A stretch of DNA of 64,000 nt. Origin: Sistotremastrum niveocremeum HHB9708 (taxonomy: Eukaryota; Basidiomycota; Agaricomycetes; Sistotremastrales; Sistotremastraceae). Within the stretch, counting starts at the first letter, position 1. Each line of letters opens with the position of its first letter. Positions 1-64,000 of this stretch are shown here, piece after piece. Made by a program: the position numbers and the translations under genes. The notes under the pieces are model-generated. The model was not told the origin of the DNA. It did no database searches and saw only the letters and a list, made by a program, of their open reading frames with translations. Location of the stretch: contig KV419395.1 of assembly GCA_001630475.1 (NCBI GenBank), positions 934,753 to 998,752 on the forward strand. The letters are read 5' to 3'.

Positions 1-1824
1 TCGTAGTATCTTGAATCCCATCCACAACCTCTGTGAGCGATAATCCCAACAAGCTCTGAACAACCGACTCGACCTCGGGTCCTGCCACGGCTACACCCTC
101 AAGATTCTTGACTCTGCGGCTAAGTTCTCCGGTAAGAACTTCCTTCCTCACAACAGGCGAAAGAGCAGCCAATTCATCATATCTCATAGGCGAATTCCAA
201 TTTCCAGATAGAGCCGCCTGACAAGTTCGGGTCAGCCATTCCCAGTACGTCCAGAAAAAAAAAGTTGGTTCAGTCTTACGTGAAGATAACTTTCAGAATT
301 CTTTCGTTGCCTCTCCGGTGCACCGCTCATGCCAGGATGTGCGTGACCAGCCGGACTGGGCCAGCCAACGAGGCTTTCGGTTCCATCACTCAGGGTAGGA
401 CTAGTAGCACCACTTCCGGATCTTGGGTGTCCGTTATGTCCCGCAAACCTCTGCGCAAGTTTTTCTTGACGCAGTTGTTTAGGTTCATGAAGTCGCACGA
501 TGATTTGTTTGCTGCCGAGGACCACGCCATTCATCGCGCGTAAGGCATTGGCGGCTAATTGATAAGCAATGTCAGTCTAAATGACTCTTGAAGCCGACGG
601 TGATGGATTAGACTCGCCTTGTTCTGGAGTCTGGTACGAGACGAAGCCAAAGCCCCGACTCTGACCGTTGTCGTTCCGCATCACACGAGCACTAGAAATT
701 CGTTAGAGCGACTCCGAAGGTACGCGGGGCTGTCTAACCTAACGATCTGACCAAACTATCGGGTTTCGTTTAGCATCTCTAACAATCAAAGGATAAATTC
801 TAAAGCATACCTGTCTAAAATGAGTGAAAAGACCATTAGAATCAATTTCGGGATCGAGGTTCTAGATTTGGGTTTGTCACGACGTCATTACGAAAAATAT
901 TGATTGATTACCTTGCAGAACAAATTGCAGGGATCAATGAGACCAGAATGGCTGTTCGCACCGGGTCCTACGAGAGGCGCCAGTTGTACTTGTTGCCCAG
1001 GACCATGCATGAAACCGGGAGGAGAAGCAGTGCCAGGAATTGGGTAACCAAATTGACGAGGCGGGGTCTGTGGCGAATATGTATATGGCAGACCAGAAGG
1101 TACGAACGCAGGGGCAGTGGGGCTGAACTCTCCCATGTTACCACTAGTTCTTCTTTGATGATACACAGTGACAGCGATATTCTGACCCCCCACTTCGGCA
1201 CAATGAAGCGCCTCCTCTGCTGCACGAGCCTCTTCTTCGTGCCAGAATTCAACGATGGCGGTGTCTTTGCCGAACCCGACTTGAGTCTTTGCAGATGCGA
1301 GCGAACCGTAGGGCCTGAACAGATCGAATAACGCAGCGTCGGTGAAACCAGGAGGGAGATGTTTGATCAGTCTAGGTTGCGCGATGGGTGGTGGGAGTGG
1401 CGTTGGAGGATTCGTTATGGGAAAAGGGCTTAGGGAAAGCAAGACCGGCGGGTTCAGGAAGGGGATTGGACGACCTTGAAGGGTCGCGATGGCTTTCTCG
1501 GCTGGAAATGGCAATGTCAGGATATTGGTGGCACGGACAAGATATATAAAGAAAGCGACCTGTCTGGAGATGTTTGAATTCGATAGTGCCACCGACGGAT
1601 CGACCTGACGGGTCGGTATGGAGAGAGGGCCGGAAGGGAATGCAATGCTCGAGAGCACGAGCAAGATCATGGTCAGTAACATGGGGTGGGAGTGGGGCGA
1701 GATACAAGATGGGCTCTTGGAGATATGGATGGGGGAGCGGGCCCATGTACTGGGGGACCGGAGCAGGCATCTGCATGGTGGGCGACATGGGCACGAGAGG
1801 AGGCGAGCCGTAGCTTGCAGCCAT
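1..1824 (-). CDS. PABP-like protein with three RRMs and an MLLE-like C-terminus (3' end outside window)
   Basis: Predicted cytoplasmic or shuttling mRNA-binding protein related to poly(A)-binding proteins. From the start MAASYGSPP (ATG at 1824) a first, diverged RRM begins near LYLAPLPPHVTD. A second follows at LIKHLPPGFTDAALFDLFR. A third, canonical one has the RNP1 core RGFGFVSY near 640-660 and continues as AMNGVVLGSKQIIVRLHEPK. Near 1-170 the frame reads YDELAALSPVVRKEVL, then a short helical stretch, which resembles the MLLE/PABC peptide-binding domain. Several short introns interrupt it. Three RRMs instead of four make it unlike Pab1 and closer to the Crp79/Mug28 type of fission yeast, which is an inference. 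An upstream in-frame ATG at 1962 exists, but 1824 has the better context. The gene continues past base 1. Confidence 0.8.
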
Positions 1825-3078
1825 TGTTGAGCAAGTCGGGGTGAATGAAGTGGTTCGTAAGTAAGAAACCGAAATTAAGAAAGTAAGAAAAAAAATAAAG
1901 GTGAGTCGAGCTAGCGATGTGCTCTTGTGGTCGCAGAGAAAGTCTCCACGAAAAACATGCACGGCTGACTAAGCATGCTGGTGCCCCTTGTCGCGTCTGC
2001 CGGAACCGTCTGGTGCAGCTCGTTGCAGCGCAGCGATGACTGGACTGTGCCCTTGGACAAGATACCCTAGCGACTTGAACTGGTCTTCTTCAAGTTCACG
2101 CCATGGCCTGCTCTCTTTCGAGCTACACCAGGCCGGACACACGTGTTCAGCGAATTGCTGGCAATCTGGCTGCAGATCTACGATGACACCGGGCTCGAAC
2201 AAAAATTGATAAGAAAAAAATGCGATTGGATATTGACAAGGAACGACTAGTACAGGCACATGCCCTATGAAAGCAAAACGCGTTGCGGGGCGAGCTTTGG
2301 AGAAATGCGCGTCTAAGGAATTAGTTCCGTCGGCCGGCGAGGGTGTCGGTGATCGGGGAATGATCCCGATTTGATGTCACGGCTGGCAAAAAAGAGAAAG
2401 AGGAGTGGCAGACCCTGGGGAGTGGGATTTTTTGTGGGATATTCGAGCTGGTTCGCATGATGTCGAGCGCTGCAGCTGAGAGTCTAGAAGAGCCAAGTTG
2501 TCCGCTGATCACCGGCAGCGAGAGACACATGACGAGCAGTGCGAAAAGTGTCGTGCAAAACAGATTCGCCCGTTTTCGCAAGTTCCGGCAAAATTGCCAG
2601 GGACGCGATGCGCAACGGTCGCCGAGATTCACGCAATATTCACACCGATATTCACACAGACGCCCACGGTGATGTCGGCCGAGAGTCGCAGCAGTGGCGT
2701 CGCAATGCAGAGAGAGCGGCCAAAGACACGCAACTGCCCTCGCGAATTGTGCTGCAATTGCGAGCAAGTAGGCGTGCACAAGGAAGCCGAAGAAGAGCCG
2801 CGAGACCGGATAGAGATGAGCGCACAAGTGACGCACCTGTGATTATCCAGGGTCCTCCGCCCAATCGGGAAATGCCGGAAAACACAAGAAACGGGGGACA
2901 GACGAGCGCCAAACACACGCAAACAGAAAATATAAGGCGGTGAGCAGACCCCAACGGCGAAGGGGCTCGTCCCTAGCAGCGACGACAACGACGAGCGCAG
3001 CACCCGCATTGCCTTGCTCATCGACCGCGACCGCGACCACACACTCGGTTTTTCTGCTCGGCCAACGCTATCCAGTCC
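1825..3078. promoter_or_regulatory. Divergent intergenic region, no gene seen
   Basis: About 1.25 kb between two genes transcribed away from each other. Open frames exist on both strands (for example 2321-2836 minus) but none has recognisable domains, plausible splicing or protein-like composition. A T-rich tract lies on the minus strand just upstream of the RRM gene start. A short tandem of ATATTCACAC-like units is seen near 2635-2660. Confidence 0.5.
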
Positions 3079-4057
3079 ATGCCTCGTGGGCTGCACCGCG
3101 ACCAGTCCACGCCCTTCCTGTCCCCGGATACAAATACCCTCGAGGTCCATTCAGCTCCTGCCCCCTCTTCCCCATCTCCTTCGCTCGTCCAAGCCCGCTC
3201 TTCTTCTCCTCACATTCATATTCCCACCACATCTGAACGTCTTCTTCGCGACGCTCTCAGACGCGACCGTGTCTCACCCATCGCCACCCTGCTACCCCCT
3301 CACTGCGACTGCGACGACTGGTCCTGGATGTCCCTTGCTCGCCCCCACCCGTCACGGGCCCAGCCCTCATCAACCACCATCCACCGCTCTCAATCCCCTT
3401 CTCCAGAATCTTATACTGCTCCTCCCTTCCACCGTGCCATCACATCGCCTGTGCCCCGTCAGTCAGACCTCCATGGCATCGCCATTCCCCGCCCCCAGTC
3501 TCCCGGACATCGCACTCCTCCATCTTCTTTCTCTCCTCGACAGACAGTGCAGCATCCTCGCCCATCGACCGAGTCTGTGCTAAGATCTCGACTGGAGAAT
3601 ACGCTTCATCGTGCATGCTCGTCACCAAGAACTGCGACTCGTTCTTCACTTGAATATCGACACGATGATCGACGTTCTCTGGAATCCGACAGTTTGAGCA
3701 CAAAGAGTAGAAATGGAAGCACGGAGTTCAATTGGGGTCCCTCTGAACGAGTGAGTAGCACTCTTCATCCATCGAGGTTCGCTCGTCTGATCCGTCCGTT
3801 CGTAGCCACACTCGCCTTCCCCTATCACAGCAACCTCACCTCTGACTCCCCCTCCGTCGCCGCCGTTCAATGCCACCGCCGCCTCGGAACTATGTCGTAA
3901 AATCCCTGGCCTCGTGTCCTTTAATGACGTTGAGGGTTTGGGCTGCCCGCCTGGTGCCGACTGCGATGACGGAAGTGATGACGACGACGATGCCACTCGT
4001 CCTTGGACGTGGTTATGGCCTACGGGCTGGAAGAGAGGCCTTGTTCATCGACCCTGA
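3079..4057 (+). CDS. Ser/Pro-rich protein of unknown function
   Basis: I do not recognise the family. Exon 1 runs 3079-3750 and exon 2 3806-4057, joined in phase 0 across a 55-nt intron that starts GTGAGT and ends TAG. The product is about 307 residues. The first 220 residues are low in complexity (Ser, Pro, His, Arg) with two similar Leu/Arg helices, ERLLRDALRRDR and LRSRLENTLHRA. After the intron comes a Pro-rich linker (PLTPPPSPPF), then a compact, conserved-looking tail, LVSFNDVEGLGCPPG, an acidic run and WTWLWPTGWKRG. The Trp-rich tail is the part most likely to be a functional motif. The intron joining two open frames and the change in composition argue that it is real. Confidence 0.6.
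3751..3805 (+). other. Intron in the Ser/Pro-rich gene
   Basis: GTGAGT donor at 3751 and CGTAG acceptor ending at 3805. Removing these 55 nt joins GPSER to PHSPSPITATSPLTP in frame, whereas reading through leads into a different and less protein-like frame. Confidence 0.6.
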
Positions 4058-4922
4058 GAGCTCATGCTAGCAAGCCTGCATGTCCTCCAAAATTAGGCCT
4101 TTTCGCCATGCGATTCTGCCTTTGTTTCCTTGAGGCCGGTTCCTCCTCGCACATAACCCAAACATCTCCTCGTCGAGTCGAGTCGAGCCGGTCTCATATG
4201 TTCCTTTGTGCGAGCTGGTTTTTTTTTCCTTCATCAGCATCGATTGCCACAATTGTCGCCCACGCCGACGACAGAACCTGCTCTTCCGACAGGGACGGAA
4301 ACGAACTTCACAATGCGCGCTGTATAAGCTGCATTGCCTTGGCGGTGGCCACCATATCTCAACAGAGCCTCCAGTGTAATCACCTCCTGCTTTGACGCTG
4401 TCCAAATTTCATTGCATCACGAACCCATCATTGCTTTCACGTCATCCACACATTTGTATTACCTTTCATCGCATAGCACGAACGAACCATGGTCTCGTGC
4501 TCTCTGCCATCCCTGACAGGATCCCTTGCAGGGTGACCAGATGGAGCACGATACTCTATTGCATCTTTTTAATTTCCCTTGACGAGTTGACGATTTGATT
4601 ATGCGGTCACGACATCATTGACGATTTTTTCTCTCGTATCATTTAGTTGTTTAGTTTTACTAGTGGGTTATCAACAAAGGAATTTACGACGCGGACCTCC
4701 CGGTTATGGCAGTGCATAAAGCAAAAATGACTCGATCACGATCGCCGCCGGATCGTCGGCGCGTGTCCGGGGTGGCTGTGCTGGAAGCCACGCACAGGAT
4801 TATGCGATGTGCCTGGGCTTTTGGAGAAATGCCGCACATTCAAATATCTGGGGTGCGCGCCTCAGAATAGAAACAATACAATAGTCTTTGTTATCCTACT
4901 TCTGTAACACACTAGTACAAGC
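4058..4922. other. Tail-to-tail intergenic region
   Basis: About 865 nt between converging genes. It holds a short GTCGA-type tandem near 4170-4188 (four near-perfect copies of a 5-nt unit) and otherwise 3' UTR-like sequence. No coding frame here can be supported. Confidence 0.5.
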
Positions 4923-5707
4923 TTACTTGCGAGTATTAGACAGAACCTATTCAGCGGCACATCGGTCAATTCCAGGGTGTGCGAGGAACAGTCCCTGTGA
5001 CTAACCTCAATCCAGTAGCCATCAGGGTCCAAGATAAACGCGATATCTTTCATCGTTCCATCGCTCAGCCTTTTCTTGAACGGCACTCCTTGTTTTTCGA
5101 AATATGCACAGGCGTCTTCCACGCTATCACACGTGATCGCAAGGTGGCCGAAGCCTTTTCCAGGCTCAGAGTTCCCAGATGCGTATCCCTTGAAAGATGC
5201 ATCCGATTCAGTGCCGTGGTTCCAGGTGAGCTCTAGAACGCCCTCGCGTTTGAAACGCTCTGCTGTCTTTTGTTCGGCGGTGAGTGCGCCGTCCGAGTGA
5301 TCGAAGCCAAGATAGTACAGCGTGAAGCTCTCGAACGCCTCCTCTGCATTCCGTGACGGTCGGTCATTTTTCTCGAGTCTGGATCAAGGATGTGCAGACC
5401 TTTGAGGAGCTCCATGCCTGATCACGATCATCAGCCTTGATACTCAACTCTACAGACGATGCTACCCACCAACGACCTCAGTGTAGAACTTGAGAGACAC
5501 CTTGGGATCCTTGACACGGATCATGGTATGATTATACTGCGATTTTTTTTGAGAATCAACGAACGACTGAAGACTCAGAATACATACCCTAAAGCTCTTG
5601 GTAGCCATAGTGCGATAATTCAAGATTTTGCGGGAGAGCTGAGGCGACGTCGACGACGACAGAGAATAACCACGAAGGAGAGAGCCAAAAAGACGGAGAC
5701 GGGACAT
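4923..5707 (-). CDS. GLO1: Glyoxalase I (lactoylglutathione lyase), possible mitochondrial and cytosolic forms
   Basis: Converts the hemithioacetal of methylglyoxal and glutathione to S-lactoylglutathione, the first step of methylglyoxal detoxification. Single-domain form. Core exons read MATKSFR, YNHTMIRVKDPKVSLKFYTE, VVGMELLKEEAFESFTLYYL, LELTWNHGTE, GFGHLAITCD and DPDGYWIEV, ending LSNTRK. The four expected metal ligands are visible: His in NHTMIR, Glu in LELT, His in GFGHL and Glu in YWIE. A 56-nt intron must be removed inside the MELLK-EEAF join to give the usual family spacing. Two ATGs are in frame: 5608 gives the bare enzyme, and 5707 adds about 33 Arg/Ser/Leu-rich residues (MSRLRLFGSLLRGYSLSS) typical of a mitochondrial presequence. 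It is head-to-head with the NIPA gene. Confidence 0.9.
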
Positions 5708-5869
5708 GCGTGTAACCCGCCAAAACGCATATATGGCACCCTGACGTCACTTTCTACACCATCGGAGTTCGGAGCGGGGTTGCTTGTTGTGACGCTTGCT
5801 GAACCGACACCACTTGCCTTAAAACTAGAAAGCGATGTGTCCAACGTGCCAGATTTCATCATCCTTTCT
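5708..5869. promoter_or_regulatory. Shared divergent promoter of GLO1 and NIPA-1
   Basis: Only 162 nt separate the outermost start codons. It contains a perfect 8-bp ATF/CREB palindrome TGACGTCA at 5742-5749 and a TATA-like CATATATGG near 5728. Both could serve either gene. Confidence 0.55.
5742..5749. promoter_or_regulatory. CRE/ATF site TGACGTCA
   Basis: Perfect palindromic CRE, the classic site for ATF/CREB bZIP factors such as fungal Atf1, in the short promoter between a detoxification enzyme and a transporter gene. Binding is inferred from the motif only. Confidence 0.5.
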
Positions 5870-8103
5870 ATGTCGTCCTCTTCTGCCTCTCCTTCTGCCT
5901 CGGCGGCGTCGAGTGCAACTGCTCCGCATCAGTACAGAGTTATAGGTATCGTACTTGCCATTGCATCTGGCCTGTTCATTGGTACGTCGTCATCGCTGAA
6001 CATGCCCTTCGGAATTTAAATCAAGTTTAGGTACAAGTTTTGTGCTCAAGAAGAAAGGTCTTCTACGGAGTCAGAAAGGACATGCTGCTGGAGAAGGAGT
6101 TGCTTACCTCAAGTCGGTGAGCACGAACGGCTTTGAGAGCAGAATTGCGAGGTGACACGCGCTTTAGCCAATGTGGTGGTCTGGAATGACGCGTGAGTTG
6201 TTTCTTCATTCATGATACTGTCATTCTAATATCTCTGCTAGTTATGATCTTGGGGGAATGTTCGCACCTATCTCATCACTTCGAAATATCTGGTCTCAGT
6301 TCTAGCAGTATTAAATCTGGGAGCATATTCCTTCGTAGAGGCTATCCTCGTGGTACGCATCATCCTTGCTCTTAGTGAAATGTGTCTAAATTAATTTACT
6401 AGACTCCCTTGGGAGCTCTCTCGGTCGTCATTTGTGCCATACTCTCCCACTTCTTTCTCAAAGAGAAGCTTTCGGTAAGAATAAAACGATGGACCATCAG
6501 GCATGCCTTTTGACATCGCACCAAGTTATTCGGGTGGATTGGCTGTACACAATGTATCCTCGGATCCGTCATCATTGCCATGAATGCTCCTAACGAACAA
6601 TCCGTGTCCACCATCGCCGCGTTCAAGAAATTCTTCCTTGCACCCTGGTTTCTTGCGTACGGGTCGGTGTTGATCGCAGCAGCGCTCATCGTTATATTCT
6701 TCATTGCTCCAAAGTATGGCACCAAGTCGATGCTTTGGTACATATTGGTCTGCAGTCTGTTCGGCGGCCTGTCTGTCAGTTGCACTCAAGCGCTTGGAGC
6801 ATCCATCCTCACAACAATCAGGTGCGTTGGTATAATGAGAACGTGGGCGTTCTGATTTGTTGATTTTCCATGCAGAGGGCAAAATCAGGTATTGATCATC
6901 ATGTTGCGCCAGAAAAGCAATACTGATAGACCATAGTTTAAGAACTGGTTTATCTACTTCCTCATCGCATTTGTCATATGCACCCTGTGTAAGTCCATGC
7001 CTGGCGCACCTTGTCCGACCAAACTCTAATCTTCGAACTAGTAACGGAACTGTTCTTTTTGAATAAGGCCCTTGCCCTGTTCAATACTGGTAAGCACCTA
7101 GGTCCAATGTAATCACATGCAGTTCTGACACGATGCCTCATGGTGTTTAGCCATGGGTATGTTATGCATTTAGACTTCTCAGCCTCGAACTAATTTGACC
7201 GTAGTTACTCCGACCTATTATGTGATGTGTGAGTCTTGTCGATCTGTCGCCTGAGCGCCAGTTTTGACGCAATACTAACGATCTTCCATAATAGTTACAT
7301 TCTGCACCCTGTGCACGTCTATTATTCTTTATGAGGGATTGAAATCATCCGGGGCCCAGATCATGACGATGGTGCTAGGGTTCTGTGTGATTTGCACCGG
7401 AATCTTTATCCTTCAAATGTCCAAAGTCGACCCTCGCCAGCTGACGGTTGATCCAAAAACTTCAATGCTTCTCCAAGCTGCACGGTCAGAAGTCGAGCCG
7501 GCAGGAGCTGGGGAAGAGAATGATCTGGAGAAAGAGGTCAAAGCAACCGAAGAGCCGGGGATGGACGCTCTGCGTGGCACACTCGGAGCGATTGGCTCCG
7601 TCATCCGAGCTAGGAGACGTAAAACGATAACGGAGAGAAGTGTGAATGGAGATAGACAGCTCGACGACGCTGCGAGCGCCAATGGCCAGGGACTCAGTGA
7701 GAAGGAGCCAGGGCTACATCGTCAATCCTCCGGCTCTCCATCCGTAGCAAAGCCAGATGAACGTGCACGACATTCCTTACCTGGGAATGGTCAAGTCACG
7801 AACGGATCTCCTCGGCCTGTGAACGACAACTATTTTTCTGGGACCGCTGCGGCGTTCTCCTCATCCCCGATGTCAACACCAACCAGCATGCCCAGGTCCC
7901 CCAGCGCGAATCTTGCGAAATCATCACCGTACCCGTCAGAACGAGATGTAACTCGACCAGACTCTCCCGAGGCTGCCAAAGTGCATTTCAATCCTCCTGC
8001 TCCCCCGCCCAGATTGCACTCGACGAACGGAGGAGCTACGGCGGGTGTGCCTACAACTTCTACCGCCGAAGATGAGAATCAATCAGCGGAGAGCCATAGA
8101 TAA
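5870..8103 (+). CDS. NIPA-family magnesium transporter, copy 1
   Basis: Multi-pass membrane protein of the NIPA/DUF803 group, proposed Mg2+ transporters of plasma membrane or endosomes. After a Ser/Ala-rich start (MSSSSASPSASAASS) the exons read VIGIVLAIASGLFIG, TSFVLKKKGL, AYSFVEAILVTPLGALSVV, FLKEKLSLFGWIGC, then several hydrophobic helices up to GLKSSGAQIMTMVLGFCVIC and ILQMSKVDPRQL. These are hallmark NIPA blocks. At least seven short introns are present. The last exon (7339 onward) adds a long Ser/Pro-rich cytosolic tail (about 210 residues), much longer than in animal NIPAs. A paralogue lies on the other strand at 21981-24636 and shares the Ser-rich N-terminus and the same block order. 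Confidence 0.88.
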
Positions 8104-8159
8104 GGTCTTGCCGAATCTCCGAGTTCCTTCTTATTTTCATTTGCGGACTTCTCTAGTTT

Positions 8160-11100
8160 CTAGTATACCATATCGATTTGATCTTTGTTCCTAATCTGCC
8201 ACGCCAAAACAGTAAACGTTTTCCGATAGTTTTCAGCGTCAAGCGGATAAGATTGCTCGGAGAGATACAAGATGTGGCTATTAGATGAACCCAACCTAAA
8301 ACAAAAGCACAGACAGAGAAAGCATGTCAGGAGACCCGGCACGTTTTCATGAGCCATCAGGGAACTATGACTCGATCAATCACGACACACGGATTGCTGA
8401 GAATGTAACTCACCGTCCTCCGGTTTCGCGGCAGCGATGGTTTTGAGTGCCATGTATGCTTCAATCTTTTCTACCTCAACTCCCAGAGATTGGGCATCTT
8501 TTCCGAAAGCATCCACATCCAATATCAGCTGTGTCCTGATCCGTTCTTCATCCCTTCCTTCCTCGCTCGCTGCCGAGCTTGGCGTGGAACCGCCACCTAC
8601 CACGCCAAAAAGAGAGAAGGTAGATTTTTTGCCCATCTTCAGCCGTCGGAGTGACTCCTCCGCCTTTTTAACCGCGACGAGATGATTTGTGAATCTTTAT
8701 CACGCAATCTCAGCCCAAGTCATGAGAAATTTGGATCAAAACACACCTAATGACCACCGCTAAAAATATCTCCGTCGCCCACTCGACTCCATAGGGCTCC
8801 CATAAGGACTGGCCGAGCGCACTTCCAGCGACGCCAACTCCAAAAAATACGCGGACAGGCTTCAAAACATCGAGCACATATTCACTTGGCCGCGTGGGTA
8901 TCTTCTTCGGAGACATGGCCCGGAAATGTGACGGGATGTGACGGACGGGCTGTAACGCATCAGACGAACGGCGAGAAAGAATGGCTAGGATGGGGGAAGT
9001 GAAATTGGGAATTAGGGAGGTATAGGAATTGATGGATTGCTCGAGAATATCTGACAAGATAATGAATATCTGCAAAGCGAGGATCTGTACCGACTACCAA
9101 CCTTTCAGCCTTATGTCATCATCTTCGACGTCGGGGAGTAAGATGGATATTTGTTGGTCCCATAGTACACGCAGTTTTTCCGAAAGCACGGTCATATCGG
9201 CAATGATGAGCGCACACTTCCGAAGTATGGCGTCGTCGGTGCTGGATGCTGATTGACCGTCGGTAGATGAGTTGGAGAGTTGAGGAGTGACTGCTCGTGA
9301 AGCAACGGGTGCACCACCAGCAAGGTTCTAAATGACGAGAAGTCAGCGCGTAACAACCTATCGAGGCCAACGTCGCTACCTTCTCGTTTTGAATAGCAGC
9401 TGCTACTTTAGAGCTGGGATCTGGTGGAGGAGTAACATTGCCGAGCCAGGTTTTGAAGCGGGCAACGATCTTTCGGTTATAATCAATATCTACCATAGAG
9501 CAGTTCTCAGATAGCTCACTTGAAGACTGAACCGCCAAAACCGCCAGCTGAGTTCATAAATAAAAACATCTTCACTCCAGCATCGTTCGATGGCTTGGTA
9601 AACAGCCGAAATTTGCAATGTGAGCAGCTCAGATTCTACCACCCAATTAGCGAAACGTCGAAGCGCAGAGCGAACACAAACTTTTTGCAGACTCCGTCGA
9701 TCGCAACACCGGGGCCGCGTTAGATAGGGCGTCGTCTAGCGTAACCGCAATCTCTTTCCACCGCAGTTGAAAATAAACAGGCAACTGCCATCGTTTTTCA
9801 AAGGTTTGAGAGATCGGATGCGACCGCAGTGCCTCGAGAGAAGACTGCGACAGAGCCATAGACTCCAGCGCTGCGATGAACGAATGCGCGGTCACGTAAT
9901 TCTAAGCGTCCCTGATTGAGTACATCGTTTGTGTGCTTGCTCGTCTACATACCTGGCGAAACTCATCAGGCTTTCCTACAGCAAACATAGTTGGTCCGAG
10001 ATCATCGAGAACAGCTCGTCCGATCTCTTCCCAGACAACATGGGCTAGGATCTGATACCCCCCATCCACTCTTTGTTCGATTTTTGGTCGTAAATGTTCT
10101 GTCAACTTGATGACTTCGTTCAGGTCCCGGTAGACAAAACGAATGATGACATTGAAAAGAGCGGCGAGAGGATTAGCCGTTTCGTCTAACAGGGGAACAA
10201 GATTTGAGGGATCATTTGGGGTTGACGTCGGAAATGTTGGATATGGGGTGAAAGGAGTTTGAGGAAATCCGGTTTTGGAGGCACCAAAAGGCGTCTTCGG
10301 GGCCGTTGGTGATAAAGGGGATGTGAGGGCACTTGAGAAAATGGTCTGAACAAAAGAGCGATCGTGCCTTGGCCTTAAAATGAAGATCGGAATGCATAGC
10401 GTACCCGTTTTGTAAAGGGCCTGACCACTTCGCGTCGGATGATCTCCTCAGCCTCAGATTGGAGCGACAATGCATCGTAAATTTTGAGGCACTCGTTGAG
10501 TTCCGCATGATTCCTGATCTTGTCCAGTTGTGACGACGGAGTTGCAACTAAAACACGAGAGAAAAAGGCGTCAAGATCAGATGTCAAGGTAGATTTTATC
10601 CGATCAATGCGCTGCCAAATGCTCAAACATCGTATCGTACCGCCTCGAATGAAAGGTCGTACCGGCTGCAATTCATTGACAAAGACACATTCTTTGGCAC
10701 GAGCTTTGTCGGCTTGGTAAAGCAACTGCGTGTATTCAGACGTAACTCGGGCCAGATATTTCGACTTGCTGGTCTGTGACCTAAACAGCAAGTAAGACTT
10801 TCATTCTAAAAAAAGGGTGTTCACACGCGCACCGGTCCTCCAGCCGAGCTTCGGGCGAGGGTTTGGAGATGAGCAGCAGCGACTCTAGTCTGGAAACAGA
10901 TTCCGAGAGGGTTAGTAGTAGATGAAGCAAGGCCTGGAGATGTCTGTCAGTCATGCCGGAGACACCGAGGCGCAGAGATGGTGCACTTTGTCCTCTCGAA
11001 GTGCCGCTCGTCGCTCTAGGGTACGCTGCACTTGATCTTGTATAGCTTGGAGCCCTTGTCGTGATTTCTGGACATATTTTCAGCATGGGCCCCATACGCT

Positions 11101-11488
11101 TGTACAATTGTAGTTTACAGACGTTTATTTCGCCTTCAATCCCGACCAGAGGAAACTTGAGCCGGTCGAGACGCGTTCCTTCTCCACGCAAATCGGTGCT
11201 CAGACTGATAAAGCTGCCATAGTCATCGTTGATGAGTTGTACAAGTTCAGTCTTGAGGTCAGCAAGATAGTCGCGCATTTCTGAGCGAATTTCGGCAAGA
11301 GAGGCATGGGCGGCACGAGAGAGCAGAAAGGACTCTACATCGAACTCGGGCGAGATGTCAGGATTGAGGAATGAATTTGCATGCGAGAGAGGCGACAGCG
11401 ATGGAAGAACATGATCTGATGTAGGAGAGGCCACTCCATTTGCAACTGGTGAACCAACCGTAGGGTCGAGTGCAGGAAGGTCATCCAT
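8160..11488 (-). CDS. COG2: Conserved oligomeric Golgi complex subunit 2
   Basis: COG2 is a lobe A subunit of the tethering complex that returns vesicles to and within the Golgi. The N-terminal exon from MDDLPALDPTV carries the family block FDVESFLLSRAAHASLAEIR, LVQLINDDYGSFISLSTDLR and RLDRLKFPLVGIEGEI. The C-terminal exons carry LVPEV-like segments, FRAMSPKKIPTRPSEYV, LKPVRVFFG, EESLRRLKMGKKSTFSLFG and DEERIRTQLILDVDAFGKD. Many short introns separate them. The extreme C-terminus is uncertain. Coding is sure to about 8415, where a consensus GTGAGT donor occurs, and a downstream exon 8160-8295 (LGSSNSHILYLSEQSYPLD) looks coding but needs a different, weaker donor to stay in frame. A shorter end near 8376 is the alternative. 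Confidence 0.88.
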
Positions 11489-11665
11489 ACAGGAAGTTCG
11501 AGGTAGGCGCGCGCATTTGCAGTCAATCTAGTCTGCTCGTACTATGAATGGGACTCGATCACACACTCGCAAGTACACTGGTCAATTGAATTGAAAGCTA
11601 CATTGGACACAGAAATGTATAGTGCAAAGATGGAAAATTTTGGGTACAAAAAGAAAGAGTGCTGG

Positions 11666-12287
11666 TCATCGCCTGATGCCGCGAGCCAACGGCGCCCCAC
11701 GACCGCGACGGGCTGTATGATATGGATCAGTAAGAGTGGACAAGTCGAGAACGATGGAATGAACGGACCGTTGGCTAAGAAAGAAGAACGCCAGTGTCAG
11801 CAAGGGTCGAAAACGTGATTAATGAAGAAAACGCACCGCGCATGATAGTAGCACGGCCACGAGCTGTACCAATGCCTCTGCCTCTCATGGCATTCGGACC
11901 GACTCGCTTGAACCTTGATCGAAAAAAAAAGTTGAGTGATGGATACGACGAAGAGAGCGAAAAAAGAGGGTGGGCCGTACATAGGAGCATTTTGGAGCAT
12001 GTCTGGGACGATGAAGAAGCGAATCATGCTTCCACGAATGTAGACCTGGTCGAGTTGCGAGACACGCCCATCACGGCCAGTGACTGTGATGTCTCTGAGC
12101 GAGATGTTGAGTGAGTCTTCGGCTGGACGAGCGAGAGTCAGTGCTGGACGACGCTGAGAGAGAAAGGACTGCGGAGACCATCTGCAAGCTTGCCACGGTA
12201 GAGCTGGCCGGTCTTGAGTTCGACAGTCACGATGTGGCCGAGCGACTCGTGCAAGAGTTTTACTGGAACGCCCAAGCTGCTCGCCAT
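11666..12287 (-). CDS. SMD3: Spliceosomal Sm protein D3
   Basis: Core Sm-ring protein of U1, U2, U4 and U5 snRNPs. Exon 1 reads [15 protein letters not shown] then [18 protein letters not shown] (Sm1 motif). Exon 2 reads [37 protein letters not shown] and MLQNAPM (Sm2 with the IRGS core). A further exon has [15 protein letters not shown]. Two more introns, one starting GTGCGT and one GTCCGT, lead to a tiny terminal exon giving [17 protein letters not shown] and TGA at 11666-11668. The Arg/Gly tail is the usual site of symmetric arginine dimethylation in D3. The gene is 151 nt head-to-head from the first AhpC/TSA-like gene. Confidence 0.92.
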
Positions 12288-12438
12288 AGTGAGAGCGGAG
12301 TTGTCGGGCCCCGGAAGACACGATGAAGGTGAATGGAAACAAAGTCGATCATGGCAATCATCATGATCATTACCCGTTAGGACTAATTGCATTTCCTGCT
12401 CCTATATAGCGTCCAAGGTGCCCCCGCTGCTCTCCAAA
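12288..12438. promoter_or_regulatory. Divergent promoter of SMD3 and AhpC/TSA-like gene 1
   Basis: A 151-nt spacer with a TATA-like element CTATATAG at about 12402-12409, roughly 35 nt upstream of the plus-strand ATG at 12439. This is close to the ATG, so the plus-strand leader should be very short. Confidence 0.4.
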
Positions 12439-13868
12439 ATGCACTCCTCTTCTGACCTCTCACATAGGTGGCCCCGTCCAGATCCAGACGACCCCCTAGC
12501 TCCTCTCTGGATCCTCAGAGGCCAGTCGTCGCCGTGCTCGCAGTCAATCTGCACCCTTCCTTCCGGAACGTGTCTTGACTCGGGCACCTCCCTATCTTCA
12601 ATCTCGTCGCGTCTCGAACACCCGTCGGCTCCGAATGCAACTCCCCTGACCGTCTTGCCCAACGTTAGGGACCGGCGCAGACGGCCCAAGGACCCAGCCC
12701 CGTCCCAGACGTCGTTCAGGGCTCACGTCGCGGACACTTTTTCGCACTTGTCAACAACGTACCTTTTCAGACCTAAAGACGCTGCTACCAAGGACGTTGT
12801 GCGTCCTGCCTCTATCGCAGACTCAGGATGGTTCGAGACGCTCAGCGACGATCGTCCCCGCACGCCTCCCCATTTGTCTCCAAGAGGACGCAAAGCATAC
12901 AGGGCCTCCCAATTTCGTGCTCGCGCCGATGAGCCCCCCACCATGACTCAACTGCACCATGCTGCTTCACTCAAGGTCTTTGATGCCGACGGACGCGCTG
13001 TAAGATTCGGAAAACTATGGGAGGACAAGCGTACTATCGTTTGCTTCATTCGACATTTCCTGTATGCTACTTGTTTTTTTTTCGCGTCCTTTCCTTTCAT
13101 GCTCACCCACACCCAGGTGTCCTATGTGTCAAGACTATATGCGCGTCGTAGCGAACGAGGCGATCAAAGAAAACCTGGACAAAGCACGCGTCAACTTGGT
13201 GATCATCGGTTGCGGATCGCCCGCAATGATCAAATCCTATCTAGGTTTGCCTTTCGATCCCTGCGTGTAGCAGTTGTACCCTAACCCGACTCTTTAGCGA
13301 TGCACAAGCTCGACTACCCGATATATACAGACGTGAGTTCATTTGATTTTCATTATCGTACGACTCATGCTGACTGCGCTCCACAGCCCACCCTCGAATT
13401 ATATCACGCTCTTGGGATGACGCTGGAAAGCACGGATGCCGGGTCTGTGCCGCCACCTGGCCATGGTCATTATGTTCAGCATGGTGTGGCGTCTGGAACG
13501 ATCGCAGTTATTGGACGAGCGATCAGGCACGGCATGCCCCTGCTCGCCGATGGCGGTAAGATCGGACAACTGGGAGGCGAGCTAATCGTTGGGCCGGGGT
13601 GAGCCAGTCGTATCTATGCGGTTAGATGGTTTTGCTGATTATAATGGTGGGAAGGCTTCGCTGTGGTTTTGCCCATCGGATGAGTACGACCGCGGGACAT
13701 ACACCGGTTCGCCATCTGCTTATCCGAGCCGGAGTCCAGACCGGCCCATTTTTGCGGGACACGAAGGAGACGATACGGGAATGGATGCCACGACGACGAG
13801 AGGAAGAAGAACTGACTCGTCGCGTCGACGAAGAGACTCGACGTGCGGCGGCTCAGAGATGGTTCTGA
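12439..13868 (+). CDS. AhpC/TSA-like (peroxiredoxin-like 2 type) protein, tandem copy 1
   Basis: Thioredoxin-fold protein of the AhpC-TSA_2 group, putative thiol redox enzyme. About 170 disordered residues precede the fold. The fold reads LKVFDADGRAVRFGKLWED, TIVCFIRHFL, then CPMCQDYM with a CxxC active-site-like pair, VNLVIIGCGSPAMIKSYL, LDYPIYTDPTLELYHALGM, and GIAS-like SGTIAVIGRAIRHGMPLLADGG ending GGELIVGPG. The last exon gives GFAHRMSTTAGHTPVRHLL and an Arg/Glu-rich helix. The intron before CPMC falls in phase 2 between RHF and C, exactly as in the downstream copy. The usual peroxiredoxin resolving system is not visible, so a peroxidase activity is only inferred. Confidence 0.78.
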
Positions 13869-14088
13869 CCCCTGAACGCACCAGCCGACTATCGCTCGGC
13901 TCTTTTAGGTTGGATTTAATATTACTATATCAGGCAATTCCTCTTCGATCCTCAGCCGAGTAGCGCCGGCCGACCGATTGCGGGAAATGGCGCTGCCAAA
14001 TTTCACTGTGGGACGGCTCCGCGATTATTCTCCAGGCCCTCCCAACGACATGATCGCATAATACTCCACTCTCTTCTTCCTTCCCATC

Positions 14089-15797
14089 ATGCTCGACTCT
14101 GAGAACCAAGATGTTCTCCCAGATCTCGAGGCTGTACCAAAGCTAAAGCTCGCCACTAAACCTCACATTCGTTCCGTCCAATATGTTTCAAATCCTCATC
14201 CCCCGTCTCCTGTAGCATCATCTGCTAAACCGTCTTTGAATCGTCTGTCGTTGACTGGAAGCGTCATCACTAATTATACTGCAACTACGTCTAAACGTAC
14301 CTCGAATACATTCTCAACAGTCACTGCTTCCCCTACTGTACCATCACCGCCGCCTTCACCCCCCATTCCTCAGTACATCCATCCAATATCCCCACCACTT
14401 CCGTCACCTCCACCTGCCCCTGTCCACCGCACATCCGATCCGCCCTCACAATGGTTCGAAGGCAGCGAATCTGCACTTCCCATTCCTACCCGATCCAGAT
14501 GGAAGCTTCATCGGTCGAAACAAATCAAGGAAAATGAGGCACCGAAAAAAAGGATTACTATCAAACCTAAGGAGATATCTGCCGAGTTCGAGACCGTGCT
14601 TCCTACCGCAGAACAACTACGCAAGGCAGGAAAGTTGCTCGTCTACGGCCCGGGTGGAAACTCGATTCGCTTCTGGGAACTCATTCAGGATCAAAAAACT
14701 ATTGTCTGCTTTATCCGCCACTTCTGGTGAGTCCCAGCTCAGCAGTTTACTCCTCATGTTTGTTGATGCTCGTTGGAGGTGTCCCATGTGTCAAGATTAT
14801 ATGCATTCGATCACCCGTGAACTAGACCCCGAAGCACTCCGCCACGCCCGAGTCAAATTAATTATCATCAGTAACGGAGACCCTGCTATGATCAACCCCT
14901 ATCTTCGTGCGTACTCGACTCTGCCACCCAAATCGTCGCTTACCCAATCGATTAAGAGATCAGCAAAGCTCCTGTTCAACTCTACACCGATCCGTCTCTG
15001 AAACTCTACGATGCACTTGGCATGAATCTTCGAACGTCTGATTTCGGGCAGCCACTGGAGCGTGGTTCTTATCTGAGGCACGGACTCGTCAATGGTACGA
15101 TATCAGTGATCAAGGCTGGTTTGCGTGTCGGGATGCCCCTGACCAAAAACGGCGGTGACATCAACCAGGTCGGTGGAGAGTTTATCTTCGGTCCTAGGTA
15201 AGTCGGCTCTCACGCATTGCGGAGGATGACATCATTGATCATTCGTCCAGTCTCAAGTGTTCATATGCACATCGCATGACAAGCACGACATCCCACGTTT
15301 CCATTCGTTCACTTTTGCTCCGCGCTGGAGTCCCTGCCTCTACTCAACCACGTGATGACGAGGACGAGGAGGAAACCGGGTCCAAGCACCCTTCATGGTC
15401 CGAAGTGAGGCGCGCAGAGGTCAAAAAACTCCTTGAGGCGTTACTGCCCTGGAGAGAGCGCTCTAGTAGACCGGCGCAGGATTGCGTTGGCGAATCGTGT
15501 TCCGTGATTGACATCTCCCGGTCATCACAATTTTCTGTGCCATGGGACGCCGGTTTGAAACACAGAGTGTCCCTTCCAAACGTCAGCCCCGCGCCTGTGG
15601 ACATGTCATCCGCACAACCTCTACTACCTCCTCTGCCATCATTTACCCCTGCACGTCACACTCCTTCACTTTTATCCAGGTCCACCCCCCGATATCAGAT
15701 TCCTACTCGGCCGCCACCTCCGACGCCACCCCCCAAATCCGCTGGACCAAGCCTCCCGCCTCCTCTTATCCTTATCACTCCTGCCTCGGTGCCATGA
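14089..15797 (+). CDS. AhpC/TSA-like (peroxiredoxin-like 2 type) protein, tandem copy 2
   Basis: Paralogue of the upstream gene, 220 nt away on the same strand. The Pro-rich N-terminus (PSPPPSPPIPQYIHP) is unrelated in sequence to that of copy 1. The fold reads GKLLVYGPGGNSIRFWELI, KTIVCFIRHFW, CPMCQDYM, VKLIIISNGDPAMINPYL, LYTDPSLKLYDALGM, HGLVNGTISVIKAGLRVGM, GGEFIFGPS and CSYAHRMTSTTSHVSIRSLL. Intron sites match copy 1: phase 2 before CPMC, after the PYL/SYL position, and after the GPG/GPS position. The C-terminal 170 residues are acidic and then Pro-rich, which copy 1 lacks. Both CxxC cysteines are kept. Tandem duplication followed by divergence of the tails is the simplest reading. Confidence 0.78.
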
Positions 15798-16104
15798 TTC
15801 CTGTGACCAGTTGATGCGTTCACATTTTGATTATTGTTTTAATTTGCTTCGTTCTGACTCATTGTGTGTACTGTCTGTCTTTCCTTGTTGTTGTAACTCA
15901 ACATAGCAGCAAAAGCTCTGCTATCATAATACATTCGTACTGATATGGTGTTCAATCGAGAGATGGCCAAAGAAAGAGTCTTCCCCCTGAAACAGTGAAA
16001 ATGAGGACAGAAGAAGTGCGCGCTCACGTGCAGTCATCACGTGCAACGATGTGTAGATCGAAAATAGTGGCCAAATAAAGCGTTCGCGGTTGGCTCTGAT
16101 TGCG
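15798..16104 (+). other. Intergenic spacer
   Basis: 307 nt between two co-oriented genes. I see 3' UTR-like sequence and promoter for the next gene, with no distinct motif. Confidence 0.4.
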
Positions 16105-17727
16105 ATGACCGTCGACGGGACACGAATGGACGCCGCACCGAGCTCCCCCTTCCAGCACGACGTCCCGTACAAGTACCAGATGGTCGCTCGTGAACCTCTT
16201 CCGCCACCCCTGGTCTTTCCTAGTCGTCCTAAAGCCATGTCTCGGACGCTCGCATTCTCCGACTCATCACCAGTACTGTCTCCTGGCCCATCCTCATCTC
16301 CCTCAGCATATTCCGCGACATTTTCCTCGCCACTTCATGATCGCGAATCTTCGTATCCCGCATACCCATCCTTTACACCATCCAGCCCATCTCAGTCTAT
16401 AAATGCGCGCTCCCATTCCTGGCGAGGACGGCTTAGCTCGTTAGGAGTCGACGACGTTCCTGCCTTGACCTCCGACGCATCCGAAATATCTGAATACGAC
16501 ACGCGAGAGTACCCAGACAACGACAACGATTCTTCGTCCGATTTTTCGGAGGCGGGACCATCGGGACCGCCCTCATATCGACAACCCAGACAGCGGGGAT
16601 GGTCTGAGATAGTCGGCATTCGAGACGACGCCGACGTAGCTGCAGCCGCGGAAGCTCTGCTGTCTCTGCGCAATCCATCGTTGACTTCGAGAAAATCCAT
16701 GCCGGATCTTAATGCACCTTCCCCGTCGGAGAAGCGACCCACTCATCTGCTAGGTGATAAAACGAGGTCCCTACCAATCCACCCTTCTACCCTTGAGCAG
16801 CAATCCGAAACGGGGCCTCTTCAACAGGAAGAGGATTCCCATCGTCAGCATGAGCTTGCCGGCCCGATTCCCTCGCCACCAGTCCAGTCCGTCCCACCCC
16901 CACTCGTCGTCCAAATTTCGCGGCCGATCACGCCTCCTTTGCATGCTCATCTCAAACGTGCAATTCCTGGCACACCACCCTCATCCTCTCGATCCCCATC
17001 CGCGTCGCTGCGACGACCTAGCAAAAAGGCACGCCAATCGCCGTCGAGTGCACCTTCGTCACCTTTACTCAGTCCACAACGCGGATCTTCTCCGGTACCT
17101 GATCTGTACCATGGAGCAATCGATGAACCGCAAACAACACCGTCGACGGGTTTGGATTCAGAACTCGTTTTAGCTCCAATAGCATTTACGCCGGTCACGC
17201 CAAAAGAGGAACCACCTCAGGATAAAGAAGACAAGCCAAAGGAAAATAGCGAGGATCGCGATCCGCTCACCGAAGCGCTCGCTGAGCTGGAAGGTCATTT
17301 GATAAGCACGCTTGCGTTATCAAGAACATCTTCCATGGCTCCTTCCTCTCTGCTGAGATCAATATTGGAAGCACAGCCGCATATGCTCAGAATTCAAAGC
17401 AAAAAGGAGTGGCTGCCACATGTCAAGGAAGTACTGGAGCGTAGCTGCGGTGAGAAATGCGTGTTTGGCCGTATACGACGGACTGGCACGGTGAGCTCTG
17501 GTTTCGTGTCTAAAATGTTATAAATGTTTATATACTTCCTTCAGGACGCGGCTTCTCGGAAACTCGAAGACCAATATTATTATGCCGCGGAATATGATCC
17601 TGACCCATCCCGCGCCGAACTCTTGCAAGGACTCATGCCCAAAAAGCGTGCAGTCACAAAACACCACTTACAGTATTATTATGAGCCTGTCGGTAAAGGT
17701 TCACGATGGGATCCCGAAGACATGTAG
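16105..17727 (+). CDS. Nuclear-type disordered protein with a possible Gds1-like winged-helix end
   Basis: Starts MTVDGTRMDAAPS (first ATG in frame at 16105). About 390 residues are Ser/Pro-rich with phospho-site-like clusters (SSRSPSASLRRPSKKAR has a basic NLS-like run). The C-terminus is ordered: LTEALAELEGHLISTLAL, MLRIQSKKEWLPHVKEVLER, CVFGRIRRTG, then after one intron near 17490-17544 DAASRKLEDQYYYAAEYDPD, AVTKHHLQYYYEPVGKG and RWDPEDM at the stop. The pattern of a short helical domain, then DAA-x-LED-x-YYY and a conserved HxQYY tail, recalls the Gds1-like winged helix of fungi, but I place this only tentatively. It lies 114 nt upstream of APS kinase on the same strand. Confidence 0.65.
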
Positions 17728-17841
17728 TCTATCGCTTTTACTCATTTTTATTCGTCCCTTTCTTTATTTCTCCGCAAATGTAATTGCTGTGGCCAGAATC
17801 GTCGGATATATCTGACTTTCAAAATTTATCTTGCCCCTCCC

Positions 17842-18660
17842 ATGGCCACCAACATCACATTCCACCCAGGTATGCTGTCTTGTAGCAAATGAGCTAGTGC
17901 TTCAATTGCGGATGCAGGATCCGTTACTGCTGATGAACGAGCAAAACTGCTGGGACAGAAAGGAGTCACTCTGTGGTTGACTGGCCTCAGTGCTAGCGGC
18001 AAGGTTAAATCAAGCCTGCTCATCTTGTTTCTGCTATCACCTTACGCCGACTCCTTCATCCTCAGTCCACTATTGCATGCGCTCTCGAGCAGCACCTTCT
18101 GTCTTTACGCAAGTTCGCATATCGGCTAGATGGCGACAACGTCAGATTCGGCCTTAACAAAGATCTCGGCTTCAGCGAGAAAGATCGAAATGAAAATATC
18201 CGGAGGATCGGCGAGGTGCTGAGCTCATTCATCCAGTCGTTTCCGAATATCCTGAGTTGATCAACACTCCAAGGTCGCGAGATTATTCTCGGATGCTGGA
18301 GCGATCACCATCACTGCATTCATTTCGCCCTACAAGGCAGACCGAGCGGTTGCCCGGACCCTGCACGAGGATAACGGATTGCCTTTCCTCGAGGTCTTTG
18401 TCGACGCACCATTAGAGGTTGTGGAACAGCGCGATCCCAAGGGATTATATAAGAAGGCTAGAGCCGGTCAAATAGCAGGTTAGCGATCTAATCTTATCTC
18501 ACCCTTGTCAAACCTTGACGTAACTACAGACTTCACTGGCATTTCTGCTCCCTACGAGGCACCTGAAACTCCAGAGATACACATCAGGACCGATCAGAAC
18601 GATCTAGCTCAAAGCGTAGAGATTATAGCCGAATACCTGATAAAGCACAACTACGTTTAA
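17842..18660 (+). CDS. MET14: Adenylylsulfate (APS) kinase
   Basis: Phosphorylates APS to PAPS with ATP in the sulfate assimilation pathway, in the cytosol. Reads [10 protein letters not shown], then [21 protein letters not shown]-loop [27 protein letters not shown] (DGDN block), [75 protein letters not shown] and PEIHIRTD, ending YLIKHNYV. Four introns are needed, including one right after GK of the P-loop. Length (about 200 residues) and all family blocks are normal. It is the lone-kinase form, not fused to ATP sulfurylase. Confidence 0.94.
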
Positions 18661-18968
18661 TAACATCGCATATGCTACTTTACAGCTGAAATTCTCTGGC
18701 TCAACCAAACGAGTTTCAGCCCGCTGAGCCTTTGCATCCTCCATTCAAACCTCTCAATCGGTTCACGACTAGAGCAGCTTGAGATGAACTGGAAGACATT
18801 GAAGCTGTTCTGATGAACGGATGACAATATATATTCGATCGACGCCACCGCAAAAACAGATAAATGCTGAGTAATATACATGTGAGTAACCAGCACTAAT
18901 AGTACGCCCGAGTGTGGCTCAGGCAAGATTAGTAACGGGTCCGGCCGTCTGAGTTGCGATACCGACGG
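18661..18968. other. Tail-to-tail intergenic region
   Basis: 308 nt between converging genes. No coding frame or distinct motif seen. Confidence 0.4.
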
Positions 18969-21755
18969 TTACGAGGATAGGGAGGTTGATTTGATAGCAT
19001 TTGACATGCTATACGACTCGAGATCAACTATTTCTTCAAGCTCTTCAATAGTGTTTTCTTGAGTCTGCTCGAGGACAGATGCCAGCCCATTCTCAACCTC
19101 CTGGAGTAGATTAACGAGGTCGTCAACGGTCCGACCTAGTTCTGCGTGAGTTTCTTCCCGGGAACTCAGAAGAGTATTATAGTTGAAGGGACGTAAATGC
19201 AAGGTTTGATATGAATTCGAAGAGGCATTCAATGAATCCCCCTGGGGAGGCCGTCCATCGGAAGAAGGCGACGTTGTGTGGTTTACTGAAATGGATGTAT
19301 CGGGAGAGGTGTCAATAATATTGTCCTGTGCCGTGGTGCTCAGGCTCAGTGAGCTTGGAGAAGGTGAGAAATAATGATGAACTGGAGATCCGGTAGCAGG
19401 GGAAGGCGGCAGCATGTCCGATGCAAATCCTCGTTCCGGAGGTAAGGGAGATAACTAGAGCAGCGAGTTCAATCATTCAATTCCAGGCAAGCGCAAAGCT
19501 GGTTACATACTTTCAACACTTCTTTTAACTTGGTGCCCGGTCTGAAACCCGATACACTAGATGATTCAGCGTCTGCACGTGCCACGAAATTGATGGGTCG
19601 CTCCCTCAAAGCTTTTTGTTTGCCGGTACTGCTTGGAGGTAGTCGAGGGCTAGGAGTACTGACGGTCTCCATTACGGCAACAGAGGCTTGACGATTAAGG
19701 GAGGGCCGTTTAGCCTTTAGACCGCTGCCCGAAGTACTTCCATGCTGTGCCTCAGGGGTACCGATGGATGTCTTCGCCAGATGAGCTGGTGGTCTTAAGT
19801 CGTCTAGTGAGATGGTAGTATGGTGTGATTGCAACGAACTAGAAGCAAGAGAACTGCTCCCAGGGGGAGATGGGCGGACGAGGGCTGCGCGGGGTCGATA
19901 ACCATTATTAGACGGAGGGAAGTGGAAATTCACCGGGGATGCGATATTTCGCTTGCGGTGACCAGTCTGTGTGCCACTTGATTCTGCCTCATCATCAACA
20001 GAAAGGTTCGTAGAGACTGGTGAGATGGAAATGTTCTCGGAATCAGTCAATGGGCTCGCTGATGTAGGTATCGTAATGTCGGCCAATCCACGATTGTTTC
20101 GGACTTCTCGATAACTGGGAGCCCTTAGATTAGCAGCATTAGAGCCAAGACCGTCTTCAGCAATGGCATCGCTGTTGCTGCGAATCGGGCGGGCCGTTGA
20201 GCCGTCGTACTCAGTCCAGGACGCTGGCCTGAGAGTTTGAGAAGTCTGCTACATGAAAGAGATCGGTTGATGGAAATCTCCACAAGTATCTGAACACTTA
20301 CTTCCGAACTATCCGAGACAGTTGTCTCCGTGGCTGGTCGCAGGAATGGTCTCGACTCGGAAAAAGGTGATGGTGATTCAGATGGAGGATGGGCCGGAAT
20401 AAACGCTGTAGACGACATTGCCGGGGCGGCTCTGGCTTTAAAGGGACCCTGTGGGTTCGCAGCAGTTCCGTCTTCAAATAATGCTCTGAGAGAGGCTGGT
20501 GGATGAGCGAGAGCCGGAGAAGATAAACTGTGGGGCGACTGAAAATCGCTTTCGGCGGGCCCTTCGTTAGAAAACTGGGCCCTAAGTGTATCAAACTCCC
20601 ATGAGTTGACATCTGAGCCCTCGCCTGGATCCGATCTAGCAAAAATGATGATATGAGATTAGCAGGATGCAAAGAAAGATAAAAATCGACCTGTCACTAT
20701 CCATTTCCCAAGGGGCCGGCTCGGCAAGACTCTGGCGAACTCCCCCAGCCTGGGCCCATTTATCGTATCGAAGGAGGAGCTCTCTCAAGCTCGAGGATGG
20801 TGTCTTACTGGAGTTCTTGATCCATTTATGACGCGACAATTCGTCCGCTGTACTTCTCTACAGAGAAATTATGTCAAGGAGAGTCGGGGTTTCCTATGCC
20901 AGACTTACTTACATCTGATGGTAATTCTTTGAGACAATGTGTCATAAAGTCTCTCATTTCTTTTCCTCCTTGTTGTTCCGTCAACCTCGGAGGTTTAGCT
21001 TTGGGTATCAAGGCGAGTGCCTGCATAGATGGCAGCTCCGCTAACGGCTGAGAACCGGTGGCCATCTCAAAGATGGTGATTCCGAGACTCCATATATCGG
21101 CCTTGCTATCGTACGACGACGACGAGATGACTTCTGGCGCCATGTAGTGTGGGGTCCCTGTGAATGTAGTTCGCTTTGAGTGAGAAGATGACAGTAAGGC
21201 AGAGACGCCAAAGTCGCAGAGAACGACCTTTCCAGAAGACTGAACGAGCATGTTGGCAGTCTTGATGTCTCGGTGGATGACGTTGGATTTATGCAGATAG
21301 GCGAGCGCAATGAGGATTTCTCTGATGATGACAACAATCCACCGCTCCTCCAACACCCCGTTGGCCATAGCTTTCATCAGAGTTCTGACGCTTCCTCCCC
21401 CTGCGAAGTCCATGACAATCCACACGTTAGGCCCATCGAGCCAGCTCCCATAATATTGGGTGACATTCGCGCCTTCTCCGCGCAGTTGACTCAAGAGTGC
21501 CACCTCGCGTTGGATGTCAGCGGCATCGTCATCTTCAGTGTCCAAGTCAATTATCTTCAGGGCAACGATGGTCCCGCTTGGAATGTGTTCTCCCTTGTAG
21601 ACAGCGCCGTAAGACCCCTTGCCTATACCATCTCAGCGGGTTGATCCAAGTTTTGCCGTACTGGGCTCACCAACAATCTCTAGCTTTCTGTAGATCTGAG
21701 TGACCGGAACATGTGCTTCACTAGGGTGACCTGGATAGTCTGCTCGGTTAGACAT
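18969..21755 (-). CDS. Ste20-family (GCK group, Nak1/Kic1-like) protein kinase
   Basis: Ser/Thr kinase. Starts MSNRADYPGHPSEAHVPV (ATG at 21755). Kinase domain: GKGSYGAVYKG (glycine loop, split by an intron after the first G), VALKIIDLD (catalytic Lys), VTQYYGSWLDGPNVWIVMDF, IHRDIKTANMLV, DFGVSALLSS, GTPHYMAPEVISSS and SKADIWSLGITIFEMATG. After the kinase comes SSSLRELLLRYDKWAQAGG, then RQSLAEP, a signature found C-terminal to Nak1/Kic1 kinases of the MOR/RAM network that controls polarity and cell separation. The remaining 500 residues are Ser/Pro-rich and disordered, ending in a short acidic coiled-coil-like segment (VDDLVNLLQEVENGLASVL). Assignment to Nak1/Kic1 rather than Sps1 is an inference. 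Confidence 0.86.
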
Positions 21756-21980
21756 TGAGAATGCGGTATGGACCTAGCCGCAACCAAGGCATACAGATCG
21801 CAGAGAAACAAACGAACGCGCGCTACAACTTTGAAACTTCGCCGGGAAAGCCGCTGAAACAAAGCTCTACATTTATTAGTAGGGGCATGAATTACAGTCG
21901 TCAAGTCCATCCATGAAATAAATACAATATTGCTAGAGCCTCAAGTCCAAGAATGTAATAAATGCGTCTCGATAATGAAA

Positions 21981-24636
21981 TTAAACCTGACTAGGTGTAC
22001 TCGTGACCAGACGAATTCCACCGTGTACATCTTCCTCTTCGCTAGAGTCGATATCGGATCGCTCTACTAATCCGATACTCTCTTCTTGGTCTTCTTCAGT
22101 ATGAGACTTGGGATATCTTCGTGGTGTTAATTGTCGTGAGGGTCGATGGCTTCGAGTTGGTGTATCGTAATCAGAAGAAGAGAAATCTGCTGCATGAGAT
22201 GTAGCAGGGATGTTCTGGAAAGGGTCCCGGAAACCTGGGTGATTCGCATCGTAGAAGGTGGACTGTAACGGTGGTGCACTTTGAGGTATCGTACGGGCGT
22301 TACTTGGATTGAATATGGGTGGTGGCGGTGGCGAGGCAGTGGAGACTCGCTGTGGAGAGAGAGACCGCGCTGGGATTTCGTATTCACCATCTTCAGTAGA
22401 TGTAATAGATGGTGTCTGGAGAGGGTGGCGACCAGCGCTGCCTGCCCTGACATGCTCATGCCGGGCGCCTCCAACTATTCCAGGCGATGGATAGTAATGC
22501 GCGACGTTCTCCTCGCCAAATTTAACGGTGGGTGTTCTTGGACCCTGTGAACGCGCCGAAGGATTGGGTGATACAGGATTTCCCAGCTCATCCCGTGGAA
22601 CAGGAGCGTCGTAAAGCTGATGACGTTGGAGTCCTCCGATACCTGGAAGCTGTGCACCGAGTCCGCCGTCGCCGTATAGAGCGCCGCCCGACCCCGATGA
22701 ATTATTATGACGAGATCTCAAAGAGCTACCTCCACCGCGGCTCGAGATGCTCATGCGACGAGCAGACTGTATGCGTCGCATGCTTCCAAAGGTCCCAAAC
22801 GAACCGCGCAATGCGTCAATACCTGGATCTTCAGCACCAGTGATCGACTTTTCGGCCAGTTCGGTATCTTGACGAGCAGCTTGCAGCAAGAGAGTTGATT
22901 TTCTATCTAGCTTGTTCAGTTGCGTCGGGTCGACTTTGGACATTTGAAGGATAGTGATCCCCGCGCCTGATAAGTATAGTTAGTCTAAGTCTTTGCGATC
23001 GAGTAAGGAACCAACATATGGTTAAAAATCCGCAAACGATAGTTAAGAGCTGGGTCGCCGATGTCTTGAGCCCATCAAACAATACCTAACGATGCTTGAG
23101 ATAGGCTGACGCGTCAAAATTACCCTACTAACCACTGTGGTGACAAGGGTGCAGAAAGTAACTGAGCGCAAGGTCAGAAAACCGCAAAATCAGAACGGAA
23201 ACACGCATACAGATAACATAATACGTCGGAGTAACTGAACAAGGCATGAGTCCGATTGCAAGCTAAATGAGATAAAAAATGGACCCATCGCTGCACAAAA
23301 AAACATCAGGATGATTATCATAAGCAAACGAGATCAGTTATGTGTCATACCTGTATTGAAAAGAGCTAGTGCTTTATTGAGGAAGATTACTTCTGTCACT
23401 AATCCGGACGTCAATTACCCAGCGTACGAACATGAGCGAGAACTCACCGAGAGTGACAGATACAAAAGCCAGCAAAAAATAGATGAACCAGAATTTAAAC
23501 TGGCAGCAACATGAGCACGGATGTTGTGGTGTAAGGGATCCGAATACCTGGTTTTCTCCAGTGATACTAGTGACGATAGCAGCACCCAACCCAGTTGTGC
23601 AGCTAACAGACAGACCGCCAATCATGCTGCAGACCGCAATATACCATAGCATGTTTTGCTTCCCATATCTTGAAAGTGAGATGGTTTGAGCTCCCGAATA
23701 AGTCATCTAAACGCCTTGGACGTACTTGGGGCCAAAGTAGAATATGATAGATAAAGAAGCTACAATGAGGGCCCCAGCCCATATCAGGAAACCGGGTGCG
23801 AGGAATAGTTTCTCGAAAGCTTTGATCTCGCCAACCGTCGGTTCTTGCGGGCCTGCGCAGATCCTTCAAGACGTGATAATTGTGGCACGAGACTCGCGCT
23901 TACCATTCAAAGCGATTGTCGTTGAGCCAACCTGGGACTTATTTAGGGACAGGGGTCGAGAAGACTTCCAGACGTACTATGCAAAGGCCGCAGCCAACCC
24001 ATCCAAAAAATGACAGCTTCTCTTTCAGAAATATGGACGATAGAATTGCGCAGATGACAACCGACAGGGCGCCAAGTGGTGTCTTGACCTGATGTGAGAG
24101 GCAAACCTGAGGGCAAAAGACTTGGACATACCACGACAATAGCCTCTACGAAAGCATATGCAACGAAATTGCAGACTTGCAATGGACGCGGTCAATAAAC
24201 GGTACCATCACATGGTGGTCAAGCCTTACTTTCTCCAAGAATCATCACTAAGCGAGATGAACGGTTTAGAATTTAACTGACAGACAGGAGATTCGGCACG
24301 CACTGGTCATTCCGGTCCACCACATTGGCTGCATGCGAAACGAAATTTAGACACAAGGCTGAAGGAACAAGGGTACGAATTGACCGATTTGAGATAGGCA
24401 ACGCCTTCACCAGCATCTTGTTGACTGCGCTGGAGACCCTTTTTCTTGAAAACGAAGCTTGACCCAATCAATAGGCCCGAAACGACAGCCAGGAGGATGC
24501 CGACAATCTGCACGGGGCGTAAGACGGAGATGTTGAATAGTATAACGAAGCTTCAAACTTTGAACTTTGAGCCCAGCGCGGGAGTCACGCCGGCGGTCGT
24601 CGTTGCCGACGCGCTGGCGGAGGAGGAGGAGGACAT
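21981..24636 (-). CDS. NIPA-family magnesium transporter, copy 2
   Basis: Paralogue of the gene at 5870-8103. The start is set at 24636 (MSSSSSASASATTTAGV) by likeness to copy 1. Two upstream in-frame ATGs (24738, 24747) are possible. Exons read IVGILLAVVSGLLIG, SSFVFKKKGLQRSQQD, GEGVAYLKS, FVAYAFVEAIVV, TPLGALSVVICAILSSIFLK, EKLSFFGWVGCGLCIV, MLWYIAVCSMIGGLSVS and FWFIYFLLAFVSVTL, and the last exon starts MSKVDPTQLNKLDRKST. The tail has Arg-rich SMRRIQSARRMSISSR and a Ser/Gly run, differing from copy 1. It has many short introns, as in copy 1. It is head-to-head with the adenylyl cyclase gene. Confidence 0.87.
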
Positions 24637-25013
24637 GAATGTCGAGAAAGAGGAAGATTGGCTTGGGGTTGGCAAGACCAGTGCGCAGGACGATGAGGGA
24701 GATAGCCGCTCTCCGGTATCTCCGTGTTGCCTTGCCATGGACTGCATTGTCTCCCTTGTTCAATTTTTTTTCTCATATTTACGCTGAATTCGAGCTGGGC
24801 TGTTGCAGCTCTGACGATGCAGAACGCTGTAATACGTAGAACGCTGTCTTATGAATAGATTTCTGTTCCCTACACCCTTTCAGGCCCGAGGCACGGAACC
24901 AAATGAATGTCAACAGAACCTGTGCGACTCCGAGCCATTGAAGATATCCGGCTTGATCTTCCTAGACGCCGTCCTGCTCACCCTTTAGGCTGCCATTGAG
25001 CCCTCCCATTCCC
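24637..25013. promoter_or_regulatory. Divergent promoter of NIPA-2 and adenylyl cyclase
   Basis: 377 nt between the chosen start codons. If NIPA-2 starts at 24747, the spacer shrinks to 266 nt. No clear CRE or TATA element was found. Confidence 0.4.
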
Positions 25014-28000
25014 ATGTCACAGACGGCTTTCAGTGAGGATTGGAGGCTTTCGCAGCGTCCCCCATCTACTATATCATCTTCGAGAGGCAGTGAGGATGGC
25101 TTACAGTCTGTGTCGTCGTGGCCGGAAGCTAATGGATCCGTATGTGCTTCCCCCCCTCTATGCTGGCTACCCTCACATTGTCTCGAACAGACACCAACAT
25201 CAAGCAAACGAGGATTTCTATCAATAGCAAAGGCCCCCAAACCCATCTCCAAGTCTCGCTCTTCCACGCACCTCCTTAGTTCACGGGGCAGCGAGTCCAA
25301 CTCTATTACGGAGACCGTGTCTTCGCGAGAGTCTTTCGATGGCCAGACAAATATGAAGCCTCAGAAATCAGGCGGAATCTTTCAGACGCTCCGGAAGAAA
25401 GCTAGCCGTGGTTTCAGCAGAAATACCAGTCCAACCTCCGCCTCCTTTGACGCTATCGCTCCGCCCCCTCTCCCTTCCCTGCCGAGCAGTGTCACCCTCA
25501 ACAACTCCAACATTAACGTCCTGCAGATGCCAAGCTCCTCCGCCGCCCCAGCCTCTTACAGCAAGAGAAGCAGCCGGAAACAACAGAAGAAGCAAGATCT
25601 TCCGACGGCCTCGACCTCAACCATATCCCCCGATCCTGATTTTACGCTTGACACCAATTTAGATGAGATGGATGGTATAATTACCCCTTCCGCGGTTCTA
25701 CCCAGCACTTCTGTTGGTCGACTGAGTTTCAGTAACTCAGCCACTGCCACGGACAGCCCCTCAGGGAGTGATTGGGATCTTTTACATGGGCAGTCATCCA
25801 GCTTTGGTACTTCAGAAGGGGGGAAACTCGGTGTACCGTCTCAAATAGGCGGTCGTGCTCCACCCAATGGCTCTGGCTCTGGCCTCGTCTTCACCGATCC
25901 GTTCAGCAACGTCTCGTCGTCCAAAAAACGACGCTCCCCAACTTCTCACAAGGTCTCTCCGAAGTCGACTCCTGCTGCTCCCTCCACTACCGCTCATGGT
26001 TCACAGAAAGCGTTACCTCAAATCCCTCCTGCAGCTTTACCACCGGCTGGTGATCAATCTTGGAATCCACCGGAGTCTTGGGCGGTATACGATGAAGCCC
26101 CTGCTGAATACGATGATTCATCTTCCGATGATAGTTTGAAAATGGACCGCAATGCTCGTACGCGGGATCGTACATCTGCTCCTTCCGCCTACACATATTC
26201 GCAGACATTGAGCACTGCACGAACACCTCAGTGGAAAGGGAAAGAACGCATGGATGATAGCGACCCGATCGGTCCCAAAACTCGACAATTCACAGGTCCT
26301 GGAACTGTTCATGTGCGTATCGAGCAACCTCTTTGCCAACTGAAACTGAGCGAAGTCTAGTATGCCCTACGGATATACCGAGTCGATGGCCACTATCACA
26401 TGGTCCAGTTACCGTTGTCAGCGACTGTCAAAGAGTTAACTGAGACCCTACACCGGAAAATAGAGTCGTCATCTAGAGAGACTCATCGACTATATCTTTG
26501 TGAACGTGGAAGAGGTACGCGCCTCATTTAGGAAAGTTGAAGCAGCATGACAATAATCAATGTGCACATTGTTTTCAGACCGACTTCTGGCTCCCATCGA
26601 AAAACCCGCCCTAATTGTCAAAAGACGTTTAGAACAAGCGGGTTATGAAATGGCCGACGGCATCGAATCACTCGGTGCGGAAGAAATCGGCTTTCTCCTG
26701 AGATTCGTTTTCAAAAGTGTCAGATTGGGCGGCTCCCAGGTGCGTAGCAATTCATAATAGAAGAACGGACGATCTGACGGCTCTTAATAGGAGGAAGAAC
26801 CCGCGTTTGAACACTTCGAAGTCGTAGATCTCACGGGGCGAAGCCTGCAGAACATCCCCATCATTCTACATCAACACGCCACCAGCATCATCTCACTCAA
26901 CCTATCGAAAAATCCCTTGTTGGAGATCCCCCTTGATTTCATCCAGTCTTGCGAAAATCTAAAGGAAATTTGCCTATCCAATATGGCTATGAAAAAAGTT
27001 CCGCATTCAGTGCGGAATTCTGTTTTGCTTCAGAAATTAGACATTTCTTGCAACAGGATTGTGGATCTAGACGATGCTGGCATCGGCGAATTGGAGAGAT
27101 TATCCACCTTGAAGGTGCACAACAACAGGATGGACAAATTGCCTTGGTATTTCGCGCGCATGCAATCTCTGCGGTCTTTGATCATCTCTAACAACAAATT
27201 CGACCATCTTCCGGCTGTGGTATGCGAGATGTCGGGCTTGACAGAGCTCGACATATCGTTCAATTCCCTTCATGAGTTGCCCGAGGAGCTTGCGCAGCTC
27301 CGGAACCTTCAGAGACTCATTATCGTTGGGAATCAGATTGCTCGGTTTCCTCCGGAGTGCAGTCGTCTTTTGAGATTGCAGGAATTGGATTGTCGCCGGA
27401 ATCTGATTGTCGATGTTTCATTAATTTGCCAACTTCCCTCGCTCGAAGTTTTGAGAGCAGACCACAACATAGTCCATTCTCTCGACTTATCCCTGGGGCC
27501 TTCCTTGAAAGTCCTTGATGTCTCACATAATGATATCACCAGGCTCGCTTTGCCGGCGGGGCTTCCGGGCACACTGCCTTACAACCTGAAATCGTTGGAC
27601 ATCTCTCACGCAAAGTTATCGTCTCTCGACGATTTTGCACTTGGACAGCTTACCTCCCTGAACATTTTGAAACTGGATTACAACACATTTCGGTCAATAC
27701 CAGCAACCTTAGGGTTGTTGACAGAGTTGCAATACTTCTCATGCTCTAATAATTCTTTGGACGCCCTTCCAAACGAGATAGGACAGCTACAGAAGCTCCA
27801 TACCATTAACGTTCAACACAACAATCTGAAAGAGATCCCTGCGAGCCTCTGGTTCTGCCGTTCGCTTGTCTCTTTTAACGCTAGCTCCAATCTTATCTCT
27901 ACATGGTCGGAACCGCCTCCGAATTGGAATGAGCCGCCTCCCCCCTATCATATAAGCGAGGTTCCTTCTGCGAAGCAATCGAGCAGAGACAGGACCGAGG

Positions 28001-30738
28001 GACCTGCGGCTCCCTTATCGTTTTCCCTTCAAAAACTCTATCTCGCGGACAACCAGTTGGAGGAGGAGGTCTTTGCTGCCCTTCGACACCTCAAAGAGTT
28101 GCGGATTCTCAATTTGTCTTTCAACGAGATATCTGAGATCCCACATTCGTACTACGTAACGAAGCCGGAGGCTATTGCTGATACCAAGTCGGAGAAAAAG
28201 TTGGAAGGCAAAGCAGACGCAAAGACAGAGACAACCCCACACCTGCAGGAACTCTATCTCAGCGGCAACAAATTGTCTAGCATACCTTCCGAATATCTTC
28301 ATGGCCTGACAAAGCTCAAGATCTTGTTTTTGAACGGTAATAGGTTCCAAACGTTACCAGCAGAGTTGGGAAAGATTCCGAGCCTCGAAGTTCTCGACGT
28401 AGGGAGCAATCTGCTCAGGTACAACATCAGCAACTGGGATTTCGATTGGAATTGGTAAGTGTTTGCGACATCAATTCAACTCCTCATTCTGACACTGGTT
28501 AGGAATTTCAATAAAAACTTGAAATACCTCAATTTATCGGGGAACAAGCGTTTGGAGATAAAGCTTTACAAAGCCCACGACCGCTCTATTGGAGGCCATG
28601 ATCGTCAACATGGTCCTGAAACCGTCAATCTTGCTGAGTTCAGCAATCTGAAGGATCTCCGTGTTCTGGGATTGATGGATGTTACTACACATACCACAAA
28701 CATCCCTGATGACAGCGAAGACCGACGAGTGCGAACATCTTTCGCTGAAATCAATGGAATGGCCTACGGGATTGCCGACACTTTGGGAAAGGGAGATCAT
28801 CTATCCATGTTTGATCTTGTGATACCCCAGTTCCGCAAAAAGAGCACCGAATGTTTGTTTGGAATGTTTGGCAGGGCCGTATCTTTCGCTAGTAATCATC
28901 GCGCTACGAAATATCTGCAAGAACAATTTGCGGTTGCCTTTTCCGACGCTCTGGCAAAGGTCGAGAAAGAGGACTCTCAAGGAGTACACCATGCTCTGAG
29001 AAGATCTTTCCTGCAACTAAACAGGACGCTATACTCCTATCTCAACACGGGAATGGGCGCGCGAAAATCGTCACATGCCAGTCTCGCCATGAATCGCTCG
29101 ACCGACAATCCTATTTACAAGATCGGTGCCTCCGGCATCGTCTTGTACATTGTTGGCAAAGTGATGTATGTCGCAAATGCTGGAGATGTTCTGGCTGTAG
29201 TGTCGAGACAAGGAAGTGCGGAACTCATCTCCAAGCACCACGACCCCTTTGATCGAGCGGAGACGGCAAGAATACGATCTGCCGAAGGCTGGGTCTCGCC
29301 TAAAGGCATGGTCAACGATGAAATGGAAGTGTCCCGCTCCTTCGGGATGTACAACCTTTTGCCTACTGTTAATGCCCGTCCCGAGATTCACCAGATCGAT
29401 CTTACCGAAAGAGACGAGTTCGTCATCATTGGCAATCAAGGACTATGGGAACATGTTTCATACCAGACAGCCGTTGACATTGCCAGCTCAAATCGACATG
29501 ATCCTATGATTGCTGCACAGAAGCTCCGAGATCTGACAATGTCGTATGGGGCAGATGATAGTACTATGATCATGGTCATCTCAGTCAGCGATCTCTTCAC
29601 CCCACGTACCGCGGTTCCTGTTATCCGGACTAAACGTAAGGATGAAGTCGCGGATAAAAATCTGATTCGGCTGAGACCTGAGGTTCCTCCCCCGACTGGG
29701 CAAGTGGCTCTAGTCTTCACAGACATACGGAATTCTACTCACTTGTGGGAGGTTAATCCTGGAATGCCAACTGCGATGCGACTACATAATGCACTACTTC
29801 GTAGGTTGCTGCGCAATATTGGTGGTTACGAGGTGAAAACAGAAGGAGACGCGTTTATGGTCTCTTTCCCATCGGTTCTCACCGCGATATTGTGGTGTTT
29901 CAGCGTTCAAACACAACTTCTCGTTCAAGACTGGCCGTTAGAAATCCTCGAGTCTGTGGATGGAAAGGAAGTGTATGGCCCCGATGGTTCATTGCTTGCC
30001 AGAGGCCTCTCTGTCCGTATGGGTGTCCATGTGGGATATCCGAATTGTGAGGTTGATCCTATCACACATCGTATGGACTACTTCGGCCCAATGGTCAATC
30101 GTGCATCCCGCATCAGCAGCGTCGCCAACGGCGGTCAGATCATGTGCAGCGCAGATGTGATCAAGGAGATCCAGGGCAGAATTCCCATGGACGACACGCC
30201 TCCGTTGGGTGATCTAGACGTCATTGATCCTGCATTAGCTCCTGTGGTTGACGAAATCCGACTTATCAAATATGTCGTCATCCCTGTGGGCGAAAGAAAG
30301 ATGAAAGGGCTTGAAGTTCCAGAAGTGGTGTCCCTCATTTATCCTAAAGAACTTGCGGGACGCAAGGGAATGGAGGCGATTGTTGAAGGCGAAGGGTCTG
30401 TGACAGGGTCTCAACCGCGCTTCAGCGTCGAGCAGATCAAGGAACTGGGGCTGTTGTGTATACGCCTGGAGACCCTCACAACGCAGCGGATATTTCGACC
30501 AATTTCGCAACGAAAAAGTGTCATTAATCTGGAAGAAGACGAAGAAGAGGAAGCCCGTATTTTCTACGCTGATCCAACGCTATTACTTCCACCAATACCG
30601 GAGAACCCGACTGCGGCTCACCTCATGCTGGTACTCGACATGCTGGCCTTGCGTATAGAAAATGCCCTTTCGTCTCTAGCGATTCGTGAGGTTGATGAGT
30701 TGAGGGTAGCGTATGCAAAATTCTTCGAGGGCTTATGA
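25014..30738 (+). CDS. CYR1: Adenylyl cyclase (Cyr1/Uac1/Cac1 type)
   Basis: Makes cAMP from ATP for PKA signalling, membrane-associated through partners. Starts MSQTAFSEDWRLSQ. A long Ser/Pro-rich N-terminus contains a basic GGIFQTLRKKASRG. A 48-nt intron (26313-26360) leads to a Ras-association-like domain (YALRIYRVDGHYHMVQLPL and KPALIVKRRLEQAGYE). Then come about 20 leucine-rich repeats (26840-28560; LEKLDISCN, LPWYFARM and TELDISFNSLHELP types). A PP2C-like domain spans about 28700-29600 (IGASGIVLYIVG, VMYVANAGDVLAVVS, GADDSTMIMVIS). The class III cyclase domain follows: VALVFTDIRNSTHLWEVN with both metal Asp positions plausible, YEVKTEGDAFMVSFPS, RMGVHVG, DYFGPMVNRASRIS. A C-terminal helical tail ends at TGA 30736-30738. 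About 1,830 residues, usual for basidiomycete enzymes. Confidence 0.95.
25140..25190 (+). other. Possible in-frame, stop-free intron in adenylyl cyclase
   Basis: A 51-nt stretch with a consensus GTATGT donor and a GAACAG acceptor and no stop codon. Its translation (Cys, Trp, Pro rich) differs from the Ser-rich flanks. Both spliced and unspliced forms keep the frame. Confidence 0.5.
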
Positions 30739-31204
30739 ATACTGATATGCTACTTTGGGGTGGACAAACACCGTCTCTCAGAGGAATCTTTCCCTTGCTA
30801 CTAGTTGTTTTGTTGTGTATCTGCTATCATTTGTTCTGTTTATTGTTTTTCCTCTTCTCAATCGCATGTGTCATTATAATAGCACGTTGTATTTTCGTAC
30901 TCTACACCTGGTTCTTATTTGTAACTCTATACATCACCACTGAGCGTTTCATAGTGATATAAAAAGTTTGGTCGCGAATGCCACACAGACTCCAAAAGAC
31001 ACAATATCCACACGTTTGTCCCTTATATCCAAGCCAACAATGGAGACAAAAGCGTCGGCCCAAATTGACAGACGAGAAAGACGTCGAAAACAGACGAATA
31101 ACAAGGGTGGGAAAAACAATATTGCCTGCACGTGATCTGATACAATACAGGCAGCGCGTCTCGGCTCCTGACTCTCGCTCTTCCCTCTTCTCGAAGGCTC
31201 AACG
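30739..31204 (+). other. Intergenic spacer
   Basis: 466 nt, AT-rich at the left (terminator and 3' UTR of adenylyl cyclase) and then the promoter of the next gene. No coding frame supported. Confidence 0.4.
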
Positions 31205-34200
31205 ATGGCCAGTCAAAGAGCACGTAAAGAGGTGCCGTCTGCTCGCCCAAATCATAAAATAACCAATTTCTTTCCTGTGAAAACACCTACCTCCTCACAG
31301 TCGTCAAGTTCATCCCAGTCTGCAGTCAAGAAGACAAAGTCATCAGAGGTCAAGGCAGGTTCTCAGGTCGAGCCACCACGCGTCGTCGAGTCCAAGACGT
31401 CTTCGAAGACTTCCCAATCATTTACTTCTTCCTTCTCGTCCCCACCTGCTGCCCCTCTGGCCCTGCCGGGGAGTGGCAGCGCAAATGCGCAACCAGTTCG
31501 TGCTCTTGAACAGTCGCTGTCGCACTCGACCGCAATCAAGGAGCCAGGCCTATCATCGGGCACGGCCAGGCCTAGCAAGAGGACTCAGTCCGCGATGGAA
31601 GAGGAATCTCATGAAAATTCTGACGATGTCATCGTTAGACCATCTCCTCCGAAACAACCAAGGATTGACTCCTCTCAATCAGAGGTTAAAGCTACCCCAA
31701 CCAAGAAAATTCAATCCAAAACATCCGCCGCTAACGCTACAAATCCTCCTGCTGTTCGCAGACCTCTGACTCCATACCATGCCACCTCGGAGCCGATGGC
31801 TTTCATAGATCCATCTATCCCACATTCAACCCCTTTAACTGGCTCTGAAGAAATCGGCCAGGCAGAAACGATTGCTTCGCCCAGGCTTCTTGAATCAAAA
31901 CGTTCTGCTATCGACGCCATGCAGGTTGACGCCGTCGTGCCCAGCAGTCAGGAGGACGAGAAAGAATTTTCCCGCGTCCCCGCAATGACATCGCGTCCCA
32001 AAGCGATGGACGATAGTTTCGTGATTAACTCACCGGCACCCTCCACTAGCTCAACAACCTCTTCGTCGACTCCGGAAGCCCACCCTATTTTCAGTTCCGG
32101 CCAAGCCTCTGATAGGAAGAGCGTATCTTCTGCTGCGAGCTCAGTGCCGAGTCTGGGCGCGCCCTCGCCGTTGATAGACCATCACGAACATGCCAGAAGA
32201 AAAATAGAGGAAATGAAGGCTCGAATTTCAGAGAAGGCAAAAGCTGCTATCAAAGTAGAAAACCCATCCAAGACACCGAACCTCGAGGAATCAAGCGATG
32301 AAGAGCTTTTATCTCCCTTCGAAAAGAACCGAGACAGCAATCCTCAACCAGCCCTCAGGTGAATTGGGGATATCTTTGACCTTATCCACTCTAACTTTCA
32401 CAACGATAGTCTTTCTCAATTGAGCCCTCTTACGGATCTGAGTGATGATGAAGATGAAGATGAAGCTCTTGACGGACGTCGATCGCCGTCACCATCATAT
32501 CGCAGACACACTAGCAGGCTGCATCCCGCGCGTACAACAGGTCGTCCTGCACGCGCGTCTGCGTCGAAGTCATCGGAGATCGAAATGCCTTCGCTTCCTC
32601 CAAAGAAGTGCAGATCTTCTAGAGCCAACGATTCTTTCCTCACGCTCCTCAAAGACCACAGGCGTGATGAGAAGTTGTCTCATGAACGGCGCCAATTTTC
32701 TCTCAGCTCCAGTGATTCAGATGACGAAGATTTAGATGGTCTCTATTCGTCTGGCACGAGTGCGAAAGATAACCTGGAAGCGCTCGTCGGGAAAGAGGAT
32801 GCCCAAGGAATGCGACAGATCTTGGAGCAGGACGGGCAGACTTGTACGGATGACGATGAACTGCATGGGTTCACCTTTTGGGATAGAGGTGCTCCTGGCA
32901 CAGGGCATGTACGTAATGTCTTGACCTGGCTCTGCTATTGGCTTACATCCATTCCATCCACCGTAGATTCATGTCAAGGCCCCAAACGCCGCGCTCATAG
33001 GAGCTTTCCCTATCTTTGAGTCTATATCTCGGCATCTAAGCGGAAATAGTAAATAGCACGGGTTACCTCTCATTTTGACTACTCACACTGTCCCCTTCTA
33101 GAAATTCGAGATGCAGCTCTACTGCTCCAGTCTGAAGATATGCTTTGCGATGACAGCGCTCAATATTCTGATTTGATCGTTTGGCTATATGACTCAGGTA
33201 TGCATCAACCAATCCTGACAATTTTCGTAACCTTTATCGTCTTGCAGCCATTTTTTCCAACGCTGTCGCTGTCGCTAACGCATCCTTAAATTGTTTGCAT
33301 GATCTTGTTTCTCGAGTCACTCTTTCAAAACCTTGTTTGTCTTTTTTGGATCTTGTGACAGCGGTCCAAGAGATCGGTGCTTCAGCAAACATCTTGTTGT
33401 CCGAAGGCTGGTATTCAGACGAACTTACTCCTCCGGACGTGAGTTACGAATCTCAGCAATCCCTCGTCAGAAGACTATTGTCCACCTTGCAACCCCTCAT
33501 CAGGTACTTTTCATTATTATGCCCTTCATCCCGTCGCCTAACCCTAGCATTCGTCCAGAATGGGTGCTTTGAACCTGGCACAGGGGGGTGATGTGTGCAT
33601 CCTCATGGCGTACGTCGCCCTGGATTCAGCGGCGTCACTGTCGATCAGGCAGAAAACGAGTGATATATTGCATGACGTCTTGAAACGTATTATGGGCACT
33701 AGTGCCTTCCTAAAGACCGAGGTGAGGCGCCTCGTTTTCGCCACCCATACATAAGGCTGACCCGCCATCGTAGGAAGTACATCTTATACAGAGGGTTGCT
33801 AAGTGGCTGAAAAAACTGTCACACACATTGCAGCGGGAGGCGTTGTTGCTTTTCACTTCGTCCGTTTCGCCTGCCACTGGTCTTGGCCAGTGGCTTGCCT
33901 GGTCAATCCTATATAATGGTGATGTTAACTATGTTAGTATCGCGTTCATGTCGGCGATCATCAACTGACAGTCTAAAAGGACGCTCCACGCCGCCCATCT
34001 CTAGAAGATGCCAAGATGCTGTTGTATACGGTCGAAGGGAACATTGCTCGTTCGAGACTCTTCCGGATCAAATCCACCACCGATTACACCGTCCTTCACC
34101 ATCACATATATGTCCTCAATCTTTATTTGACAAACATTGAAGATTACTACACATCCCCAGAGGTACAACCTCTGGGAGGCCCTGGTCCATCGGTCAACCC

Positions 34201-34535
34201 AACGCCGACTTCGAGCACATCGGCTGATGCCGAGCTGCAATTAATCATCCAAGGACTAAAACAGATGGACACAGCGATCCGTGAGTTAGCAGACTGTGCT
34301 CCCACGAAGTGGACTCATGATGTGTCTCCTTGTAGGCGATCGTGATACATCAAACTTACAACGAACAATCGCAAAGGACGGCCTAAATCGACTGCTCTTC
34401 CGCCTCACATACCAAAAAGACGGCGCAATGTCACACCTTGCTTCACGTCGCTCTGCGAGCGGCTTAGATCGCTACGTGACTGTAAGGCCGAAGCAAACCG
34501 CTCAGCGCACAGCAGCACCCACTGCCTCGCCTTGA
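31205..34535 (+). CDS. PIP-box protein, possibly Nse6/SLF2-like (CANIN-type) Smc5/6 loader
   Basis: Starts MASQRARKEVPSARP and then NHKITNFFPVK at residues 16-26, which fits a PCNA-interacting PIP box (I at position 4, FF at 7-8, Asn in place of Gln, basic Lys after it). About 380 Ser/Pro/Lys-rich residues follow, then an acidic block LTDLSDDEDEDEALDG and a helical C-terminal half: NDSFLTLLKDHRRDEKL, NLEALVGKEDAQGMRQILEQ, AQYSDLIVWLYDS, FLDLVTAVQEIGASANILL, VCILMAYVALDSAAS, VAKWLKKLSHTLQREALLL, SRLFRIKSTTDYTVLHHHIY and LQLIIQGLKQMDTAI. Order and helical character resemble the CANIN domain of Nse6 and SLF2, which load Smc5/6, but identity is low and this is an inference. Six or more short introns. 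Confidence 0.7.
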
Positions 34536-34745
34536 GATAGTCCATTTTCAATGGTGTTGCGACCGGCTTGCTCTAGAAGCGGTTCCCATATTACATCACT
34601 TAATTGTAATTTATAGTAGATTGAAGTAGATTACAGCTGGGCAATAATGTACACATTTTTTTGGTTACTCCATTTCAATCCGAGCCGACGAAATGTAGAG
34701 ACATGTCAGTTTTCCATAACACATACGGCGGTATCCTCTCAATAA

Positions 34746-35891
34746 TTAAACTGGGACGTCAGAGTCGGGAAGGGAAGCTGATGGATCGAGCTCGATGTCC
34801 CAGGTCGGGCTTGTGGCACGACCACGTCCGTCTTGTTGAGAGTTTGTGATAGCAGATTCAGATTCGGATTCCATGGGCTGATTCTCTTTGATTTGCGGCC
34901 GCGTTATATCAGCACTTTCTCGGGTTTTGAACGTAGAATTCGTGCTGTTGTTCCAGAATGGCTTCTCAAAAGCATCTTTGATGCGACGGACCTTGACTTG
35001 CCCGAGACCAGGAAGATTGTGCATCTGCTCGGCTGAAGCCGTCGCTACGCTTGCTATAGACTGAGGGGTAGGGAATGAGGTTGGATCCAAGAGCTACTGG
35101 GCATGCGACTCACTCCAATGTGACTCCTGAGGGTTTCAACGTCGGTTTTGTTGACTTTCGGGATGGTAGTGAGGCTCGTGCGATACATGGAATTGAAGTC
35201 CTTCTCCAGCCTTTCCTTTATCATATCTGGAGGTTTGTGTTCGAAGGCCTTGAAACTTGAGAGGTAAGCCCCTGCCTCCTCGTTCCTGATTCGTCCCAAT
35301 CAGGACCACATAGGCAGAGAAAATGCATCATCGCACGACCATGCCACCATAACGGTGATGTTGTTTATCAAGCAAGTCTGGGGAACGAATGCATAAACGG
35401 TCCAAACTGGCGAGAAAAATAATCTCGGACTTTCGTAATTTCTCGGATGGCATCTTGATGTTGAGTCTACCGGCCAGTTACTGAAATAACTGGACCAAAG
35501 AGCAGTAGACGTACGACATCGCAGAGGAGCATAAGAATTCGGAGGCTGAACATGTTTCCGAGCTTCTCGATCCGCTGATGAATATACTCGGGGTGCAGCC
35601 TGTGGTACTTGAGACTGGTGAAGGGTTACGGCCAGAGCAATGGAAAATATGGCAAGAGTGTACCTAAGAAACAGAGCGCACGTCGTCCGTCCTAGCTGAA
35701 AATCGGGTATAATGTCACCGAATTCCTTGCTGACATTCCGAATGCAATCGAGGAGAGGGTTCAAACGCTGGCATTTGATCAAAAACGAGAACGACGAGCA
35801 GCACCGGAAAAGCAGATACCTGACATGGATTGACGATGATTGAATTGCCAGTTCCTGCTTGAACTACTGGCGGCTTGGGAGCGGCTGCCAT
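34746..35891 (-). CDS. RAD10: DNA repair protein ERCC1/Rad10
   Basis: Non-catalytic partner of the XPF/Rad1 endonuclease, cutting 5' of bulky lesions in nucleotide excision repair and single-strand annealing. Starts [20 protein letters not shown] and continues NPCQ to [20 protein letters not shown] across an intron. Then [82 protein letters not shown] and VNKTDVETL form the central nuclease-like fold, and [20 protein letters not shown] with FEKPF forms the helix-hairpin-helix pair. A short disordered tail ends SLPDSDVPV. All family blocks are present. It converges with the PIP-box gene (210 nt apart) and diverges from the next gene. Confidence 0.93.
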
Positions 35892-36151
35892 GCGGTTGGC
35901 ACGCCCTGCGTTCTACTACTCCGAGTCTGATCAGACTCTGATGCGCGTGCCCTCAACGCAGCTTCAACGCCGTCCAGCACTCACTCCCCTTTCGCCGCCA
36001 TTTAATATAAAATGAGCAGCCACCGACTGTCTGTGCCACACTTTGAAACCCCAGTCCCCAAGGCCTCGATATCGCGATGATGAATATCTTGCCTATAAAC
36101 ATGCGGAGCCCTGTCTCAAGCCTTTCCCTTCGTAACAGATCCTCCCCAGGA
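35892..36151. promoter_or_regulatory. Divergent promoter of ERCC1 and unnamed Ser-rich gene
   Basis: 260 nt with a perfect 16-bp palindrome GAGTCTGATCAGACTC at 35923-35938, some 31 nt upstream of the ERCC1 start codon, and a TTTAATATAAAATG A/T-rich element near 36001. Confidence 0.45.
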
Positions 36152-37192
36152 TGTTCGCGACCCCAGCCAGACCATGTAGGTCTCTCTCGTTATCGTGTTT
36201 CTGAAAGCTACATGTCATATCAGCTCTCATGATACTCTGCCAGAAACTTGTCGAGCCGGTGACTCACTGGTGCACTGTGCTTCGCGCCAATGTCTCCGCT
36301 GAAAAGGACTCCAGGCCTGAGAGCCCAACGAAACGTCCTATAAGGCGGCATACATTTGAGAGATCACCCCAAAACCAAATCGACACGCCGATGGATGTCA
36401 ATTGGGATGGTGCTTCGGCCGGGATCCGTGTTATACCTATACCCCAGGCCAACGAGGAAGCTGCAGAACGCCGGAGATCATACAAGGCTGCGAGTCTCAA
36501 CCAGGAGACCAAGTCGAAATTGCAAAAGAGGAAGAGGAGCGGTTTCTCTTCCTCCAGTCAAAGTCGACGTCACACCGATAGCAGTGCTCTGTCTCGACGA
36601 GCAAGTTCGGTTCCGAATCTGATTCTAGCAGATGAAGTGTTTCTCTCTACGGATCCTAAGCCTGCCGGCTCAAGAATCATACACTTCATCTCCTCTTCCC
36701 TTGCTCGCCGTCCTTCACGCTCGGCTCGTTCACTCTCACGAGGTGCGTCATCACTCTTCCTGATCTTAGGAAGACACCATTGTCTGAGCATTTTTCGGTG
36801 TAGATAAAGACGGCGGGATATTCTGGAACATGGAAAAATTACCGTTCATCCGAGCTCGTTCGCCTGCACGTACCTGTTCCCAACACAGCGATACGTGCAA
36901 ATTTGTGCGGTCGGATAGCTCCCAAACGAGAGAACGTTCCTTTTTCGACAATGTATCTGGTGCTCTCATGCAATCTTCCGAATCCTCTCAGCATTCTCGG
37001 TCCTCGAAGTACACATACATGTCGGCTTCGAGCAATCCACGGCCATCATCCACCACCTCGCTGTCATGCGGCCATTTGGACACCTTCCCGACTCTTGATT
37101 CATCTCCAACGACCGAAACTTCCCTTCATGCATGGCAGAAGCTAAAGAGGCACATCAAGCTCCCCAAGTTTGCGCATAGTATAAGAGCATAA
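36152..37192 (+). CDS. Ser-rich protein of unknown function
   Basis: I do not recognise the family. A start at 36152 (MFATPARP) joins by an intron (GTAGGT donor, CATATCAG acceptor) to SLMILCQKLVEPVTHW. Further text includes SPTKRPIRRHTFERSPQN, AAERRRSYKAASLNQETK, LQKRKRSGFSSSSQSRR (basic, NLS-like) and SSSLARRPSRSARSLSRG. A second intron (GTGCGT donor) leads to DKDGGIFWNMEKLPFIRA and a Ser-rich region ending AWQKLKRHIKLPKFAHSIR, an amphipathic basic helix. About 325 residues. The first exon is the least certain part. Confidence 0.55.
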
Positions 37193-37572
37193 ATTTCGTT
37201 TGCAAAGACTGGATGAAAAATGTGGTGGCCGCGATGATGCCATATTCTCTCAGCGCTCCGTCGCAATAAGCTGTCTGTCGTTATGCAGATCTGCTTTACA
37301 ACCAGTCTTCTATCCACAGAACTGTGATCGTGACCAATGGCTTGGATTCGATTGATAATATCCTCACTGCATCATATAGCCGCTTGATATATATTCTGCT
37401 TGTGCCCAGTACAAGTGCTATTTACAACCTAAAGTAGTAGTTGCGATAAGTCGGAACCCGTGAATCATATAGTGATTTCTATTATAACTGATAAGTAATC
37501 ATCGAGTTTGTCCGAGTTCAAATGGTTTTGCATATCGTATGGCAGGCGTCCATCTCCGGAAAATACGTTTGT
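37193..37572. other. Tail-to-tail intergenic region
   Basis: 380 nt between converging genes, A/T-rich. No coding frame supported. Confidence 0.4.
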
Positions 37573-39730
37573 TCATGCATTGGTGAAGAGAGAAAAAGGA
37601 TCGTGGAGTCGTAAAGCCAGTTCGGTAACTAGGTTCAATTCGACGCGATATTCAGCCGCTAGACTTTGGAGGAGGCTGTATGATGGATTGGACACAGTCG
37701 TGTGAGCAGGAAGTTTGCCGTTCGAGAAAGCGGGAGGAATCCAGTTATTCCGATGACCAAAGTAACGAGAAAGCTGTGGAGACGAAGGAAGTTGTAAATC
37801 AGCAAAACGTGTCTCAGAGTCGTCACGGTAGGATGGCCCAATGTTGCGAGAAGCAACAGCTTCAATAAGCTGGAGAGCCAATTTATTGGAGGTTTCAGAC
37901 TCTGAGTGCGCGAGGAGTATATTAGCAGCATCTACGACAGACGTTAAGAAGCCGAGAAAGATAAATGAAACAGGACGAACGATAAGCAAGGTCTGTAGAT
38001 TGGGCATCAGAAAAGAAATTAGCAAATAGAGTTCTCAAGTCGGTGATACTACTATACCGAATAGGACACAGCGAGTCTGGAGTGAACAGAAGGTCTCGTT
38101 GTCAGGAAGAGTTTGCAGAATGCTGAGGAGCTTGTAGGATGGGAGCCGAGGATCTTTCAGAAAATGAGACTGAGGAATGGTTAGAAACGGTATTGGGATA
38201 AAATTGATTCGCCACCGTGGGAGAGAATATAAGGTGTCTCAAGCTTTCGATTTCTTCAGGAGTAATCAGTCCTGTTCTGTACGCTTCGGTCATTTTCGAG
38301 GTTTCGAGTCCGGACACAGACGGTGAGCGCTCTCGGAATGAGCCAACCCAGGAAGGAAAAAGCTACAGGGACGTGAACAGAAGAATTTCGAAGTAGAGAA
38401 TAACCCACCGCCGCCATCAGTTCCTCATCGGATGAAACTGTCACCGTGACGTAACGAGCCCTTTTGCCAGCCCCGAGTACTTTGTTGCGAACACGACATA
38501 GAACCATTTTCGCCCGGTCGCCCGTTACCTCGACGAAAGCATGACTTAGAGTCTTTCCAGTATTGTCGAGGAGCACGTGGACTCTTGCTGTGGGTTCGCC
38601 TATCCAGGCGATGGCGGCTTCCGGTGTGAGATCCTGAGAGAATAGTTCAAACAAGGACATAAACGAAGGCTTAGTCGTACCCATGGCACGTTATCTATCC
38701 TAAGCACGGCCCATGTATCCTTGTTGATAGGGGGATTGTATGCTTGCTGCGGTTGAGGGGCGTTAGGCGGAATATTCAGAGGTGGACTTTCATGAACAAG
38801 GTGAAAGCCCTGAACGTGTGTAAGACAAAGGGAACAGGAGAACGACTTGTCCTGGACGATATTGAGACATTCAGTGATACAGGTTGCACATATGTTATGT
38901 CCGCAAGGCTCGAGGGAGACATGGGCGACATTAAATTCGCATATGCTGCAGGCAACGAAGGGACTTCCCGAGCCACTGTATTCGGCAAAATCTACCCAGT
39001 GTGTTTGACAAAAAGGCGACGATCAAAGTGAAGTCACTGACCCACAGGATACATAGTCTTTAAATCAGCCACATCGCCGTAGGAAGGGTGGGGTCTGATA
39101 GCTGGCGGGTCCGTTTTATTTGCATTCAAAGGCCGGAGCAAGGTCCGTCTCGGCGGCGTAAAGAACTGGAGAGATTGGTTCACAAAGGGTTGACTAAATG
39201 CATTCTCGCCGTGTTGGTCCTCGATTATGGGAGAGACGTCTTGATCGCAATGTAAGTCAGTTTTGTTCCAATAATCTAGATAAAATGAAAAATGCACCTA
39301 ATAAATCAGTGATGGCCCATATATGCTGACGAAGTGGGGTCGACTCTGGGAACAAATTAAACTAGAGTTACTTGCTGGACAGAAATGTCTGACAACCGAG
39401 ATGAGAGATTGCGGGGCTCTCAGAAATACGTTGAGCAGGCAGCAAACTGTGCTTGAGTTGTCCATGACTCGCAACTGCACAAAATTTTGAGTCAACAAAT
39501 CGAGCACTGGGGCCAAATAAAATAAAGTAAAACATACGAGATATGGGACTCGACAGGTCCGAAAATGGCGACCGATTAGAGGAGAAGCCCAGAGTTGTGT
39601 ACGGTGTAGAAACCGTGCTAGTTGGGGTCATTTGCAAATTCGTATGATTGGCTTTCTGGATGCGGGGTCGATGAGGTGTACATGGATTCCTCCATGAGTA
39701 CAATGGAGTCACTGGAGCTGAGATGGCCAT
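37573..39730 (-). CDS. RING-HC and RRM protein (Not4-like layout)
   Basis: Start chosen at 39730 (MAISAPVTPLYSWRN); an ATG further in is possible. After a disordered N-terminus, one exon carries a C3HC4 RING: CSICEFNVAHVSLEPCGHNI then CATC and FSCSLC, with spacing C-x2-C, C-x-H, C-x2-C and C-x2-C. About 40 residues later comes an RRM-like fold, WAVLRIDNVPW joined by an intron to DLTPEAAIAWIGEPTARVHV, LSHAFVEVTGDRAKM and YVTVTVSSDEELM. The helical C-terminus reads LITPEEIESLRHLIFSPTV, LPSYKLLSILQTLP, FIYLGFLTSVVDAANILLAH and SLLQSLAAEYRVELN, ending FSLFTNA. Such E3 ligase-RNA binding fusions are known from Not4, but Not4 has a C4C4 RING, so this is probably a distinct family. Confidence 0.75.
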
Positions 39731-39874
39731 GGATCTGGCGTTGCGATGGGCAAGAAATGCAAGGCGAGCTAAGAGGGACGGACTGTTTGGCTTTCTTTGG
39801 CAAGATTGAAAGTCGATGCGGTCACGTGATAGTCGAAGCTTCCCACGTTATTCTGTTCATCCGTGCTCTTGAGG
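39731..39874. promoter_or_regulatory. Divergent promoter of the RING-RRM gene and the histone deacetylase gene
   Basis: Only 144 nt separate the two start codons. It contains a CACGTGAT E-box-like element near 39822. Confidence 0.4.
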
Positions 39875-42719
39875 ATGGAGATTGATGCTCTCGACTTCAG
39901 AGAACCGCAACAGGCAGGCAGTAGCTCACAACAAATATTAGTCGATGAAACCTCTGTCAGAATATCTTCTTCTGTCTCCGGGGCCTTACCGGCACAGAAT
40001 GGCTATGAGATGGCAGACGACCAACAATCCACTTCTAATGCAGTTGCGACACGATCTAGTCTGCGATGGGAACCAACCACAGGCTACGTCTACGATGTGC
40101 GGATGATGGCGCATGCGGACGCGCGTGACCATCCAGAGACACCAGAGAGGATCGTCAGAATACACAACCTACTCAAGGCAAACCAGTTACTATCGGAAAT
40201 GCTGTACATTCCCGTACGGTTGATCACTCGTCAAGAAGTACTGCTCGTTCATAGTGAGGATCATTGGAACAAAATTGAGTCTATACAATGTAAGAATATT
40301 CCGGACAGCGTACATTATTTTAACTGGTAATTTTAGACATGGACCAAGATCAGATTACCGAGTCCCAGTCGTTTTACGACCAGCTATCGCTTTATGTCAA
40401 TGCTTCTACAACGATGGCTTCCAAGCTGAGTTGTGGAGGCGTGGTAGAAGCTTGCTTGGCGGTCGCCGAAGGAAAAGTAAGAAACGCCTTCGCTATCGTA
40501 CGCCCACCTGGTCACCATGCAGAACCTGATGAGCACATGGGTTTCTGTTTCTTCAACAACGTCGCCGTCGCTACGCGCGTGGTTCAGCTCCAAACCAAGC
40601 TCCAGCGCATCATGATCCTTGACTGGGATGTTCACCATGGTTGTGTTCCTTTGTCAACTGTGATGTTTCCAGACTGACAACTTTTCAGGAAATGGAACTC
40701 AACGCGCATTTTATGACAATGCTTCCGTCCTCTATGTCTCGCTTCATCGATATGAAGGCGGTGCCTATTACCCATGTGGTCCTTTTGGTGCCATGGAATC
40801 ATGTGGAGAAGACGCAGGTCTCGGAACGTAGGTCACGTATGCCGCTTCCCTGGCACACTCTATGCTAATTTTGTCAAGTTCTGTGAACGTACCATGGCCC
40901 TGTGGCGGCATGAGAGATGCAGATTATCTGTACGCTTTCCAAAAGCTGATTATGCCCATCGCCTTTGAGTTCTCGCCCGATTTGGTGATCGGTATGGGTC
41001 CCAATCACCCGATGTTCTTGGTGTTGTTCTGAGAATGCGTCGCATCTAGTTTCCGCAGGATTCGACGCAGCTGAAGGCGACGACTTGGGAGAATGCCACG
41101 TCTCTCCTGCAGGATATGCCCATATGACACATATGCTTCTATCCCTTGCGAGTGGAAGAGTGGTGGTCGCTTTAGAGGTATGCTGATCCGGAGTTTTTCT
41201 TCATGCGGGTCACACGAACATTCTTCCATTCAGGGAGGCTATAACTTGGATTCGATATCTGTCTCTGCTCGCGCTGTAACTGAAGTGCTCCTGGGCAGGC
41301 CCCCGCCACAGTTGGAGCCGCAGACGGCGTCAGAAATTGGGACCGAGACAGTTTATCAGTGCTGTTTGGTACAGAGTAAATACTGGCGGTCCATTGATCC
41401 CAAAGCTTGTGAGCCGGGGGAAGGTCAGTGTACGGTTGATTTGGGATGATTGACCTTCTGATGTTATCCGTGCAGCCTACCAACCAGTCTCGCTGCCTCT
41501 TGTAGGTTCGCAGCATTCTCTAAGCTGCCTCTTATAAACGTCCCGCTGACAGTCCTCTAATTCAAGAGTTGCTCAAAGCTCATCGTACAAACTATTTGGC
41601 GACCGCACACCAGATGTTCGAGATACCGTTGGTGGATGCTCGGCTTCATACATTTTATCAATCACAGTTGTTTTGCACGTGCGTTGTTTATCACCGCCAT
41701 TCCAAACACACTTCAGTTATATATAGTGAGGATGTCTTCACTAATCGTACTCTAGTCTTATTCGCTCATGATTTGTAAGTGCTTGACGATTCTCTGTGAC
41801 CTGCAACATCTGACAGGTGTAGCGGCAACCTCCGCGTGGAGCTTGTGAATCGTGAATCATGTGAACCAAACACCGAGCGTTCATACCTGGTAGGTACCTC
41901 TCATGAGCCGCTACTGGTGGATAATATACACTGACGCTATACAGATTGATGCGACCAAGAGCGTCATTTCTTGGATTCAGACCAAACAGTGTTCCTTGAT
42001 CGACCTTAATATCTTCCCTCGACCTGCCTCATCGAAAGGAGAGGTATGCAATCCAGCCTCGTATTCTTGTGTTCATCATTTGACTGCGATTCAGATACCT
42101 TCTGCAAAGTTTAGTGAAGAGATCATGACATATATCTGGGACAACTATATCGAGTACCACATTTCACACCATATGCGTTCTAACTCATCTCATTCATATA
42201 TTAGTTTATCTGAATGCCAGGAGGTTGTATTCTTAGCATTTGGCACTGCATGCTCTTCTATGATGTATCTCGTGAATCATCGAGGTAGGGCCCGTTTGAT
42301 TGGTGGACGCTGAGGGCTAACATATGTTGCTCAGCCGTCAGAGAGAAAGTCAAAGCTGTCATTCAAGTCGTGGGTCATGAAACTATTCCAGTGACAACGA
42401 AAGACAACGAAAGTATAAGGTCTTGGTATCTTAAGGTGAGAAAGATTTTGGGTTCACAGTGCAAGTCCCTGATTTGGGCCCAGACATCGCTTGTCATTAT
42501 TCCCGCAAATCATCGAACCTTGAGAGATGATTTGATCAGACGGCGACATGGAAACATTCTTGTCTCCGGTGCGTGTTACGCATGAACTACAGCAATGGCG
42601 AAAATTGATCCCATTTAGACGAACGACAACCTATCAAGGTCTTCATCGCAGGCTTTCCAGACATCAAAGATTTCATGGAAGACCGGCTGCCGCACTTAGC
42701 AAACCTCAATGGTGATTAG
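39875..42719 (+). CDS. HDA1: Class II histone deacetylase with Arb2 domain (Hda1/Clr3 type)
   Basis: Removes acetyl groups from histone tails in heterochromatin silencing complexes (HDA1 or SHREC). Starts [17 protein letters not shown]. Catalytic domain: [77 protein letters not shown] plus NGTQRAFYD after an intron, [52 protein letters not shown] and VVALEGGYNLDS. The charge-relay His pair, the zinc ligands (DWDVHH, GFD) and the final GGY are all present. The C-terminal Arb2-like domain follows: [69 protein letters not shown] and [16 protein letters not shown]. Ten or so introns. The stop is 42 nt from the stop of the converging neighbour. Confidence 0.94.
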
Positions 42720-42761
42720 TACAGGCGAGACTAGATACGTCTGATACAAGGATCCGGGAAC

Positions 42762-45700
42762 TCAGCTCTCGTCCGTCGCAAAATGGAGTTCGACAGTTGA
42801 TCTCCGTTGTAAGATCGAGGCTACGACTTTGGAATTCATTTCCAGCAGGTCTCCACCTCGAGTCGCTACAAAGTCAGCAACGGGGGACACACCTAGTGCC
42901 TTTTCCAGATTGAGTGATGCAATGCTGAAGGCCTGCTCTTTCGAGATTTTCCCACCCGCCTCGATTGCTGCCTATGAATGATGAGTATCATAGAGCGGTG
43001 ACACCATTTCGAAGAACAAACATACCCATCCAGCATCAAATCTTATATTGCGCGCGCTCCATAATTCTTCAACACCAATGCCAACTGTCACGTTACGCTC
43101 CAACAGCTTGAGAATAGCACTCTGGTGAGTTAAAGGAGGTCCCGGTAGACTAGCACACATTCGGTGTCAATCAGTGATAAGATAGCAGATTTTCTTACAT
43201 TTGTCGTTTCTCCCAAATAGTAGGGAATGGACGCGAAGGATTCAAGATGACGCTAACTTCCGCCCTGCTGAGCTCTTCCGCTAATAAGTGTGCTTCCGAA
43301 GCGCCGGAGATGGTCATTTTGATTTTTATTTGCGTCTGTTCTTCAATCTCGGCCTTCAGTGTCAACAAGGTCCCAATAATGTTCAGGTCGTGGACCTCGA
43401 CAACCAAAGTAACTTTGCCCTGAGAGACATCAGTTATATGATTAGCTTGTGGCATATTCTCTTACTAAGGCTACCCGTTTGAAATATTCTCCAGCGAGTC
43501 CGTCGGCGTGACCAAGAAGTAGGTTTCTCAAAGCGGTCACCTGCGTACTGACGCTAGGCTTTCGTGCACCATGACGGATAGCGACATGAACGGCGGCAGC
43601 GTCTTGAATAATAGCACCGGCTTCCAGGCGATGAACCGCACTGACCGAAAAGTAAACACTCAGGCCTCCCCAGAAACCCGAATGACTGGGCGCCGTTACC
43701 GCTCGAGTAACGCCTGCCCGCGAGGCTAATCTGTATCTAACATGAGCGTTGCCAACTGCACTTCTCTACGAAAGAGGCTTACAGGAGGTCCCTTCCGCCA
43801 AATTGGATTCCATCAGCTGCACGGATCAGCGATCCCTCTCCTCCCAGAATGGAAGGAATCCTGTCTTTCAGGGGGTCTAACACGACGCCGTCGTTTGTTG
43901 AGCTCTCGGCTGATATCTCCTCCAGGCCAATATCCGGACCATAAGCCAATAAGCCAGGGTTGATCGACCCGCCTTCCAAGTCGACCACTTCGATCCCTAT
44001 AGGCACACCGGTCATGCAAACAGCCTGTGCACATGTGATCGATCCATTGGTTACCAGGACCTGCCCTAGTGTAGAACCGTACTCCAACAAGCGGTCTACG
44101 ATCGTTTTGCCCGAAAAAGCGAAAACGTGTGCCACATTGGTGAATAGTACAGAATCTATCTTCCGATACTTGAGAGGAGGCAAACCGTCGTACTCAATAG
44201 TTTCTTGAGCCTCCTTGTCAAAGTTAGGAACCCGTGGGGGTTTCTGGAACGAGGGAGGTTTGCTTGACAAGGCTTGGTTTTTGAGTTGAGCAATGCCATC
44301 AATGAACACTTGGCGCGGGGTGGCTCCCAGTGCAAGTGGATGACTATCCCAAACAACAACGTCTAGAAAGATCATTAGTCCGGAAAGAGACGTCGAGAAG
44401 GGCAACGTACCTGCGTCATAACCCGTCCTAAGGTAGCCCAAACGGTGATCAAGCCCCAAGACTTGAGCAGGTGTAGTAATGACTGATGCGATAGCAAGAT
44501 GATCCTTCAATCCATAGTAATGGGCCTGCTGAGCTTCGTACAGAAGATAACGACTATCAAGGACGGGATGATCGCTCTGAGACATTAATCATGAAATCAA
44601 CGCATAGAGAACCTGTAACATTTGCACCGACTTTCATCGTTACTTTCAGGCCATTCTCAGAAAGAATTTTGGCGGCGAACTCGGAGCCACGATAGGCTTC
44701 ACGCTTGTATCTTGATTGTGTTCAGGGAGAGTCGATCAATGAATTAAGCCGCAAATCTCACCTAGAGTTTGTAGCAAATAGGGCGAGAGCCGGAGGTTGT
44801 CCTGAAATATTTTGCTTAGGTGCATTCCAACCGGATTTAGCCATTTCCACTCACCCCACGCCTTCTTCAAGAGATCCGGCACAAGATAAGCCTCATGGGC
44901 ATGATGAAATGCAGCCAAAGGGAATTTGAATTCGTTGGAGATCTGCCAAAACAATCAAGTCTCCCCTCAGATCCAATTGGTACTCCCACGCACTCTAATC
45001 AAAGCGTCAAGGTCAACAGCCTATCCCGGATGGTCAGAAATATATGGGACCGACGGAAAACTCTCTTGCCTCGTAACAATGAGTATGAACTTTCACCCTT
45101 CCCCTCAGTACATCGACGAGTGATTCCCATTGCAAACTCTCCGGGAAGCGACTTGTAAGTCCATGTAGTTGATTGGACCCGAACATGGCACAGAATTCAT
45201 CTTGTTCCTTCTTCACTTGCATGGCCTTGTCGTATCTATGCAATCTTTGAGTGTACTCAACTCGTTCTTCAGTCAGATTACGTACGCTTCCCTAAAAGCC
45301 CAATATGTGTCCATGCGCGATCCACCATACACACGGCCTGCGGAGATCTGAGAAACTCCGATTGTATTCCTGTGAAGGGAGACAACGTACCAGGATTTTC
45401 GCCTTTCATAGGTAAAAGAAAAGGACGCATGTTCACAATCCACAGAAATTCAATGGCCGGATCAACCTACCGCAAGCTTGTCTTATAAACAAGTCGTGTC
45501 AGATTGTATGCCCCAGCGTAATCATTTAGGTGAAGGCACGCACTTGATATGACGCCAACGGGTCCGCTCTCCATCTTGGTAAACTGAACCATTCAAACTG
45601 AATGGGGGCTCGAGCAGTTTGGAACTTGGAGTTTTTTCAGCCGTTGAACGTAGTTTAATTACAAAGCCCTGGCCACCTGAGTGATTTAGCATTTCATGAT

Positions 45701-46541
45701 TGGGCCAGCAAAGGATCTTACCAATAGCATTGGCACTGCCAGGTAAAACGAGTGAGGTAGTTACCCCTCCGGAGATGGAGAGCTCAAACGAATCGTCGTG
45801 TGTATTGAGTCCTAAAAGCGATCAGGTACGTTCTGGATAATTATAAGGCCAATACCATCTAGAGAACGTAGCCAAGGAAGTATAGGACCCTTGACTGAGT
45901 TCTCGTCCTCAGCACCTTTGTCTCCATGAGTATAACCAAGTCTATAGCGGCGGATGACAAACCTCGAAGGGATGGAGAAGGATCGTCTCCTATATGCGAG
46001 TGCATGTCTACAATTCTGGGCTCATTCTCAGAGCTTAGTAGAAGGATAGAAAGAATTCGGACACTTACCCTGGTGTGACCCAAGCTCCATCCAAGTCCAA
46101 CACCTGCAACCTTTGTCGTCCCTTTCGGATCGAGGGGTGATTGTAAGAGTCATTGCCAACAGAGACGATAATTCCTCTGTCCAAGAGTAGGTCGGTTTGA
46201 TACAATATCTCCTGGTCATCTCCTCCGCCGGTCCACAACGTTGCATTTCTGAGCAGGACGGCTGGAGTTCCAGGAACGTATCTGTCTGATTCTGACCTCT
46301 TGTTGAACGATTCAGGCGGGCCTGCTTCCATTCGAATAGCGGAACATTTTTGACGAAGTTCTTCGACAAGGTACGGTGATAACGTTGTCTGGCGTAGAGG
46401 AACGACGGGAAGGTTATGATTATTCCAAAGAATATACGAGACCGCCCAGAACGCCAATGCAAGCAACGCAAGAACGCGTATTCCAAGGAATTTCTCGCCG
46501 GCCTTGGACGGAGGCGACTTCCAAGCGTGTTTGCTCGACAT
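42762..46541 (-). CDS. Membrane-anchored amidohydrolase-superfamily protein (CE9-like)
   Basis: Starts MSSKHAWKSPPSKAGEKFL with one transmembrane helix (VLALLALAFWAVSYILW), so a type II membrane protein with the catalytic part in the lumen or outside. Further blocks: AVLLRNATLWTGGGDDQEIL, LLLDRGIIVSVGN, WVTPG then IVDMHSHIGDDPSPSL with the metal-binding HxH, ISGGVTTSLVLPGSANAIGG, LLYEAQQAHYYGLKDHLAIA, PAQVLGLDHRLGYLRTGYDA, DVVVWDSHPLALGATPRQV, VTRAVTAPSHSGFW, VVEVHDLNIIGTLLTLKAEI and IGVEELWSARNIRFDAGW. It is about 950 residues, twice the usual amidohydrolase length. Such long fungal members are often filed under carbohydrate esterase family 9, but the substrate cannot be told from sequence. 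Fifteen or so short introns. Confidence 0.78.
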
Positions 46542-46802
46542 GGTCGAACAGACGAGGCTATGAGACGCGTGCTGCTACAGGTAGGATATCACACGAGGAT
46601 TTACATCCTTATGGCTCAGATTGCGCTATCGGACCGGGTTCTCCGGCAGCTTTAGATCCCGATCTGACTCATTCTGAGGTCGTTTTCATGGTTCCGTACA
46701 ATATAGTCGTAAAATACAGTGAGGATTATAAGGCAATAAAGATCGAGGCACATAATCAAGATAATGTCGTTCAATACTGAAAAGATCGGATGGATTGTGG
46801 TC

Positions 46803-49103
46803 CTACGAGCTCGGACGACCCGGCCACGGCTTGCCACCATTTTGCGCGTTCTCCCATTGCTTCAGTAACTCCTCGTCCCACATTTTGCCAGAATTATCTC
46901 CTTCCATTAGAAGGAAAGTTCGATTTTTGAGCTCCGGAGGGAGAAACTCATTGTGGACTGGGTGCCTGTAGCCAAACGCCAAGTTAGCGATCCGAAAATT
47001 GAGCAAAATGCGACGGTGTTTGTACTAACGCATAATCTGGATTGTAAGCATATCCCTCTCCATAATGAAGATCTTTCATCAGCTTTGTCGGCGCGTTTCT
47101 GATATGAAGCGGAACAGGAATTGTTGCGTCTTCTTTTGCGGCCTTCTCAGCTTGGTTATACGCCTCGTACGAGCGTGTCGACTTCGGAGACTCGGCAAAG
47201 TGTGCTACGCAATGTGCGAGATTAATTCTGACTTGATATCTGAGAAAGCTGCTCGGGACTCGTTCAAATACGGAAATAACGTTCACCTGCATTCTGGCAT
47301 GCCGATGTTCTGACAGGCAGTTAGTGTCGCTATGGCCTGCTGATAGTTAGGCTACCAAAAGAGCACATCCGTGTAAAAAATCACTTCACCAAAGATAGTG
47401 CGTTGTTGTTGGCTAGCCCGATATCTTCGCTTGCCATGACCACTAGTCGGCGCGCGATGTATACAGGATCTTCTCCAGCCGTCAACATCCTTGCCAGCCA
47501 ATAAAGGGCAGCGCTCCCGTCGCTGCCACGGACACTCTTATGCAGAGCACTGATCATATCATAATGTGGATCACCAGTACGATCATAGGCCGTTATTAGA
47601 CTCTTCTTGAAAGATTGAATTAAGGCTTCCGATGGCGTGTCCGACGGGCTCGAAATCGCAAGTTCAAGAAAGGATAATGCTTTACGCGCGTCCCCCGCAG
47701 CGTAAGATGCGATGCATGATATGATTTCTGGAGTGATGTGGTTAAAGTTAGAGGACGACCCCGAGAGAGGTTGTTCTTCTGTAATTGGTGGCGAAGGAGT
47801 TAAGGTCACAGAGGGATCGGAGACCTGGGACGACTGCGGGATGGAATCCTTTGCATCCTTGGGAGCTTCGAGACGTCGCAAAGCACGGCGAAGAACAGTT
47901 TCGATCTCGGCATCAGTGAGAAGCTCTAGTACGAGAACCCTAAAGCCAAATGAAAGAAGGTCAAAGGACAGTTGGTACCGATTACCTGCAACGACTCAGT
48001 AGAGCTGAGTTTAATTTGAAAGATGGGTTCTCAGTCGTAGCACCTATCAACTTCGCAAGATGAGAAAGACGCATCGCATTAAGTGGTTCGCAGACCTGAA
48101 TTTGACCTTGTTCGACATAAGGAAGAAAGACATCCTGTTGAGACCTATTGAACCGATGGATCTCGTCAAGGAAGAGGATCGTTCGTCTGATGAAACCAAT
48201 TCACACCCTTGTCGGGAGATGGCGAAAATACGTACTGGCCAGTTAAACTCAACTGTCGCTTTGCTTCGTCTACTATAACTCGAACATCTGCTGTGCCTGA
48301 CGCCGTCGCACTCAGTTCTTTGAAAATGGCATTGGCATGACGAGCGATTATTCTAGCAAGGGTTGTTTTTCCTGTCAAGGGTTCAATGTTGGACACAGAT
48401 AGGTAGAGCATCAAAGAGACAACCTGTGCCGGGAGGACCCCAGAGTATACAGCTTCCTATTCGGCCATCTCTTAGCTGTTTCGCCAGCACCGACTCGGAG
48501 CCAGGGCCAAGCAATTGGGTCTGTCCAACAAACTCGGATAGTGTATTGGGGCGTATTCGATGAGCAAGGGGGGCGGCTGAATGAGGTTGAGATTGGGTGG
48601 TACTCTTGCCAGCCGTTGTGGTGCTACTAGTAGTTCTGGGACGCTTGGAGGCCGTGTGGCGTGGGGTGCCACTAGCCGATGTGGGATCGCGATCAGTTTG
48701 GCTGGATGAGGGTTCTGCCACGTCTCTGGTTCGTTTGCGTTGGAAGATGGAAGCAAGTTTAACTGGCGGTGGATCAACTGGAATTGGATCTGGAGTGTCG
48801 TCATCTGCAATGGTTATGGCAGACTCAGGAGAGCTGGCTGGTACCCGAGTCATGGCTGGAGTGCCACAATTTGCATCAAGATGTTCGTTTATTTTGGATT
48901 CTAGCACGGGTTCAGAACATGCTGGACTATGGATCAAGTCTAATCAGATTCGGAAGAACGAAAAGGGACTAGTCAGGCTCAGGGAGTGTATGCAGACGCG
49001 CACCATTTGACAACGCGGGCTACTATGAGTCAACATTGTCAGATGGAAGGTGTGGATCATTGAGCAATAGAATCGCACAATTTGATTCTACGGCCCTGGA
49101 CAT
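46803..49103 (-). CDS. MGS1: WRNIP1/Mgs1 AAA+ ATPase with UBZ finger
   Basis: Replication-fork maintenance ATPase that binds ubiquitinated PCNA. The N-terminal UBZ4 finger reads [18 protein letters not shown] then ANC. A PIP-like or linker segment follows ([12 protein letters not shown]), then [20 protein letters not shown], Walker [19 protein letters not shown] (split by an intron), Walker [21 protein letters not shown], sensor [30 protein letters not shown], then [37 protein letters not shown] and [35 protein letters not shown] and [11 protein letters not shown], ending KPWPGRPSS. The start is an inference: MSRAVESN at 49103 joins SRVVK by one intron and then CPAC by a second. The finger onward (about 48930) is certain. 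Confidence 0.88.
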
Positions 49104-49205
49104 TCAAAAGTGCGGTATCGATGGCCAGCAGGCACGAATTTTGCGGAGAGCTCGACTAAAGTTGACCGCTGTAGTCTGAGCGGCTGGACTCGGAACGGAA
49201 TTGGA

Positions 49206-49222
49206 GGACTCCGAAGGAGTCC
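49206..49222. repeat. Perfect hairpin GGACTCC-GAA-GGAGTCC
   Basis: A 7-bp perfect stem with a 3-nt loop, followed by a partial third copy (CCGAAGTC). Confidence 0.8.
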
Positions 49223-49481
49223 GAAGTCTACAGAGCGGCAAAGGAGCGTGATGTAGAGAAGAGGATTACATAATATATTCAGGCCTTGCGCTCTCGCGCC
49301 ATGCTGTCGCTCAGCTACATACCTCGGGCAGCTATTGCAAGATCAAAGATGTTTTCATTTCTATTGTGACTGTCAACTAAATTCTGATGACTGTCAAAAC
49401 TTGTCATGCCGGGGATACCTCAGTTGCTGTGCCCGAGCGAAGTGACACGTGTCGCGAGTCACGACCTCAAACAGCATTTCT

Positions 49482-49508
49482 CGACGATAGACTTGGTGTC
49501 TATCGTCG
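49482..49508. repeat. Hairpin 1 of a TTGGY-loop set, 11-bp stem
   Basis: CGACGATAGAC, loop TTGGT (49493-49497), GTCTATCGTCG. Perfect pairing. Confidence 0.85.
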
Positions 49509-49518
49509 GCCTCTGCTC

Positions 49519-49537
49519 ATACCACTTGGTGTGGTAT
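49519..49537. repeat. Hairpin 2 of a TTGGY-loop set, 7-bp stem
   Basis: ATACCAC, loop TTGGT (49526-49530), GTGGTAT. Perfect pairing with a stem unlike hairpin 1. Confidence 0.85.
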
Positions 49538-49561
49538 AGCTCTGGCCTTGCTGCTGGTTAC

Positions 49562-49584
49562 AGTAATCACTTGGCGTGATTACT
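49562..49584. repeat. Hairpin 3 of a TTGGY-loop set, 9-bp stem
   Basis: AGTAATCAC, loop TTGGC (49571-49575), GTGATTACT. Perfect pairing with a third, different stem. Confidence 0.85.
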
Positions 49585-50064
49585 TGCCAGATTCAAAAAG
49601 AGAACTCGCGATAACTAGAAGACACTTGCGACGACTAGAGCTCGTAGGCTCAGAAGCGAAACATGGCTTGGTCGACGCGCCGGCTCTCAGGAGATTTACT
49701 ATGTTTGCTGCAGATATGATTACTTTTGCTGCTCTCACTCGGCTATTGTCTAGACGCGCCGACCCATGTTCGACACGCGATCTTAGTTCTTCTTGTCTCG
49801 TCTCTCAGAATGATAATACTTGGAAACTATTGATGTACACTAATGCTGGGATGAATGACATGATGCTTTTCTTCATATCTCGATCTTGACTACTGCTCTT
49901 GCGTGTCTCAGAACCTGAACTTGGCAACCAGTACAGAGACGCGCAGTCGTCTGAACAACAAGGCACAAGATTCAGTGCATAAAAGCAATCGATATCCATT
50001 GCTCTGAAGCCAGGATGACTAGATGCGACAGATATCTGGCAGAGAAAATCTCGTGTGAGGTATA

Positions 50065-50588
50065 GCCGAAGGAGGGTAAAACCCTGAAGGCAATTTAAAG
50101 AAGATGGCAGAATATGCCTTGAATGCGGACGCCGAAGGAGGTTTCGATACCTGAAGGCGGTCCAGATGTGCGCAATGATTTTGTCGCCTGAGATTGCCTC
50201 GAGTGAGGTAGCCGAAGAAGGGATAGACCCTGAAGGCAAAAAATATGAGACCGTGTCTGCAGCGAGAGAGGCTCAGACTACGAGACAGCCGAAGGAGGGA
50301 TGTCCCTGAAGGCATATATATATATATAATTGATGTCGTCTTGAGCGAGAGAGGCTCAGACCGCCGAAGGAGGGATAAACCCTGAAGGCGGATATATGTA
50401 TGTTTTTGATGTTGTCTCGAGCGAGAGAGGCTCTGAGTCAGAGAGCCGAAGGAGGGGCAGACCCTGAAGGCAAAAGAGACACATATAATGTCTTGAACAA
50501 TCAAGCCGAAGGAGGGACAATCCCTGAAGGCGAGACTGTAGATCATGCCTTGAGCGAGAGAGCCAAACGAGGGACAGATCCCGAAGGC
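50065..50588. repeat. Interspersed array of eight dyad-symmetric repeats
   Basis: Core of 26-28 nt, GCCGAAGGAGGG then a 3-5 nt spacer then CCCTGAAGGC, at 50065, 50131, 50211, 50288, 50363, 50445, 50505 and 50562 (the last one degenerate). The ends GCC and GGC and the inner AGGG and CCCT can pair, so each core can fold. Spacing between starts is 57-82 nt. Between several copies sits a second conserved piece, GAGCGAGAGAGGCTC, itself a 4-bp stem, at about 50258, 50343, 50419 and 50551 (partial). The composite unit is therefore about 80 nt with two foldable parts. Confidence 0.85.
50314..50328. repeat. (TA)n microsatellite inside the array
   Basis: About seven TA units directly after array copy 4. 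Confidence 0.8.
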
Positions 50589-50740
50589 AATCTCGAAGTG
50601 CTATGTGCATGACCAGATTATTGTTTCCGTGCGCAAGAAGCCAAAAACTTTGGTGATATCGTCTCAGATGACCAGACAGGAGCTAAGAAATGTTTTGAGA
50701 AAAATGGTTCGACTTGATTCTGCGCTTGTTCGGTGTCGGA

Positions 50741-50754
50741 GACTCTTCGGAGTC
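50741..50754. repeat. Hairpin GACTC-TTCG-GAGTC
   Basis: A 5-bp perfect stem closed by TTCG, the DNA form of the very stable UUCG RNA tetraloop. It is nested in a longer imperfect inverted repeat (GACTTGA at about 50711 against TCAAGTT at about 50753). Confidence 0.75.
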
Positions 50755-50766
50755 AAGTTGTCGCCA

Positions 50767-50796
50767 CTCGACTTCAAGTTGAGCCCCGAAGTCGAG
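50767..50796. repeat. Inverted repeat CTCGACTTC / GAAGTCGAG
   Basis: A 9-bp perfect stem with a 12-nt loop (50776-50787), directly after the TTCG hairpin. Confidence 0.8.
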
Positions 50797-50997
50797 AAGA
50801 AGTATGGCCAGACTCAGAAAATCAGACAGAGATGCGATAGTTATTGTTTCTCGAGTGTACATTGACTGGCATACACATATCTATAGAGTCACGGGTCGAG
50901 CCTTGGAGGCGTGGGGGTGAGTCGTCGTGCCGTCGCCTGGCCTCCTGGGCTTTGCCCCGGGCCTTGGGGGTGAGCCGACGGGCACGCCACCCTCGCG

Positions 50998-51049
50998 CCG
51001 GAGGTGTTGACTTGTCGTCACCACCTCTCCTCCCATCCTTCTACGCTCT
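50998..51049 (+). repeat. Left copy of the 52-nt gap-flanking direct repeat
   Basis: Begins CCGGAGGTGTTGACTTG and ends TTCTACGCTCT. Identical to 51430-51481 and ends exactly at the first N. Confidence 0.9.
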
Positions 51050-51429
51050 NNNNNNNNNNNNNNNNNNNNNNNNNNNNNNNNNNNNNNNNNNNNNNNNNNN
51101 NNNNNNNNNNNNNNNNNNNNNNNNNNNNNNNNNNNNNNNNNNNNNNNNNNNNNNNNNNNNNNNNNNNNNNNNNNNNNNNNNNNNNNNNNNNNNNNNNNNN
51201 NNNNNNNNNNNNNNNNNNNNNNNNNNNNNNNNNNNNNNNNNNNNNNNNNNNNNNNNNNNNNNNNNNNNNNNNNNNNNNNNNNNNNNNNNNNNNNNNNNNN
51301 NNNNNNNNNNNNNNNNNNNNNNNNNNNNNNNNNNNNNNNNNNNNNNNNNNNNNNNNNNNNNNNNNNNNNNNNNNNNNNNNNNNNNNNNNNNNNNNNNNNN
51401 NNNNNNNNNNNNNNNNNNNNNNNNNNNNN
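51050..51429. other. Assembly gap (380 N)
   Basis: A run of undetermined bases between two identical 52-nt direct repeats. Gap size may be an estimate. Any open frame reported across it is an artefact. Confidence 0.99.
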
Positions 51430-51481
51430 CCGGAGGTGTTGACTTGTCGTCACCACCTCTCCTCCCATCCTTCTACGCTCT
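51430..51481 (+). repeat. Right copy of the 52-nt gap-flanking direct repeat
   Basis: Identical to 50998-51049. It begins at the first base after the gap. Confidence 0.9.
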
Positions 51482-51818
51482 CCTGCCTGAAGCAGGCCTG
51501 ATAGGCGGAGGAGGCTCTGTAGATCAAATTCTGTTTCTGATGTCGACGTCATGCCTCGCGAGTCGCTTCTGGAGCCTCAGACCTCAGGCACTCAACAATC
51601 AGCATTTCGATCAATTCATAGTTCCAATATTCATATCAAGACTCATATGATCATGCCAACGGAGCATCCGTTGAAGATGTTGCATGGACGTATGTAGATT
51701 GGACGCGCAAGCTTTGATATCATGATCTCTCTTCAGACAGGGTAGCAATCGAACGCAAAGCAGATTGCTAAATAACTACGAGAAAACTTCGTGATTCCTA
51801 CTCATACAGGAAAATACT

Positions 51819-54800
51819 CTAATCAATGAAAAGACAGCGATCGAAATTTCCATTCTCGTTGTTGCCCCACCAGGCAGGGAATGGGTGTGAGGTTCCTAAA
51901 ACAAAATCAGTGAGAGGTAGACAGCCAGCATGATTCCGGCATACCTCCAGCTCCTTGAACTGCGAACGAGAGAATGAAGATCATGACTTGGGTTCCTCCA
52001 TCGAGAGCAGCGCCCTAAGATATCAGACTAATCAGATATCTTCAGTATATGTGAGAAATCATCACGTACAAGAATGTAGTTGTATTTTCTGAACCATTTC
52101 GGGTACTTGGTGCGCAAGTAGAACTATCGAGTTTTGTTATGATCTGGTGCCATGGCTTGTTTGGAATATAGTCAACTAACCTGAGAAATCCAAGCAATGA
52201 TGAAGTAGCTGGTGATTGAGGAGTTGATACCGACGCAAAGCCAGCCAATGTAGTAGCTAAGGTGGTCAAGTAAGTTTTAATTCGATGACAGGAGTAGCAG
52301 CAAACGTACGCAATGACAGGCGTATACAAATAATCAGCGCGGAGTTTAGGCCAGTAACGATGGACAATCCAGAAAGGCACAGGCACGGCCAGACCGATCA
52401 CGTATGCCCAGGCGACCTTTTCAAAAGATTCAGTTTTTTTCAAGTCTTTGGGTATAACAGAGGCGTTCGTACCCATTGATATCTCTTTCCGACGGCGAAG
52501 AGTTCATGACTGAGACCTCCCCAAGCGATTGCTTGCGAATTGTATTGCTGGGGCTGTTGACCGGACCAGATGTTGGTACCTAGAGTTTCCTTAGTAAACA
52601 GGCGGAGTATTCAGGAAGGCCAAGGTACCAACCTTCCACGGACAGAAGGATATCTCGCTGGTTGTCGATGATGCTGTTCATAAGAACTATCCCAGGTCTG
52701 TCAGCCACTTTCGGACCCAGATTGAAACCTGCACTTACCGAAGTTCAAGACGGCTCCCAAGAGAGTTCCTGCGATCTGTGCAGTGAAAGCAGCGCGAGGG
52801 GGGAGTTTGGCATCTTCATCGGATGTTATAAATATAGTGCCAGCATCGCAGAGAGACGTCCTTACATTGAGCGATCTTCAAGTCCCTCAAGAGCAGGGTA
52901 GCTTGGATCACCGAGTCTGAAGAACGTTAGACATGATACATGTCTGGAAAATAATGACATACTGTACGAGAACAAAACAAAGTACCTGTGAAACGTCAGT
53001 AAGAATGCTCCCAGCTAGAGTCCGTCTACCCACATGTTTGCCATCGGTTTTCCGGGGTGAATGAAACCTCCGATCATTTGCACAAATCTTGAAGTCCGTA
53101 TAAACAAAGGTCATTTGAGAAGGCACAGCTACTTACGGTTGGATGATGAATGACAATCCTGTAACATCAAGTTAAGCCAACGACCCGGAAGTATTTCGGA
53201 TAACTTTTGCATACCGGTGATCGCGTAGAGGGCTCCGAAGAACAGGATAGAGAGGGTTGCGAGCATGAGAGAAATTAAGAATCCCCACCTAAAGATCACC
53301 AGTTAGCCATACAAAATAGACACGCTAAAATGGTATACCATGGCAAAGTACTGTTGGCTTTATAGATGACTACGAGAGCAACGATGAACGACACAACGAA
53401 GGTCGCCATGTACCACGAGTTGGGAGCATCAGGGTACTATAAATCGATTTAACTTTTGATACCACTTTATCTTTGATTCACATACCTTGAGCATCTCGCG
53501 GTAGTGAGGGTCGAAGGATTTGTATTCCGCTTCGGTGTATTCTCTTTCTCCAGTGCTTCTCCAGAAGCGCCAGTCAAAGTTGGTGTACATGCGTTTGATA
53601 CCAGTCGGAGTAGCCCATGACCATGCATCGCGGAGATCATCACGGTTCCATAAGAGAAGATGAGTGAAGGTTGCCGCCTATTCCGGGTCAGAGAAAAGTT
53701 TTCTATGTACAATAATAGCGTACCATTCCGAGATTAGTAGACAGAAGTTGAGTGACCCATGTTCCAGCGTAGAAAGGTAATCCTTGAATCGCGAGAAGAT
53801 TCTTGTCGACTTCCAATTGATCATTAAGAATGAGCGTCTGGTTGTATTGGGTGCCGTTCTCTGTTGAGAGGTCAATTAAGTCTGTACGGGTTTGAATGAG
53901 GTCAAAAACTTGCCATAGAAGAGGACTTGAGAAAGCTGCAAAAAAGGTAAAACATATCTGTAAACTTCCTAAATTCGATAATACTCACGAAAGGGAAGTT
54001 TTGGGACTGCCAGATGTTCTTGTAAAATACTCCGACGAAAACAACCATGCACAGGATATATCCGATCTAATCCGAGTTGAGGATTGCTTCCGAGACATTG
54101 AAGACTGTGACGTACGAAGTTGCTGACTTGAGCCCTCAAGGGAATGGCGAAGGGATTGACACCACCTTCAACTCGATGAGCAACGGAACTGGAGAGCGTA
54201 TGTAAAATGTACCAGAAATGTAGTTCCAGTCGAAACAAACTGAGAACAAGCCCAATCCTTCCTGATATCAGAGTTAATACTGCGATATAGTGTAGGGTAT
54301 GATGAACCGTCACTGACATTACCGTTGGAACCACCGAAGATGCGAGTGAAAGACGCATTGTTTTGATCGGCCAAACAAAGGATGGAGAATCCTGTGAGAA
54401 GTGGGAAAATCCATTCGGGGAACATCTATGACGCCTTGAGCAAGAAATCACACGCTCCAAAGATATTCAACGGACCTCCCAAACGAAGATGCAGGCAAAG
54501 ACGATCCAGAAGAATTTGAGCTTCTTTTTGTTATTGTTACCGGGTTGGTAGAATGCATCGAACATGGAGATGAGGGGGAGGACGCCAGGGTACAGCATCT
54601 TCGAAGGATACAAGAGAACGGCTTTGACGGGTCAGTCGACCTCTTTTGCCAACGGAGGAGGAACGTACATCTCATGAGACCGGCGATACCGTAGCCAAGC
54701 AGTTGACTTGACCAGAGCATGAAAATGGAAGAAGCAGGGTTGGGAGTGATATTGTAGTATAGTCTAAAAAAAGGTCAGAAAACTCTTCGTGTTCGGTCGA

Positions 54801-55683
54801 GACCGGAATCACCTCTGGACGGCAAGGACTTCTGTTCCGAGAGCACTGTTCGCGGCGGCGCCGGACATGATAATGATGAAAGCATGTTCTATGAATATGT
54901 GTTGAATGCCGGAATTGATGCTAGTATGGGGCAAGTGATCAGACCTTTCTTGTTGAAAGGGCCGGGGTTCAAGTAATGGAACCAGCCTCGTCGGGGGATA
55001 ATAGTCGCCATAGCATTTCCCAATACGTATGAGATGATAGCCTTAATGGGAAACAATCAGCATGAGCCTGAGGAGGATGGAAAATTACAAACCAAGAACA
55101 TGGTGGATACCAGAACCGTTTGCTGTGGGCGGGCCGTTGAATATTTATTTCTGATTATGAGATTAGAGTAACTCACCGGCTTGAAGTAGAAGACTGATTT
55201 TTCGAGATCGGTTCACAGAAGTTCATTCGGAAAAAAATAATACAACATACTTTCCTACGAGTACTGTCAGAAGGGTTGAATCACAAGATAACGGACATAC
55301 TCACAGCAAGAACACCTCCGAATGTGGATAATCCCTATTCTGACATTCAATATATCGAACAAATTTGGGGAGAGTGTGAAAAAGTCCTTACAGCACCAAT
55401 GACCCAAGCGCGGAATGTCCAGGGATTAAGTGTAGGGTCATCGTCAACGCTGATGACCTGTTGAACCGGTTAATCAAGCGATAAACTCATTTTTGGGAGA
55501 CGATAGTACCTGTGTGACCAGTTGCTCGCTGTCATGAATGACCTCGTCCTTCTCGGAGTTCATGTCGGAAGGAATGGATTCGACATCGCCTTTGGCACCA
55601 TCGTAATCATCGAGTTTCTGTTGTGATTTCTCGTCTGTGTAGTACGCCACTGGCTCTGTGGCCGGCGTGACTGGAGTAGACAT
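51819..55683 (-). CDS. OPT-family oligopeptide transporter
   Basis: Multi-pass plasma-membrane transporter that imports small peptides (or glutathione-like or metal-chelate substrates) with protons. Starts MSTPVTPATEPVAYYTDEKS, acidic cytosolic N-terminus. Blocks: DDDPTLNPWTFRAWVIGAVL, several hydrophobic helices, FWIVHRYWPKLRADYLYTPV, YYIGWLCVGINSSITSYFII, FYLRTKYPKWFRKYNYILGA, ALDGGTQVMIFILSFAVQ and the C-terminal SHPFPAWWGNNENGNFDRC close to the stop. The LRTKYPxWFRKYNYILxAALDGG and PxWWGN blocks are OPT hallmarks. About fifteen to twenty small exons, the most heavily split gene in the window. It is divergent from OSCP. Confidence 0.9.
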
Positions 55684-57149
55684 GGTTTCGCAAGAGGGGG
55701 CCCTCGAAGAGCGGATGAGGAGCTATTAATAAAGGAAGAGGGTGTGTGCAGCGATAAGAGAAGCTATGAATAAAACTTGATTCGTGCCGAAATAGGACGG
55801 AAAGCGTGGAACATGTGGAAGGGTGGGGCAAGGACCATGAGAGGCAGAGACAGAGAAGCAGCGAAAGCAGCATGTGGGCCCAGGAAAAACCGACTGCCCG
55901 GGGAAAAATCGCCTATTCGAGTGTTTCTCACCACCAGAAACAATCTGGGATGAGATCAAGTCTTATCGCAGCGTGATTATTGCCTTTGGGTGCGGTTTCA
56001 GGTCGGGCTTGAGCCATCTGGTCTTCCAAGACTCAAGAGTCCAGCCAACAGGAACACCCTTGGAAGCTGCCCTGGAGTTCGCTCAAGTCCGTGATTGCCA
56101 CTGCTTCCGCATCTGAATGCGATAACGAGCCCGTCGCACAAGACAACCTGCAGATTGGACCAGAATAGATCAAGCGTTCAACTTTTGTTGTTCATTGGCA
56201 TCCAAGTTGGAGTTCATGTGGCCGTCTCGGCATGATGCACGCTTTGACCAGCACCCTGATCGATCCGTTCGGGTGCCTGCCGGTGCCGCCGCGGCCGCTC
56301 GCCGCTTCGGCACTTGCAAGCTTCAAACTTTTCGTCAGACTTGTTTTCCGAGTGAAGGTCTTGAAGAAAATGTCTTTCAACGGTCGTCGTCGCATTGCGT
56401 TGCTTACCACGAAGTGGACCTGCCAGCTGCGCATGCCCCGCCTTAGTCCCATGGACACAACAAACTCCCACATACGCGCGGCAATTGTGGACGTCGACCA
56501 GATCTATCTTTGCTGGCTACTATTTATGTGGGAACTGATGTCTAAAGTTCAACGGGAGCCCGTCCTCTGTGGCTCACTATACCTCACTAGCGTGCCTGTC
56601 CCTGGAAATCTTTCCGACCTCGTTCCTGGCCGAATCGTGGAGCTGATCTGCTGTACTGCTTGAGCGTCTTGATCGTAATCTTCGAGCAAAAATATCAGCA
56701 GGTGGGGCGGTCCATCTTGCATCATGCACAACATGTGAAAATTACAGCCGTATATCTCACTCGAGGCAGCACATCACATCATAATACATTTTCCGGGCCT
56801 TCCCCTCCGAGAATGCTACGACTGGCGTGGAGTTGCTTTGTGACAACATGATGATGCGCTCATATTGACCTTAACAAGTTCATACCATCCATCAGTCGCA
56901 GGGGAATTGAGAGTCGTGGAATTTGCAGGACGTCATGGAGCCTTGTGTTCCTCTCAAGGAGAACGTTTCTTTTCTATACCAAGCCAGGTATATCTAGTGC
57001 TGCAGCCGTCTTTCATTCTTAATACAATATTTATTGCACAGTACATAGAAGCAGCCTGGAGTTTCGCGAATTCGAGCCATTCGGAAAAAATCGGCTGGTT
57101 TGGCGGCGCATTGCTGTCTGATTAGTCAGCAAAGCACCTCTTCCAAATA
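55684..57149. promoter_or_regulatory. Divergent intergenic region, no gene supported
   Basis: About 1.47 kb between the OPT and OSCP start codons. One 143-residue open frame (56232-56663, plus) has no recognisable domain and no splice logic, so it is not called. No other clear elements. Confidence 0.45.
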
Positions 57150-57882
57150 ATGCTGCTGCGTCCTGCAACCCGCACCGCTGCTGCCGCATTCTCTGGCAGG
57201 CGTTATGCATCCGCTATTGCCTTAAAATACTCCAATGCCATCTATTCGGCTGCTCTCTCAAAATCACCCCAGCAACTGACGAAAGTGCAGACCGAGCTTG
57301 CCTCCATCTCGTCAGCAATCAAGTCGTCTCCCGAACTCTCCTCTTTCATCTCCAACCCCACTTTGTCTTCAAAGGACAGAGCAGCAGGATTGAAAGCCCT
57401 CTTCCAAGCGGCTGGAAAGAAGGATGGCGTCAGTGATGTCACCAAGAATCTTTTCGAGGTGTTGAGCGAGAATGGAAGGCTCGCGGAGACAGGAGGAGTC
57501 ATCGAGGGATTCAACGAGTTGTTCTCCAAATACAAAGGAGAGCTCGAAGTGACCGTCACCTCTGCTCAGCCCCTTTCTGCGGACATTCTCAAGCGGCTGG
57601 AGAACACGCTTAAGCAGAGTCAGGCAGCTCAGCAAGCCAAGTCTCTCAAGCTCACCAACAAGGTGCGCTGTCATGCAATTCTAGCAGGCGACATGTTATT
57701 CTGACCAGTCTTAAAGGTCAACTCTTCCGTCCTGGGTGGCATCGTCGTCGATTTCGGCGACAAGACCATTGATTTGAGCGTTTCGTCTCGGGTCAACAAA
57801 TTGAACGCGTTACTCACACGTCAGTATTCCTCATTCACGACAGGTTGCATTCTTATTCAAACTTTTTTTAGAGAGCGTGTAG
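57150..57882 (+). CDS. ATP5: Mitochondrial ATP synthase subunit OSCP (subunit 5)
   Basis: Peripheral-stalk subunit of F1Fo ATP synthase that caps the alpha subunits in the matrix. Starts MLLRPATRTAAAAFSGRRYA, a typical Arg/Ala mitochondrial presequence. Then IALKYSNAIYSAALSKSPQQ, LASISSAIKSSPELSSFIS, LKALFQAAGKKDGVSDVTKN, LFEVLSENGRLAETGGVIEG, FNELFSKYKGELEVTVTSAQ and LKRLENTLKQSQ. After an intron (GTGCGC donor) comes VNSSVLGGIVVDFGDKTIDL, then SVSSRVNKLNALLT. A second intron leads to a last exon giving only QSV and TAG at 57880-57882. Length is usual. Confidence 0.95.
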
Positions 57883-58197
57883 AGTGGCAGTAGAATAGAA
57901 GGGCTTGTCGACTCCGTATACTCACCGACGAAGGTCCTCTAGTCCGTTGATTGGATCGTCAATGCTGTCAAAAATCGGTGGCGGATTTTATACAAGCATG
58001 CTCGAATACCGGATGTGGTTGTATAGCACCAATATATTGACCCATCGTGAAATAGTAATAATACAACTACGCATGGCAGACTCGGAGCAGCCGATTGAGG
58101 TCACGATATATCGATAGGCGCTTCTTCGCGATTGCTCGTTCGGGTTGGTTGGTTTTGACCACCCAGCTCACCCAGAGCTCGGCCACACTTTTGGACT
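57883..58197 (+). other. Intergenic spacer
   Basis: 315 nt between co-oriented genes. It contains an ATG at 58073 (MADSEQPIE) that could be an alternative first exon of the SET gene, but the donor after it is weak. Confidence 0.4.
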
Positions 58198-61100
58198 ATG
58201 TTTCATCATTCAAGATCACTAGGCAAATTTCGCAAACCTTCTCCTGGGCCGCCGGTCGACGCACTCCAAGGTATCGCACTATCTCCTCGTTTCGGGCTTA
58301 TAGGCTGAATCGATCGCGTCAATAGAGACTCATGACACTTCCGATGAGGATCTTCCTGACTTAATGACAACATTGAACGCACTGCGACCCAAGAAGAAGA
58401 TGAGGCACGTACTAGTTGTCTGAATGCTCTCTGTCTCTGACGACTGGTGTAGAACACTCCCGGCGCAACAAACCAAGCAACAAGCCTCAGCACCTTCGCA
58501 TACTCCCAGGCCTTCACTAACTCAAAGTACACCCTCTAGCTCTCGAGTTACGCTAGACGACGCGTCAACGACGGATGCCACCTCTGTTTCCCAAACTACC
58601 CCGCGTCCAGCTGCCAAATTCACCCCTCATAGAGTGAATTCAACTGTAGCACCTCCAGGCCACACCATTCGTTCCGTCTCGAGAATCGAATACCGTCAGC
58701 TTCAAGTGAGTGGAACGGATTTTGTGTTCGTCCTGGTCCGCATATGCCTTACGATTAGTCACAGCCAACGTTCAGCACTTCAACAAGTGATCCTCGCGAC
58801 CCGAGTATGTGGTCTTCTGTTCTTCGGCCTTATTCCAGGTCTTACTGACTGTGATAGAACGGCGCAGGATCGATGAGAAAGGAAAGGCCGACAATCCGAT
58901 CTCCATTCTCTCCGACGACGACAGTGACGGGAATGACTCTGATGTTCAGATTGTGGCAGTTGTCACTAAGCCAAAGCCCAAACGAAGGGAGCCTTCTGTC
59001 ATCAGTTTATCATCGGATGGAGAGGGCGATGTTAAGAAAGAACGCCCTAAACGCGACATCGAAGTGGTTTCAATTTCCTCCGACTCAGACATCGAGATGC
59101 TACCTTCACCGCCACTCAATATTACCAGATTATCACCAATAACTATTCCTGATACCCACCCTCCCGAAGACTATGCACTACCTCCATCACCTCAGGACGT
59201 GGAAATGTCTCCTGCTGTCCCTGAGCCCCACGCTCACGATTCCCCTCCACCCCCTCATACCCCGTCAGACCGTGAGGGTCGCGAATCTGTTCCATTACTG
59301 CACTCACTGGCTGAGCACGAGGAACCCGCTCGCTCCCCGCTGCCTCACCCACGGCCTATGCATGAGGATCACGATTCTTCTGAATCCCCTAACCCCGTTC
59401 CTGACCATACCGAATTTCCCTCATTGGACTACCAATACAGTCCCAATATGTTTGATGAGGACGATGTTCATATGACGGATAATGAGCTCCCGCCAGTCTC
59501 TGACGAGGAACTTGGAAAATCGCTTTCGCCGTTGCCTTCCGACGCACCAGAATTGCGCATCTCCGAGCCTCCAGAAGCAGGAACAACTCTCAAGAGTCCA
59601 GTCCAATTAGCTCCACCCGAACAACCTAGCCAGGATCGCGGAGTCAGTACCACACTCTCAGAGGATCAGCAGGACTCGGAGGCCGTCGCGCAATGTCTTA
59701 TTCCCTCGGAGTCAGAAGACCAGTCTGACCGACAGGAGAGCGAAGTCGAGTCAGGATCTGAAGCAGAAACTGACAATGGCGCATCTTCGCCTTCACAAAG
59801 CTCACAAATCGAAGCGGACACAACTGTTACTATGCGAAAGGCAGAATACTACATGGTGGAGACCGCAGTCCCTGAACCCGCCGCCTCTCATTATGAGTCT
59901 CATACTTCCATCGACATCACGAGTACAACACTGGAGCCGGAAGGTCGCACCGAGGTCGTCGTCCATGTCAGTTCGACGCAGAAACAGAAATCGTCCCTAC
60001 ACGCATTTCCTGATCGACCGGCATCCTTCTATCAAGATAGTTATGACGCGGAGCCTTTCCCCACAGAACTCCAAGACATGATCAACAGCATGCCTGCACA
60101 CTGCAGGACGCCACAAGTTCTCCGAGCTATGTTCATGGCCGCAATCAGTGCTAATACCGCATTGGATGAGCCGCTCTCACCCGATATCAAAATAGAAAAT
60201 CGCATCGATGACACACCGTGTCCTGACTGGGAGTTTCATTACGCAAACAAGATGTGGTATGGCAAAGGCGTTCCTCGTTCAGACCCAGCAAAAGTGCAAG
60301 GGTGTGACTGCATCGGTCCTTGTGATCCCAACTCTTCGACTTGCACTTGCGTGCTTCGGCAGAATGCTTTTGTTCACCTTGCCCCTTCATTTGAAGACTC
60401 AAATGGCTTTCTCTATAACGAAAAGGGGTGTTTGAAGCACGATGGTTTCCCTGTTTTTGAGTGCAATGCCAATTGCTTATGTTCTTCCGAATGTCAAAAC
60501 AGGGTATTTAAACTACTGTGCAATTGTTCGAACAGAATTGACATTTTTTCAGGTGGTTCAGAAGGGTCGTCAATGCTCCATCAGCCTAAGGAAGACCAAG
60601 AATAAGGGATGGGGTCCGTTGCATTTTTTTTCCCTTCTACCTGGACTTTCGCGCTGATACCCATGAAAGGTGTTTTTGCGGAGAAAAGGATTCTTCGAGG
60701 CACTTTCATTGGCATTTATGCCGGTGAGCTGCTGGTTCAGAGGGAAGCACATCGTCGTGGAAAGTCAGTCATGCCAGTTAGCAATATATAGGGTTACTCA
60801 ACAGAACCCTTGTTCAGGGTCTACAACCGAGTGGGGAGGACCTACCTCTTTGATATTGATGCATTCCATTTGAAGGCCCTGGCAAAGTCTCGCAAGTATT
60901 TCAATCAGAATGACTCAGACCCTTCCTCTCATGTTCTGCATGGCATGAACCTTGTCTGGCCACCAAGGCTTCCGTCCTCAATGGAAAACCATGATGGAAA
61001 TGAAAGTGATGATGCAGATGTAGACCAAGAAACTGGATGGAAATTGTTATATACAGTCGATGCATTGTAGGTCATTTCCTTTTATTCTTGTCAACATGGA

Positions 61101-61611
61101 GGCTGACTATAGGACCGTCAGTCATGTTGGGAATGTAAGCCAATCCATTTACTTGATCACATTTTTCTCACAATTATGGCCTCAAGTTTACCCGGTTTCT
61201 TGTATGTATGAGCTTGCTTCCACTATTCAAAAATATTCTGACAATGAAGATATAGAATCATAGCTGTGATCCAAATTGTGACATCTCATTTGTTTACATA
61301 AATGAGCACGACATTGAAAAACCACTTGTTGTGATGTTTGCTGCCAGAGATGTGGCAGCAGGCGAGGAACTGTGCTTCAGCTACTTTGGACGCATGGATA
61401 GTGATGATGAAGGTAAGGAAGCTGTCAGAATCTTGTGCTTGACAATACTCATAGTCTGACAGATGAAGATGAAGCTGAAGAAACGTTGAACAGGAAGAAA
61501 CGTGGAAAGAAGAAGAAGACAAAGCAAGACAAGGCAGGCCCTGGTGATGCTGTTTATGCACCCTGCCACTGTGGAGCAAAGCGATGCAGAGGACGCTTGT
61601 TTGCATCATGA
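58198..61611 (+). CDS. SET-domain histone H3K9-type methyltransferase (Clr4/SUV39-like)
   Basis: Starts MFHHSRSLGKFRKPSPGPP, joined by an intron (after GTATCG) to ETHDTSDEDLPDLM. A long acidic N-terminus carries three clustered SUMO-interaction-like motifs (58890-59105). Pre-SET: GCDCIGPC, STCTCVLRQ, GCLKHDGFPVFECNANCLC and SSECQNR, giving the nine-Cys zinc cluster. SET: KNKGWGVFAEKRILRGTFIG, IYAGELL, FTRFLNHSCDPNCD, VVMFAARDVAAGEELCFSYF. Post-SET: CHCGAKRCRGRLFAS before TGA. Nucleosome-level targets are inferred from the pre-SET/SET/post-SET order; no chromodomain is seen. One N-terminal join seems to use a GC-AG intron (donor AG-GCACGT near 58406), so that exon boundary is uncertain. About 1,000 residues. 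Confidence 0.88.
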
Positions 61612-61821
61612 CTTTTAGTAGATTTCTTGATTGGTTTTGGATAATTTCAGTCGTGGATTGCTATGTGTATGATTATATGTATAATACAAGGGAATGAATG
61701 ATGTTAGATGACAAGATCATGCAGGTTGTCCATGGGATGGAATTGGAGAGACTCTATTAATAATTAAAGACAAACTCATAAGAGAACTGGTAGGTTTTGG
61801 CCATGGGCAAGTCAGTCTGAG

Positions 61822-64000
61822 TCACGAAAATGATCGCGGTGATCCAAGTTCGTGCCCATAGCTTGTATAGGAGCTTGCACTCGATAATGCCGGGGATATC
61901 GCACCCGCATGGGTGGGCAGAAGGTGGTTATTCGCGTGATGCGCGGATTGACTCGAAGGCTCCGACATTTCGAGAGGAAGACTGTGCGAAGCGGGCGGTG
62001 TAGGATTCAATGGTCTGTCGTGTGACGATATTATGGATTTTTCGTCGCTATTGCTCGCATTAGATGGCAAGGATTCCATGCTGCCATTCTTGCGTCTCAA
62101 AGAGCGCCACATGCTCGACCATGGAAGGAGGTTCAAGACGATGGCAATGAACATGATCACGACCGTCACTGAGAGAATGACTGCGTTCACGAGACCGATG
62201 GCAACCCTGGGGATGGGCTTCACTTCAAGGTGGGCAATGAATGGAATGAGGAGTCCGGTGGAAACCACACGAATGACACAAAGGTAGATCGTCAATGTGT
62301 CAGAGCGCCGTGTTCTGCACGGTCTTGCGAAGATTGTTAATAGTCCAAGGAGTGACTCTATGGCTAACAAGCCAATGACTTGGACGGTACCGCTCTTCTG
62401 ACCAAAGCCCACAAATAGGGATTTTAAAAACGAGGCAGCAAACACAGGAATGAAATACCAATATCGCGACAAACGATATGCTCCATAGAGAGGGGAGAAG
62501 AGGGCACGGGAGGGCATGTGCCGATCGATCTCATCGGGTGACGAGCGCCGTATTGCGATCAGAAGGAATATGGTATTCACAACGACAGTGACGCCCACGA
62601 CGAGGCAGACGATGACGCTGAGAACGATGCTGAGCCATGAGTCGTGCAATGTCCACTGGTAAAATGAGAAGATGAAGATGGGGCCAAAGGTGATGAGACT
62701 CTGCAAAAATATGAGTTTTCGCACACTGGGGGTACGTAACCACGTACCAATCGCAGAAAATTTGCTCGGGCCCAGAATTTAAGGTGCGAAGAGGTCGCCT
62801 TGCCCGTTATCCGAGCGTATAGGGCGACGCCGCCCAACAAGAAAAGAGAGAGCACAAGTACGATTGCAAATAGAATGATGGCGGTAAAGAATACGGACAT
62901 GAATGCATCCGTGGCTGCGATCCCGAGGGAATTGGTGTAGGTGGGAATACCGGCCGATAGCGAATTGCCCGACGTTTCGATTTCGACTGGAGGGCTCACG
63001 AATCTCCGAGTCAAAGGCGATGGTACCACTACGTCGTTGTAGGGAGAGAATTTCCGATTAACGGTCTCAATCACGCCCACAGCGGCCTGTCCATTACCGC
63101 CGGTGCGACGTCTCATTGAGTCGATGGCATTTTGTATGGCGGTCGACCCGGCAAATAAACCGAGAGCCCAAGAAAAGTTTAGCGTATAGGAAGTGAAAAC
63201 CACTGGATAATTGAGGTTGAGTAAGCCGGTAGAACCGATGTGTTGGTAAAGAAACATCAAGTCTATGAATCTTTGCGGGGCGAGCGATGTGGACCCTTCG
63301 GCACTTGAGTACCACAGGCAAGCGATGAGTGCAAGGAAGGCCAAGCCGCCTGTCGCCCAGCTAACTGCAGGTTGGCGCGTGGACCAACCATTAGAAAGAG
63401 TGGATTGCACACAAGCCTTGACTTGTTGAGTCGAAGTGTCGATGAGTGTGACTTGGGCGAAAGCCTCCAAGTCAGGAATTTTGTATGCGATGGACGGCAC
63501 GTGCGAGGCAACATCAACGCCTTGGGGAAGCGGGATAGAGCCAGATCCTAAATGAACCTCAGATAAGTATTTCGTGGTTTGGTAGATGTAATTGTGTACC
63601 TGAGAAATTATACTGCGGCAAGGGGCACAACACGTTACCCAAGACATGGCAGAAATCAAGCGATATATTGACGGGTTTCATGCCGTAGACGTTTAGAAGG
63701 ACCATTGCGGACACGTTCAAATTAGGTGCCTATACGTCTGAAAATCAGAGTCAGGTATAGGATGATGGGATATATAACGTGCCACAGAGGCTGCGGTGAC
63801 ATTGAAGACGACTGAATCATTTGAAGCAAAGTAGCTTATGTCGAATTGTCGGATTAGGATAGCTTCAGGAGGCGCACAATAGGAAACAGAGGAGGTGACT
63901 GGAAGAAACAAATCAGAAATATTCCGGACGGTAAAGTGAAGATGAGGTCATACAAAGAGAGTCGTCGTGTGCGAAAGAAAGTGCAAGGAGAGAGGAGAGC
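61822..64000 (-). CDS. TRP-like (Flc/Pkd2-type) fungal membrane channel, 5' end outside window
   Basis: Fungal TRP-like family with an extracellular ML-like (lipid-binding) domain and a polytopic channel-like domain; members act in calcium, FAD or haem handling and cell-wall integrity. At the right edge a signal-peptide core SSLLALSFAHDDSL is cut by the window end. Next: VTSSVSYCAPPEAILIRQFD, VNISLDFCHVLG, PQGVDVASHVPSIAYKIPDL (ML-like region), then AVSWATGGLAFLALIACLWY, FIDLMFLYQHIGSTGLLNLN, VVFTSYTLNFSWALGLF, AFMSVFFTAIILFAIVLVLS, LGGVALYARIT, then IFIFSFYQWTLHDSWL, IVCLVVGVTVVVNTIFLLIA and further helices. The cytosolic tail is Ser-rich (NASNSDEKSIISSHD) and ends GHELGSPRSFS. Which subfamily it belongs to is not settled. 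Confidence 0.85.

Follow-up and report, generated by a model that had tools for sequence, protein, structure and literature searches.

Helitron2/Helentron elements carry an inverted repeat at the 5′ end and a second copy before the 3′ end, adjoining a palindrome (PMC4067079, PMC5148889), and in the passages considered they prefer to insert at T-rich, TT or TNAT/A sites. HINE/DINE-1 and Cg_HINE elements are described in the passages cited as having inverted repeats in subterminal position and a palindrome at the 3′ end; some or all of them also have central tandem repeats (PMC4067079, PMC7492417); the central repeats of non-autonomous Helentrons are discussed there mainly as satellite seeds and carriers (PMC7492417). 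For the HINEs of mites, the inverted repeats are given as 12–15 bp long and 2–4 and 38–60 bp from the ends, with a palindrome 8–35 bp from the end (PMC4067079). In fungi, the 5′ ends of FoHeli1/2 are C-GAA-G hairpins, some FoHelis have duplicated 5′ ends, and the non-autonomous FoHeliNA come in two lengths, 830 and 1929 bp, the interior of the shorter being unlike any Helitron, according to the sections considered (PMC5148889).

The locus that we compare with these systems lies in a window of 64,000 nt, the whole stretch of DNA that was analysed (C2:934753-998752), within a 34.7-Mb assembly of 111 contigs. A first-pass annotation had described an eight-copy array of foldable repeats at 50065–50588, and this description held: eight cores lie on the + strand at 50065–50091, 50131–50158 (inner stem different yet paired), 50211–50237, 50288–50313, 50363–50389, 50445–50471, 50505–50531 and 50562–50588 (degenerate, with A-C at the A-T pair), at start-to-start distances of 66, 80, 77, 75, 82, 60 and 57 nt. 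The array is beyond chance as judged by shuffles, with a fixed 5-nt loop pattern and up to three mismatches recovering five of the eight cores, where 100 dinucleotide shuffles of the window gave an expectation of 0.00. The further proposal of a unit with two stems applies to several units, as the second piece, (C/G)AGCGAGAGAGGCTC, is present in just three of the seven inter-core spacers, twice as the exact GAGCGAGAGAGGCTC (50343–50357 and 50419–50433, both +) and once as the variant CAGCGAGAGAGGCTC (50260–50274, +).

What the first-pass annotation missed is a larger dispersed element that encloses the array. Homology between copies ends abruptly at 49201 and 51523, with unrelated flanks, and these positions delimit an apparently non-coding element on the + strand that includes a 380-N gap and is homologous to the loci L009 and L010. 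Searches of the genome returned 16 matches to window positions 49180–51049 and seven and eight to the two ends, counts that are lower bounds; copies hidden in assembly gaps would escape the search, and about seven copies were found. Besides the window copy with its eight cores (C2:983953-986275), there is a complete copy of 1890 bp with nine cores (L009, C9:580448-582337), a copy on the minus strand with six cores followed by an N run (C2:51955-53164), a short form past that gap whose start is hidden in N (C2:50730-51094), a gapped copy with one core visible (C34:266592-269773), a short form of 459 bp without the array (C33:207056-207514), a copy with 95 and 94 bases of its ends and a gap between them (C10:599915-602253), and a diverged one-end fragment (C34:263842-263923). 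The element therefore takes two forms, a long one of about 1.9 kb with the array and a short one of 459 bp without it. The array is almost certainly the interior of a mobile element that has no recognisable coding sequence.

A genome search with the core as query, as the first-pass annotation had advised, found core patterns exclusively in elements of this family: the 16 and 13 matches of two patterns all lie in three element copies, against 0 and 1 matches for the reversed controls, with at most the best candidates read and the assembly gaps opaque to the search. The reading of the array as a stand-alone satellite gave way to that of the interior of a dispersed low-copy element, and satellite DNA in the sense of long head-to-tail arrays outside any dispersed element was dropped, as all pattern matches lie in those copies. 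The suggestion that the foldable part had spread was borne out in that cores occur at further loci (nine, six and one visible), where they are carried inside the element. The exact core pattern with a loop of 3–7 nt had no match in IMG/VR or in prokaryote genomes.

The longest N-free frames in the element are 175 aa in the window copy and 116 aa in the C9 copy, and the frames that overlap between these two copies show no sign of coding constraint. In the + strand frame at 49548–49889, 197 of 223 aligned bases keep frame, with 15, 6 and 12 substitutions at the three codon positions, and for the minus-strand frame over the array the figure is 179 of 272, with 8, 11 and 13 substitutions and 103 gap columns. 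A Pfam scan of eight element frames left seven without a match, and the other matched zf-P11 below the cut-off (17.1 of 25.6 bits, E 0.0046). Near the element, one frame contains leucine-rich repeats and the next a PP2C and an adenylate/guanylate cyclase domain, an order seen in fungal adenylate cyclase; to the left, a minus-strand frame at 47381–47881 holds AAA_assoc_2 and MgsA_C domains and is presumably WRNIP1-like.

The ends of the element are sharply defined. The left end sequence, TTGGAGGACTCCGAAGGAGTCCGAAGTCTACAGAGC, is exact over 30 nt in six places in a search that allowed up to three mismatches, and the right end, GCTCTGTAGA on the + strand, was found in seven places, five of them exact, one with one mismatch and one with three over 24 specified bases. 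A perfect terminal hairpin, GGACTCC-GAA-GGAGTCC (49206–49222), is exact in the six copies that hold that end, as is, together with the hairpin, the inner copy of a 10-bp asymmetric inverted repeat, TCTACAGAGC (49227–49236, +), which lies 26 nt inside the left end and adjoins the hairpin; the other copy of the repeat is terminal at the right end (51514–51523, -). Read on the reverse strand, which is probably the orientation of transposition if the element is Helitron2-like, one end has TCTACAGAGC and the other GCTCTGTAGAC followed by GGACTCC-TTC-GGAGTCC. No T-rich target is evident by eye at the junctions of these few copies; a T precedes TGGAGG in five of six copies, and this T may belong to the element.

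Identity between the window and C9 copies varies along the element. It is 100% over the first 40 nt, 87.6% over 49241–49361, 94.8% over 49362–49480, 96.6% over a stretch with three hairpins (49481–49600), 88.5% over 49601–50020, 86.3% with 118 gap columns over the array stretch (50021–50592), 85.4% over 50593–50848, 95.3% over 50849–50955 and 97.9% over the last 94 nt compared (50956–51049). On these identities, few parts of the element are less conserved than the array. Several smaller features were seen along the way. A direct repeat, TGGGGGTGAGYCGWCGKGC, occurs at 50912–50930 and 50965–50983 in the GC-rich right part, and the two segments that hold it are 95–98% identical between the window and C9 copies. 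The short forms (L028, L010) have a distinct interior, and its CCCTCCCTCCC tract is missing from the window and C9 copies. The C34 copy (L027, C34:264500-271800) contains a 417-bp stretch that starts with CAAGGGGG, ends with CACCCTT and has GAGAAGAAG on either side, whereas the window copy has this sequence only once (at 50794); by its sequence, the stretch reads as a nested insertion with a target duplication of about 9 bp.

Taken together, we consider it probable that the element is a small non-autonomous Helitron2-like (HINE-like) rolling-circle element and that the repeats are its central tandem repeats. The two copies of TCTACAGAGC provide asymmetric (sub)terminal inverted repeats and the hairpin at 49206–49222 a terminal palindrome, while the ends are sharp and the flanks unrelated, with three of five copies sharing no flank word of 5 or more. 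The ends are also the best conserved parts, at 100% and 97.9% against 85–89% in four of the other seven segments, and three gaps in the assembly have sizes that suit a long form with a short form behind it. Because no autonomous partner was found for the element termini, membership is called likely by anatomy, and the assignment is that of a candidate family.

The gaps bear on how the element may have moved. The N run at 51050–51429 of the window is preceded by 52 bp (50998–51049) that recur after it (51430–51481). By its size, the run may conceal the point where a short form is joined head to tail, or it may be an assembly artefact, and a single element with a false gap fits the window copy too. 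The run is 380 N against 406 expected if a short form directly follows a long one; the gap at C2:51095-51954, within C2:50730-53164, is 860 N against 842 expected (748 + 94), and the C10 gap is 2150 N against 2160 expected for a long–short pair. Three of the four gap sizes thus fit long–short head-to-tail forms within 7%. The C34 gap is 2035 N against 1177 for a single long form, an excess of 858 that one added short form misfits and that may be about two short forms or something else. These gap sizes, which contain no read sequence, suggest long–short head-to-tail dimers, and the three that fit are at most an indirect hint of a possible rolling-circle transposition. Tandem copies are reported for rolling-circle elements in the passages cited (PMC4067079, PMC7492417).

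Under the Helitron2-like reading, a Rep-helicase encoded elsewhere in the genome would nick at the TCTACAGAGC terminus, peel off one strand and halt at the hairpin end, and missed stops would give rise to the head-to-tail long–short dimers. The array would have grown within the element through duplication of its units and then been carried along. It is possible, though we would not count on it, that the outer stem and the purine internal loop of the cores are kept because the element passes at times through a single-stranded or transcribed state, with folding protecting or marking it.

The genome offers candidates for such a helicase, with 15 Helitron_like_N matches at 14 places (L041–L055), all over the curated cut-off and five of them in open frames of 1365–2051 aa. 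Many of the Helitron Rep matches are diverged and without internal stops, in frames of up to 2051 aa, and three Rep places compared over 9.9 kb each are 65–74% alike in their aligned parts. An autonomous Helitron with the same termini was not found in this gapped assembly, where the end patterns return the family itself; one search gave three extra end-pattern matches with three mismatches, against one for its reversed control. No contig that bears the family carries any of the 15 Rep matches, and blastn with the element (E up to 0.01) gave nothing in the 15 Rep loci or in three longer Rep stretches, for which flanks of more than 1.5 kb were taken at three of the 14 places. Six words that differ from TCTACAGAGC by one mismatch occur in four of these 18 Rep stretches and are taken as chance.

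The alternative that survives best concerns the array and is compatible with the Helitron2-like reading: the array could be a plain minisatellite inside the element, with the cores as the better-preserved part of tandem duplicates and their folding incidental. We judge this somewhat unlikely. The common form of the 24 cores (eight in the window, nine in C9, six in C2 and one in C34) is GCC GAAGR AGGG loop CCCT GAA GGC, with an outer stem GCC/GGC, an internal loop of GAAGR opposite GAA, an inner stem and a loop of 4–7 nt. The outer stem and internal loop are retained across most of the cores. Of the 22 arm positions 10 are invariant; the A-T pair is broken in four of 24 cores and the innermost pair in two of 24. 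Pairing and covariation were scored on 23 of the 24 cores, excluding that of C34, and 97.5% of 161 core cells are paired, against 24.8–53.4% with the partner slid by 1–3 positions. None of 500 shuffles equalled the observed percentage paired, number of doubly changed cells or covariation score, three measures that relatedness of the cores inflates. In favour of a minisatellite, as many doubly changed pairs (two) turned up in 31 of the 500 shuffles and as many pair types in 217, and the changes on both sides, in two pairs and five cells, come every one from unit 2 of three elements. Covariation in the cores favours kept folding and, because of this inflation by relatedness, is suggestive only.

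The divergence of cores and spacers can be read in both directions as well. The first-pass annotation had stated that the spacers diverge more than the cores, and this is strongly the case between units of one array, where the cores stay almost the same even in units with spacers that are hardly alike any longer, which argues against a minisatellite. Between matching units of element copies, the alignment of spacers and cores that had been proposed as a check gave a weak difference and almost alike divergence, as a minisatellite would have it: pooled over seven partly overlapping comparisons, in two of which the spacers are more alike in substitutions, there are mismatches at 37 of 459 aligned core positions and 50 of 416 spacer positions, with 5 and 42 gap columns. 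Between the window and C9 copies, the outer stem is changed at 1 of 48 positions and the compared spacers at 27 of 203 (Fisher p 0.022, in a test picked after the data were seen), while the core tip is changed at 8 of 35 and position 8 of the core in 5 of 8, so that within the cores the outer stem is the part under constraint. Folding of the cores may itself be under selection, a proposal that we hold tentatively. At position 8, seven of the eight window cores have G (core 3 has A) and C9 cores 1–6 have A, so that the position differs in the same direction in five of eight matching cores, while most loops stay unit-specific. This pattern (window 50065–50588 against L009 4273–4850) is concerted change at one base.

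A second alternative places the family among the non-autonomous cut-and-paste DNA transposons (hAT-like or other): its terminal repeats would be short, and it would have made target duplications of 8 bp, most of them since lost. A Helitron should not make a target duplication, yet the C33 copy has an 8-bp repeat, CGGATAAT, in its flanks, directly abutting one end and one base off the left end. Among the five copies with both ends, compared over 25-nt flanks, this is the single duplication at the ends: those of the window, C34 and C10 copies have no common word of 5 or more, and those of C9 have one common 6-mer, away from the ends, so that none of these four shares a word of 7 or more. The asymmetry of the inverted repeats, of which the internal one, 26 nt from its end, is common exactly to six copies, also argues against a cut-and-paste element, which we regard as improbable.

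We are equally doubtful of a third possibility, that the copies are a family of structured non-coding RNA genes duplicated in the genome, with the array and a group of TTGGY hairpins as protein- or RNA-binding modules. These hairpins have the loop in common and different stems, of 11 bp with loop TTGGT (49482–49508), 7 bp with loop TTGGT (49519–49537) and 9 bp with loop TTGGC (49562–49584), and the high identity of their stretch between the window and C9 copies would suit such genes, as would the few compensatory changes. Folding would suit them too. In a scan of the window against shuffles (317 bins per strand, bin size 200 nt, 30 shuffles for each bin), the lowest z-scores on the + strand belonged to bins 50201 (-6.24) and 49401 (-5.64), in the array and the three-hairpin stretch of the element; on the - strand the lowest bin was again 49401 (-5.10), and the second, 36601 (-3.69), is outside. 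The + strand beats the - strand against shuffles in the C9 array (-4.77 and -2.25) and the C2 array (-5.19 and -3.26). The window array (50040–50620) is more foldable than its shuffles on both strands: as RNA, the + strand has z -7.12 (100 shuffles) or -5.24 (60 shuffles) and the - strand -5.04 and -5.08, and as DNA the values are -5.77 (+) and -5.47 (-). Its strands are near equal, however, in the run that gave -5.24 and -5.08, and as DNA. For the TTGGY stretch it is the - strand that has the better fold (-9.14 against -7.97), and the wobble cells of the 24 cores, two G-T and four A-C, are without + strand preference and thus silent on which strand folds. RNA genes also do not account well for the sharp fixed ends, the unrelated flanks and the short form without the array, and Rfam gave no match at gathering score in the window and none at E up to 5 in 49190–51530. 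In the L009 copy, Rfam matches below threshold were U4 (21.4 of 46 bits, E 0.036) and sR9 (18.5 of 36); the U4 match is missing from the window copy and was taken as chance.

Least probable, and highly speculative in our view, is that a strand of the element, as RNA or single-stranded DNA, shows the GAAGR/GAA purine loops of its eight or nine hairpins as a tandem docking platform for one putative protein, with the three TTGGY-loop hairpins upstream, in which case the element would carry a structured array of binding sites that aids its replication or lets it escape silencing.

We also compared the locus with known systems. A likeness of the core to kink-turns and to the VS ribozyme was weighed and dropped. 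Double hairpin elements are repeated small hairpins in the non-coding DNA of fungal mitochondria and are individually mobile; unlike these, the units here are ordered inside an element on a 1.37-Mb contig. The term double hairpin elements is also used in a paper on repetitive hairpin-forming elements of sponges, in the part considered (PMC2800124). A narrow literature search for work linking Helitrons with RNA covariation found no mention of Helitrons among the 10 of 31 papers listed. Closer to the locus are FoHeli and FoHeliNA of Fusarium oxysporum, which are likewise fungal and have asymmetric inverted repeats and, in FoHeli1/2, a C-GAA-G end hairpin; FoHeli1/2 differ from our element by their terminal ATTTT and by an inverted repeat that contributes to the hairpin, and the sections considered mention no central repeat array for FoHeli/FoHeliNA (PMC5148889).

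On its minus strand, the element resembles the Helitron2/Helentron layout, with distances that differ in detail. Like HINE/DINE-1 elements, which are non-autonomous Helentrons, it is non-coding and has inverted repeats unequally far from its ends, a short palindrome near the 3′ end and tandem repeats in some copies, as far as the passages cited describe them (PMC4067079). Unlike the mite HINEs, its inverted repeat is 10 bp long and lies at the terminus and 26 nt inside, with the palindrome 4–5 nt from the end, and unlike HINE/DINE-1 it has about seven copies, a lower bound, with a T-rich target unseen by eye.

On the passages considered, the closest published arrangement is that of Cg_HINE in the Pacific oyster, a non-autonomous Helentron with satellite-like central repeats, some of them related to the Cg170 satellite, and with no autonomous partner that could be related to it (PMC7492417). 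A fungal case with a kept outer stem and internal loop would let one ask whether such repeats serve the element; otherwise, the locus is a useful annotation, that of a fungal HINE-like family with defined ends. In contrast to Cg_HINE, the unit here is 57–85 nt long and combines a folded core that is constant with spacers that vary, and relative to the passages considered, what is new is the fungal host for such central repeats and the two-stem unit with a constant internal loop.
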